40,495 bases of DNA from a virus. Positions within the stretch are counted from its first letter, which is position 1, and each line of letters opens with the position of its first letter. Shown in pieces: positions 1 through 40,495 of this stretch. A program made the position numbers and the translations under genes. Location: IMG/VR virus record IMGVR_UViG_3300020578_000177, positions 1 through 40,495 of that record. The stretch is one strand, 5' to 3'. The notes under the pieces are model-generated. The model was not told the DNA's origin. It ran no database searches and saw only the letters and a list, made by a program, of their open reading frames with translations.

Positions 1-1375
1 TTATTATCCAGATGCAGATAATGCAATTGAAGATATAGTGAATGAATCAATTGTTCTTGATTCGCAACGACTTTCTCTTGATGTAGTATTAGATGATTTA
101 AAAGCATCAGATACAATCAAAGAAGCTATAAGAAAAGAGTTTGAACAAGTTTATAAACTTTTAACTTTTGATATAAAAGGACATGATATATTTCGTACAT
201 GGTATGTTGATGGAAGACTATACTATCATATAGTTGTAGATCCAAAAAATACTAAAAGCGGAATTAATGAATTAAGATACATAGATCCTCGTAAAATACG
301 AAAGATTAAAAATTATAAAAAAGAAAAAAATGATAAAGGTGTTGATGTAGTAAAAGAAATTGAAGAATACTACATTTATAATGATAAAGGTATTACAGAT
401 AGTTTAGCAACAGGAATCAAATTATCTTTAGATTCAGTTGTGTTTTGTCCATCTGGATTGACTGATTTAAATTCTGGTATGATATTATCGCATTTACATA
501 AAGCGATAAAACCAGTAAATCAATTAAAGATGGTCGAAGATTCTGTGGTGATATATCGTTTATCAAGAGCACCTGAAAGAAGAATATTTTATATTGATGT
601 TGGTAATTTACCAAAGCTAAAAGCAGAGCAATACGTTAATGATATTATGAACAAATTTAGAAATAAAGTTGTTTATGATGCATCAACTGGTGAAGTACGA
701 GATGATCGTAAGCATATGTCAATGCTTGAAGATTTTTGGATGCCGAGAAGAGAGGGTGGTAGAGGAACTGAAATTACTACACTCCAAGGTGGACAAAATT
801 TAGGTGAAATAGCTGACGTACAATATTTTCAAAGAAAATTATATCAATCTTTAAATGTACCAATTTCTAGATTGATGACTGAAACAGGTTTTAATTTAGG
901 AAGAGCAAGTGAAATATCTCGTGATGAATTAAACTTTCAAAAGTTTATTGATCGTTTAAGAAGAAAATTTAGTTCATTATTTTATAGTATTTTAAGAGTA
1001 CAATTAATTCTAAAAGGAATTATAAAAGATCAAGAGTGGGAACAATTTTCTCAAGATATACGTTTTGATTTTTTAAGAGATAATTTCTTTACTGAATTAA
1101 AAGAAAATGAAATATTGGCTCAAAGAATTAATATGTTAAGTTCTATTGAGCAATACATTGGAAAATATTACAGTGTAAATTGGGTGCGTAAGAATATTCT
1201 TCGTCAAACTGAAGATGATATAACTAAGAATGACAAAGAAATAGCAGGTGAGCAAGATAAACTACAAGATTTAAAAGTAGCTCAAACTGCTGAAACAGAT
1301 GATGAAGCAATAGATGCTAAACAAGATGAAATTGATCTTGAAACACCTATTACTGATGAACCAGAAAAGGAATAA
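1..1375 (+). CDS. 20: Portal vertex protein gp20 (5' end outside window)
   Basis: Portal protein of the T4 family: forms the dodecameric ring at the unique head vertex through which DNA is packaged and to which the neck attaches. The reading frame is open from base 2 up to the first internal GTG at 38 and beyond, encoding YYPDADNAIEDIVNE, which is typical gp20 sequence, so the gene starts before the window and the GTG is not its start. Diagnostic stretches are RRIFYIDVGNLPK, the DDRKHMSMLEDFWMPRREGG block, and TTLQGGQNLGEIADVQYFQ. About 458 residues are visible (T4 gp20 has 524). The C-terminus is acidic and low in complexity. It is followed after 3 nt by a prohead core gene, as expected for the T4 head cluster. 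Confidence 0.95.
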   Translation, partial: YYPDADNAIEDIVNESIVLDSQRLSLDVVLDDLKASDTIKEAIRKEFEQVYKLLTFDIKGHDIFRTWYVDGRLYYHIVVDPKNTKSGINELRYIDPRKIRKIKNYKKEKNDKGVDVVKEIEEYYIYNDKGITDSLATGIKLSLDSVVFCPSGLTDLNSGMILSHLHKAIKPVNQLKMVEDSVVIYRLSRAPERRIFYIDVGNLPKLKAEQYVNDIMNKFRNKVVYDASTGEVRDDRKHMSMLEDFWMPRREGGRGTEITTLQGGQNLGEIADVQYFQRKLYQSLNVPISRLMTETGFNLGRASEISRDELNFQKFIDRLRRKFSSLFYSILRVQLILKGIIKDQEWEQFSQDIRFDFLRDNFFTELKENEILAQRINMLSSIEQYIGKYYSVNWVRKNILRQTEDDITKNDKEIAGEQDKLQDLKVAQTAETDDEAIDAKQDEIDLETPITDEPEKE

Positions 1376-1378
1376 TTT

Positions 1379-1882
1379 GTGAATATAAAAACTAAAATTA
1401 AAGACTTAATTGATAATATTGAAATAGGAAATGCTGAAGCAATCAATGGATCATTTTCAACAGTGATGGCTGAAAAAGTATCAGCTCGATTAGATAGTAT
1501 GAAAAAAGAAGTTGCAAGCACAATATTTAAAGATGAAATAACTAGCATTGATGAAGGAATGTTTAAGAATATGGCGATAGATTTAAAAGATGTATCAGCT
1601 GATGATTTTTATAACAAATATAAAATAACAAAGGCAGATGCAATGCGTAAGTATGGAAAAAGTAAAAACCCTGCAGCTTCTTGGCTAGGTGATAAAAAAG
1701 GTGATTATTCCTCACCTGAAGTTAAAGCAAAGCTTGTTAAGCAGGCAAAAGACAGAGTTGCTTATGCAGCTAAACATAAGGTTTATGATCCTCATGCAGA
1801 TTCAGAGGCTGGTAAACATGGGATCTCTAAATCTGAGATAAAAGCTATTAAACAAAAGCCAGATCAACATCTGAGTAAGTAG
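1379..1882 (+). CDS. Prohead core / scaffold-associated protein (gp67/gp68 position)
   Basis: Small head protein of 167 residues starting with GTG three bases after the portal stop, so translation is probably coupled. Its place between gp20 and gp21 is where T4 carries the prohead core genes 67 and 68. The segment STVMAEKVSARLDSMKKEVA (about residues 22-41) resembles the short conserved helix found in prohead core proteins of T4-like marine phages. The C-terminal half is Lys-rich with a SKNPAASWLGDKKGDYSSPE stretch and many KAK/KHK runs, consistent with an internal, DNA-contacting or disposable core protein. Function is assigned by position and weak similarity; a direct orthology to gp67 or gp68 is not certain. 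Confidence 0.6.
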   Translation: MNIKTKIKDLIDNIEIGNAEAINGSFSTVMAEKVSARLDSMKKEVASTIFKDEITSIDEGMFKNMAIDLKDVSADDFYNKYKITKADAMRKYGKSKNPAASWLGDKKGDYSSPEVKAKLVKQAKDRVAYAAKHKVYDPHADSEAGKHGISKSEIKAIKQKPDQHLSK

Positions 1883-1924
1883 TAATGTTGAAGGATAAGA
1901 AAACTAATTAAGGAGTTTAACTAA

Positions 1925-2347
1925 ATGGCAGTCACAAAGACTATATTGAAGAAATCGAAAAATGAAGTTGTAGTAAAATTTGCTAACACTAGCGGTTCAA
2001 ACCAATCATCTACTTTCGATTTAGATGTTGATGCATTATTAAGTACAGAAGTCATTGAAGGTACAGTAAAAGTTAATATTGTAGCAATGTCTTTTTCTGG
2101 TATTAGTGGATCTAGTTTTCAACTATCAAGAAATAGTGTAGGAATATTTGCAGCAACTTGTGACCAACCACATCAGTTTTATTTTGACGGATTTGTTGAT
2201 GGGATTGGCAATACACACGATATAGTTTGTACTATGAATGGCGAATCATATGTTTATTTAACACTGCGTAAGAATTCAGGATTTGAAACTAAAATAGAGA
2301 CAGCACAGTTTGGTTCTTATGATGATCCAACTGCTAGAGGTAGTTAA
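1925..2347 (+). CDS. Hypothetical protein in head cluster, beta-rich
   Basis: A 140-residue protein with a good ribosome-binding site (AAGGAG about 10 nt upstream). The sequence alternates short beta-type stretches (for example VVVKFANTSGS, YVYLTLRKNSGF), has two Cys (in AATCDQ and DIVCTM), and has no signal peptide or membrane segment. I do not recognise the family. Its position between the prohead core gene and the prohead protease suggests a virion structural or capsid-decorating role, but that is inference from context only. Confidence 0.55.
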   Translation: MAVTKTILKKSKNEVVVKFANTSGSNQSSTFDLDVDALLSTEVIEGTVKVNIVAMSFSGISGSSFQLSRNSVGIFAATCDQPHQFYFDGFVDGIGNTHDIVCTMNGESYVYLTLRKNSGFETKIETAQFGSYDDPTARGS

Positions 2348-2351
2348 TTAA

Positions 2352-3005
2352 ATGAAGCTTATAAGAGAATTTACAGAATCAGTAAAATATTTAATTTCGG
2401 GAGATAATACACAAGGTAAGAATTACTTTATTGAAGGAGTATTTTTACAAGGTGAAATTAAAAATCGAAATGGTAGAGTATATCCTATGGAAGTTATGAA
2501 AAAAGAAGTTGAAAGATATACAAAGGAAAGTATTGAAAAGAATCGTGCGTATGGAGAATTAGGACATCCTGATTCACCAACTATCAATCTAGATAGAGTA
2601 TCGCATATGATTAAAGAGTTAAAACTTGATGGAAACAATTACATCGGTAAAGCTAAAATTATGGATACTCCTTATGGCAAAATCGTTAAAAGTTTAATTG
2701 ACGAGGGAGCAAATTTAGGAGTTTCTTCAAGAGGGATGGGTACTTTGAGGGCTAAAAACGATGGAACACAACTTGTACAGGATGACTTTATGCTTGCTAC
2801 AGCAGGTGATATAGTTGCCGATCCTTCAGCACCAGACGCATTTGTTCGTGGTGTTATGGAAGGAAAAGAGTGGGTGTTCGTTGATGGTAAATTCATTGAG
2901 AAAGATATCGAACAAGTAAGAAGAGAAATAGCTAGTACAAATCGTATAGCACTTGCTGAAGCCCAAGCATTACAGTTCGCTAAATTTCTTGAAAAGATAA
3001 AATAA
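2352..3005 (+). CDS. 21: Prohead core protease gp21
   Basis: Maturation protease of T4-like heads; it cleaves scaffold and capsid precursors inside the prohead. At 217 residues it is close to T4 gp21 (212). The His motif AYGELGHPDSPTINLDRVSH (His72) and the Ser motif LGVSSRGMGTL (Ser125/126) are the expected catalytic regions of the herpesvirus-type serine protease fold. The start is 4 nt after the previous stop, with no strong Shine-Dalgarno, suggesting translational coupling. Its substrates gp22 and gp23 follow directly downstream. Confidence 0.93.
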   Translation: MKLIREFTESVKYLISGDNTQGKNYFIEGVFLQGEIKNRNGRVYPMEVMKKEVERYTKESIEKNRAYGELGHPDSPTINLDRVSHMIKELKLDGNNYIGKAKIMDTPYGKIVKSLIDEGANLGVSSRGMGTLRAKNDGTQLVQDDFMLATAGDIVADPSAPDAFVRGVMEGKEWVFVDGKFIEKDIEQVRREIASTNRIALAEAQALQFAKFLEKIK

Positions 3006-3033
3006 CTAAATATGAATGGAAAACCATTCTTTT
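3006..3033 (+). promoter_or_regulatory. Late-promoter-like CTAAATA followed by hairpin before gp22
   Basis: CTAAATA at 3006-3012, one base from the T4 late box core TATAAATA, lies just after the gp21 stop. It is followed at once by a perfect 6-bp hairpin (GAATGG-AAAA-CCATTC, 3014-3029) and TTTT. This could be a late promoter with a protective 5' hairpin on the gp22-gp23 mRNA, or a weak terminator. CTAAATA also occurs by chance inside coding regions here, so confidence is modest. Confidence 0.35.
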
Positions 3034-3056
3034 ACACGAAAAATTAGGAGAAAAAA

Positions 3057-4619
3057 ATGAAGATTGAAGAAACAATTGCAAAGCTACTCGCTGAAGCGAA
3101 AACTGCTAAAGCAATTATATCTGAACAAGATAAAGAAGGATCTGCTTATGCTATTGGTATGGCAAAGGCAAAAAAGATTACAGGTGATGAACCACCTCTT
3201 GAAAAAGAAACAATTAAGAAAGCACACGAAATTGCTAAAAGTATTCTGAAAAAAGAAGAAACAGAAGAAGAAAAGAAAAAAAGAGAAGAAGAAGAAAAAG
3301 CAAAAGCAGAAGCTGAAAAGGCATCTATGAAATCTGAATCAGAAGCGACTCCTAACGCAGACGAAGATGAAAAAGAAGATGATAAGAAAAAAGAAGATGT
3401 AAAAGAAAAAGAAATGACTGACGACGAAAAGAAAAAAGCTGAAGATGAAAAGTCTAAAGAAGTTAAAGAATTAACAGACAAGCAAAAAACTTTACCACCT
3501 GAATTGCAAAAAGCAATTAAGGATAAAGAAGAGAAAGATGCTGTTAAGAAAGAAGAGACTGAAGAAGAAAAAGCTAAAAAAGAAGCAGAAGCGAAAGCTA
3601 AAGCTGAAAAAGAAAAAGAAGCAGTCAAATCAGAGTCTGAAGATAAAGAAGATAAAAAAGACGAAGATGAAAAAGATGAAGACAAAAAAGAAATGAAATC
3701 TGAGTCTGAAGATAAAGAAGAAGATAAAAAAGATGATGAAAAGAAAGAAGACGAAAAAGAAGTGAAATCTGAATCTGATGATGAAGAAGAAAAAATTAAA
3801 GACAAAGATAAAAAAGAAAAAGACGAAATTAAAGTCAACGAAACAGTAAAAGAAACTGTATCAGTTGATGTATCAGCTGATGTTGAAGCACTTTTAAAAG
3901 GCGAAACATTATCTGAGGATTTTAAAACTAAAGCAAGAATAATATTCGAAAACGTAGTAATCAATCGTGTTAAGACAGAGATTGCTCGTATTTCAAATGA
4001 ATTGACTGCTGAAAATGCTAAAAACATGACAGCAATCAAAGAGAGCCTAATTGATAAAGTTGATGGATATCTCAGCTATGTAGTTGAGCAGTGGATCTTA
4101 CAGAATGAAATTGCTCTTGAATCTGGTATTAAGAATGAAATCCTAGAAGAATTCATTGGTGGTTTAAGAAATCTATTCGAAGACCATTATATTGAAGTAC
4201 CGAATGAAAGATTTGACGTATTAACAGATCTTTCGGATCAACTTAATACTACCAAGAAAAAACTTGATGAAGCAATGTCAGAGAATGCTAAAATCACAAA
4301 AGCATTCAGTGATTTACGAAAAAATGAAATCATATCTGCAGCTTCAAAAGATCTAGTTTCAACTGATTCAGAAAAATTAAGAGGACTATGTGAAGAACTA
4401 TCCTTTGAAGATTCTGATTCATTTGAGAAAAAAGTACAGACAATAAAGAATAATTATTTTTCAGTATTGTCTCAAACCAACAACTCAACAGTGGCAAAGA
4501 CCATTGTTGATTCAATTGTGACTGATGAGCCAGTCGTTGTAAACGAGTCAACTAAGATAGTTGATACTAAGATAGCTGCATACGCAGATCTACTTACTCG
4601 CTCGAAGAAACAGATTTAA
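3057..4619 (+). CDS. 22: Scaffolding protein gp22 with long charged insert
   Basis: Major scaffold of the prohead core, degraded by gp21 during maturation. Good SD (TTAGGAG) before ATG. Three parts are visible. Residues 1-66 are a helical N-terminal segment including SAYAIGMAKAKKITGDEPPL. Residues about 67-261 are an almost pure Lys/Glu/Asp region with repeated KSESEDKE(E)DKKD-type units. The remainder is gp22-like, starting at LLKGETLSEDFKTKARIIFE and continuing through SYVVEQWILQNEIALESGIK and a terminal coiled coil. At 520 residues it is nearly twice T4 gp22 (269), and the insert explains the excess. An [LI]-x-E gp21-type cleavage motif (IFE) sits at the beginning of the scaffold part. Confidence 0.88.
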   Translation: MKIEETIAKLLAEAKTAKAIISEQDKEGSAYAIGMAKAKKITGDEPPLEKETIKKAHEIAKSILKKEETEEEKKKREEEEKAKAEAEKASMKSESEATPNADEDEKEDDKKKEDVKEKEMTDDEKKKAEDEKSKEVKELTDKQKTLPPELQKAIKDKEEKDAVKKEETEEEKAKKEAEAKAKAEKEKEAVKSESEDKEDKKDEDEKDEDKKEMKSESEDKEEDKKDDEKKEDEKEVKSESDDEEEKIKDKDKKEKDEIKVNETVKETVSVDVSADVEALLKGETLSEDFKTKARIIFENVVINRVKTEIARISNELTAENAKNMTAIKESLIDKVDGYLSYVVEQWILQNEIALESGIKNEILEEFIGGLRNLFEDHYIEVPNERFDVLTDLSDQLNTTKKKLDEAMSENAKITKAFSDLRKNEIISAASKDLVSTDSEKLRGLCEELSFEDSDSFEKKVQTIKNNYFSVLSQTNNSTVAKTIVDSIVTDEPVVVNESTKIVDTKIAAYADLLTRSKKQI

Positions 4620-4639
4620 CAATAATATAGGAGAATAAC

Positions 4640-5893
4640 ATGGCAGATCGTAAAGATCTTTTAAAGAAATGGGCTCCAGTATTAGATCATTCAGGTGTAG
4701 CACCTATTAAAGATGCATACCGAAAAGAAGTGACAGCAGTTCTTCTAGAGAACCAAGAGCGTTCTATCAATGAAGAAAAGCAAGCACTTTTTGAAGCAAC
4801 TCATGCTAACCAAGCTGGTGCAATGCCAGACAGTTCAGGAGTAGCTAAGTTTGATCCAGTGCTTATCTCATTAGTACGTCGTGCAGTTCCACAAATGATC
4901 GCTTATGACGTTTGCGGAGTGCAGCCGATGACACAACCAACTGGCTTAATATTTGCGATGAAAAGCAGATTTACGTCACAAAGTGGTACAGAAGCATTAT
5001 TCAACGAAGCTAATACAGGTTTCTCTGGTACAGGTACAAACCAAACTGGTTCAAACCCTACATCAGCTGGTTATGATGTTCAAGGTGGTATGACAACTAC
5101 TGCAGCTGAAGGTCTTGGTGATTCAGGAACGTTCAATCAAATGGCGTTCTCAATCGAGAAGACATCAGTGACAGCAAAGACTCGTGCATTAAAAGCAGAG
5201 TACACTGTTGAATTAGCACAAGATCTAAAATCAGTTCATGGTCTAGACGCAGAAAGTGAATTATCAAATATCCTATCTACTGAAATCCTTTCGGAAATCA
5301 ATAGAGAAGTAATTCGAACAATTTACATATCAGCTAGAACAGGAGCGACAACAGGAACTGCAACAGCAGGAACTTTTGATCTTGATGTAGATTCAAACGG
5401 AAGATGGTCAGTTGAAAAATTCAAAGGATTATTATTCCAAGTAGAAAGAGAAGCAAACGTTATAGCACAAGAAACACGTAGAGGAAAAGGTAATTTCATT
5501 ATCGCATCTTCTGATGTGGCAAGTGCATTAGCAATGTCAGGTATATTAGATTATACACCTGCTTTATCAACTAATTTAAATGTAGATGAAGCATCAACAA
5601 CATTCGCTGGTGTTCTAAATGGTCGTTATAAAGTGTTTGTAGATCCATATTCAGCAAACAATGCAGCTACTCAACTTTTATTAGTTGGATATAAAGGTAG
5701 TTCAGCATTTGATGCTGGTATTTTCTATTGCCCATACGTTCCACTACAATTGGTGCGTGCAGTAGATCCTTCTACTTTCCAACCAAAAATAGCGTTTAAA
5801 ACACGTTATGGTATGGTAGCGAACCCATTCGCAGGATTAACAGCAAATTCTAACTTCTACTACAGAAAAGTAGCAGTGACGAACTTGATGTAA
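4640..5893 (+). CDS. 23: Major capsid protein gp23
   Basis: Precursor of the major head subunit (HK97 fold). Start has a good SD (TAGGAG 7 nt upstream). The N-terminus (LLKKWAPVLDHSGVAPIKD) is the typical gp23 delta region. A gp21 cleavage site of the (L/I)-x-E type is present as LFE at residues 50-52, so the mature protein would begin at ATHANQAG. Later hallmarks are RRAVPQMIAYDVCGVQPMT, the GNFIIASSDVASALAMSG stretch and the C-terminal TRYGMVANPFAG. It has 417 residues, shorter than T4 (521) and within the range of marine relatives. GC content is visibly higher than in neighbours, as expected for a highly expressed gene. Confidence 0.97.
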   Translation: MADRKDLLKKWAPVLDHSGVAPIKDAYRKEVTAVLLENQERSINEEKQALFEATHANQAGAMPDSSGVAKFDPVLISLVRRAVPQMIAYDVCGVQPMTQPTGLIFAMKSRFTSQSGTEALFNEANTGFSGTGTNQTGSNPTSAGYDVQGGMTTTAAEGLGDSGTFNQMAFSIEKTSVTAKTRALKAEYTVELAQDLKSVHGLDAESELSNILSTEILSEINREVIRTIYISARTGATTGTATAGTFDLDVDSNGRWSVEKFKGLLFQVEREANVIAQETRRGKGNFIIASSDVASALAMSGILDYTPALSTNLNVDEASTTFAGVLNGRYKVFVDPYSANNAATQLLLVGYKGSSAFDAGIFYCPYVPLQLVRAVDPSTFQPKIAFKTRYGMVANPFAGLTANSNFYYRKVAVTNLM

Positions 5894-5970
5894 TTCTTTT
5901 TTGGAATATCAGGTATTCCAAAAGGTTGAATATATAATTTAAAGGGGGGGATGAAAGTCTCCCCCTTTTT
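5893..5970 (+). terminator. Double-hairpin terminator after gp23
   Basis: Two hairpins. The first is TTTTGGAATA / TATTCCAAAA (5899-5923) with a 5-nt loop. The second, at 5941-5970, is an 11-bp stem, AAAGGGGGGGA against TCTCCCCCTTT with one G-U pair, loop TGAAAG, followed by further T residues. The second has the shape of an intrinsic terminator and would end the capsid transcript. Confidence 0.85.
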
Positions 5971-5978
5971 CATTTAAA

Positions 5979-5985
5979 CTAAATA
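5979..5985 (+). promoter_or_regulatory. Late-promoter-like CTAAATA box
   Basis: CTAAATA directly after the gp23 terminator and 8 nt before the ATG of the next structural gene, which has no Shine-Dalgarno. If it works like the T4 late box (start of transcription about 6-8 nt downstream), the mRNA would be leaderless or nearly so. The same arrangement recurs at 39988-39994. Confidence 0.45.
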
Positions 5986-5993
5986 ATTATAAT

Positions 5994-6557
5994 ATGGTTT
6001 TTAATCCTTCAAATAATCCCTCTAATATTAATCCATTAAATGTTAATGGGTTTACTTTCTCATTTGCACGTATTCCAAATGTAAATTACTTTGTTCAAGA
6101 AGTTAATTTACCAGATTTATCGCTTGGTGAGCCAGTTCAAGCTACACCTCTTTCAGATGTTTATCTTCCAGGAGAAAAATTAACTTATGGTGTTTGTACA
6201 ATCAATTATATTGTCGATGAAGATATGACAAATTATATGTCATTATATCGATGGATGGTTGCATTAGGTAAACCAAAAAATTATGAACAATATCTAGATT
6301 TTCCAACCACTGACACAGAATCTTTTAAAAAAAATTTATCAGAATTAGCAAAAAATTATTCAGATGCAACATTAATTATACTAAATAATAATAACAAACC
6401 TAGTAAGATTGTGACTTTTAAAGATATGTTTCCTACTAGTTTAGCGTCGATCTCTTTCGATTCACGAAACACTGATGCGACTTACATAACACATTCTGTC
6501 ACTCTGAGATATAGCTATTTTACAATAACGAATCCAAATTCATCGACAGCCTACTAA
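5994..6557 (+). CDS. Tail-tube-fold structural protein (gp19/gp54-like)
   Basis: 187 residues. The layout NPLNVNGFTFSFARIPNVNY at the start, a central EKLTYGVCTINYIVDEDMTN strand pair, and the ending FKDMFPTSLASISFDSRNTD followed by alternating beta residues is the pattern of T4-like tail tube and tube-initiator proteins (gp19, gp54 and relatives). Position after gp23 is also where related marine phages carry a tail completion gene, so gp3-like function is an alternative. No ribosome-binding site precedes ATG; the start follows a CTAAATA box by 8 nt. Virion structural role is fairly secure, the exact subunit is not. Confidence 0.6.
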   Translation: MVFNPSNNPSNINPLNVNGFTFSFARIPNVNYFVQEVNLPDLSLGEPVQATPLSDVYLPGEKLTYGVCTINYIVDEDMTNYMSLYRWMVALGKPKNYEQYLDFPTTDTESFKKNLSELAKNYSDATLIILNNNNKPSKIVTFKDMFPTSLASISFDSRNTDATYITHSVTLRYSYFTITNPNSSTAY

Positions 6558-6582
6558 TAATAATTTAAATAGAAAGCTGTAA

Positions 6583-6954
6583 ATGTATAAACATAAAATT
6601 CTATCATCTGTTCCAAGGCGACTATATTTGGTCCTGTTATTTTGTTTTTCTATTTTATTCACATTTACTACAAGTGCTAAAGTACCATTATTTCCTCCAA
6701 ACTCACAGATTCAAGATATACCTATTATCTGCTCTGATGCAACTTCACTTGATTCTTATTTAAAAGAACAAGGATATACTCCAAGCACTTCTTGGTTTGG
6801 TAGAAGAGGTGCTTCTGCTTCAGGAGATGTTGTATTTGTAGTCGTTAATTATACAAACAAGTCCGAACCATCAAGAATTGTTGCAACAATTACTACTCCA
6901 TCAGGAGATAGTTGTTTATTATTCGTTGGATTTGATGGAAAAAAATTGAATTAA
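6583..6954 (+). CDS. Small exported protein of unknown function
   Basis: 123 residues with a positively charged N-terminus, a hydrophobic core (LYLVLLFCFSILFTF) and a TSA-K signal peptidase-like site near residue 32, so it is probably exported to the periplasm. The mature part has two Cys (in PIICSD and GDSCLLF) that could form a disulfide, and a predicted beta-rich C-terminal half. No known family recognised. It is the last gene before the uvsY promoter. Confidence 0.55.
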   Translation: MYKHKILSSVPRRLYLVLLFCFSILFTFTTSAKVPLFPPNSQIQDIPIICSDATSLDSYLKEQGYTPSTSWFGRRGASASGDVVFVVVNYTNKSEPSRIVATITTPSGDSCLLFVGFDGKKLN

Positions 6955-6958
6955 ACCC

Positions 6959-6987
6959 TTTACTTACAAGCATTTTTATAGTATAAT
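6959..6987 (+). promoter_or_regulatory. Early-type promoter for uvsY-uvsW
   Basis: TTTACT (6959-6964), 17-nt spacer, TATAAT (6982-6987), with TATAG upstream of the -10 box. The ATG of uvsY begins 6 nt after the -10 box, so the transcript should start at or within 1-2 nt of the start codon. Confidence 0.8.
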
Positions 6988-6993
6988 TAGATT

Positions 6994-7431
6994 ATGACAC
7001 TTGAAGAAATACAATCAAATTGGAGTACAGATTGTGCGATTGACGATAATCATCTAGATCGTGAATCTGTTCGCACACCTGTACTTCACTCAAAATATTT
7101 AAATTTACTCATTTCTTATAAACATCGAATTACAACAGCACAATCTGACTATAATAGTTTGCGTGTAAAGAAGTTTAGATATTATCGTGGTGAAATGAGT
7201 AAGAGTGAATTAGAGTCTGCTGGTTGGCAACAGTGGCAAGGTATTAAACCATTAAGGAATGAAATGGATGAATTTCTTAATGGTGATTCAGATTTAATTA
7301 AGTCAAAACTTAAAATAGATTATTTGTCGAGCATACAAGAACTTCTTGAATCTATATTGCAACAGATCAAGTCACGAGATTGGATTATAAGAAATTCATT
7401 GGAGTGGAAAAAGTTCATTAGTGGTGCATAA
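6994..7431 (+). CDS. uvsY: UvsY recombination mediator
   Basis: Loads the UvsX recombinase onto single-stranded DNA covered by gp32. 145 residues (T4 UvsY 137). Matching features are the N-terminal helix MTLEEIQSNW, the VLHSKYLNLLISYKHRI segment, KFRYYRGEMS, and the C-terminal IKSRDWIIRNSLEWKKFISG, which parallels the T4 ending IKSRGFAIKHIQDMRAFEAG. It overlaps the uvsW start by one base. No SD; the start codon lies at the predicted transcription start. Confidence 0.85.
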   Translation: MTLEEIQSNWSTDCAIDDNHLDRESVRTPVLHSKYLNLLISYKHRITTAQSDYNSLRVKKFRYYRGEMSKSELESAGWQQWQGIKPLRNEMDEFLNGDSDLIKSKLKIDYLSSIQELLESILQQIKSRDWIIRNSLEWKKFISGA

Positions 7432-8966
7432 TGTCCTCTCTTACAATTGAATATCTTAACGAAACACACGTCCGTGTTCTTTCTCCTGATCTAAGTACCG
7501 AAAAAGAATTATCCGAATATTTTACATTTTATAGTCCTGGAGCACATTTCACACCTGCATTTAGAGCAAGACTTTGGGATGGTAAAGTACGTCTTTATGA
7601 TTTGCTTCGAAAAACAATCTACACAGGACTAATTCCTTATATTGAAAAATTTACATTAGAAAGAGGTTATGATTTAAATTTAGTAGGAATTCCTAGTAAT
7701 AATATAGAAATATCAAAAGAAGATTCAAATTCATTTATAAAATCATTAAATATTGGTTTAAAAAATGATCCCTCCTTTGAGATACGAGACTATCAAATAA
7801 ATGCAGTTTACTCTGCTATTTCTCAACGAAGAGTGCTTCTTTTAAGCCCAACCGCTAGTGGGAAGTCTCTAATAATGTATATTATATTGAGATGGTATTT
7901 GCAACAAAATAAACGTTGTTTAATTATTGTTCCAACGACCAATTTAGTTGAACAATTATATAAAGACTTTGATTCATATTCTGCTTTCAATGGATTCTCT
8001 GTTTCTTCAAATATTCAAAGACTCTATTCAGGTCGATCCAAAGAAATAAGTTTAAATGTATTAATTACAACTTGGCAGAGTATATACAAATTACCAAAAG
8101 CTTTTTTTGAACAATTTGATGTAATATTTGGTGATGAAGTCCATAAATTTAAAGCAAGATCATTAGTCTCTATAATGGAAAAATCGAATAAAGTAAGTTA
8201 TAGAATTGGTACAACAGGAACAATTGATAATAGTAAAATACACAAATTAGTTCTTGAAGGACTCTTTGGAATTGTAAATCAAGTGACTACAACAAGTCAA
8301 TTAATGGATTCAGGAAGATTAGCTAACTTAAAAATTACATGTCTTCTTCTTAAATATGATGATATTAGTCGTGAAGGAAGAAAAAATAATGTTTATGCTG
8401 ATGAGATTGATTGGATAGTTTCTTGTAATAAAAGAAATTCATATATTTGTAATCTTGCACTTAATTGTAAAGGCAACACACTTATACTTTATCAATATGT
8501 AAAAAAACATGGAATCCCTCTTTACGAATACCTAAATAAGTTAGAGAAAAAATATAATAAAAAAGTTTACCTTATTTCTGGTGATACGATTGTAGCTGAT
8601 CGTGAAGAAGTTCGAGAGATTGCAAAAGATTCAAATAATTGTATCATCGTAGCAAGTTATGGAACATTTAGTACAGGTGTAAATATACCGAGTATTGAAA
8701 ACATAATCTTAGCAAGTCCAATTAAGAGTAAAATCCTTAATTTACAAAGTATTGGGCGAGGACTTCGTTTAAATGATGGAAAGAAAATTTGTAATTTGTT
8801 TGACATATCAGATGATTTATCCTCTAAGTCTTGGAAAAATCATACCTATCGTCATTTGTTAGCGAGGATACAAACATATTCAGATGAAAAATTTAACTAT
8901 TCATTAGTAGAGGTAAAAATAAATGCAGCAGAAATTAGAAACACCGAGAATAATCAAATCCAATGA
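7431..8966 (+). CDS. uvsW: UvsW superfamily 2 helicase
   Basis: DNA/RNA helicase that unwinds branched DNA and R-loops and switches off early origins in T4. 511 residues against 503 in T4. N-terminal substrate-binding part (FTPAFRARLWDGKVRLYD), Walker A PTASGKS (residues 140-146), DEVH box in FGDEVHKFKA (about 234-237), motif III GTTGTID, and motif VI in QSIGRGLRLNDGK. TAATG-type overlap with uvsY indicates coupled translation. Confidence 0.95.
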   Translation: MSSLTIEYLNETHVRVLSPDLSTEKELSEYFTFYSPGAHFTPAFRARLWDGKVRLYDLLRKTIYTGLIPYIEKFTLERGYDLNLVGIPSNNIEISKEDSNSFIKSLNIGLKNDPSFEIRDYQINAVYSAISQRRVLLLSPTASGKSLIMYIILRWYLQQNKRCLIIVPTTNLVEQLYKDFDSYSAFNGFSVSSNIQRLYSGRSKEISLNVLITTWQSIYKLPKAFFEQFDVIFGDEVHKFKARSLVSIMEKSNKVSYRIGTTGTIDNSKIHKLVLEGLFGIVNQVTTTSQLMDSGRLANLKITCLLLKYDDISREGRKNNVYADEIDWIVSCNKRNSYICNLALNCKGNTLILYQYVKKHGIPLYEYLNKLEKKYNKKVYLISGDTIVADREEVREIAKDSNNCIIVASYGTFSTGVNIPSIENIILASPIKSKILNLQSIGRGLRLNDGKKICNLFDISDDLSSKSWKNHTYRHLLARIQTYSDEKFNYSLVEVKINAAEIRNTENNQIQ

Positions 8967-9414
8967 AGATTTTGTTATAATTAAACTCTCAACAGGAGAG
9001 CAATTATTAGCAATTAGAACAATTGAAGATAAAGATAATATCAGTTGTGAATTTCCATTTTTGCTAAGAAATTATCCTAGAATAACAAAAGATGGTGGAA
9101 TTATTGAACAAGTGACAGCTGGTCCTTTTTGTAGTTTTGCTAATAATAGACAATTTACTTTTGCAAAGAAAGATGTAGTACTTTGTAAGAAATTACATAC
9201 TTTCGCAATTCCATTTTATATGTCACTCTATAATCAACATGAACGAATGGTGAGTATGGGGTCTTATGAGCAGTTTTCAAATAACTTCATGACAGATGAA
9301 GAAATGCAATCTTTGGATAAAGATTCTTATGATGAAATTTCAAACGAAGAGTTGGATGAATTTAAAGATATATACAATGAGATTAAAAAGAATTCTAAGA
9401 ATAGATTACATTAG
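8923..9414 (+). CDS. Sm-like-fold protein, longer paralog
   Basis: 163 residues, starting inside the end of uvsW in another frame with a good SD (TAGAGG). The first about 85 residues (VIIKLSTGEQLLAI, then a PFLL stretch, GPFCSFANNRQFTF, KKDVVLC) align with the smaller protein at 23435-23752 (IIVLLSGQQLIAKV, LAPFLPYSKDASFSI, TNIIVNI). The pattern of five short strands with a S/T-G-E/Q-Q-L turn resembles the LSm/Hfq fold seen in hypothetical proteins of T4-like marine phages. The C-terminal 45 residues are acidic. An RNA-binding role is possible but unproven. Confidence 0.55.
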   Translation: MQQKLETPRIIKSNEDFVIIKLSTGEQLLAIRTIEDKDNISCEFPFLLRNYPRITKDGGIIEQVTAGPFCSFANNRQFTFAKKDVVLCKKLHTFAIPFYMSLYNQHERMVSMGSYEQFSNNFMTDEEMQSLDKDSYDEISNEELDEFKDIYNEIKKNSKNRLH

Positions 9415-9431
9415 ATAGCCGACAGGGCTAT
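9415..9431 (+). other. Intergenic hairpin
   Basis: Perfect 6-bp stem ATAGCC / GGCTAT with loop GACAG, right after the upstream stop codon and overlapping it by a base or so. No T-tract follows, so this is more likely an mRNA 3' end-stabilising or processing hairpin than an intrinsic terminator. Confidence 0.45.
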
Positions 9432-9462
9432 TATACTGTATAAAATCTTGGGAGACAAGTAG

Positions 9463-9491
9463 TTGCTTTCCAATTAAAAATAATATATAAT
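9463..9491 (+). promoter_or_regulatory. Promoter for gp55
   Basis: TTGCTT (9463-9468), 17-nt spacer, TATAAT (9486-9491). The -35 region TTGCTTTC also resembles the T4 MotA box (TGCTTTA-type), so this could be a middle promoter; spacing fits sigma70. It precedes the gene 55 start by 37 nt. Confidence 0.6.
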
Positions 9492-9528
9492 ACAGTCTCT
9501 TATTCTCTGATTTTCTAAAAATACATTT

Positions 9529-10122
9529 ATGAAAAAAACTAAAGTGATTAAAGCACATTATGTCAATAATGCAGAATTACTCAAAGCATTAATCCAATGG
9601 AAAAAAGATTGTGGCGATGCTGAAGATTCTGGTGATGAAACTCCAAGAGTGCCAAATTATATAGGTGAGTGTATATTAAAAATAGCAAACCGACTTGCTA
9701 CTCGTCCAAATTTTAATAATTATACTTATCGAGATGATATGATTCTTGATGGGGTTGAAAACTGTATTCAATACATTCATAACTTCGATCCAAACAAATC
9801 TAAAAATCCATTCGCATATTTTACACAAATAATTTATTACGCATTTCTTCGTCGTATAATGCGTGAAAGAAAACAAGCATATATAAAAACTAAAATCCTC
9901 ACTTCACTACCACCAACTTTCTTTGCAGAATTAGGAATGAGTGAAGAAGAAATATCAGAGTCAACTAGAAATCTTGACAAGTTTGTTCAAAAGATGAATT
10001 CAGCAATTGAAACTCAAAAGAACTTTGACTTATGGTTAGAGAAAAGAGCAGTTGCTAAAAAAATAAAAAATAATATTGAAACGATATACGATGACAAAGA
10101 CGAAGATAGCAATTATAACTGA
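9529..10122 (+). CDS. 55: Late-transcription sigma factor gp55
   Basis: Phage sigma that directs host RNA polymerase to late promoters, working with the sliding clamp and a co-activator. 197 residues (T4 gp55 185). Hallmark core: FDPNKSKNPFAYFTQIIYYA then FLRRIMRERKQAYIK, the region-2-like helix that binds the polymerase clamp and the -10 element. Preceded by its own promoter. Its 3' end overlaps gene 47 by 32 nt. Confidence 0.93.
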   Translation: MKKTKVIKAHYVNNAELLKALIQWKKDCGDAEDSGDETPRVPNYIGECILKIANRLATRPNFNNYTYRDDMILDGVENCIQYIHNFDPNKSKNPFAYFTQIIYYAFLRRIMRERKQAYIKTKILTSLPPTFFAELGMSEEEISESTRNLDKFVQKMNSAIETQKNFDLWLEKRAVAKKIKNNIETIYDDKDEDSNYN

Positions 10123-11164
10123 TACTCACTTCGGTGTAAGAAATGATATTTCTCACTTCTTAGAATCACAAGGCAGATTTTTTAAAGATACATTTTTTCC
10201 TAAAATAGATGAATTAGGAATTGATACCATATTACATATGGGTGATGTTTTTGATAGAAGAAAGTATGTAAATTTTTCTACATTAAATGAGTGTCGTAAA
10301 TTTTTTTTTAATGAAGTTGCGAAAAGAAATATAAAACTTTATATTATTCTTGGCAATCACGACACATATTATCGAAATACAAACTCAATCAATTCTATAT
10401 CATTACTCCTTCAAGAATATCCTAACATTCATATTCTATACGAACCTCAAACAATTCAAATTAAAGAAACATTATTCGTAAGTATTCCATGGATTTGCGA
10501 AGAGAATGAAAAACAGTGTTGGGAAGAAATGTCTAAAACAAAAGCAGAGGTTTGTATAGGTCACTTCGCTATTCAAGGATTTGAGATGCATGTTGGTGCA
10601 CCTTCAAAGGATGGAATACCTCATACTGAATTTAAAAAGTTTGATTTACTTTTATCAGGGCATTTTCATCATAGATCTAAAGGAGATAATATATTTTATC
10701 TTGGTGCACCTTATGAAATGACTTGGTCTGACTATAACGATAAAAAAGGATTCCATATATTTGATACAGCAACAAGAAATTTAGAATTTGTACAAAATCC
10801 TTGTAATATGTTTACTAAAATTGAATATGACGAATCTTATTTTTTAGATAATCCTATCAATTATGAAAATTATAGAAACAAATATATTAAAGTCATTATA
10901 ACAAATCGTAAAAATTTATTAAAGTTTGATGGGTTTTTAAAAAGTTTATATAATGTAAATCCTTATGATGTGAAGATACTAGAGACATTTGTAGATTTTT
11001 CATCTGGGAATATTTCTGATGAAATAAATGTAGAAGATACTATGAGCATCTTAAATGGTTATATTGATACAGTCACAACGAGTGTAAATAAAGAAAAACT
11101 AAAATTGTATTTAAAATCGCTTCATGCGGAAGCAATTGCTTCATCAAATGTTATTAAAGAATGA
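10091..11164 (+). CDS. 47: Recombination endonuclease subunit gp47 (Mre11-like)
   Basis: Nuclease subunit of the gp46/gp47 complex that resects double-strand ends for recombination-dependent replication. Metallophosphoesterase motifs in order: ITDTHFG (D and H), GDVFDRR, LGNHDTYY, and GHFHHRS. I take ATG at 10091 as start (MTKTKIAIITDTHFG); the frame extends to a TTG at 10076, but the extra five residues add nothing. 357 residues, T4 has 339. ATGA overlap with gene 46 downstream. Confidence 0.95.
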   Translation: MTKTKIAIITDTHFGVRNDISHFLESQGRFFKDTFFPKIDELGIDTILHMGDVFDRRKYVNFSTLNECRKFFFNEVAKRNIKLYIILGNHDTYYRNTNSINSISLLLQEYPNIHILYEPQTIQIKETLFVSIPWICEENEKQCWEEMSKTKAEVCIGHFAIQGFEMHVGAPSKDGIPHTEFKKFDLLLSGHFHHRSKGDNIFYLGAPYEMTWSDYNDKKGFHIFDTATRNLEFVQNPCNMFTKIEYDESYFLDNPINYENYRNKYIKVIITNRKNLLKFDGFLKSLYNVNPYDVKILETFVDFSSGNISDEINVEDTMSILNGYIDTVTTSVNKEKLKLYLKSLHAEAIASSNVIKE

Positions 11165-12873
11165 TTATATTTCGTAAATTAAAATGGCGTAATTTCCTTT
11201 CAACAGGTAATTCTTGGTGTGAGGTACAACTTGATAGATCTAGAAGCACTATTGTTATTGGTAAGAATGGTGATGGTAAATCTACGATACTTGATGCATT
11301 AACATTTGTATTATTTGGCGAACCATTTAGACAAGTAAAAAAGAATCAATTAATTAATTCAATTAATGGTAAAAATGCAGAAGTAGAAATTGAATTTACT
11401 TCTGGAACGAATGTCTATAAAATACGAAGAGGAATTAAACCTAATTTATTTGAGTATTATGAAAATGGTGTAATACAGAATCAAAATGCTGCTATGGTAG
11501 ATTGTCAAAAAAACATAGAGGAGCAAATTCTTAAAATTAATTATAGTACATTTTGTCAAGTTTGTATATTAGGATCTGCATCATATGTTCCTTTTATGCA
11601 ATTACCAGCAAATCAAAGAAGATTTGTAATTGAAAGTATATTAGATATTGGTATATTCAGTACAATGAATGATATGCTAAAGATTCGTTCACAAGATACA
11701 AAACTTTCATTAATTGATGTAAATAAAAATATTGAAATAGCAAAATCAAATATACAAGCACAGAAAACTATTGTAGAAAATTTGTCTAATTCCAAAGCTG
11801 ATAATATAGCAAAAATTGATGATAAAATAGAAAAGAATAAAATTTCAATACAAGAGATAATTAATCATATCTCTATTCTTACAAAGACTGCTTTAAATCT
11901 TGAGGAATCAATTAAAGATTCAATTGAAGTTTTTGATAAACTTGAGAAAGCTAAAAAACTTATTGCTGTCAATGATACACGTATAGAAACGATTGATGAA
12001 AAAATAATGTTTTTTAATGATAATGAATCTTGTCCTACTTGTGACTCAACTATACAGCATAAAGAACGCACTATTGAAAAACTTAATAAAGAAAAAAACG
12101 ATATATATGCAAGAGTATCTAAGATAAAAGAAGTACTTGAAAAACTTGAAATGAGAACAAGAGAAATAAGAAACATTTCAAATTCAAAGTTAGAAACATT
12201 AAATGAAATATCAAGTTTACAATCAAGTATTTCATTACTAGAAAATACTATAAAAGAATTAGAAATTGATAAAACACAAATAAACGAAACAAACAATAAT
12301 GCAGATAAATATAAAGATAAGATTAAACAACTAGCAGAATCAGCATTAGTTGAGGTTGATAAGAAAAACAGTTTGATGGAAATTACTGAAATTGAAAATA
12401 CATCAAAATTACTTCTTCAAGACTCTGGTGTTAAAACTGCCATTGTTAAGAAGTATTTACCAATAATGAATAAGTTAATTAATAAATATTTACAAGCGAT
12501 GGACTTTTTTGTTCATTTTGAATTAGATGAGAACTTCAATGAAACAATACGTTCAAGACACCGAGATGAATTTACTTATGATAGTTTTTCAGAGGGTGAA
12601 AAGATGCGTATTGATTTAGCAATACTCTTTACATGGAGACATATTGCTAAAATGAAGAACAGTATTAATACATCATTATTAATACTAGATGAAATATTTG
12701 ATTCATCATTAGATACTGCAGGTGTTGATTATTTCTTAACACTTATTTCGCAGTTAGATAAAGATGTCAATGTTTTCGTCATTAGCCATAAAGGCGATAC
12801 TCTAATTGAAAAATTTATGAGTACAATTAAATTTGAGAAGAAAAATGACTTCTCTACAATCGTAAATGCATAA
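11161..12873 (+). CDS. 46: Recombination endonuclease subunit gp46 (Rad50-like)
   Basis: SMC/Rad50-family ATPase partner of gp47. Walker A GKNGDGKST (residues 34-42), long coiled coil, zinc-hook CPTC at residues 291-294 in the middle of the coil, ABC signature SFSEGEKMRIDLA, and Walker B SLLILDEIFDSSLD near the C-terminus. 570 residues (T4 560). Its ATG overlaps the stop of gene 47 (ATGA), so the two subunits are translationally coupled. Confidence 0.96.
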   Translation: MIIFRKLKWRNFLSTGNSWCEVQLDRSRSTIVIGKNGDGKSTILDALTFVLFGEPFRQVKKNQLINSINGKNAEVEIEFTSGTNVYKIRRGIKPNLFEYYENGVIQNQNAAMVDCQKNIEEQILKINYSTFCQVCILGSASYVPFMQLPANQRRFVIESILDIGIFSTMNDMLKIRSQDTKLSLIDVNKNIEIAKSNIQAQKTIVENLSNSKADNIAKIDDKIEKNKISIQEIINHISILTKTALNLEESIKDSIEVFDKLEKAKKLIAVNDTRIETIDEKIMFFNDNESCPTCDSTIQHKERTIEKLNKEKNDIYARVSKIKEVLEKLEMRTREIRNISNSKLETLNEISSLQSSISLLENTIKELEIDKTQINETNNNADKYKDKIKQLAESALVEVDKKNSLMEITEIENTSKLLLQDSGVKTAIVKKYLPIMNKLINKYLQAMDFFVHFELDENFNETIRSRHRDEFTYDSFSEGEKMRIDLAILFTWRHIAKMKNSINTSLLILDEIFDSSLDTAGVDYFLTLISQLDKDVNVFVISHKGDTLIEKFMSTIKFEKKNDFSTIVNA

Positions 12874-12874
12874 T

Positions 12875-13132
12875 ATGAAACAAAAACAAAAACCACAACG
12901 ACAGGGATTCTCTTCTCAAACAAATGCTGATAGAAGAAGTGAATCACGCACAGCATTAAAAGATAAAATGAATCATTTAATGTTTAAATTAAAAATGCTA
13001 GAATCTTGGATATATGAAAAACGAGCAAAAAAAGAAAAGGATTCAGCATTGCAAGAACTAGAAACAAAACAACATAATATGAAATACGAATATAATCGTG
13101 TTTGTAAATTATTAAAGGAAAGTAAATCATGA
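12875..13132 (+). CDS. Small charged coiled-coil protein
   Basis: 85 residues from ATG 12875, one base after the gp46 stop; an in-frame ATG at 12866 would add three residues. The N-terminus is basic and Gln/Arg-rich, and from residue about 30 the sequence is one long helix rich in Lys, Glu and Met (MFKLKMLESWIYEKRAKKE). Family not recognised. It overlaps the following deformylase gene by ATGA, so it belongs to the gp47-gp46 transcript. A nucleic-acid or replisome accessory role would be guesswork. Confidence 0.55.
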   Translation: MKQKQKPQRQGFSSQTNADRRSESRTALKDKMNHLMFKLKMLESWIYEKRAKKEKDSALQELETKQHNMKYEYNRVCKLLKESKS

Positions 13133-13911
13133 GCGAAATAAAAGAAGTAGTTTGGGACTCAATAGATGAAAATGGCAATCCGATAAATCCTCGTGTTGCA
13201 ACACCAGAAGAACTTGCAGCCAAACAAGCAAAAGAAGATTCGCAAAGACCGAGTCCTTCAAATCCAAACCCAACTCCGAAAGCAGAGCCTATTCATATGC
13301 AAGTTGATATGATAAAAGATGGAGATGGCAAGTCATTAATGTCACCAGTGCGTTTGACTGATGGAATGATTCATTGGAACGATCCAAGATTAAGAACACC
13401 ACCAAAGTTATGGGACTTTAAACAGCCAGTAGAAGAAGCAGCAAAATTAGGATTACTTTTAATTAAAGTTGCTGTCAAATTAGGTGGTGCTGGATTATCA
13501 GCAAATCAATTAGGAATAGATTCAAAGGTATTCGCATTGACAGTAATACAAAATCATCATTATGCTGTTTTTAATCCTGAAATATTAGAGTCTTCTGAAG
13601 AAACTGTATTAATCGAAGAGGGATGTCTTTCTCGTCCAGGATTATGGTTAAGAATATCAAGACCAAAATCAATTAAAGTAAAATATTTTACATTTAAAGG
13701 CGATGAAGTTATTACTGAATATGATGGCTATCTATCAAGAGTGTTTCAGCACGAATACGATCATATGTTAGGAATTGATTTTACACAAAGAGTAAGCAAA
13801 ATGAAATTAGATATGGCTCTTAAAAAAGTAGATAAAAAGATTAAAAAAGCAATGAGTACAAAACAATTTGATTATGAAGGACGTGTTCGACCTGTAATAA
13901 TTGCTGAATAA
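13129..13911 (+). CDS. def: Peptide deformylase with N-terminal extension
   Basis: Removes the formyl group from nascent proteins; phage versions are thought to support translation of host or photosystem-type proteins during infection. All three family motifs are present: GAGLSANQ (120-127), EEGCLS (Cys166 metal ligand) and HEYDH (His208, Glu209, His212). Residues 1 to about 95 precede the catalytic domain and include a Pro/Ser/Asn-rich linker (RPSPSNPNPTPKAEP); most phage deformylases lack such an extension. The segment MSPVRLTDGMIHWNDPRLRT just before the catalytic core resembles the usual deformylase N-terminus, so the truly extra part is about 70 residues. Confidence 0.92.
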   Translation: MSEIKEVVWDSIDENGNPINPRVATPEELAAKQAKEDSQRPSPSNPNPTPKAEPIHMQVDMIKDGDGKSLMSPVRLTDGMIHWNDPRLRTPPKLWDFKQPVEEAAKLGLLLIKVAVKLGGAGLSANQLGIDSKVFALTVIQNHHYAVFNPEILESSEETVLIEEGCLSRPGLWLRISRPKSIKVKYFTFKGDEVITEYDGYLSRVFQHEYDHMLGIDFTQRVSKMKLDMALKKVDKKIKKAMSTKQFDYEGRVRPVIIAE

Positions 13912-13912
13912 C

Positions 13913-13941
13913 TTTACTTGCAACTTTTTTTATAGTATAAT
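13913..13941 (+). promoter_or_regulatory. Early-type promoter
   Basis: TTTACT (13913-13918), 17-nt spacer, TATAAT (13936-13941), starting at the deformylase stop. Drives the two small genes at 13969 and 14144. Confidence 0.75.
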
Positions 13942-13968
13942 TAATCTAATAACCAACAAATATACATT

Positions 13969-14142
13969 ATGGACTCGCGATTAGACCACATCAACTCTCA
14001 AGAAAAACAGAAACAAGCATTCGAACAACAACTAAGAAAACAACGTGAAAGAGAAAAAATATACGATGAATTATATCGTATTGGAATTATATTTGGTATA
14101 GGTACATTGTTTGGATTGTTAATTAGTTATTGGATTCATTAA
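13969..14142 (+). CDS. 57-residue single-span membrane protein
   Basis: Small gene directly downstream of a clear promoter. Residues 1-36 are highly charged and helical (rich in Gln, Lys, Arg, Glu), followed by one C-terminal hydrophobic segment (IGIIFGIGTLFGLLISYWI). No signal peptide; predicted tail-anchored with the charged part in the cytoplasm. Family not recognised. Confidence 0.6.
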   Translation: MDSRLDHINSQEKQKQAFEQQLRKQREREKIYDELYRIGIIFGIGTLFGLLISYWIH

Positions 14143-14143
14143 A

Positions 14144-14305
14144 ATGTATTATTCTTTTAAATCACATAATGAAATAGATAAAAGTTTGGCTGATTATATT
14201 TCAACAGTCACTGCTAAAAAAGATATTTCAAAAATACCGATCGAATCAATTAATGATTTTTTAAATGGTTTAGAAACATATTTGGAAGAAGTTAGCTACA
14301 ATTAA
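14144..14305 (+). CDS. 53-residue hypothetical protein
   Basis: ATG two bases after the stop of the previous small gene, suggesting coupling. Sequence begins MYYSFKSHNEIDKSLADYIS and is predicted helical, soluble, slightly acidic at the C-terminus. No family recognised. Its stop codon lies within an 11-bp direct repeat. Confidence 0.5.
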   Translation: MYYSFKSHNEIDKSLADYISTVTAKKDISKIPIESINDFLNGLETYLEEVSYN

Positions 14306-14322
14306 GGCGAAATTAAGGCGAA
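14301..14322 (+). repeat. Tandem 11-bp direct repeat
   Basis: ATTAAGGCGAA occurs twice in a row (14301-14311, 14312-14322), upstream of the IHF-type site and promoter of the VWA gene. Could be an operator or a replication slippage product. Confidence 0.6.
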
Positions 14323-14328
14323 TTTTTT

Positions 14329-14354
14329 AAAAAGTGTTATAAATCAATAGTTTA
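14329..14354 (+). promoter_or_regulatory. IHF-type binding site
   Basis: A-tract (14329-14333), 8 nt, then AATCAA-TAGT-TTA (14342-14354), which fits the IHF consensus WATCAA-N4-TTR with the A-tract at the same distance as in the lambda H' site. Lies 16 nt upstream of the -35 box of the next promoter. Two further copies at 17083-17109 and 26868-26892. Confidence 0.6.
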
Positions 14355-14370
14355 TTAATGCATTAATTAT

Positions 14371-14399
14371 TTTACTTTTATATCATTGTATGATATAAT
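14371..14399 (+). promoter_or_regulatory. Early-type promoter for VWA/metalloprotease-like gene
   Basis: TTTACT (14371-14376), 17-nt spacer, TATAAT (14394-14399). Start codon at 14413, so the leader is only about 7 nt. Confidence 0.75.
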
Positions 14400-14412
14400 A
14401 TATGTATATATT

Positions 14413-16587
14413 ATGAATTTTAAAGATTTAGTTGCGAAATTATTAGCCACTGAAAACATAACAGTAATTAGAGGTAATGCTGCTACAGCATCTTTTAATA
14501 TACAGACAAGAGTTCTTACACTTCCAATCTGGAAAAATCTAAAAGACGACGTTGAGACTATGTTAATTGCTCACGAAGTCGGTCACGCACTTTATACACC
14601 CTTAAAACATACCAAAGAATTAACTGAAGACAAATTACTACATTCTTGGATGAATGTTATCGAAGATGTAAGAATTGAAAAAGCAATTCAAAACAAATTT
14701 CCTGGATTACAACCATATTTTAAAAGAGCATATAAACAATTAGTTGATGATAACTTTTTTGGTTTGAAAGGTAGAAATTTATCAAAATTAATGTTTATTG
14801 ATAAAGCAAATTTATTTTATAAAGCTGGATATAACTGTGGTGTTAAATTTAATGAAAAAGAATACTCTTATATTAAAAGAATAGATGAATGTAAATCTTT
14901 TAAAGATGTATTTAAACTAGCAAAAGAACTTACTGGATACTCTAAAAAAATAAAAGAAGATGAATTAAAAGCATTAGAGATGCTGGCGAAATTATATTTA
15001 AATTCCGATGACATAGAAGAAGATAAAGAGCAAAAAGCATTAGCTGAATCTTTAAAAATAGGATTAATGGAAGATGGTTTAGAAAGTGATTCAAATGGTG
15101 GAAGTGAATCAGACGCATCTCATAATGCTGCTAGACTTCCTGATGACAAATCAATACAAGATATCTTAAATGAAAATCTAGAAGAGAGAGCAAATGGTAC
15201 TCAATTTCATATCGTAGATTATTCAAAAATGACGAAATATGTTGGCTACAACCCATTCGTTGAATATAAAGAAATTTTTAAACAAGCTGATAGTCACAAA
15301 AAAGCTAGAATAGATGAATTTCTAAAAATGAAAAAAGATCATCCTAATAAAGAATATGAATCTTATGCAATGGGCTTAATTAAGTCATCTATGGAAAACG
15401 AAGCAAAAGCAAGAAAAGACTATGAAACTTTTATTAATGATTCTAAAAAAGAAGTATCTTATCTTATAAAAGAATTTGAAATGAGAAAATCAGCAAATCA
15501 ATACTATAAGACAAAACAACATAAAAGTGGTTTAATTGATGTTAAGAAAATATTTGCTTATAAAATTAAAGATGAAATTTTTAAAACTATTCAAATCTTA
15601 CCACAAGGCAAAAATCATGGAATGATTATGTTAATGGACTGGTCTGGTAGTATGTCTTCTATTCTAGAAGATGTAGTGAAACAAACTATATTATTGACAC
15701 AATTTTGTAAACGAATAAACATACCATTTTCAGTAATTGCATTTACTAATCATTTGAACGAACAAAGTGATATAGCAAAAAAATATCATGATGATGTGCG
15801 TGACCACTATGCAAGTCTAGGAACTGGTGTAAGTGAGAATTTAGCATCAAATTATTTTAAATGTGTTGAATTATTTAATCACACTATGTCAAAAAAAGAT
15901 TATGATAAAATGGCTTCTTTATTATTTGAAAATGTGTGGGAGTGGTTGCCAAACTATCAACTTGCATCAACACCTTTGAATGAATCATTAGGATTTATGT
16001 TAGAGTTTATTCCTAAATTTAAAAATGATTATAAAGTGCATAAACTTTCTTTTATCACATTAACAGATGGTGAAGGACATGCTGTCGCACCAAGAAATTA
16101 TAATCCATGGGCTGGTATATATAAAAATAAATTAATTATTAAGAAAGGAAATAAAGATTATCCATTTGATGGTTATTTACAAACTGGTACTTTAATCCAG
16201 TTAATTAAAGAATTAGATCCAGCAAATATTACAACATTTAATTTCAATTTAGTTTACGATACAAAAAGAAATGTGGCTCAAGCAATATCGTATGCTAGAG
16301 CATGGAATGAAGGCAGAAGAAGATCTTGTGATGAAGCAGAAGAAATTTTAACTAGAAAAGAATTTAAAGAGAAAGGTTGTTCTATTAAATTAGGATATAA
16401 TAACTATGATGAGATGTATATGATTCCTTTAAATAGATTAAAGACAGAAAACAATACTATAGAACAGGGTCTTGCTAGTGGTAAATTGAAAACTAGTCAT
16501 CAAATAGCAAAATCATTTACTAAATTGTTAAAAAGAAATAGATCAAGTAGATTTTTATTAAACAGCTTTGCAAAGAAAGTAGCATAA
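14413..16587 (+). CDS. CobT-like protein: HEXXH metalloprotease-like region plus VWA domain
   Basis: 724 residues. I use ATG 14413 (MNFKDLVAKL) because the longer frame would start inside the promoter. The N-terminal part has a HEVGHALYTP motif (His54, Glu55, His58), a zinc-binding HEXXH signature, followed by an acidic helix NVIEDVRIEKAIQNKFPGL that could supply the third ligand. The C-terminal half holds a von Willebrand A domain with a complete MIDAS DWSGSMS (Asp409, Ser411, Ser413). This architecture matches CobT-type/VWA partners of MoxR-CobS AAA+ ATPases, and such an ATPase is encoded 600 nt downstream. In cobaltochelatase, CobS and CobT form the metal-insertion motor; whether this pair does that or remodels another complex is open. 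Confidence 0.8.
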   Translation: MNFKDLVAKLLATENITVIRGNAATASFNIQTRVLTLPIWKNLKDDVETMLIAHEVGHALYTPLKHTKELTEDKLLHSWMNVIEDVRIEKAIQNKFPGLQPYFKRAYKQLVDDNFFGLKGRNLSKLMFIDKANLFYKAGYNCGVKFNEKEYSYIKRIDECKSFKDVFKLAKELTGYSKKIKEDELKALEMLAKLYLNSDDIEEDKEQKALAESLKIGLMEDGLESDSNGGSESDASHNAARLPDDKSIQDILNENLEERANGTQFHIVDYSKMTKYVGYNPFVEYKEIFKQADSHKKARIDEFLKMKKDHPNKEYESYAMGLIKSSMENEAKARKDYETFINDSKKEVSYLIKEFEMRKSANQYYKTKQHKSGLIDVKKIFAYKIKDEIFKTIQILPQGKNHGMIMLMDWSGSMSSILEDVVKQTILLTQFCKRINIPFSVIAFTNHLNEQSDIAKKYHDDVRDHYASLGTGVSENLASNYFKCVELFNHTMSKKDYDKMASLLFENVWEWLPNYQLASTPLNESLGFMLEFIPKFKNDYKVHKLSFITLTDGEGHAVAPRNYNPWAGIYKNKLIIKKGNKDYPFDGYLQTGTLIQLIKELDPANITTFNFNLVYDTKRNVAQAISYARAWNEGRRRSCDEAEEILTRKEFKEKGCSIKLGYNNYDEMYMIPLNRLKTENNTIEQGLASGKLKTSHQIAKSFTKLLKRNRSSRFLLNSFAKKVA

Positions 16588-16925
16588 TGGAACATAATCA
16601 TGACAAAGAAGTATTAGGTTTGGTTGAAAGAATTAAAGAATTAAGAACTAAAATTCTTATACATTCTTACTTATATTGGTATAAAGACAATCCAATGGTA
16701 AGTGACACTCTTTTTGATAACTGGAAAATCAATCTTGTACATTTACAAAAACAATTTTCGGAAGATGAAAAATTTAAACTTATAAAAATAGATTTTTTTG
16801 ATTCAGCATTTACTAATTGGGATGGTAAAAATAGTAAAGCTTTACCACTTTTTGACGATTGGGTTGTATCAAGAGTTGATATGTTAGACAAATATAAAAA
16901 TGCGACTCCATATTTTAATATTTAA
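16587..16925 (+). CDS. DNA ligase LigA-related small protein
   Basis: 112 residues, start overlapping the previous stop (TAATG). Residues about 12-50, LVERIKELRTKILIHSYLY followed by WYKDNPMVSDTLFDNW, resemble the N-terminal Ia domain of NAD-dependent DNA ligases (helix with a Y-Y pair, then D-N-P-x-x-S-D-x-x-(Y/F)-D), the part that binds the nicotinamide mononucleotide end of NAD. The adenylation, OB and HhH domains are absent, so it cannot be a ligase by itself. Similar stand-alone LigA-related proteins occur in phages, function unknown. An NAD-sensing or NAD-binding role is possible. Confidence 0.55.
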   Translation: MEHNHDKEVLGLVERIKELRTKILIHSYLYWYKDNPMVSDTLFDNWKINLVHLQKQFSEDEKFKLIKIDFFDSAFTNWDGKNSKALPLFDDWVVSRVDMLDKYKNATPYFNI

Positions 16926-17085
16926 GATTGTGATATTACTTTCTCTATCTGGTTGTTTTGGTTCAACACTTTTTACAATCGGTGGAATATACAAAGTGAC
17001 TATCGGTGATGTAATTACAAAGACAGCGAGAGTAATACCAAAAATTGATGATAATAAAGAAGACTATGAAAATAAAAAGTTATAA
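16900..17085 (+). CDS. Small lipoprotein
   Basis: 61 residues. N-terminal hydrophobic signal with lipobox L-S-G-C (Cys19), so predicted to be lipid-modified and anchored in the envelope. The mature part GSTLFTIGGIYKVTIGDVIT followed by a Lys/Asp tail resembles short lipoproteins of alphaproteobacteria with a G-D-(V/I)-(V/I) core. It overlaps the preceding gene by 26 nt. It could be an outer-membrane spanin subunit by size and topology, but no inner-membrane partner is adjacent. Confidence 0.6.
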   Translation: MRLHILIFKIVILLSLSGCFGSTLFTIGGIYKVTIGDVITKTARVIPKIDDNKEDYENKKL

Positions 17086-17109
17086 GCTATTGATTTTAAA
17101 CACTTTTTT
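17083..17109 (-). promoter_or_regulatory. IHF-type binding site
   Basis: On the minus strand: A-tract, 8 nt (GTGTTTAA), AATCAA-TAGC-TTA. Fits WATCAA-N4-TTR. 14 nt upstream of the -35 box of the CobS-like gene. Shares a 22-nt block with the copies at 14329 and 26868 with only a couple of differences. Confidence 0.6.
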
Positions 17110-17123
17110 CTTTTTCATAACTA

Positions 17124-17152
17124 TATACTTTTTCATCAAACTATGATAAAAT
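17124..17152 (+). promoter_or_regulatory. Promoter for CobS-like gene
   Basis: TATACT (17124-17129), 17-nt spacer, TAAAAT (17147-17152). Weaker match than the others but same spacing. Followed by two AAGGTAAATATA repeats, the second acting as the ribosome-binding site. Confidence 0.6.
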
Positions 17153-17186
17153 ATAAGGTAAATATAAACAAAATAAAGGTAAATAT

Positions 17187-18401
17187 ATGATGAATAATGT
17201 GAACGTAAAAAGATTTGTTGAATTACTTCATAAGTCGTATTCAAACGATGAAAGTAAATTTACAAAACAACAAATTCTAAAAACAATTAGGAATAATAAG
17301 TACGAGAAAAAAGCTGATATTTGGGATTGGATTAAAACCCAAAAAGCTGGCAGAGGAAATTACTATATTCCTCTTTCAAGTGTTTCTTCTTCGGTCACTT
17401 CAAATGTTTCTAATGTAGTTATCAATAAACAAGAAAATCTATTAGATCCAAAATCTTTAATTCCTGTTAAAGATTCTAATTATGTTCCATTCGGAAATTT
17501 TAAAGATCTAGAAACAATCATAACTTCTAGAAATTTTTATCCAGCATTTATTACTGGTCCGACTGGTAATGGTAAATCTACATCAGTTGAGCAAATATGC
17601 GCAAAGCATAAAATTCCTCTAATCAGAGTTAATTTAAACAGCTTAACAGATGAAGACCAATTAATTGGTACTAAAACATTATTAAATGGAAACATTGAAA
17701 TAGTCGAGGGTCCAGTGGTAATTGCAATGAGACTTGGAATTCCACTATTACTTGATGAGATCGATGCTGGTGGTGCAAATACTTTATTGTGTTTACAGCC
17801 TATCCTTGAAGGAAAACCATTTTATTTCAAATTAAGAAATGAAATCATAACACCAAGATTTGGTTTTAATATTATTGCTACTGCTAACACCAAAGGTAAG
17901 GGGTCAGAAGATGGCAAATATATTGGTACAAATGTGTTGAATGAAGCATTCCTTGAAAGATTTGCTGTGACATTTGCACAAGAGTATCCATCGGCTCAAG
18001 TTGAAATTAAAATCGTTAAAAATTTAATGACAGCATATAAATGTATGAATGTTAAATTTGCAGAACAATTAGTAAAATGGGCTGATGTAATTAGAAAAAC
18101 TAATGAATCAGGTGGTGTTGATGAAACAATTACTACAAGAAGATTAGTCCATATTGTAAGAGCATATTCAGTATTTAAAGATATTGAAAAATCTATCGCT
18201 CTTTGTACTAATAGATTTGATGATTCAACTAGATTAGCATTTGTTGATCTTTTTGATAAGGTGTCAAGTAATAAAAAAATAGAGACTGAAAAAGTGTCAG
18301 AGCAAACTATTAAAGCTGAAGTTGTATCACAACCAGTTGTATCACAACCAATGGATGATTATTTAAAAAGTAAAATTGCACAGGTGGGAGCGACAACTTA
18401 A
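17187..18401 (+). CDS. cobS: CobS/MoxR-like AAA+ ATPase
   Basis: 404 residues. The N-terminal about 65 residues form a small domain (KQQILKTIRNNKYEKKADIW then a RGNYYIPL ending) that recurs as stand-alone proteins in the next two genes. The AAA+ core has Walker A GPTGNGKST (124-132), Walker B LLLDEIDAG (Asp190, Glu191), and the ITTRRLVHIVRAY sensor 2 region, typical of the MoxR/CobS clade. The CobS-type gene is a common auxiliary gene of marine T4-like phages, where it is usually called a cobaltochelatase subunit. The probable partner is the VWA protein at 14413. SD AAGGT; overlaps next gene by one base. Confidence 0.88.
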   Translation: MMNNVNVKRFVELLHKSYSNDESKFTKQQILKTIRNNKYEKKADIWDWIKTQKAGRGNYYIPLSSVSSSVTSNVSNVVINKQENLLDPKSLIPVKDSNYVPFGNFKDLETIITSRNFYPAFITGPTGNGKSTSVEQICAKHKIPLIRVNLNSLTDEDQLIGTKTLLNGNIEIVEGPVVIAMRLGIPLLLDEIDAGGANTLLCLQPILEGKPFYFKLRNEIITPRFGFNIIATANTKGKGSEDGKYIGTNVLNEAFLERFAVTFAQEYPSAQVEIKIVKNLMTAYKCMNVKFAEQLVKWADVIRKTNESGGVDETITTRRLVHIVRAYSVFKDIEKSIALCTNRFDDSTRLAFVDLFDKVSSNKKIETEKVSEQTIKAEVVSQPVVSQPMDDYLKSKIAQVGATT

Positions 18402-18790
18402 TGCTGACATACGAATTACTGACTAAATTTCAAAAAAGATGGGTGGATGCAGTTTCTCAATTGTATCCACAATGCATCGAAAGTGGTTCAATCACTGCAG
18501 TACAGTGTATCGAAGCATATCGTATTCTTAAAACAAAACGAGCCGATGGTATTGGCAAAGTGGGATATCCAAATTGGTTATTCAATAAGAATAAAATAAA
18601 AAGAGGTTTGTATATGTTTCCAGCAAAGGGAGTGACCATAAGTAAGTGGATGCAAACTACAACACAATCTAAGAATACAGAACAGAAATCTTCGCCTGTA
18701 ATTATTCCAGATAGAGAAATAGATCCTAAAGATAAACAATTCTTTGATGATCTTTCTTCTCATGGATTAAATTTTAAAAAGAATTCCTAG
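18401..18790 (+). CDS. Stand-alone paralog of the CobS-like N-terminal domain (copy 1)
   Basis: 129 residues beginning one base inside the CobS-like stop. Residues 1-75 (FQKRWVDAVSQLYPQCIESG, ITAVQCIEAYRILKTKRA, YPNWLFNKNKIKRGLYMFP) match the N-terminal domain of the ATPase and the protein at 18916 in the order helix, helix, (P/I)-x-W-(I/L), R/S-G-x-Y-x-x-P. The C-terminal 50 residues are Ser/Asp/Lys-rich and probably disordered. It likely regulates or adapts the ATPase, or competes with its N-domain. Inferred from sequence resemblance by eye. Confidence 0.6.
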   Translation: MLTYELLTKFQKRWVDAVSQLYPQCIESGSITAVQCIEAYRILKTKRADGIGKVGYPNWLFNKNKIKRGLYMFPAKGVTISKWMQTTTQSKNTEQKSSPVIIPDREIDPKDKQFFDDLSSHGLNFKKNS

Positions 18791-18808
18791 TGGGGGTTTG
18801 TTTATGTT

Positions 18809-18887
18809 AAGCACCCTTTCGGGGGGGTGCATTTAGTAAAGTGGGGATCCCACGTAGGAATACCTTTTCGTCCCCACTTTACTTACA
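18809..18887 (+). other. Intergenic structured region with competing hairpins
   Basis: First a hairpin GCACCC / GGGTGC (18810-18829). Then AAAGTGGGGA (18838-18847) can pair with TCCCCACTTT (18871-18880), enclosing AGG-AATA-CCT; alternatively GTGGG (18841-18845) can fold back on CCCAC (18849-18853). The 3' arm of the long stem overlaps the TTTACT -35 box of the next promoter. Could be a terminator/attenuator of the CobS operon or a small RNA. Confidence 0.45.
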
Positions 18888-18906
18888 ATTATTTTTATAG
18901 TATAAT
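18878..18906 (+). promoter_or_regulatory. Early-type promoter
   Basis: TTTACT (18878-18883), 17-nt spacer ending in TATAG, TATAAT (18901-18906). Next start codon is 9 nt after the -10 box, so the leader is about 2-4 nt. Confidence 0.8.
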
Positions 18907-18915
18907 ATACATTTT

Positions 18916-19263
18916 ATGAAAGAATATAATCAACTTACTGAATCACAAAAAAGATATATTGACGCAGTAATTAAAATAATACCAAAAATTGCAATTGAAG
19001 GCAGAATAACTGCAGCAGTAATAGATAGTCTTTATTGGAAATTAAAATCTGAAAGAACTGCTGATAAGAAAACACATTTGGGCTTTCCTAATTGGATTAT
19101 AAAATCATATAAAATATCTTCAGGTGTTTATGTATTTCCTGCTCCAGGAATTAATCCAACTGATATAGTTAAAACAACACCAGTGGGAAATAACTCAATA
19201 GCATCTGAAGTTTCAAAAACTGAAGAAGATACTAAATTTTTTAAGGATGCTATAAATGTATAG
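18916..19263 (+). CDS. Stand-alone paralog of the CobS-like N-terminal domain (copy 2)
   Basis: 115 residues. LTESQKRYIDAVIKIIPKIA, GRITAAVIDSLYWKLKSERT and FPNWIIKSYKISSGVYVFPAPG match copy 1 (LTKFQKRWVDAVSQLYP, SITAVQCIEAYRILKTKRA, YPNWLFNKNKIKRGLYMFPAKG) over about 75 residues. Short acidic tail. It has its own promoter and no Shine-Dalgarno, so expression is separate from the ATPase. Overlaps the next gene by 8 nt. Confidence 0.6.
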   Translation: MKEYNQLTESQKRYIDAVIKIIPKIAIEGRITAAVIDSLYWKLKSERTADKKTHLGFPNWIIKSYKISSGVYVFPAPGINPTDIVKTTPVGNNSIASEVSKTEEDTKFFKDAINV

Positions 19264-19534
19264 ATTTAAAGAAGACAAACTATTAAAAGAATTCAAAGAA
19301 CATATTGACCAAACATATAAAGGTCATTATTCTAAAAACAAATTTCAATCAACAGAGTTTATTGTTGATTGCGGTCATGGTCTAGGATTTACACTAGGCA
19401 ATGTTTTAAAGTACGTGCAAAGATATGGTCATAAAGATGGTGCTAATCGTAAAGACTTGTTAAAAGTTTTACATTATGCATTACTTGCTCTTTATGTCCA
19501 TGATAGTCAACATAATGATAACAATAAGGAGTGA
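19256..19534 (+). CDS. DUF3310-family protein
   Basis: 92 residues. The C-terminal half GFTLGNVLKYVQRYGHKDGA followed by DLLKVLHYALLALYV is the DUF3310 signature (F-x-x-G-N-V-x-K-Y-x-x-R, then L-x-K-x-x-x-Y). Members are widespread in phages; T7 gp1.7, which carries this domain, is a nucleotide kinase, so a nucleotide metabolism role is possible here. It sits just before the clamp gene. Confidence 0.7.
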   Translation: MYRFKEDKLLKEFKEHIDQTYKGHYSKNKFQSTEFIVDCGHGLGFTLGNVLKYVQRYGHKDGANRKDLLKVLHYALLALYVHDSQHNDNNKE

Positions 19535-19539
19535 AACAA

Positions 19540-20223
19540 ATGAAGTTAAGTAATGAAACACTAGCAATAATGAAAAATTTTGCAGGAATTAATTCAAACT
19601 TGCTGTTGAAAGCAGGTGATAGATTAACAACAATTTCTCCTGCTAAAAACGTGATGGCAGTAGCAAAGATTGCAGAAAAACTTCCAATTAATGGAACTGG
19701 TGCATTTGGTATTTACGAACTAAATGACTTTTTATCTGCTTATTCTCTTCTTGAGAGTCCAGATATAAGTTTTGCAGACAAGTATTTACTAATTGAAAGA
19801 GGAAATCAAAAGATTAGATTTTATTCTGCTGACACAGAAATGATCTTATCACCAGCAAAAGAATCTCTTCCAGTAAATGAAGATGTATCATTTTCTATTT
19901 CTAAAGATAATTTAGATATGATAAACAAAACTGCAAGTGTATTAAAAGCTAGTGATGTATCAGTAGTTTCTGAAGATGGTAGAATTAAAGTAATCGTTGG
20001 TGATAAAAAGAATAATTCATCAAATAATTTTACAATTGATCTAGGTGCTTCAACTACAAAAGCAGAATTCAAAGTTTATCTTAAAGCAGAAAATCTAGCA
20101 AAATTGGTTGTGACAGATTATACTGTAGCTGTTGATAGTAAAAAATTATCTAAATTTACTGCAACAAAGGGTTCAATTGTTTATTATGTAGCAATTGAAG
20201 CTGATTCAATCATCAAAAAATAA
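19540..20223 (+). CDS. 45: Sliding clamp gp45
   Basis: Trimeric processivity clamp of the replisome and activator of late transcription with gp55. I use ATG 19540, 9 nt beyond a GTG that is part of the AAGGAG ribosome-binding site. N-terminus MKLSNETLAIMKNFAGINSN matches T4 MKLSKDTTALLKNFATINSG; the end has YYVAIEADS as in T4 YVVALEADS. 227 residues, T4 has 228. Confidence 0.95.
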   Translation: MKLSNETLAIMKNFAGINSNLLLKAGDRLTTISPAKNVMAVAKIAEKLPINGTGAFGIYELNDFLSAYSLLESPDISFADKYLLIERGNQKIRFYSADTEMILSPAKESLPVNEDVSFSISKDNLDMINKTASVLKASDVSVVSEDGRIKVIVGDKKNNSSNNFTIDLGASTTKAEFKVYLKAENLAKLVVTDYTVAVDSKKLSKFTATKGSIVYYVAIEADSIIKK

Positions 20224-20226
20224 TAT

Positions 20227-20247
20227 AATGGGAGGAACACTCCCATT
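20227..20247 (+). other. Hairpin between gp45 and gp44
   Basis: Perfect 8-bp stem AATGGGAG / CTCCCATT, loop GAACA, no following T-tract. Probably an mRNA processing or stability element between highly expressed clamp and clamp loader genes; partial termination is possible. Confidence 0.55.
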
Positions 20248-20265
20248 GTACAACTAGATTATATT

Positions 20266-21219
20266 ATGATAAACACCATTGACAACCAATTCGTTTGGGT
20301 CGAAAAATATAGACCACGCAAAATAGACGAATGTATTCTTCCAAAACATTTTAAACAATCTTTGAAATCCTTTATTAAGGAAGGACAGATACCAAATTTC
20401 TTATTCTTTGGTACAGCTGGTGTTGGTAAAACAACAGTGGCTCGTGCACTCTGTGAAGAAATAGGTGCTGATTATATTTTAATTAATGGATCAGAAGAGG
20501 GAAGAAGCATTGATACCTTAAGAACTAAAATTAAATCTTTTGCTTCAACTATATCTTTAACTGATGCAAGGAAAGTAGTTATTTTAGATGAAGCAGATTA
20601 TATGACTGCTACATCAATGCAACCAGCATTAAGAGCATTTATTGAAGAGTTTGCTTCAAATTGTAGATTTATTTTTACTTGTAATTACAAAAATAAAATT
20701 ATAGATCCAATCAAATCAAGATGTGCTGTGATTGACTTTAGAATACCAGTAGAAGAAAAAGAAGTCATATCAGTTGAATTCTTTAATAGAGTTAAACAAA
20801 TTTTAGAAAAAGAAAAAGTAAAATATGATGGTAAAGTGATTGCTACTCTTATCACTAAATTCTTTCCAGATTTTAGAAAAACAATAAATGAATTACAAAG
20901 ATATTCAGTTGGTGGCACTATTGACACAGGAATACTTGTAGGAATTTCTGATGACTCCTATATCAAATTGTTTAGGTATTTAAGAAACAAAGAATGGGAT
21001 AAGATGCGTGAGTGGATTGATTTAAATTCCGATATTGATACAGCTAATTTGTTTTCAGATATTTTTGATAAAATACAACCAATTATAGACAAAAATTCAT
21101 TACCAGAATTGGTTCTGATCCTTGCTGACTATCAATACAAATCTGCCTTTGTGGCTGATCCAACTATTAATAAAGTTGCAGCTATGACAGAAATAATGAA
21201 AAAATGTCAGTGGAAATAA
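20266..21219 (+). CDS. 44: Clamp loader large subunit gp44
   Basis: AAA+ ATPase that loads gp45 with gp62. Starts MINTIDNQFVWVEKYRPRKI then DECILP, parallel to T4 (QKYRPSTIDECILP). Walker A FGTAGVGKT (48-56), DEAD box VVILDEAD (104-111), SRC motif KSRCAVIDF, FPDFRKTINELQRYS, and the ending KKCQWK like T4 EMQWK. 317 residues, T4 319. No SD; the region around the start (ATTATATTATGATAAA) resembles the RegA-repressed start of T4 gene 44. Confidence 0.95.
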   Translation: MINTIDNQFVWVEKYRPRKIDECILPKHFKQSLKSFIKEGQIPNFLFFGTAGVGKTTVARALCEEIGADYILINGSEEGRSIDTLRTKIKSFASTISLTDARKVVILDEADYMTATSMQPALRAFIEEFASNCRFIFTCNYKNKIIDPIKSRCAVIDFRIPVEEKEVISVEFFNRVKQILEKEKVKYDGKVIATLITKFFPDFRKTINELQRYSVGGTIDTGILVGISDDSYIKLFRYLRNKEWDKMREWIDLNSDIDTANLFSDIFDKIQPIIDKNSLPELVLILADYQYKSAFVADPTINKVAAMTEIMKKCQWK

Positions 21220-21620
21220 AACAATATAAATCGAATCCTTTTAGATATGTTGCTGCAATCAACTATTCTAAAGAAGATCTAACAAATAACTTCCCTTTAT
21301 TCGAAGAAGAATATAATTCTTATTTAACAAATAGATCTCTATCTTATTTCCCAGATACTGTGCTAATCGCCAATGAAATTAACATTTTTAACTTCATTCC
21401 GAAGCATTGGCAATTTCTATTTTACCTAAATATAGTGTCTAAGAAGAAAAGATATTCCAGTAAGAAATGGGCGAAACGATCAAAAGATTCGAATGAAAGC
21501 TTGGTTATGGAATATTATAATTGTTCTTTACAAAAAGCAAAAGAAATTTTAAGTCTCTTAACTAAAGAACAAATTGACATTATTAAACAAAAATTATTTA
21601 AAGGTGGAATTAATAAATGA
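21204..21620 (+). CDS. 62: Clamp loader small subunit gp62
   Basis: 138 residues (T4 gp62 187). The middle LTNRSLSYFPDTVLIANEIN and FLFYLNIVSKKKRYSSKKWA correspond to T4 ALSQFPECMPAVYAMN and YLMAAVPRGKRYGKWAK. It starts inside the 3' end of gene 44 and ends with an ATGA overlap with regA. The gp44-gp62-regA order equals T4. Somewhat shortened at the N-terminus compared with T4. Confidence 0.85.
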   Translation: MSVEIKQYKSNPFRYVAAINYSKEDLTNNFPLFEEEYNSYLTNRSLSYFPDTVLIANEINIFNFIPKHWQFLFYLNIVSKKKRYSSKKWAKRSKDSNESLVMEYYNCSLQKAKEILSLLTKEQIDIIKQKLFKGGINK

Positions 21621-22087
21621 GTGAAATTGAAAACAAAACTTCTCAAGAATCTTTAGAGAAATCTCAGTATAAATCTGAGCAAGTCTCCTTTGATTGGAAA
21701 CCTGAGAAGATGCTTGAGGTTATACTGATTGAACCAGATAACTTTTTAAAAATTAGAGAAACATTAACACGTATTGGTATCGCAAGTCGTACTGATAAAA
21801 AGTTATATCAATCTTGTCATATATTACATAAACAAGGAAGATATTACATTGTACATTTTAAAGAATTATTTTCTTTAGATGGTAAAGAATCAAATATCAC
21901 ATTAAACGATATTGAAAGAAGAAATACTATTGCTGCATTGTTAGCAGATTGGGGTCTTTTAAAAATTAAAGACGAAACTGCAATTACTCAAAAAGCTTCT
22001 TTGAGTCAAATTAAAGTTTTAACACATAAAGAAAAAGGCAACTGGGAACTAGTTGCTAAATACAATATTGGAAAACGAGTAAAATAA
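21617..22087 (+). CDS. regA: RegA translational repressor with N-terminal extension
   Basis: Binds start regions of early mRNAs and represses their translation. Residues 32-156 match T4 RegA closely: DNFLKIRETLTRIGIASRTD, KLYQSCHILHKQGRYYIVHF, ALLADWGLLKI, and the ending WELVAKYNIGK. Residues 1-31 are an extra charged N-terminal tail; the ATG at 21617 is favoured because it overlaps the gp62 stop (ATGA), but a second start at 21710 would give the T4 length. The last nine codons are duplicated downstream. Confidence 0.93.
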   Translation: MSEIENKTSQESLEKSQYKSEQVSFDWKPEKMLEVILIEPDNFLKIRETLTRIGIASRTDKKLYQSCHILHKQGRYYIVHFKELFSLDGKESNITLNDIERRNTIAALLADWGLLKIKDETAITQKASLSQIKVLTHKEKGNWELVAKYNIGKRVK

Positions 22088-22270
22088 AAATGTTTACAAC
22101 TTTTTTTTTAGGACCGAATGTCATTGCTTTTATAGCTATGACATTCTTTTTGGGTCTGGTTTTAGGATACAATATTGGAAAACGAGTAAAATAAAAATGT
22201 TTTATATTTGGCATACTTTATTAATAATTGCTTTTATAGCTATGGCATTCTTTTTGGGTCTGGTTTTAGG
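22061..22270 (+). repeat. Imperfect tandem duplication after regA
   Basis: The 35 bases at 22061-22095 (end of regA through the next ATG) recur identically at 22168-22202, and 44 bases at 22123-22166 recur at 22227-22270 with one mismatch. Period about 104-107 bases. The first copy creates a 34-codon gene whose tail is a copy of the RegA C-terminus. Confidence 0.9.
22090..22194 (+). CDS. 34-residue membrane peptide created by duplication
   Basis: Reads MFTTFFLGPNVIAFIAMTFF then LGLVLG and YNIGKRVK. One hydrophobic span; the last eight residues are identical to the RegA C-terminus because this part is a copied regA 3' end. Shares the span IAFIAM(T/A)FFLGLVLG with the next gene. Whether it is expressed is unknown; its upstream context is identical to that of the next gene. 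Confidence 0.45.
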   Translation: MFTTFFLGPNVIAFIAMTFFLGLVLGYNIGKRVK

Positions 22271-22352
22271 TAAGAATATAGACTCATGGACACGGAATTT
22301 AAGCATATTGGACAAGAAAAAAGATAATAAATCCAATAACTTAGATAAATAA
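22197..22352 (+). CDS. 51-residue single-span membrane protein
   Basis: Starts MFYIWHTLLIIAFIAMAFFL, followed by GLVLG and a hydrophilic Lys/Asn/Asp-rich tail (ILDKKKDNKSNNLDK). A predicted N-in or N-out single-pass peptide with a cytoplasmic-type charged tail. Probably the ancestral member of the duplicated pair. No family recognised. Confidence 0.5.
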   Translation: MFYIWHTLLIIAFIAMAFFLGLVLGKNIDSWTRNLSILDKKKDNKSNNLDK

Positions 22353-22367
22353 TATTGTATAGGTACT

Positions 22368-22396
22368 TGTATTTTTTAAAATAATACCTATATAAT
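22368..22396 (+). promoter_or_regulatory. Promoter of the Hsp20 operon
   Basis: TTGTAT (22368-22373), 17-nt spacer, TATAAT (22391-22396). AGGTA (22361-22365) and TACCT (22387-22391) form the ends of an inverted repeat, and TATTTT / AAAATA lies inside it, so the promoter may be under operator control. Confidence 0.55.
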
Positions 22397-22397
22397 A

Positions 22398-22459
22398 GTG
22401 TATATTCGATCGTTGTATCGAGTATAACACACCTGACTGTTTCAATAGTGAAAAGTCAG
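22398..22459 (+). promoter_or_regulatory. Structured 5' leader with two hairpins
   Basis: Hairpin 1: GTGTATATTCGAT (22398-22410) against ATCGAGTATAACAC (22417-22430), loop CGTTGT, one G-U and one bulge. Hairpin 2: CTGACT-(G)-TTTCA against TGAAA-AGTCAG (22433-22459), loop ATAG. They precede a strong AGGAGG ribosome-binding site and a small heat shock operon, so a stability or temperature-responsive leader is conceivable. Confidence 0.5.
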
Positions 22460-22497
22460 TAGTAAATAATAACCTTGCTTTCATAGGAGGATATAAA

Positions 22498-22701
22498 ATG
22501 ATAGCATACATCAATCAAGCGATTGACACTCTGTCAAACGCACAAAAGTCTTTTGTTGAAACATTCATCAAAGACTCAAAAGTAGCAGGTTCAGTAAATA
22601 CAATTATTGACTCTACTCAAACTTTTAGCAAAACATCAGTAAAATCAGTTCTAGATTATCTAGATTCGATATCGACTGTAATTAGCAAAGGAGGAAAGTA
22701 A
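22498..22701 (+). CDS. Small helical (phasin-like) protein
   Basis: 67 residues with the strongest Shine-Dalgarno in the window (TAGGAGGATA). The sequence is amphipathic helix throughout (YINQAIDTLSNAQKSFVETF, then VNTIIDSTQTFSKTSVKSVL), resembling phasins or small chaperone-like helical proteins. It is followed by one base and then hsp20, so both are cotranslated. Codon use and SD indicate high expression. No enzyme motif. Function unknown; a partner of Hsp20 is a reasonable guess. Confidence 0.55.
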   Translation: MIAYINQAIDTLSNAQKSFVETFIKDSKVAGSVNTIIDSTQTFSKTSVKSVLDYLDSISTVISKGGK

Positions 22702-22702
22702 T

Positions 22703-23161
22703 ATGGTATATAAACTTCCTTCATTGTTTAATGATTCATTTTTCAAAGACTTCGATAAGTTTTTCGTAGGATTTGATGACCAATTGGCAAAGTATCACGA
22801 CATACATGAGTCATTTGGAAAAATGATACCAAACTATCCACCATACAACTTAAAAAAAGTTGACGAGAACAAATATGTAATCGAAGTGGCAGTAGCTGGA
22901 TTCGCAAAATCAGATATTGAAATCACATTAGAAGATGACAAGTTAATCATCAGAGGTGAATCAAAATCTGATAGTGAGAAATCAGAATCAAAAGATGTTG
23001 AGTTATACAAAGGTATAGCAAATCGTGCTTTCGAAAGATCGTTTGCACTATCTGAGAATATCGAAGTAAAAGATGCTCAATACTTAAATGGTATGTTAAA
23101 AGTTATTCTTGAAAGAATAATCCCAGAACATAAAAAGCCAAAAAAGATAGCAGTAAAGTAA
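22703..23161 (+). CDS. hsp20: Small heat shock protein Hsp20
   Basis: 152-residue IbpA-type holdase chaperone. Alpha-crystallin domain with YVIEVAVAGFAKSDIEITLE, DDKLIIRGESK, and GIANRAFERSFALSENIEV; C-terminal NGMLKVILERIIPEHKKPKK contains the G-x-L and an I-x-(x)-P type anchor. Hsp20 genes are frequent in marine T4-like phages. GGAGG-type SD within the end of the preceding gene. Ends before a strong terminator. Confidence 0.93.
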   Translation: MVYKLPSLFNDSFFKDFDKFFVGFDDQLAKYHDIHESFGKMIPNYPPYNLKKVDENKYVIEVAVAGFAKSDIEITLEDDKLIIRGESKSDSEKSESKDVELYKGIANRAFERSFALSENIEVKDAQYLNGMLKVILERIIPEHKKPKKIAVK

Positions 23162-23171
23162 TATTGCTAAA

Positions 23172-23209
23172 AATGGTGGGGTGTTTATTCACTCCACCAT
23201 TCTTTATTT
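23172..23209 (+). terminator. Intrinsic terminator after hsp20
   Basis: 12-bp stem AATGGTGGGGTG / CACTCCACCATT with one G-T pair, loop TTTATT, followed by CTTTATTTA. Confidence 0.85.
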
Positions 23210-23218
23210 AATTAAACA

Positions 23219-23392
23219 ATGTCTTTTAAAGATTGTATTTTTCATTTAACTTGTATTGGCATTCAATGCTGTTTACTTAAACAATGCAAGTGCGAGGAAT
23301 CGTACAATCTTGAAAAAGAATATCCAACACCAGATAAATCAATTAAAACCCCATCAGAAGAACTACAAGAACAATTAGAACCAATTTTTTAA
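23219..23392 (+). CDS. 57-residue Cys-rich protein
   Basis: Six Cys within the first 25 residues (positions 6, 12, 17, 18, 23, 25), spaced so that pairs could bind a metal or form disulfides, then a hydrophilic acidic tail. No ribosome-binding site is obvious; it lies just after the hsp20 terminator and just before a promoter. Not recognised as a known zinc finger. Confidence 0.4.
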   Translation: MSFKDCIFHLTCIGIQCCLLKQCKCEESYNLEKEYPTPDKSIKTPSEELQEQLEPIF

Positions 23393-23395
23393 CTA

Positions 23396-23424
23396 TTTAC
23401 TTACAATTATTTTTATAGTATAAT
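23396..23424 (+). promoter_or_regulatory. Early-type promoter
   Basis: TTTACT (23396-23401), 17-nt spacer ending TATAG, TATAAT (23419-23424). Nearly identical over 30 nt to the promoter at 18878. Start codon 10 nt beyond the -10 box. Confidence 0.8.
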
Positions 23425-23434
23425 ATTATCCATT

Positions 23435-23752
23435 ATGTCGGAAAATAAAAATCAAATAAGAATAATTGTATTATTATCAGGACAACAGCTAATCGCAAAA
23501 GTCCTTGATGAAGATAAACACAATGTTATATTAGATAAACCAGCGATTATAATGACACAGATGGACGATGGTAAAGGAAAATTCCAATTAGGACTTGCAC
23601 CATTTTTACCATACTCTAAAGATGCATCATTTTCAATTAAAACTAATATAATTGTAAACATATCAACACCAGTCGAGGCACTTGCAAACGAATATAATCG
23701 TATGTTTGGTTCTGGTTTGGATATTATAACAAAACCATCTTTAATAGTGTAA
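23435..23752 (+). CDS. Sm-like-fold protein, short paralog
   Basis: 105 residues: IRIIVLLSGQQLIAKV, KPAIIMTQ, GLAPFLPYSKDASFSIKTN, IIVNISTPVEALANEYNRMF. The five-strand pattern with a G-Q-Q-L turn and a C-terminal P-x-x-x-L-x-x-x-Y helix is shared with many small proteins of T4-like marine phages that resemble Hfq/LSm. It is a paralog of the protein at 8923. Predicted near-leaderless mRNA. RNA binding is a hypothesis. Confidence 0.55.
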   Translation: MSENKNQIRIIVLLSGQQLIAKVLDEDKHNVILDKPAIIMTQMDDGKGKFQLGLAPFLPYSKDASFSIKTNIIVNISTPVEALANEYNRMFGSGLDIITKPSLIV

Positions 23753-23762
23753 TTAAAGGAAC

Positions 23763-23791
23763 TTTACTTCCAAGTATTTTTATGATATAAT
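23763..23791 (+). promoter_or_regulatory. Early-type promoter
   Basis: TTTACT (23763-23768), 17-nt spacer, TATAAT (23786-23791). Leader of about 47 nt with a strong TAGGAGA ribosome-binding site before the next gene. Confidence 0.8.
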
Positions 23792-23844
23792 ATACGGAGT
23801 AAAGTAAAAAATAACAATTATAATATAGATAGGAGAAATATATA

Positions 23845-24195
23845 ATGACTATATTAAAAAGAGTGTTCGGTAGATCTGCTAAATCAAATGCAGGAAGACC
23901 AGCATTATCGAAAAAGCAAAGAGTGTTAAACCTTTTAAGTAAAGGTGAAAACGTTGCTTGGCAGACTTTAAGAAACAGATTTGATCTTGAATCTCCAAGA
24001 GCGATGATTGACACTTTAAGAGCAGAAGGAAATATGATTTATGGCAATAAAGTTGCTGGTAAAACATATTACAGACTCGGCAATCCAACTAGAGCAATTA
24101 TTGCTGCAGGGATTGAAGCTTTATATGGTACGAAGTTCAAATATTCAAACTGGAAAAATCCAGTGAGAAAAGCTGAATTAGCACCAATTAACTAA
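23845..24195 (+). CDS. Winged-helix/HTH-type protein upstream of gp43
   Basis: 116 residues, strong SD. Core: KKQRVLNLLSKGENVAWQTL, RNRFDLESPRAMIDTLRAEG, NMIYGNKVAGKTYYRLG. This is helix, turn, recognition-helix, wing with the pattern Q-x-V-x-x-L-x-x-G-x-x-V-x-W. The N-terminus is basic (KRVFGRSAKSNAGRPALSKK), consistent with DNA or RNA binding. Similar unnamed proteins exist in cyanophages. C-terminus has a short Trp-containing helix. It might regulate early or middle transcription or bind nucleic acid during packaging; not established. Confidence 0.6.
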   Translation: MTILKRVFGRSAKSNAGRPALSKKQRVLNLLSKGENVAWQTLRNRFDLESPRAMIDTLRAEGNMIYGNKVAGKTYYRLGNPTRAIIAAGIEALYGTKFKYSNWKNPVRKAELAPIN

Positions 24196-24203
24196 TTAAA
24201 GAA

Positions 24204-24326
24204 TTTACTGAGAGGTGTTTGAATCGGTTCTGCCCTCGCCAGTAAATAGTGGTGTGCCTTTATCTTCTTCTTCTTAGAAATGAAGAAATTTGTTATGTGC
24301 CTTCAAATGTGGCACACCACTCTTTT
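24204..24326 (+). ncRNA. Candidate structured RNA / attenuator upstream of gp43
   Basis: 172-nt gap without a gene. Stem A: TTTACTG (24204-24210) with CAGTAAA (24240-24246), enclosing GAGG/CCTC. Stem B: AGTGGTGTGCC (24248-24258) with GGCACACCACT (24311-24321), 11 bp, enclosing TTCTTC/GAAGAA (24265-24270, 24282-24287), followed by CTTTT. Alternative stem: TGTGCC (24296-24301) with the same GGCACA (24311-24316). Two mutually exclusive partners for one strand plus a T-run is the architecture of an attenuator or riboswitch. No known riboswitch class recognised. Confidence 0.5.
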
Positions 24327-24342
24327 AAACTAAAAAAGTACA

Positions 24343-24355
24343 GCGATATATTCGC
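24343..24355 (+). promoter_or_regulatory. Hairpin in the gp43 translation start region
   Basis: GCGA-TATAT-TCGC, ending 12 nt before the gene 43 ATG. T4 gp43 represses its own translation by binding a hairpin at its ribosome-binding site; this hairpin is a candidate counterpart by position only. Confidence 0.35.
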
Positions 24356-24367
24356 GAGAACAAAATT

Positions 24368-26866
24368 ATGTCAATAGGCAAATTCTACACAAACGTCACA
24401 GCATCAACCAACGAAATTCTCGTAAGATCCATCAGTAATGGTGGCACACATCATTTAGAACGAATTCCTTTTAAACCTCATTGTTATATTACCAAAGGCA
24501 AAGGTGATACAGCATTTAAAACATTAGATGGTAAACCTGCATATAGAGTTAATTTTGACTCTATGAAACACGCAAAGACATTCTTTGAAGAGTTTAAGAG
24601 TGTATCTAATTTTGACGTTCATGGTCTTTTATCATTCACTCACCAATATATTGCAGAAACTTATCCAGAATCAAATATAGATTTTGATTATTATAAGATT
24701 AAAATTTATTCATTAGATATAGAAACTACTACAGAAACTGGTTTTCCAGATCCTTTAAATCCAGTTGAAGAAATAATACTTCTCTCAATTCAAGATATTC
24801 ATTCAAAAAAAATAATCACTTGGGGTACTCATAGATACACAGGTGAACGTAAAGATATAGAATATCGTGCATTTCCAAATGAAAAAGAAATGCTTGCTGA
24901 TTTTATAAAATGGTGGAGTAAGAATACACCAGATATTATTACTGGTTGGAATGTTGCTGCATTTGATACAGTTTATCTTTATAAAAGAATATTACATTGT
25001 CTTGGAGAAAATACAGCTAAAAAATTAAGTCCATGGAACTACATCAACACTAAAACAATCTCTGTAAGAAATAAAGGAATAACTTATTATGATTTTGAAG
25101 GGATCTCTCTTCTTGATTATATGACATTATATAAAAAATATACTTATTCAAGTAGAGAATCTTACAAACTAGTTGATATTTGTCAAGATGAATTAGGTAT
25201 CACTAAATTGAATCATGATGAATATGCATCATTCAAAGAATTCTATACAAAAAATTGGAATAAATTTGTTGATTATAATATAAGAGATACAGAATTAATT
25301 ACTCTTCTCGAAGATAAAATGCGTCTTTTAGAATTAATTATAACTTTTGCTTATACTGCTAAAGTAAATTACACAGATGTATTTTCTCAAACAAGAACTT
25401 GGGATATGATTATTCATAATCATTTACTTGATGATAAAATTATTATTCCACCAAAAAGACCTTTAGATAAAAAGAGTTCGATATTTGAAGGAGCATTTGT
25501 TAAAGATCCAATCATTGGTATGCATAATTGGGTAGTTGGATTTGACTTAACATCTCTATATCCACATCTAATAATGCAATATAATATTTCACCAGAAACT
25601 ATTTTAGATAAAAAATACACTTCAGGAGTTGAACATTATTTAAACAATACACCAACATTCGAACCAAATGAAATAGTTGCTGCCAATGGTACTGTTTATA
25701 ACAAGGAAATTTTAGGAATTTTCCCAAGAGTTATGGATAAAATTTATAAAAGTAGATTTACTGCTAAGAAACAAATGCTAGAAGCTGAAAAGGAATTTCA
25801 AAAAACAAAAGATCCAAAATTTAAAAAGATTATTTCAAAGTATAATAATTTACAAATGGCTACGAAGATTGCACTGAATAGTGCATATGGTGCTATGGGA
25901 AATGAATACTTTAGATATTTTGATGTTCGTATGGCTGAAGCAATTACATTATCAGGACAATTAGCTATTCGATGGATTCACAATAAGATGAATGAGTTTT
26001 TAAATAAAATTTTAAAAACAGAAAATAAAGATTATATCATAGCTGTTGATACAGATTCAATATATGTAAACTTTGATAAAGTAGTTGAACGTGCATTTCT
26101 TGATATACCTGAAAAGATTAAAGTAGTACAGTTTATTGATAAGATATGTGAAGAGAAATTTATACCATATATGAATACTTGCTTTGAAGAATTAGCAAAG
26201 AGACATAATGCATCAAATAGAATGATAATGAAACGTGAAAGCATTTCTGATAAGGGTATATGGACTGCTAAAAAGAGATATGTATTATCAGTTTACGATC
26301 AAGAGGGTGTTTCATATTCTACACCAAAATTTAAAGTAATGGGATTAGAACTTGTTAAATCAAGTACACCACTTGTTGTTCGTAAAAAACTTAAAGATGC
26401 TTTACCAACAATTATGTATGGGAATCAATATGAACTTTTTAATTTTATTTCTAATTACAAAAAAGAATTCTTTAACTTATCGCCAGAAGAGATAGCATTT
26501 CCTCGTTCTTGTCAGGGAATAAATCATTATGCAAGCGAAGCCAAAATTTATAAATTGTCAACACCTATGCATACAAGAGGTGCTTTAATTTATAATCATT
26601 ATCGTAAGAAACATCATTTGATGAAAAAGATACAAGAGATAAAAGAGGGTGATAAGATTAAATTTATTTCTTTAAAAACACCAAATCCATTACAATCAGA
26701 AAATTGTGTTGCATTCTTAGATAAACTTCCGATTGAGTTTAATGTCCATAAGTATATTGATTATGATACGATGTTTCAAAAAGTATTTTTAGATGCTTTG
26801 AAGCTAATTATTACACCATTAGGATGGAAAACTGAAGAAGAAAGCACTTTAGAAAATTTCTTTTGA
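24368..26866 (+). CDS. 43: DNA polymerase gp43 (family B)
   Basis: Replicative polymerase with proofreading. 832 residues against 898 in T4. Exo I motif YSLDIETTT (Asp117, Glu119), Exo II region TGWNVAAFDTVYL, Exo III VDYNIRDTEL. Polymerase motif A FDLTSLYPHLI (Asp393), motif B KIALNSAYGAMGNEYFRY, motif C AVDTDSIYV (Asp561, Asp563). C-terminal LENFF is the clamp-binding peptide, as in T4 (SLDFLF-type). Intact, no intein. Starts 12 nt after a small hairpin, no clear SD. Confidence 0.97.
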   Translation: MSIGKFYTNVTASTNEILVRSISNGGTHHLERIPFKPHCYITKGKGDTAFKTLDGKPAYRVNFDSMKHAKTFFEEFKSVSNFDVHGLLSFTHQYIAETYPESNIDFDYYKIKIYSLDIETTTETGFPDPLNPVEEIILLSIQDIHSKKIITWGTHRYTGERKDIEYRAFPNEKEMLADFIKWWSKNTPDIITGWNVAAFDTVYLYKRILHCLGENTAKKLSPWNYINTKTISVRNKGITYYDFEGISLLDYMTLYKKYTYSSRESYKLVDICQDELGITKLNHDEYASFKEFYTKNWNKFVDYNIRDTELITLLEDKMRLLELIITFAYTAKVNYTDVFSQTRTWDMIIHNHLLDDKIIIPPKRPLDKKSSIFEGAFVKDPIIGMHNWVVGFDLTSLYPHLIMQYNISPETILDKKYTSGVEHYLNNTPTFEPNEIVAANGTVYNKEILGIFPRVMDKIYKSRFTAKKQMLEAEKEFQKTKDPKFKKIISKYNNLQMATKIALNSAYGAMGNEYFRYFDVRMAEAITLSGQLAIRWIHNKMNEFLNKILKTENKDYIIAVDTDSIYVNFDKVVERAFLDIPEKIKVVQFIDKICEEKFIPYMNTCFEELAKRHNASNRMIMKRESISDKGIWTAKKRYVLSVYDQEGVSYSTPKFKVMGLELVKSSTPLVVRKKLKDALPTIMYGNQYELFNFISNYKKEFFNLSPEEIAFPRSCQGINHYASEAKIYKLSTPMHTRGALIYNHYRKKHHLMKKIQEIKEGDKIKFISLKTPNPLQSENCVAFLDKLPIEFNVHKYIDYDTMFQKVFLDALKLIITPLGWKTEEESTLENFF

Positions 26867-26867
26867 A

Positions 26868-26892
26868 TAAGTTATTGATTTTAAACACTTTT
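26868..26892 (-). promoter_or_regulatory. IHF-type binding site
   Basis: On the minus strand: AAAA, GTGTTTAA, AATCAA-TAAC-TTA. Fits WATCAA-N4-TTR; begins right after the gp43 stop and lies 15 nt upstream of the -35 box of the next promoter. Confidence 0.6.
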
Positions 26893-26907
26893 ATTTTGCT
26901 CGAAAGC

Positions 26908-26936
26908 TTTACTTTTTAGGGTTTTTATAGTATAAT
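26908..26936 (+). promoter_or_regulatory. Early-type promoter
   Basis: TTTACT (26908-26913), 17-nt spacer ending TATAG, TATAAT (26931-26936). Start codon 9 nt after the -10 box. Confidence 0.8.
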
Positions 26937-26945
26937 AGTAGGTAT

Positions 26946-27167
26946 ATGATTAATAAAAGTGTAATAACAGATGCTGATATAGATGTTTCTGTAAAAGTAT
27001 GTAAACATTTACTCATAGATATAATGAAAGATATTGAGTATTTACAGGCAAAGAAAACAGACGCAGAAAATTGGCTAACTGACAGTGAATTTCAAGAACT
27101 ACAAGATGCTCGTGTATTCGCTGATTCTTTAAAGACAACGATTAATTATATGGAAAGTATAAAATAA
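26946..27167 (+). CDS. Small hypothetical protein
   Basis: 73 residues, helical, with SVKVCKHLLIDIMKDIEYLQ and an amphipathic C-terminal helix. No signal peptide, no recognised motif. First gene after the IHF-type site and promoter behind gp43; probable leaderless or very short leader transcript. Confidence 0.5.
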   Translation: MINKSVITDADIDVSVKVCKHLLIDIMKDIEYLQAKKTDAENWLTDSEFQELQDARVFADSLKTTINYMESIK

Positions 27168-27194
27168 CTAAATGATGAAAGGCACTAATATAAT

Positions 27195-27911
27195 ATGACT
27201 ACAATGACATTTAATGGTGAAATCCCATTATCTTATAGAGAAAAAATTAATCTTAAAAAACGAAGTAATTGGGATGAACAAAGTATTCTTCCTGATGCAG
27301 AAGATATAAAATTTGCTGATTTAATTGATGCATCATGGGGTAATTCTCAAAAACAAAGAGAAATGAATGAGTATGTTGCAAAACGTCTTAATGAAAATGA
27401 GCATTTTGTTAAAATGTGTGGTGAAATTACTCATACTACGAAAGACAGTAAATCAAGAATAGATGGTGTAAATAAAGATTATATATTTGAATTCAGATCT
27501 AGAAATTTTAACTTATTTGCTAATGATGGACTTTACTGTTGGAAAGTGGACAAGAATGACAGATGTATGTTGTGCACATTAAGTAAATATGATAGTTTGC
27601 GTAAATACAGAGAACAAGGTAAAAAACCATTGTATATAAGTTTTTTATATGGAGGACACTTTATATTAAATGATTATACTACTTTTGAAGATTCAACTTT
27701 TGAACTTTTTAAAACATCAAAACTTAAAAATGGTAAATTAAGATATTTTGATCCTAATATGAAAATACGAAATGGTGGTGGTCGTGATGATAAAGAAATG
27801 AATTATTATCTTCCATTTCATATGAGCAAAATTTTTGTTAATAAAAATAAAATGCCATCAAATCATCAAATTGGTAAACTTGCTTTTAACAACCCTAATG
27901 TATATGTTTAA
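27195..27911 (+). CDS. Hypothetical protein, possible nuclease-like core
   Basis: 238 residues, soluble. The central part KMCGEITHTTKDSKSRIDGV followed by NKDYIFEFRSRNF places E, then D-G, then E-x-R in the order seen in PD-(D/E)xK-type nuclease folds (the usual Lys replaced by Arg), and a Cys pair occurs in DRCMLCTL. The rest has aromatic-rich strands (YISFLYGGHFILNDY). No family recognised; the nuclease idea is weak. It is co-directional with the preceding small gene after a 27-nt gap with a GAAAGG-type ribosome-binding site. Confidence 0.5.
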   Translation: MTTMTFNGEIPLSYREKINLKKRSNWDEQSILPDAEDIKFADLIDASWGNSQKQREMNEYVAKRLNENEHFVKMCGEITHTTKDSKSRIDGVNKDYIFEFRSRNFNLFANDGLYCWKVDKNDRCMLCTLSKYDSLRKYREQGKKPLYISFLYGGHFILNDYTTFEDSTFELFKTSKLKNGKLRYFDPNMKIRNGGGRDDKEMNYYLPFHMSKIFVNKNKMPSNHQIGKLAFNNPNVYV

Positions 27912-28155
27912 ATTTATATTTAGAATTTTATTAGTGTTTTGTGTAATTTTTACAGTGCATAGTCTTGCTCGTAAGAATACAACATATAATAATGTGGTAC
28001 TAAATTTGATGCCAAATAGTTGCGATCGTGATTGTAAGAAAAAACTATTTGAAGCTGAGATGGAAGACTCAATGCAACAAATGGCAAGAAGTATAATGTC
28101 AGAGTTGTTATATCAAACTAAAAAACTAACAGAGGAGAGAACTAATGGGAAATAA
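27904..28155 (+). CDS. Small exported or membrane-anchored protein
   Basis: I start at ATG 27904 (MFKFIFRILLVFCVIFTVHS), overlapping the previous stop; an in-frame ATG lies two codons earlier and a longer frame starts at 27835 within the previous gene. 83 residues: signal peptide or anchor to about residue 22 (HSLA-R), then a helical region with Cys pair NSCDRDCKKK and a Gln/Met-rich tail. Likely periplasmic. Overlaps the next gene by 11 nt. Confidence 0.5.
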   Translation: MFKFIFRILLVFCVIFTVHSLARKNTTYNNVVLNLMPNSCDRDCKKKLFEAEMEDSMQQMARSIMSELLYQTKKLTEERTNGK

Positions 28156-28549
28156 AGACTTTTCATATAAACAAAAAGCACATGTTTCACCACAAACAGA
28201 TTTTAGAAAACTGCATAGAAAACAAGATTTAATTGGTGCTTTTATATTCGCTGTTATCTTGATTATTATATTGGCTTTTGCACCGAGAGCGATATCTAGT
28301 GAAACGAAAATAAAAGATGAAATTACAGCTTGGTATGAAGAAACTGGTACAACAATTAAAAACGAATTACTTGGTGTTAGTAATTTTGTATTCAGCATTC
28401 CTGAAAATGTAGGTGGTGGTTTGCTTAATTATTGGGAGGAAGTAAAGAAGTATCAAAATGAATCTTGGGCGAAAGCAAGAGAAGAAAATCCAAAAGTGTA
28501 TTCAGTATTTGATAAATTTTTAGATATATTTAAAAAAAATGATGAATAA
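28145..28549 (+). CDS. Single-pass membrane protein
   Basis: 134 residues with a GAGGAGAG ribosome-binding site inside the preceding gene. N-terminal basic 28 residues, a transmembrane segment (LIGAFIFAVILIIILAFA), then about 85 residues predicted helical and amphipathic, Trp/Tyr/Glu-rich (WYEETGTTIKNELLGVSNFV). Topology N-in, C-terminal domain outside the inner membrane. Size and topology resemble inner-membrane spanins or exclusion proteins, but there is no specific motif. Confidence 0.55.
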   Translation: MGNKDFSYKQKAHVSPQTDFRKLHRKQDLIGAFIFAVILIIILAFAPRAISSETKIKDEITAWYEETGTTIKNELLGVSNFVFSIPENVGGGLLNYWEEVKKYQNESWAKAREENPKVYSVFDKFLDIFKKNDE

Positions 28550-28730
28550 TATATTAATTAAAACTGTTCAAGATCTAGATGATGTAAGAGATTATATCGA
28601 AAATGGTATGATGATTGCAGCAAAAACTAGAATTAATCTGATTAAAAGAGATTTATTAAAAGAATCTAAAAAAGAAAATAAAATTAGAGGCAAATTAACA
28701 GTAATCAGAAGAAAGGGAAACCACTGCTAA
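28539..28730 (+). CDS. Small basic hypothetical protein
   Basis: 63 residues beginning MMNNILIKTVQDLDDVRDYI; helical, Lys/Arg-rich in the second half and ending in Cys. Overlaps both neighbours (11 nt upstream, 1 nt downstream), so it is part of the same translation unit. No signal peptide, unlike its neighbours. Not recognised. Confidence 0.45.
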   Translation: MMNNILIKTVQDLDDVRDYIENGMMIAAKTRINLIKRDLLKESKKENKIRGKLTVIRRKGNHC

Positions 28731-29122
28731 TGAAAAAATTCGCACGTTTAACTGTATTCTATATTGTGTTGAGTTTATTTTTGACTCAAAATGCAAAGGC
28801 ACAATCAATAGTAAGATCTTTCAATTCAGATGCGTTTGTCACAGCTTATATTAATGGACATGCATATGGATATAACGCAGACCAAATTAATCGTCACTCT
28901 AGACCGAATAATTCCTGTGTTTATGAAAGTCAAGAAAGAACCAAAGATGGTGTAGTTATTGGCAGAGAAGAAGTAAAACGATGCCACGAAGAAGTAAAAA
29001 CTGGTGAAAGTCAGTCTTCTTTTATAAAAGATTTTATTACATCACCTCTTGGTGAAACATTGATAGTACTAACATCTTCTCTTTTATTACAAAGAGTTGC
29101 TGCTGGTGCATCATCTAGATAG
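28730..29122 (+). CDS. Exported protein with C-terminal membrane span
   Basis: 130 residues. Signal peptide MKKFARLTVFYIVLSLFLTQ with cleavage after NAKA (before QS). Mature part has Tyr/Asn-rich strands, two Cys (NSCVYE, KRCHEE), then a hydrophobic C-terminal segment (ETLIVLTSSLLLQRVAAG). It would sit in the periplasm anchored by the C-terminus. Stop-start overlap with its neighbours indicates an operon of envelope proteins. Confidence 0.55.
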   Translation: MKKFARLTVFYIVLSLFLTQNAKAQSIVRSFNSDAFVTAYINGHAYGYNADQINRHSRPNNSCVYESQERTKDGVVIGREEVKRCHEEVKTGESQSSFIKDFITSPLGETLIVLTSSLLLQRVAAGASSR

Positions 29123-29135
29123 AAAGGAGGAAACG

Positions 29136-29588
29136 ATGAAAAAAATATTATTACTCGGATCGTTCATGTTGTTAGGAGCATGTGCTGGTAGTTTGTCTAA
29201 ATTAGATGGCAAAGCATCAGTTGACGGAAACGAAGATTTAATTAAAGTTGCATCATTAGTATGTAATGAGTTTAAATCTACTGATTCAGTATTATATGGC
29301 TGTGGTTCTGGTATATCTTCTGATTTAGAATTATCAAAATCAAAAGCGATACTAAATGCTAAAATTGCAGTTGCTGACGTGTTATCAAACAGCTTAACAA
29401 AGCAAGAAACATTAGCTACAACTGAAACTACAAAGGACGGAGTAAATCGTCAGTATCAGTCAACAGAGAGAAACCAAACATTTGAACAATCCTTATCAAA
29501 ATATAAAGTTGTTTACGATAAACAATTTTTAGATCAAGGAAGATTCAGATCTTTTATAGTGATTGAGTATAAAGTAAAATCTCTATAA
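29136..29588 (+). CDS. LPP20-like lipoprotein
   Basis: 150 residues from ATG 29136, chosen because AAAGGAGG lies just upstream; a longer frame starts 39 nt earlier without SD. Signal MKKILLLGSFMLLGACAGS with lipobox L-G-A-C (Cys17). The mature domain, GCGSGISSDLELSKSKAILN, AKIAVADVLSNSLTKQ, then strands ending FIVIEYKVKS, resembles the LPP20 lipoprotein family of Gram-negative bacteria. Unusual cargo for a phage; likely acts at the host outer membrane or periplasm. Confidence 0.65.
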   Translation: MKKILLLGSFMLLGACAGSLSKLDGKASVDGNEDLIKVASLVCNEFKSTDSVLYGCGSGISSDLELSKSKAILNAKIAVADVLSNSLTKQETLATTETTKDGVNRQYQSTERNQTFEQSLSKYKVVYDKQFLDQGRFRSFIVIEYKVKSL

Positions 29589-29595
29589 TCCCATC

Positions 29596-29639
29596 TTTAC
29601 TTGCAATTAAAAATGGGGTATAATATGACTATACCCCAT
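29596..29639 (+). promoter_or_regulatory. Early-type promoter with perfect inverted repeat over the -10 box
   Basis: TTTACT (29596-29601), 17-nt spacer, TATAAT (29619-29624). A perfect 10-bp inverted repeat ATGGGGTATA (29613-29622) / TATACCCCAT (29630-29639) brackets the -10 box and the predicted transcription start, an operator-like arrangement upstream of the uvsX-gp41 operon. Confidence 0.7.
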
Positions 29640-29648
29640 AAAAATATT

Positions 29649-29810
29649 ATGAAAACACTGAAACAATTAAAAGAAGATCTAAAGAATTTAGAACAAGAAT
29701 ACGAATTTCAAGCATCCTCTGTTCTTGTATCGTCAAATAATCTAAAACAAATTCAAGAAGAAATCTACGAATTAAAAGACACAATAACTAAAAGGAGTAT
29801 TTACAAATGA
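29649..29810 (+). CDS. Small coiled-coil protein upstream of uvsX
   Basis: 53 residues from ATG 29649 ([20 protein letters not shown]), chosen because the longer frame begins with TTG inside the promoter. A single amphipathic heptad helix with a Ser/Val-rich break ([10 protein letters not shown]) in the middle. ATGA overlap with uvsX. No family recognised. Confidence 0.5.
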
Positions 29811-30907
29811 ATGATTTTTTAAAAGATGTAATTAAAGATATTAATAACGAATATGCAGGAACAGCTGATAGTGATTTAGTTGGTGATACAGGATCGTTTG
29901 TAGATACTGGTTCTTATGCTCTTAATGCATTATTATCAGGAAGTATATATGATGGACTTCCTTCAAATAAAATTACTGCACTTGCTGGTGAAGCATCAAC
30001 TGGTAAAACATTCTTCACATTAGGTATTGCTAAAAAATGGCAAGAACAAAGTAAACAAGCTGGTATAATTTATTTTGAAACTGAAGGAGCATTAACAAAA
30101 GATATGCTTGCTGAAAGAAAGATTGATTCAAAAAGATTCGTTGTTATTCCTGTTGCAACAGTACAAGAATTTAGAACACAATGTACTAAAATCTTAGATA
30201 ATATTGAGAAAGTACCTTTAGAGCATAGACATCCAATATTACTTGTTTTAGATTCACTTGGTAATCTTTCAACAGAAAAAGAAGTTAGAGATACTCTTGA
30301 AGGAAATGATACACGTGATATGACAAGAGCACAGTTAATTCGTGGTGCATTTAGAGTGATTGCTTTAAGATTATCAAAATTAGATACACCAATGATTGTG
30401 ACTAACCACACATACGATGTAATTGGTGCTTATGTACCAACAAAAGAAATGGGTGGTGGCTCTGGTTTAAAATATGCTGCATCTACAATTGTATATTTAA
30501 GTAAATCAAAAGATAAAGATTCAGATAAAAATGTTGTGGGAAATATTATTAAAGCAACATTACAAAAATCTAGATTTACAAGAGAGTTTTTAAGAGTTGA
30601 AACAAAACTTTCATTTGAAACAGGTTTAGATCCATACTATGGACTTATTGATATAGCAATTGATGCTGGTATCTTTAAAGAAGAGGGTGGAAGAATAGAT
30701 GTAGGTGGAACTAAAGTATTTGGTAAGAATATAAAAGAAGAACCTGAAAAATATTTTACAAAAGAAGTTCTTGATAAAATTAACGATTATACAAAGAAAG
30801 CTTTTAAATATGGTTCTACTATTGAATTATCAAGCAATATAAGTGATGCACCAATAGAAAAAGAAAGTAAAACAAATGGTGGAAAATCCAAAAAATCCAA
30901 AGAGTGA
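29807..30907 (+). CDS. uvsX: UvsX recombinase (RecA-like)
   Basis: Strand-exchange protein of phage recombination and recombination-dependent replication, working with UvsY. 366 residues (T4 391). Walker A GEASTGKT (61-68), catalytic Glu region [13 protein letters not shown], Walker [12 protein letters not shown], and DNA-binding loop regions [27 protein letters not shown]. Its C-terminus is Lys/Ser-rich and overlaps the next gene by 32 nt. Confidence 0.95.
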
Positions 30908-31397
30908 AACCATAGAAACAAATAAGGATACAATATTTCCTTTCTTAGATCCAAATAGTTTTGAAACACCAGAACTATATGAGAAAGCAAAACAAGAATA
31001 TTTAAACAAAAAACCAGTACAAATAATTCCACATGAAGTATTATCTGAAAAAGGTAAGTATGGAACACAAAATATTCGATTCAAAGCAAACAAACTTGAA
31101 GGTGTAGTTGTCAATTTTGGTAAAGTTGAATTTGTACCACAGAAAGATAGTACAATTAATCTTTCATATGATTATGATGCTGATGTCAGTGGAGCAACAT
31201 GGCCAGTAATTAAAATTGATTCACCAGAAAGTAAAAAAATATTAGAAAAAGAACTTGGTGATTTTCTAATGAGTTGTATTGAAGAACAATTAAAACAAGG
31301 TAAGATTCTATTTCGAGGAGGGTCTGATGAAATGGAAGCTTATGTGAAAGAACGAAATGAGAATAGAAACAACGATACTGAGAAATCTTCTTCATAA
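30876..31397 (+). CDS. Conserved hypothetical protein between uvsX and gp41
   Basis: 173 residues. N-terminal Pro/Glu/Lys-rich linker, then a compact domain [39 protein letters not shown], and helix [20 protein letters not shown]. Similar proteins occupy this place in marine T4-like phages, so a replication or recombination accessory role is likely, but no activity is known to me. Start at 30876 lies inside the uvsX 3' end; its end overlaps gp41 by 41 nt. Confidence 0.55.
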
Positions 31398-32763
31398 CGA
31401 AGACTATGCTCGTAAAGTAGTCCCACATTTAAAAGAAGAATACTTTCAAGATAAAATTGAAAAAGCAATAGCAAATGCTTCTTTAAAATTTTTTATCAAA
31501 TATAATAAACCAGCAACAGTTGAAATTATTGATATTGAACTTGGTAATGATAAATCTTTATTTGAAAATGACTATCAACAAGCACAAGCTTATTTAAACG
31601 AACTAAAAACAAAAGAAGATACTAATAGCAAATGGTTATTAGAAGAAACTGAAAAATTTTGTAAATCAAAAGCTGTTTATAATTCAATTATGGACAGTAT
31701 TAAAATTATAGATGGTCGTGATAAAGTAAGAAGACAGGATAGTATTCCTGCTTTATTATCTGATGCACTTTCTGTTTCATTTGATAAGTCAGTAGGACAC
31801 GACTATATTGAAAACTCAGATGATCGTTTTGAATTTTATAAGAAAACAGAAGAAAAGATTCCTTTTGATATAGATTTATTTAATACAATCACACGTGGTG
31901 GATTAAGTAATAAAACATTGAATGTAGCACTTGCTGGTACAGGTGTTGGTAAATCTTTATTTTTATGTCATTTTGCAGCACAGCACTTAATGATGAATTA
32001 CAATGTTCTTTACATAACACTTGAAATGTCAGAAGAGAAGATTGCTGAACGTATAGATGCGAATTTATTAAACGTGACTATTGATGATTTAAAAATAATG
32101 AATAAAATGGATTTTGATACTCGTGTTGAAAGAGTAAAAATGAAAACTAAAGGGAAATTAATTGTTAAAGAATTTCCTACAGCATCAGCCCATGTAGGTC
32201 ATTTCAAAGCATTACTTGATGAACTAAAAATAAAAAGAGATTTTGTACCAGATATTATATACATTGATTATCTAAACCTTTGTATTTCTTCAAGATTAAA
32301 AGCTAATGCTGCTGTTAATTCATATACGATTATTAAGAGTATAGCAGAAGAATTAAGAGGTATGGCAGTACAATATGATGTACCAATTGTTTCTGCTACA
32401 CAAACTACAAGACAAGGATTTACTTCATCAGATATAGGTCTTGAAGATACTTCTGAATCATTTGGTTTACCAGCAACTGCTGACTTTATGTTTGCAATTA
32501 TAGCAACAGATGATATGATTAAAGAGGGTATCGTAGCAATAAAACAATTAAAGAATAGATATAACGATCCTAATTATTTTAAAAGATTTATTGTTGGGGT
32601 TGAAAGAAATAAGATGAAAGTTTATAATATTGAAGTGGATCGTCAAAAGAATTTCGATCTAGCTGACAAAGGAGATTCAGAGACTGTATTCGATAACACA
32701 TCAATCGGTCAAAGAATAAAAGAAGAATCATCATATTTAGATTTTAAATTTGATGACAAATAA
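31357..32763 (+). CDS. 41: Replicative DNA helicase gp41 (DnaB-like)
   Basis: Hexameric 5'-3' helicase of the replisome. 468 residues (T4 475). N-terminal primase-contact domain, then LNVALAGTGVGKSLFLCHFA with Walker A GTGVGKS (194-200), LYITLEMSEEKIAERIDANL, Walker B IIYIDYLNLC, ATQTTRQGF and LEDTSESFGLPATADFMFAI, all colinear with T4 gp41. Its start overlaps the preceding gene. The DNA modification cluster follows after 15 nt. Confidence 0.96.
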   Translation: MRIETTILRNLLHNEDYARKVVPHLKEEYFQDKIEKAIANASLKFFIKYNKPATVEIIDIELGNDKSLFENDYQQAQAYLNELKTKEDTNSKWLLEETEKFCKSKAVYNSIMDSIKIIDGRDKVRRQDSIPALLSDALSVSFDKSVGHDYIENSDDRFEFYKKTEEKIPFDIDLFNTITRGGLSNKTLNVALAGTGVGKSLFLCHFAAQHLMMNYNVLYITLEMSEEKIAERIDANLLNVTIDDLKIMNKMDFDTRVERVKMKTKGKLIVKEFPTASAHVGHFKALLDELKIKRDFVPDIIYIDYLNLCISSRLKANAAVNSYTIIKSIAEELRGMAVQYDVPIVSATQTTRQGFTSSDIGLEDTSESFGLPATADFMFAIIATDDMIKEGIVAIKQLKNRYNDPNYFKRFIVGVERNKMKVYNIEVDRQKNFDLADKGDSETVFDNTSIGQRIKEESSYLDFKFDDK

Positions 32764-32778
32764 CAATAAGGAGAAACA

Positions 32779-34086
32779 ATGAGCGATAAAACAGTAAAAG
32801 TACTTGTAGCTAAAGAAAAAATAGACTGCGAGCATTTGCTGGCTACATTTGTGGATCATTCACATTATGATACACTAGTTGAATACGATTGTGATTTTTA
32901 CGCACCATCAATTGATGGTATCAACAGTGAGAAGAACATTCTTTTTAAATTTAGAAAGAATTGGTTCACAAAAGAACAGCAAGATCTAGCATATAAAGGT
33001 CTTAGAGAAGCAGCAGTAGAAACTCAAAATAGAGGTATTGCAGCTGGTCCAAAGGGATCAAAGCTAGGTGGTCGTGACTGGGTGACAGAATATCAAGAAG
33101 AGATGCTTGAAGCATTAACAAAGTATGAAACTACACTTGATGGTTCAGATCCTATTACATCAATTAAATCAAAATACGAAAACAAAGATAAAACATCAGC
33201 AGGAAACAGAGGATCTGTTTGGCTTAAGAATAAAGTGACTGATGAAGGATTTGTTTTTGAAGAATGGCTAAATGAGTTGAAACAGTTATCTCGTGAAGAA
33301 ATTATTAAAGAAGCAACACGAGTAAAAACTAAATTGACTTCAACAACCTCATATGCACAAGCAGTTTGGTCAGGGATAGCAGGATTCTTTGATAGATATC
33401 CTCGTATTCCTTATGGTAGAGCGACAGCCTTTACTGAAAAGAATCCTGATAAATTTGCTATGGGCTTTCCTTTCTTACAACAACTTTCAGAAGGATTTAG
33501 AAAACTTCTGCCAGTAAGATATGGTAAGCAAAAGGAAGCTTGTGATAAAATGGATCCAAAATTTATTATTCCAGGAACTGTATTCACTACAGCAACTGTA
33601 AATAAAACTTTTAGAACAGCAGCACATAGAGATGCTGGTGATTTAAATGAAGGATTCAGTAATCTTACAGTTGTTTCAAATAATGGTAAATTTAGAGGTG
33701 GTTATCTTGTATTACCAGAATATAGAGTGGCTGTAAATATACGTCCAGGAGATTTATTATTAATTAATAATCACGAGGGTATTCACGGAAATACTGAAAT
33801 GATTGTTGAAGATCCTGAAGCAGAACGTATTTCTTTCGTTTGTTATTTCAGAGAAAAGATGCTAGAACTTGGCTCTTGGAACTATGAATTGACAAGAAAA
33901 AATTATGTTGATGACAGACGTAAAAACAAAAATCATCCTCTTCAGAGAGAACTTTGGAATGGTGTATCTGAAGGAATGTGGACAGAACAAGAATGGTATG
34001 ACTATTTAAAAGCCAGACTTGGTCAAGAAACATTATACAAATATCATCCAGAAGCTAATAAGTCCTCACTTGAAGCTTTCTTCTAG
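32779..34086 (+). CDS. TET/JBP-type 2-oxoglutarate/Fe(II) dioxygenase
   Basis: 435 residues, strong SD (AAGGAG). The C-terminal domain has the double-stranded beta-helix signature: GTVFTTATVNKTFRTAAHRD with the iron ligands His283 and Asp285, the GGYLVLPEYRVAVNIRPGDL strand pair, NNHEGIHGN with His336, and Arg350 (ERISFVCYF) for 2-oxoglutarate. The order and wording match the thymine hydroxylase domain of trypanosome JBP1/2 and the related TET family, enzymes that oxidise the methyl group of thymine or 5-methylcytosine in DNA. The N-terminal 200 residues are specific to this group and may bind DNA. Next to gp41 and followed by kinase, transferase-like, amidoligase and amidotransferase genes, it likely starts a DNA hypermodification pathway. 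Confidence 0.85.
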   Translation: MSDKTVKVLVAKEKIDCEHLLATFVDHSHYDTLVEYDCDFYAPSIDGINSEKNILFKFRKNWFTKEQQDLAYKGLREAAVETQNRGIAAGPKGSKLGGRDWVTEYQEEMLEALTKYETTLDGSDPITSIKSKYENKDKTSAGNRGSVWLKNKVTDEGFVFEEWLNELKQLSREEIIKEATRVKTKLTSTTSYAQAVWSGIAGFFDRYPRIPYGRATAFTEKNPDKFAMGFPFLQQLSEGFRKLLPVRYGKQKEACDKMDPKFIIPGTVFTTATVNKTFRTAAHRDAGDLNEGFSNLTVVSNNGKFRGGYLVLPEYRVAVNIRPGDLLLINNHEGIHGNTEMIVEDPEAERISFVCYFREKMLELGSWNYELTRKNYVDDRRKNKNHPLQRELWNGVSEGMWTEQEWYDYLKARLGQETLYKYHPEANKSSLEAFF

Positions 34087-34088
34087 TC

Positions 34089-34772
34089 ATGTGCGCAGTT
34101 ATAGGTGTTATCCTAAAACAACCAACTGAAGCACAACTACTTATTGTTAAGCGAGTATTCCTCGAATCAAAAATTCGAGGACTGCACGCAACAGGCATTT
34201 CTTATTTAAAGAATAATGAAATAATAACAATAAGAGAATCAATTCCAGCAGACCAATTCGTAAATCGTTATTTTAACAATCTTTCTGAATTCATTAATTC
34301 AGATGGCAATTTATATTTAATTGGTCACTGTCGGTATAGTACAAGTGATTTAGAATTCAATCAACCATTATATAATAAAGAAAAAAGTATAGTGCATAAT
34401 GGTGTTATATCTCAAGAGTTTCCAGAGAAATGGAAATCAATTTATGGTTATGATTGTATTACAAAGAATGACAGTGAGTTAATTTTACACTCTAATAATC
34501 CATTAAAAGAATTTAAAGATATGTCAATGGGTGTTTGTGAATTGAATACAAATAAAACTTTAAAAGCATATCGTAGTGGTAAAAGACCATTATATATTAC
34601 AGAATTATCAAATGGCTTTATTATTACATCAACAAAAGATATTGTAAAACGTTCAGAGATTAATGGTATAATGACACAAGTTGTAAATGGAGCATATGTG
34701 ACTTTATATTCGAACTTAAAAAGAGTTGATTCAATAATATCATTATCAAATAAAGATTATCAATTATGCTAA
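34089..34772 (+). CDS. Class II glutamine amidotransferase (stand-alone)
   Basis: 227 residues starting MCAVIGVIL: after Met removal Cys2 becomes the N-terminal nucleophile of the Ntn-type glutaminase, which also fixes the start codon. Other family motifs: RGLHATGIS, GHCRYSTSD (R in the glutamine site) and SIVHNGVI (N-G oxyanion residues). No synthase domain is fused, so it supplies ammonia to a partner, most plausibly the amidoligase in the next gene (overlap 7 nt). Part of the presumed DNA modification operon. Confidence 0.85.
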   Translation: MCAVIGVILKQPTEAQLLIVKRVFLESKIRGLHATGISYLKNNEIITIRESIPADQFVNRYFNNLSEFINSDGNLYLIGHCRYSTSDLEFNQPLYNKEKSIVHNGVISQEFPEKWKSIYGYDCITKNDSELILHSNNPLKEFKDMSMGVCELNTNKTLKAYRSGKRPLYITELSNGFIITSTKDIVKRSEINGIMTQVVNGAYVTLYSNLKRVDSIISLSNKDYQLC

Positions 34773-35770
34773 TGAGACATTATAAGATCGGATTATTTTC
34801 ATATGGAGTCGAATTAGAATATGGCAATTGCGAAAGAAGACTTAAAAATCTTCCAAATAATGCTCAATGGAATAATATGGATAAAACTTGTGTATCTAGT
34901 ACTGGTATCGCGAATGATCCAAAAGGAGAATTATATAATTTTGGTGGTGAGATTAATGTAGCACCAACTAACACTGTAGATGAACAATGCGATTTTATTG
35001 AAAATATTAATAAGTATTTGAGTGATAATGGTGAGAAACCAATTGTAAATTATAGAAGCAATTTACATATTCATATTCGTGTTCCAGAATTAGAAACAGA
35101 TTTAGATGCTCTTAAACAGTTATTAAAATATATACACACATATCAACAACAATTCTTTGATATGGCTGAAACAATACCAGTACCAAATAAACAATTATTA
35201 TCAGCAGAGGAATATAAATGGGCAAAGAGAAGATATAATCGTAGATTAGTATCTCATCAACATAAGCTATCAAATGAGAGAGTAGATGCTATGTTAAATG
35301 CAACAACACCATTACAATTTTGGCATGAACACGCACATAAAGATAAGAAAGGAAATCCTGCTTGGTTCCAATGTCCTCGTGCTGGTATCAACTTGCGTCA
35401 AATATTTGAAAGAACAAATACAATAGAATTCAGATGTTTTCCTGGAACATTAGATAGAGGAGAAATGCGATCAGCGATTAGATTATGTAGAGATTTTTTA
35501 GATATGGCATTTAATCATAATGAATCTTCACCATATGAACTTTTAAAAAGAAATTCAGGCTCACCAGAATATAGAGTAAACAGATACAATACTCCTAAAT
35601 TTGAACCATATGAATACGAAACAGAACAAGTTTATCAATATACAAATTTTGAGAAGAATAATCGTAAGCAAGTTAAAGAAAAACTAGATATGTTGAGAAA
35701 ACATATTAATATAGATGATATGAGTACATCATCAAAAAGTGTTTATAAAATAATAAAGGAAATGAAATGA
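34766..35770 (+). CDS. Amidoligase-family enzyme
   Basis: 334 residues. GVELEYGN near the N-terminus (G-x-E-x-E motif of the glutamine synthetase/GCS-fold amidoligases), then NLHIHIRVPE, GINLRQIFERTNTIEFRCFP and GTLDRGEMRSAIRLCRDFLD, the characteristic C-terminal block. Amidoligases join a carboxyl to an amine using ATP; in phages they often accompany class II amidotransferases. Here it could amidate or extend a carboxylated adduct on DNA or on a protein. ATGA overlap with the next gene. Confidence 0.8.
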   Translation: MLMRHYKIGLFSYGVELEYGNCERRLKNLPNNAQWNNMDKTCVSSTGIANDPKGELYNFGGEINVAPTNTVDEQCDFIENINKYLSDNGEKPIVNYRSNLHIHIRVPELETDLDALKQLLKYIHTYQQQFFDMAETIPVPNKQLLSAEEYKWAKRRYNRRLVSHQHKLSNERVDAMLNATTPLQFWHEHAHKDKKGNPAWFQCPRAGINLRQIFERTNTIEFRCFPGTLDRGEMRSAIRLCRDFLDMAFNHNESSPYELLKRNSGSPEYRVNRYNTPKFEPYEYETEQVYQYTNFEKNNRKQVKEKLDMLRKHINIDDMSTSSKSVYKIIKEMK

Positions 35771-36198
35771 AAAAAGTATTGTTTGTTTGTCTTGGAAATA
35801 TAAATCGTTCAGCTGCAGCTGAAATAATTTCTAAAAAAGACTATCCAAATTTAGAAGTAAAGTCTTGTGGACTTAAAGCAAAACAAGGACAAATTACTTC
35901 AAGGAAAATGCGTGATGCATTAGCACTTAATGGATATGAAACAAATTCTATTCGTTCAACACTCATTACAGAAGAACTAGTTAGTTGGGCTGATAAAGTA
36001 TTTTATATGGATAATTCTAATGAAAAAAGATTTAAAGAAAAATTTGGTGAATTGAATAAAGCAGAGAAACTTTCTAATTATGCAAATGTAGATAAAATAC
36101 CAGACCCACATTTTGCGAAGGCAAGCGATGGCTTATCACAGCATTTAAATGTTATTAAATTAATTCAAACTGCGTTAAAAAAATGGACTACAGAATAA
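35767..36198 (+). CDS. Low-molecular-weight protein-tyrosine-phosphatase-like enzyme
   Basis: 143 residues. Signature loop VCLGNINRSAAAE with Cys8 and Arg14 (C-x5-R-S) and catalytic Asp113 in IPDPHF. All residues for phosphatase chemistry are present. The GxxNRS variant (GNINRS) is closer to the bacterial/arsenate reductase-like side of the family. Its embedding between the amidoligase and the thymine pyrophosphorylase-like gene, with overlaps on both sides, suggests that it acts in the same pathway, for example on a phosphorylated intermediate, rather than on host signalling. That is inference. Confidence 0.8.
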   Translation: MKKVLFVCLGNINRSAAAEIISKKDYPNLEVKSCGLKAKQGQITSRKMRDALALNGYETNSIRSTLITEELVSWADKVFYMDNSNEKRFKEKFGELNKAEKLSNYANVDKIPDPHFAKASDGLSQHLNVIKLIQTALKKWTTE

Positions 36199-37202
36199 AA
36201 CAAAATAGACGTGAAGCTTTTATTCGTTGGTATGCTTGGTCTTTAGAATATAAAGATTGCGATCCAGCTGTTTGGTTGACTAACTATCTTCATGAAAGAT
36301 ATGAACATAACGACGAACAAAAATTATGGTTAGCTTGGCTTTATGGAAACACATATAATTTACCAACAGCTTGGTTATTGTTTAATGAATTTCCTGATTT
36401 TGAATTAGCTACTGTGGATAGAATAGAGAAATGGAATACTAATAATTACTCTCGTTTAAGATATCAAACAGATACCAAATGGAATAAAGGTCATCTTCCT
36501 AAAATGTTTGAATCATATAAAACATTTATTGGATCAAACAATCAAAGAGATGTTATAGAAAGTTATTATGAGGATGATAAAGAAAGTAATTTTAATTGTC
36601 TATGGAATATAATTAAGAGTAATCTATATAAGTTTGGTAGATATTCAACTTGGTTTTATCTTCAACATTTAAAACATACAGCAGCAGTAGAAATAACACC
36701 AACTTCTCTTATGTTTAATGATTACAGCGGATCTCGCTCTCATCGTAATGGTTTTCTTTATGTGATTGGGAAAGATGATGATATAGATAAAAAATTAACT
36801 TCTAAAGAATATAATAATTTAGAAGCACAAGCAAAAGATATAACTGTTGAAATGAAATCAAGATTTAAACATTTAGCAGAACAAGTTGACTTTTTTACAA
36901 TGGAAACTTGTCTTTGTTCTTACAAAAAAATATTTAGAGAATCTCATAGTCGTTATCTTGGCTATTATCTTGATAGACAAGCTGAAGAAATTATTAATGC
37001 TGAAAATGACGGATGGTATGGTATTGATTGGGATGTATTATGGCAAGCAAGAAAAGAAACAATAGATTCAAGATTAAATATTAAGAGTGGTGTAGATAAA
37101 ACAAAATATAAACAATTTTATAATACAGGAAATATACAGAATTTAAACTGGATGTTTAGTGATGAAAAAACAAACTTAATAGGATTAGAGGCAATTCAAT
37201 GA
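36183..37202 (+). CDS. Alpha-glutamyl/putrescinyl-thymine pyrophosphorylase-like (HMUDK helical-domain) protein
   Basis: 339 residues, helical. Diagnostic stretches as I recall them for this phage family: RREAFIRWYAWSLEYKDCDP, LWLAWLYGNTYNLPTAW, NTNNYSRLRYQTDTKWNKGH, LYKFGRYSTWFYLQHL, and DYSGSRSHRNGFLYVIGKDD. The family was described in phages with hypermodified thymine, and is linked to the step after phosphorylation of 5-hydroxymethyluracil in DNA, or as helical partner of the hmU DNA kinase. ATGA overlap with the P-loop kinase gene that follows supports the pairing. Family assignment is good; the exact reaction is inferred. Confidence 0.75.
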   Translation: MDYRIKQNRREAFIRWYAWSLEYKDCDPAVWLTNYLHERYEHNDEQKLWLAWLYGNTYNLPTAWLLFNEFPDFELATVDRIEKWNTNNYSRLRYQTDTKWNKGHLPKMFESYKTFIGSNNQRDVIESYYEDDKESNFNCLWNIIKSNLYKFGRYSTWFYLQHLKHTAAVEITPTSLMFNDYSGSRSHRNGFLYVIGKDDDIDKKLTSKEYNNLEAQAKDITVEMKSRFKHLAEQVDFFTMETCLCSYKKIFRESHSRYLGYYLDRQAEEIINAENDGWYGIDWDVLWQARKETIDSRLNIKSGVDKTKYKQFYNTGNIQNLNWMFSDEKTNLIGLEAIQ

Positions 37203-37753
37203 GAAAGATTATAGCAGTTGGTGGTAATCCAGGATCTGGTAAAACAACATTATTTAGAAAGTTTATGGAGAATAAACAATGGGAAATGTATAAAGACAAA
37301 TTAGTACACTCTCATTTTAATGCAGAATATAATCTTCATATACTTGGAAGATATGATGATGGTGAAACCTTTGCAGGAACAGATAGATTGTCAATGGCAG
37401 TACAGCCACAACTTCAATCTTGGTGTGTTTCAAATACATATAATATTTTATTTGAAGGAGATCGCGTGTTTAATTCTTCATTTTTAGAATTTTGTTCTAA
37501 ATTACCTGACACTACATTAGAAATAATTTATTTAAATGTAGAAAAAACTACACTACAAGAAAGATATAAAGAAAGAAACTCAAACCAATCTGAGAAATTT
37601 CTTCAAGGAAGAGAGACTAAATATAATAACATACTCGCAAACTTTGATTTAAGACCACATATAATTGAATATGATAACAAAAATTTAGAAAATCAAAGTA
37701 TAGTTTTAAAATATTTAAACGATACACTATGCCCAGCAACTACTTCCATTTAA
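37199..37753 (+). CDS. P-loop kinase, probable 5-hydroxymethyluracil DNA kinase
   Basis: 184 residues. Walker A GGNPGSGKTT (8-17), then a Walker B-like NILFEGDRVFN, and a lid-type R-rich helix (LQERYKERNSNQ). The size and the immediate pairing with the pyrophosphorylase-like helical protein match phage hmU DNA kinases, which phosphorylate 5-hydroxymethyluracil in polymeric DNA. An ordinary nucleotide or small-molecule kinase remains possible. Overlaps the next gene by 25 nt. Confidence 0.75.
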   Translation: MRKIIAVGGNPGSGKTTLFRKFMENKQWEMYKDKLVHSHFNAEYNLHILGRYDDGETFAGTDRLSMAVQPQLQSWCVSNTYNILFEGDRVFNSSFLEFCSKLPDTTLEIIYLNVEKTTLQERYKERNSNQSEKFLQGRETKYNNILANFDLRPHIIEYDNKNLENQSIVLKYLNDTLCPATTSI

Positions 37754-38319
37754 ATTTACCATTTAAATATCCTTTAAACGAAGAAGGAATGGAATGGTTT
37801 TTTAATTTAAAACCTTGTTTCCTACAAGTACCAAAGGAATATTTTAATCCAGAAGCTGTTGAATTTTTTAAATCTAAAAGATTATTATATTGGGATGCTG
37901 AAGTATTTTCATTTCCTGAAAATTATAAAATGGAAATACATGTTGATGCTGTTGAGTTTTCAAATAAATGTAAATTAAATTGGGCTTATAGTGAAGGTGA
38001 GCATTATAATGTTTGGTATAAACCAAAATCAAATTGGTCACCAAAATCAACAGATGGTGAACAGGATGATGGACGTTATGATGAGTATAGCTACAGTTTT
38101 GACGACAATGAAGTAGATGAAGTTGAAAGAACTACTGTAAGAACACCAACTTGTATAGTAAGTGGTCAACCACATAGTGTAATTACTTTTAACGAACCAC
38201 GTAAAGCAATCTCTGTCACTCTATACCCACTAGGAACTAACCCACCATCCTTACCAAAGGATTGGGGAATACCATTAGAAAATATGAGAGAGGTTTTAAA
38301 TGTTTATATTGTGGATTAA
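37729..38319 (+). CDS. Putative Fe(II)-dependent oxygenase, paralog A
   Basis: 196 residues. EIHVDAVEFSNKCKLNWAYS gives an H-x-D pair (His71, Asp73); SGQPHSVITFNEPRKAISVT gives a distal His149 and Arg158, in the order expected for a 2-oxoglutarate/Fe(II) cupin-like barrel. An acidic loop (about residues 105-135) interrupts the barrel. Shares H-V-D-A, K-L/M-N, W-Y-K-x-K and the P-H block with the protein at 38687. Substrate unknown; the place in the operon suggests a later oxidation in the same modification pathway. Confidence 0.55.
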   Translation: MPSNYFHLNLPFKYPLNEEGMEWFFNLKPCFLQVPKEYFNPEAVEFFKSKRLLYWDAEVFSFPENYKMEIHVDAVEFSNKCKLNWAYSEGEHYNVWYKPKSNWSPKSTDGEQDDGRYDEYSYSFDDNEVDEVERTTVRTPTCIVSGQPHSVITFNEPRKAISVTLYPLGTNPPSLPKDWGIPLENMREVLNVYIVD

Positions 38320-38494
38320 AGAACTAGTTTTTGAATTGTTCTTTTTTTTCGTAAATATAATTACTTATACTATTCTTTTTATTTTATTTGCTATGGTTGT
38401 AATTGTTATTTCTGCAAGTTATTTACTTAAATGTATTTTTCGCAGAGAAAAAAAATATGAAAAAGAAAACACAAATACACGTAAATCAACATAA
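38300..38494 (+). CDS. Small membrane protein
   Basis: 64 residues, almost entirely hydrophobic up to residue 47 (LVFELFFFFVNIITYTILFI, LFAMVVIVISASYLL), probably two closely spaced spans, followed by a basic tail. Overlaps paralog A upstream and the next gene downstream. No family recognised. Confidence 0.5.
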   Translation: MFILWIKELVFELFFFFVNIITYTILFILFAMVVIVISASYLLKCIFRREKKYEKENTNTRKST

Positions 38495-38690
38495 GATTCG
38501 TTCGAATAAAAAGAACAATTTAAATGAACCTGTGATTACAGTAAAACAAGGATCTAAAAATACATATTGTCACGAGGTGATATTAAAAGGTTCAAGTCGT
38601 GTAATTTATGGTGGCAACGATAAACCTTTATTAAATTGTGGTGCAAGAGTTGTAATTGAAACTGAAGATGAAGTGGAGATTATACGATGA
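38457..38690 (+). CDS. Conserved small hypothetical protein
   Basis: 77 residues from ATG 38457 (MKKKTQIHVNQHKIRSNKKN); a longer frame begins at 38403 inside the membrane protein gene but its extra residues are a shadow translation. Core: PVITVKQGSKNTYCHEVILK, GSSRVIYGGNDKPLLNCGAR, VVIETEDEVEII. This small beta-rich protein type (N-x-H-x-I-R-S-N, P-L-L-N-C-G-A-R) is common in T4-like marine phages; function unknown. ATGA overlap with the next gene. Confidence 0.6.
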   Translation: MKKKTQIHVNQHKIRSNKKNNLNEPVITVKQGSKNTYCHEVILKGSSRVIYGGNDKPLLNCGARVVIETEDEVEIIR

Positions 38691-39259
38691 ATAATTTTTT
38701 TTTTCATTTAAAAGAACAATTTGATCCATTACAAAATATGGAAATAATTAAAAAATTTCCTGTAGGAAGACATGTTTTAAATAAAAACTATGCATCATCT
38801 AATCTTAAATCTTTTGAAACTGATATATTCAAAATTGGTCAAATAGAATTATTCGTCACTCAAGCTGGAGGAAGATTAGGTACTCATGTCGACGCAAACT
38901 CACCAAGTGGTTCAATTAAAATGAATTTCAGTTATGGCGATTCTAATGCTTATATGGAATGGTATAAATTTAAAAACGGATTTGCCATACCTATATATGA
39001 GTGGATTGATGATAAAATTGATGATACAGGTTCTGAACGTCCAGAAACTTTAAGATATCATGATAATGACTGCGAACTTATTCGTTCAGAACTTATAAGA
39101 AGACCATCAGTTGTAAATGTTTCAATTCCTCATGGATTAAATTGTACAAACAGTGATATAAAATGTATGACTGTTGCTGTTCTTTTCGAACAATATTTAG
39201 ATAATGAATGGAAGAAAATCACAATGTCAAAAGCATTAGAATTGTGGGGGAATAGATGA
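38687..39259 (+). CDS. Putative Fe(II)-dependent oxygenase, paralog B
   Basis: 190 residues. GRLGTHVDANSPSGSIKMNF carries His67-x-Asp69, and SVVNVSIPHGLNCTNSDIKC carries His149, giving an H-x-D...H triad; the Arg/Lys for 2-oxoglutarate is less clear than in paralog A. NAYMEWYKFKNG corresponds to HYNVWYKPKSN in paralog A. Clearly a divergent duplicate of 37729-38319. Could be an asparaginyl/aspartyl hydroxylase-like or DNA-acting oxygenase. ATGA overlaps on both sides. Confidence 0.55.
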   Translation: MNNFFFHLKEQFDPLQNMEIIKKFPVGRHVLNKNYASSNLKSFETDIFKIGQIELFVTQAGGRLGTHVDANSPSGSIKMNFSYGDSNAYMEWYKFKNGFAIPIYEWIDDKIDDTGSERPETLRYHDNDCELIRSELIRRPSVVNVSIPHGLNCTNSDIKCMTVAVLFEQYLDNEWKKITMSKALELWGNR

Positions 39260-39390
39260 GAAAAAGAAATCCAGTAGCAAAATCTTTAAGAACACCAAAA
39301 TTTAAAACAAAAGTAATAAAAAATAAAAAACGATATAATAGAAAAAAGGATAAATTAATATATGAAGACCAGTGGTCTCCATATTTCTAA
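39256..39390 (+). CDS. 44-residue very basic protein
   Basis: Starts MRKRNPVAKSLRTPKFKTKV and continues with KNKKRYNRKKDK. Small proteins with the RNP-VA-x-x-L motif and a Lys/Arg-rich body are frequent in phages. Overlaps the preceding stop (ATGA). Nucleic acid binding is likely from its charge, but no function is known to me. Confidence 0.6.
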   Translation: MRKRNPVAKSLRTPKFKTKVIKNKKRYNRKKDKLIYEDQWSPYF

Positions 39391-39393
39391 AAT

Positions 39394-39567
39394 ATGACTG
39401 AACAATATAACAAATACGATTCATTTGATGCTGATTGGGTAAAGGAAATAGAATCAATTAATCCATCAGGTCAAAGTCAAGGAAATGAAGAAATAGATTC
39501 ATATAAAACTGATTCATTATGGGAAACAATAAAGGATATATTTAATGGAAAAAGAAAGTTTAAGTAA
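39394..39567 (+). CDS. 57-residue acidic hypothetical protein
   Basis: MTEQYNKYDSFDADWVKEIE and a C-terminal helix with SLWETIKDIFNGKRKFK. Soluble and acidic, complementary in charge to the preceding basic peptide. ATG follows the previous stop by three bases, and the end overlaps the next gene. Not recognised. Confidence 0.45.
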   Translation: MTEQYNKYDSFDADWVKEIESINPSGQSQGNEEIDSYKTDSLWETIKDIFNGKRKFK

Positions 39568-39763
39568 AGCTTGGGAATTTGAAGCAATCTTTAAAGAGAG
39601 TAAGAACAAAATCAAGTCTTGGTTTTATGCAGATTCTAAAGAAGACGCAAAAAATAGGATTGAAGATTATATGGAAGCAACTATTATTTCTTTAGAGGAA
39701 ATAGAAAAACCAAAATATGTATATAATAAAACAAATAAGACAACTAAAGAAAACAAAATTTGA
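39545..39763 (+). CDS. Small hypothetical protein
   Basis: 72 residues: KAWEFEAIFKESKNKIKSWF, YADSKEDAKNRIEDYMEATI, SLEEIEKPKYV. The strand-helix-strand layout with a W-F-Y-A-x-S-x-x-x-A core is typical of small phage proteins of unknown role. Overlaps both neighbours, so it is translated as part of the operon. Confidence 0.5.
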   Translation: MEKESLSKAWEFEAIFKESKNKIKSWFYADSKEDAKNRIEDYMEATIISLEEIEKPKYVYNKTNKTTKENKI

Positions 39764-39986
39764 TCTTTTTGCAAGATGGATTGCAGCAATCACAGGTATT
39801 CTTGCAGCAATTTTTACTGGAAGTGCAATAGTCTCTCTTCAAGTTTGGGGATGGGTATTTGCTTTTATATCTTCTTGTTGTTGGTTTTACGCAGCAACAG
39901 CAGATTCTGATAAACCAAGATCTTTAATGAATTGTTTTTATGTAATTTGGTGTCTAATTGCAATAGTAAACTGGATTCGTTTTTAA
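39717..39986 (+). CDS. Small polytopic membrane protein
   Basis: 89 residues, basic N-terminus (IIKQIRQLKKTK), then two to three spans: ARWIAAITGILAAIFTGSAI, LQVWGWVFAFISSCCWFYAA, and SLMNCFYVIWCLIAIVNWI. Trp-rich. Resembles small membrane proteins found in alphaproteobacteria and their phages; a partial transporter domain (PnuC-like) was considered but not supported. Overlaps the preceding gene by 47 nt. Confidence 0.5.
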   Translation: MYIIKQIRQLKKTKFDLFARWIAAITGILAAIFTGSAIVSLQVWGWVFAFISSCCWFYAATADSDKPRSLMNCFYVIWCLIAIVNWIRF

Positions 39987-39987
39987 C

Positions 39988-39994
39988 CTAAATA
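39988..39994 (+). promoter_or_regulatory. Late-promoter-like CTAAATA box
   Basis: CTAAATA five bases before the start codon of the metallopeptidase gene, same arrangement as at 5979-5985. If active, the transcript would be leaderless. No Shine-Dalgarno is present. Confidence 0.4.
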
Positions 39995-39999
39995 ATTTT

Positions 40000-40494
40000 A
40001 TGGCTTATATAACTTTTAGAGGTGGGACAAAAGAAGAAAAAAAGTATGCTAGATCTTTAGCAGAATTTGTTTTAAACAAACTTGTTTCACCACGTTTAAA
40101 TAATCTACTTGAAATACGAATTAATTTCGTAGAAAATTTACATGAAAAAACAGATTCATATGGCGAAACTGCATACTATGAAGATTCAAGAGTACCACCA
40201 AGAGAATTCATAATCGATTTATATTCAAAATTAAAATTAAGAAGTTTATTAGAAACATTAGCACACGAGTTGGTTCATGTAAAGCAATGGGCAACTGGTG
40301 AAATGAGAGAAACTCGAAATCCATTTTTTACAAGATATCGTAAAGTTTTAGTCAACTCAAATAAAACTGACTACTGGGATCAACCTTGGGAAATAGAAGC
40401 AATCGGAAGAGAAGAAGGATTGTTTATTCAATGGGTTGAAGCAAATAAGAATACTATCGGAAAACTATCTTGGACAAAAAGGAGATACACCTAA
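40000..40494 (+). CDS. SprT-like zinc metallopeptidase
   Basis: 164 residues. LAHELVHVKQWATGEM carries the HEXXH zinc motif (His89, Glu90, His93); a downstream Glu in WEIEAIGREEG is a candidate third ligand. Size and motif context fit the SprT/Spartan-like domain, related to proteases acting on DNA-bound proteins, although the C-terminal zinc ribbon of SprT is absent. The stop codon lies one base before the window end, so the gene is complete. Confidence 0.7.
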   Translation: MAYITFRGGTKEEKKYARSLAEFVLNKLVSPRLNNLLEIRINFVENLHEKTDSYGETAYYEDSRVPPREFIIDLYSKLKLRSLLETLAHELVHVKQWATGEMRETRNPFFTRYRKVLVNSNKTDYWDQPWEIEAIGREEGLFIQWVEANKNTIGKLSWTKRRYT

Positions 40495-40495
40495 A

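Follow-up and report, generated by a model that had tools for sequence, protein, structure and literature searches.

A candidate post-replicative thymine hypermodification pathway with a glutaminase and exchangeable tailoring genes in a T4-like phage

In kinetoplastids, base J is made by JBP1/2, which oxidise thymine in DNA, and by a glucosyltransferase that acts afterwards. For Salmonella phage ViI, the pathway summarised in PMC6449724 has an hmU kinase act first and a transferase second. In the Rhodococcus phage Tonitrus, Tet_JBP, ADDT (aGPT-PPlase2) and P-loop kinase genes are annotated in one operon (PMC11955845), and we found that Mycobacterium phage Zemanar also carries JBP, ADDT and kinase. 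CmoA/CmoX/CmoY of phage S-B43 lead to 5-carboxymethylcytosine amides, and one of the CmoY clusters includes a glutaminase domain (PMC12783734). A preliminary description of the locus analysed here had presented its JBP, ADDT and kinase core as a new idea, a view overtaken by Tonitrus and Zemanar; what is new is the presence of the glutaminase, amidoligase and phosphatase.

The locus consists of six ORFs at positions 32779-37753 of the window, by which we mean the whole 40.5 kb stretch of DNA that was analysed. All six lie on one strand, with neighbours adjacent or overlapping by 4-20 nt and no terminator better than chance between them. As the preliminary description had recognised, this overlapping operon belongs to a T4-like phage: it is surrounded by core genes for a gp23-like head protein, UvsW, gp46, gp44, gp43, UvsX and a gp41-like helicase. 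Because 40.5 kb is only a fragment of a T4-like phage genome, the absence of a hydroxymethylase or methylase within it says little, and we judged this absence on larger relatives instead. The features discussed below are:

32779..34086, + strand: JBP/TET-type 2-oxoglutarate/Fe(II) dioxygenase, 435 aa (PF12851, phrog_24024, TET2 profile, invariant residues)
34089..34772, + strand: stand-alone class II glutaminase (GATII), 227 aa, a core part (PF13522, purF model, GlmS alignment)
34766..35770, + strand: Amidoligase_2-family ATP-dependent ligase, 334 aa, a variable tailoring part (PF12224)
35767..36198, + strand: low-molecular-weight phosphatase (LMWP), 143 aa, a tailoring part replacing a GNAT gene (PF01451)
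36183..37202, + strand: ADDT, amino acid:DNA transferase family, 339 aa (PF18724, Vi01 homology, fold matches)
37199..37753, + strand: P-loop kinase, 184 aa, predicted to phosphorylate 5-hydroxymethyl-dU within DNA (motifs, Terij gp3 homology, fold)
34093..37737, + strand: exchangeable slot, delimited by blastn homology breaks against sister contigs
37729..38319, + strand: flanking gene marking the slot end, common to sister phages (74-80% identity) and outside the pathway

PADLOC returned weak superfamily matches only, and a reading of the operon as a defence system was rejected on that basis.

The dioxygenase matched Tet_JBP (PF12851) in Pfam at 5.5e-21 (74.9 bits against a cut-off of 34.9), phrog_24024 at 2.6e-172 and, by profile, TET2 at 2.8e-7. 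It contains the HxD...H motif and the 2OG-binding arginine of the Tet_JBP family, and H283, D285, H336 and R350 were invariant in 19 of 19 homologues, one of them TET-type. The catalytic residues originally listed for this enzyme, the glutaminase and the phosphatase were all found in the sequences. We predict that the enzyme is a thymine hydroxylase acting on DNA. This assignment is made probable by the division of ADDT phages into two exclusive sets, which have either a divergent thymidylate-synthase-like gene without JBP, or JBP together with ThyX or an ordinary ThyA. ViI, Det7 and phiA8-29 combine ADDT with HMUD2 and a divergent TS (hydroxymethylase), and Tet_JBP was not found in them. The JBP and ADDT records G006 (177 kb) and G007 (162 kb) have ThyX, with PF00303, PF00145 and HMUD2 not found in either; PF00303 was likewise not found in G008, and Cr30 has an ordinary ThyA (373 bits). 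Both the earlier proposal that hydroxylation takes place on polymeric DNA rather than on nucleotides and the reported lack of a cytosine methyltransferase or hydroxymethylase in the window agree with what the large relatives contain.

We assign gene 5 by homology to ADDT, known as clade 2 in the former aGPT-PPlase classification. It matched PF18724 in Pfam at 1.5e-22 (80.9 bits against a cut-off of 26.2), and a protein of Salmonella phage Vi01 is a full-length homologue (27.7% over 98%, 2e-22). The top fold matches of its AF2 model (pLDDT 86) were ADDT proteins (BFVD, TM 0.55-0.82); among solved structures no convincing relative was found by sequence or fold, the top fold match being the AGOG DNA glycosylase at E 1.2. 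The first annotation had been as a thymine pyrophosphorylase-like/HMUDK protein; profile searches gave no match to the HMUDK helical-domain family. Gene 6 was correctly recognised as a P-loop kinase, as profiles confirmed, though it is not of ViI's HMUD2 type. It matched dNK at 1.8e-7 and Ploopntkinase3 (PF18751) at 2.8e-5 with 24.2 bits, under the cut-off of 27, and is homologous to the PF18751 member Terij gp3 (scores for this family were 69.5 for Terij gp3 and 239 for Zemanar gp4). Walker A, EGDR and the lid arginines are conserved, and the AF2 model (pLDDT 88) has a nucleotide-kinase fold. HMUD2 itself was rejected as an identity: Pfam gave no PF18747 match, hhalign gave a negligible 20%, and the family was not found in the JBP records. 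Gene linkage is what suggests 5-hydroxymethyl-dU in DNA as the kinase substrate.

The glutaminase matched GATase_6 (PF13522) in Pfam at 3.4e-8 and the purF model at 1.7e-6. Its C2, R82, N104-G105 and D128 align with the GlmS catalytic set, and the catalytic motifs were present in 88 of 95 distinct full-length homologues; 565 stretches of the family were confirmed in IMG/VR. PDB searches with a single sequence matched neither the glutaminase nor the kinase, but profile searches did. The amidoligase matched Amidoligase_2 (PF12224) in Pfam at 9.6e-8 (32.6 bits against a cut-off of 22), and E16, E18, R105, E221 and R223 are conserved in its alignment. For the phosphatase, the LMWPc match (PF01451) reached 1.3e-17 (64.8 bits against a cut-off of 23.2); the protein has the CX5R(S/T) loop as C8LGNINR14S together with D113 (the DP acid), and its nearest solved structures are an LMW-PTP and the YwlE arginine phosphatase.

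Conserved synteny, proposed at the outset as a check, was found. At the testable loci of the window-type ADDT clade in environmental phages, GATII lay upstream in 50/50 and JBP in 27/27, and the kinase lay downstream in 59/60. The single miss (L031) is a distance/overlap artefact, because its kinase is found. The GATII-bearing ADDTs cluster together (support 94/91), and no GATII lies beside JBP or ADDT in the JBP phages whose ADDT is of another kind (L003, L029, L033, L036). The glutaminase is a core part of the cassette, and we predict that it serves as an ammonia source. Three tailoring sets were mutually exclusive among 124 loci: 87 had GNATa, 28 amidoligase with GNATb, 8 amidoligase with LMWP, the phosphatase always occurring in this combination, and 1 a fused gene. 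An amidoligase was thus present in 36 cassettes. Locus L197, which carries an amidoligase, has just 2.9 kb of sequence on its 3' side. In blastn, the homology that six sister contigs show to the window ended at 34092 and restarted at 37738 (at 37218 for L025-L027), and the gene at the slot end is shared regardless of the cassette. Sister phages with a 90% identical JBP carry a GT-like gene and a 149-aa gene in the same slot, and others the kinase alone.

From these families, catalytic residues, synteny and gene exclusivity we infer the following reactions. The JBP-type dioxygenase would hydroxylate thymines of the phage DNA at their 5-methyl group, giving 5-hydroxymethyl-dU, the P-loop kinase would place a phosphate on the resulting hydroxyl, and a nitrogen nucleophile would displace the (pyro)phosphate via ADDT. 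We consider these three reactions highly probable, and it is probable that the operon as a whole is a post-replicative thymine hypermodification pathway that comprises them. In the window-type ADDT clade, the best candidate for the nucleophile would be ammonia from the adjacent glutaminase, yielding 5-aminomethyl-dU; we propose this step tentatively, at somewhat less than an even chance. PurF joins a glutaminase to displacement of pyrophosphate, and the proposed step would be the same chemistry on separate chains. The amidoligase may then acylate this amine, using an amino acid or another carboxylate and with the phosphatase as a helper, a more speculative step; other phages would use GNAT, or amidoligase with a different GNAT. 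The combined picture, in which a glutaminase-fed, split-PurF-like ADDT gives 5-aminomethyl-dU and three tailoring sets give at least three N-acylated bases across environmental phages, is a working model that we hold with less than even confidence. We know of no other occurrence of 5-aminomethyl-dU in DNA.

Other readings differ in the target or in the role of the glutaminase. If the target were cytosine, the TET enzyme would act on 5-methylcytosine and the later steps on 5-hydroxymethylcytosine. In Melnitz phages an HhaI-like methylase occurs together with a Tet_JBP protein and a kinase homologous to that of the operon, so this family may act on cytosine as well; yet no C5-cytosine methylase was found in the 17 other JBP records, which include the long G005-G007 and the complete DLP6, Cr30, C48C1 and S-CBWM1, and we regard this target as very improbable. 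We give hardly any credence to a dNMP kinase acting on free nucleotides, combined with an enzyme that escaped detection and forms hydroxymethyl-dU as a nucleotide: the nucleotide-kinase-like fold and the dNK match fit such a role, but the large relatives have ThyX or ordinary ThyA and no TS-like hydroxymethylase, and JBP is present in every testable locus.

On a reading along the lines of the preliminary description, ADDT would join phospho-hmU to an amino acid, whose carboxyl group the glutaminase and amidoligase would amidate as a final unit, giving an amino-acid-amide thymine. The PF18724 name points to amino acids as ADDT substrates, and in the ViI/M6 work of Lee et al. the ADDTs of known activity reportedly use amino acids, not ammonia. 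The two genes overlap in the window and are paired in phage tf, and CmoY is a phage ATP-dependent amide ligase on a modified DNA base (PMC12783734). Against such a unit, the glutaminase tracks the ADDT clade, occurring in every testable cassette, and is retained in the 88/124 loci without a detectable amidoligase. This amidation step is therefore less likely than an ammonia-fed ADDT, and the reading built on it is unlikely. The occurrence of GATII and amidoligase pairs in ADDT-free LUZ24-like phages, such as Pseudomonas phage tf, means that these two genes may form an independent unit; with a phosphatase resembling the protein phosphatases Wzb and YwlE, the three could form a host-takeover or peptide/envelope-modifying unit that shares an operon with DNA-modifying JBP, kinase and ADDT. 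This is hard to square with the loci from the GATII search, where 75/75 testable cases have JBP next to GATII and 58/59 have ADDT there, and we consider it distinctly improbable.

The preferred pathway would give an abundant T4-like group of environmental phages a second, post-replicative entry to thymidine hypermodification, one that relies on JBP in place of hmdUTP and on a kinase family of its own. Swappable tailoring genes are predicted to make new bases from one common intermediate, and this logic can be put directly to the test in those sister phages whose slot holds a sugar-type module. The enzymes could serve as tools for placing amines on DNA thymines.

Among known systems, CmoY resembles the proposed amidoligase step in forming an ATP-dependent amide bond on a DNA base, but it uses a cytosine handle and an asparagine-synthetase-like ligase in place of Amidoligase_2. 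Phage TET enzymes on 5mC (TAGT systems; Melnitz) share the oxygenase superfamily and polymer-level oxidation, but need a C5-methylase, which is absent from the large relatives of the window. Base J likewise begins with JBP-type oxidation of DNA thymine followed by decoration, with a sugar rather than through kinase and ADDT, and the GT-like sister phages are closer to it. Tonitrus and Zemanar have the same JBP, ADDT and kinase core in very distant sequences, with a ParB-like first gene where the window has glutaminase, amidoligase and phosphatase. ViI (5-NeOmdU; also M6 and phi W-14) has a homologous ADDT and the same kinase-then-transferase logic. It uses a TS-like enzyme and HMUD2 kinase, with no glutaminase, amidoligase or LMW phosphatase annotated near its ADDT, whereas the window has JBP and another P-loop kinase family, and its relatives have ThyX. 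Sequence comparison thus points most likely to a pathway related to, yet distinct from, the ViI route, which would place a nitrogen-containing side chain on hydroxylated thymine.

The six ORFs that the preliminary description placed at 32779-37753 are all present on the same strand, with neighbours abutting or overlapping:

32779-34086, + strand, JBP-type dioxygenase (Tet_JBP, Pfam 5.5e-21)
34089-34772, + strand, glutaminase (GATase_6, Pfam 3.4e-8)
34766-35770, + strand, amidoligase (Amidoligase_2, Pfam 9.6e-8)
35767-36198, + strand, LMW phosphatase (LMWPc, Pfam 1.3e-17)
36183-37202, + strand, transferase (ADDT PF18724, Pfam 1.5e-22)
37199-37753, + strand, P-loop kinase (dNK 1.8e-7; Ploopntkinase3 2.8e-5, under the cut-off)

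The intergenic junctions of the operon hold no terminator-like sites exceeding chance, and the operon lies in a T4-like replication region, downstream of UvsX and a gp41-like helicase. Because the window is the entire viral record and its 40,495 bases are too few for a T4-like phage, it represents a genome fragment. The dioxygenase matches TET2 at the profile level (2.8e-7). The glutaminase aligns with GlmS at every catalytic residue in a weak match (E 0.013); among curated models, PurF fits it best (1.7e-6). The transferase shows full-length homology to a phage Vi01 protein (27.7% identity, 2e-22), which scores 198 bits against PF18724, and its AF2 model (pLDDT 86) matches ADDT proteins in BFVD; the AF2 model of the kinase (pLDDT 88) has a nucleotide-kinase fold.

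Linkage was counted among relatives in viral contigs, with loci having sufficient flanking sequence as denominators. Around the window-type clade of ADDT, the amino acid:DNA transferase, the class II glutaminase (GATII) lay 5' in 50/50 testable loci, JBP was present in 27/27 and the kinase lay 3' in 59/60, which bears out the proposed synteny in related phages. A reverse search from GATII confirmed 565 stretches; in its 76 new loci, JBP was found in 75 of 75 testable cases and ADDT in 58 of 59. The linkage is far above chance, and a random neighbourhood is ruled out.

Tailoring genes were tallied over the 124 loci having both GATII and ADDT, which reduce to 82 distinct GATII proteins and in certain cases overlap on the same contigs. 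The sets were mutually exclusive: one GNAT gene (GNATa) without amidoligase (87 loci), amidoligase with a different GNAT (GNATb; 28), amidoligase with LMW phosphatase (eight, the window among them) and a fused gene (one). This exclusivity defines JBP, GATII, ADDT and kinase as the core, and amidoligase, phosphatase and GNATs as tailoring. The earlier view of the glutaminase as a servant of the amidoligase is thus disfavoured, since the glutaminase is core and the amidoligase is missing from all 87 GNATa loci. At many GATII loci (for example L103:4153-4839), some cassettes encode a family-less protein of ~225 aa between the GNAT gene and ADDT that looks nuclease-like by eye, and a single cassette (L047:6777-8201) has a 474-aa protein inserted between ADDT and kinase that looks radical SAM-like from a by-eye CxxxCxxC motif. 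In Vibrio phage 2.275.O (L129:5896-11104), a homologue of the window amidoligase adjoins 7-deazaguanine genes and a 'nucleophile aminohydrolase', a context from which this family may serve further DNA modifications.

Sister phages carry a JBP ~90% identical to that of the window, and the slot behind it (34093-37737 in the window) holds no ADDT, GATII or kinase, but encodes two proteins, one of 334 aa with weak resemblance to glycosyltransferases and one of 149 aa (L009:10299-11746; same slot in L007-L023). DNA homology to the window ends at 34092, 6 bases past the JBP stop codon, and starts again at 37738, within the following gene; in a third group (L025-L027), the slot holds the kinase only. 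These differing contents behind a near-identical JBP imply that decorating modules are swapped behind one hydroxylase. The sister module could possibly place a base-J-like sugar on phage thymine. Two small, mutually related proteins (37729-38319 and 38687-39259; ~24% identity), which also sit 3' of the slot in the sister phages, keep an HxD...H pattern resembling 2OG-Fe(II) oxygenases (H71, D73, H149) and had no match in a Pfam search.

Regarding the source of the hydroxyl, two long records with JBP and ADDT (G006, 177 kb; G007, 162 kb) both encode ThyX and lack the thymidylate synthase (TS)/hydroxymethylase family, C5-cytosine methylases and HMUD2 (PF18747), the 5-hmdU DNA kinase family of ViI. 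The ThyA of Cr30 looks ordinary (373 bits). ViI, Det7 and phiA8-29 lack Tet_JBP and combine ADDT and HMUD2 with a divergent TS-family gene (40-55 bits), which we take to be the hydroxymethylase of the established ViI pathway. Montesquieu, also without Tet_JBP, has a gene annotated as thymidylate synthase/pyrimidine hydroxymethylase, and its transferase matches that of the window, yet falls under the PF18724 cut-off. Zemanar, which has no TS-family gene, encodes ADDT, a kinase of the Ploopntkinase3 family and a Tet_JBP protein that scores under the cut-off. The simplest reading, drawn from about ten records rather than a census and including IMG/VR records without completeness estimates, is that two mutually exclusive routes feed one transferase family.

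5hmdU in DNA is phosphorylated by 5hmdU DNA kinase and then altered by transferases (PMC6449724). Based on this published logic, the protein families and the exclusivity of routes, JBP would hydroxylate on DNA, the kinase would follow and ADDT would act after it. Ammonia released by GATII would, by analogy with PurF, serve as the ADDT nucleophile; this is suggested by the strict GATII-ADDT coupling, the absence of GATII beside divergent ADDTs and the clustering of GATII-bearing ADDTs in a tree with long branches elsewhere (94/91; 92% of bootstrap trees). The resulting amine may then be acylated through the amidoligase or a GNAT, and the LMW phosphatase may clear phosphate remaining from the kinase step.

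Related arrangements occur in other phages. Methylophilales phage Melnitz-3 (L127:2457-6537) encodes consecutively an HhaI-like methylase, a Tet_JBP protein, a 427-aa protein and a homologue of the window kinase, possibly for phosphorylation-based hypermodification of 5-hydroxymethylcytosine. JBP of Synechococcus phage S-CBWM1 (L004:3729-7921) adjoins a TET-associated glycosyltransferase and a sugar nucleotidyltransferase, and its 139 kb genome lacks a C5-methylase, making it a candidate system for glycosylated hydroxymethyluracil. Proteins with a ParB-like domain are found repeatedly next to JBP systems (Zemanar, L216; Terij, L217; HTVC112P, L215; L170:8102-9412) and have likewise been described for CmoX systems (PMC12783734). 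Public names can mislead (L001, L003, L004; phrog_6059; phrog_800): the labels 'SNF2 DNA repair protein' and 'queuine tRNA-ribosyltransferase' are attached to JBP-type proteins, and 'terminase small subunit' to kinase homologues.

In a limited open-access literature search, no publication was found that pairs ADDT with GATII, Amidoligase_2 or LMW phosphatase. Many such systems were reportedly predicted by Iyer et al. in 2013, a study that PMC6449724 cites. The core combination is already annotated in phage Tonitrus, as thymidine hypermodification (PMC11955845); new here are the widespread T4-like clade bearing GATII, its three mutually exclusive tailoring sets, the exact same-slot swap with another module and the exclusivity of the two routes.
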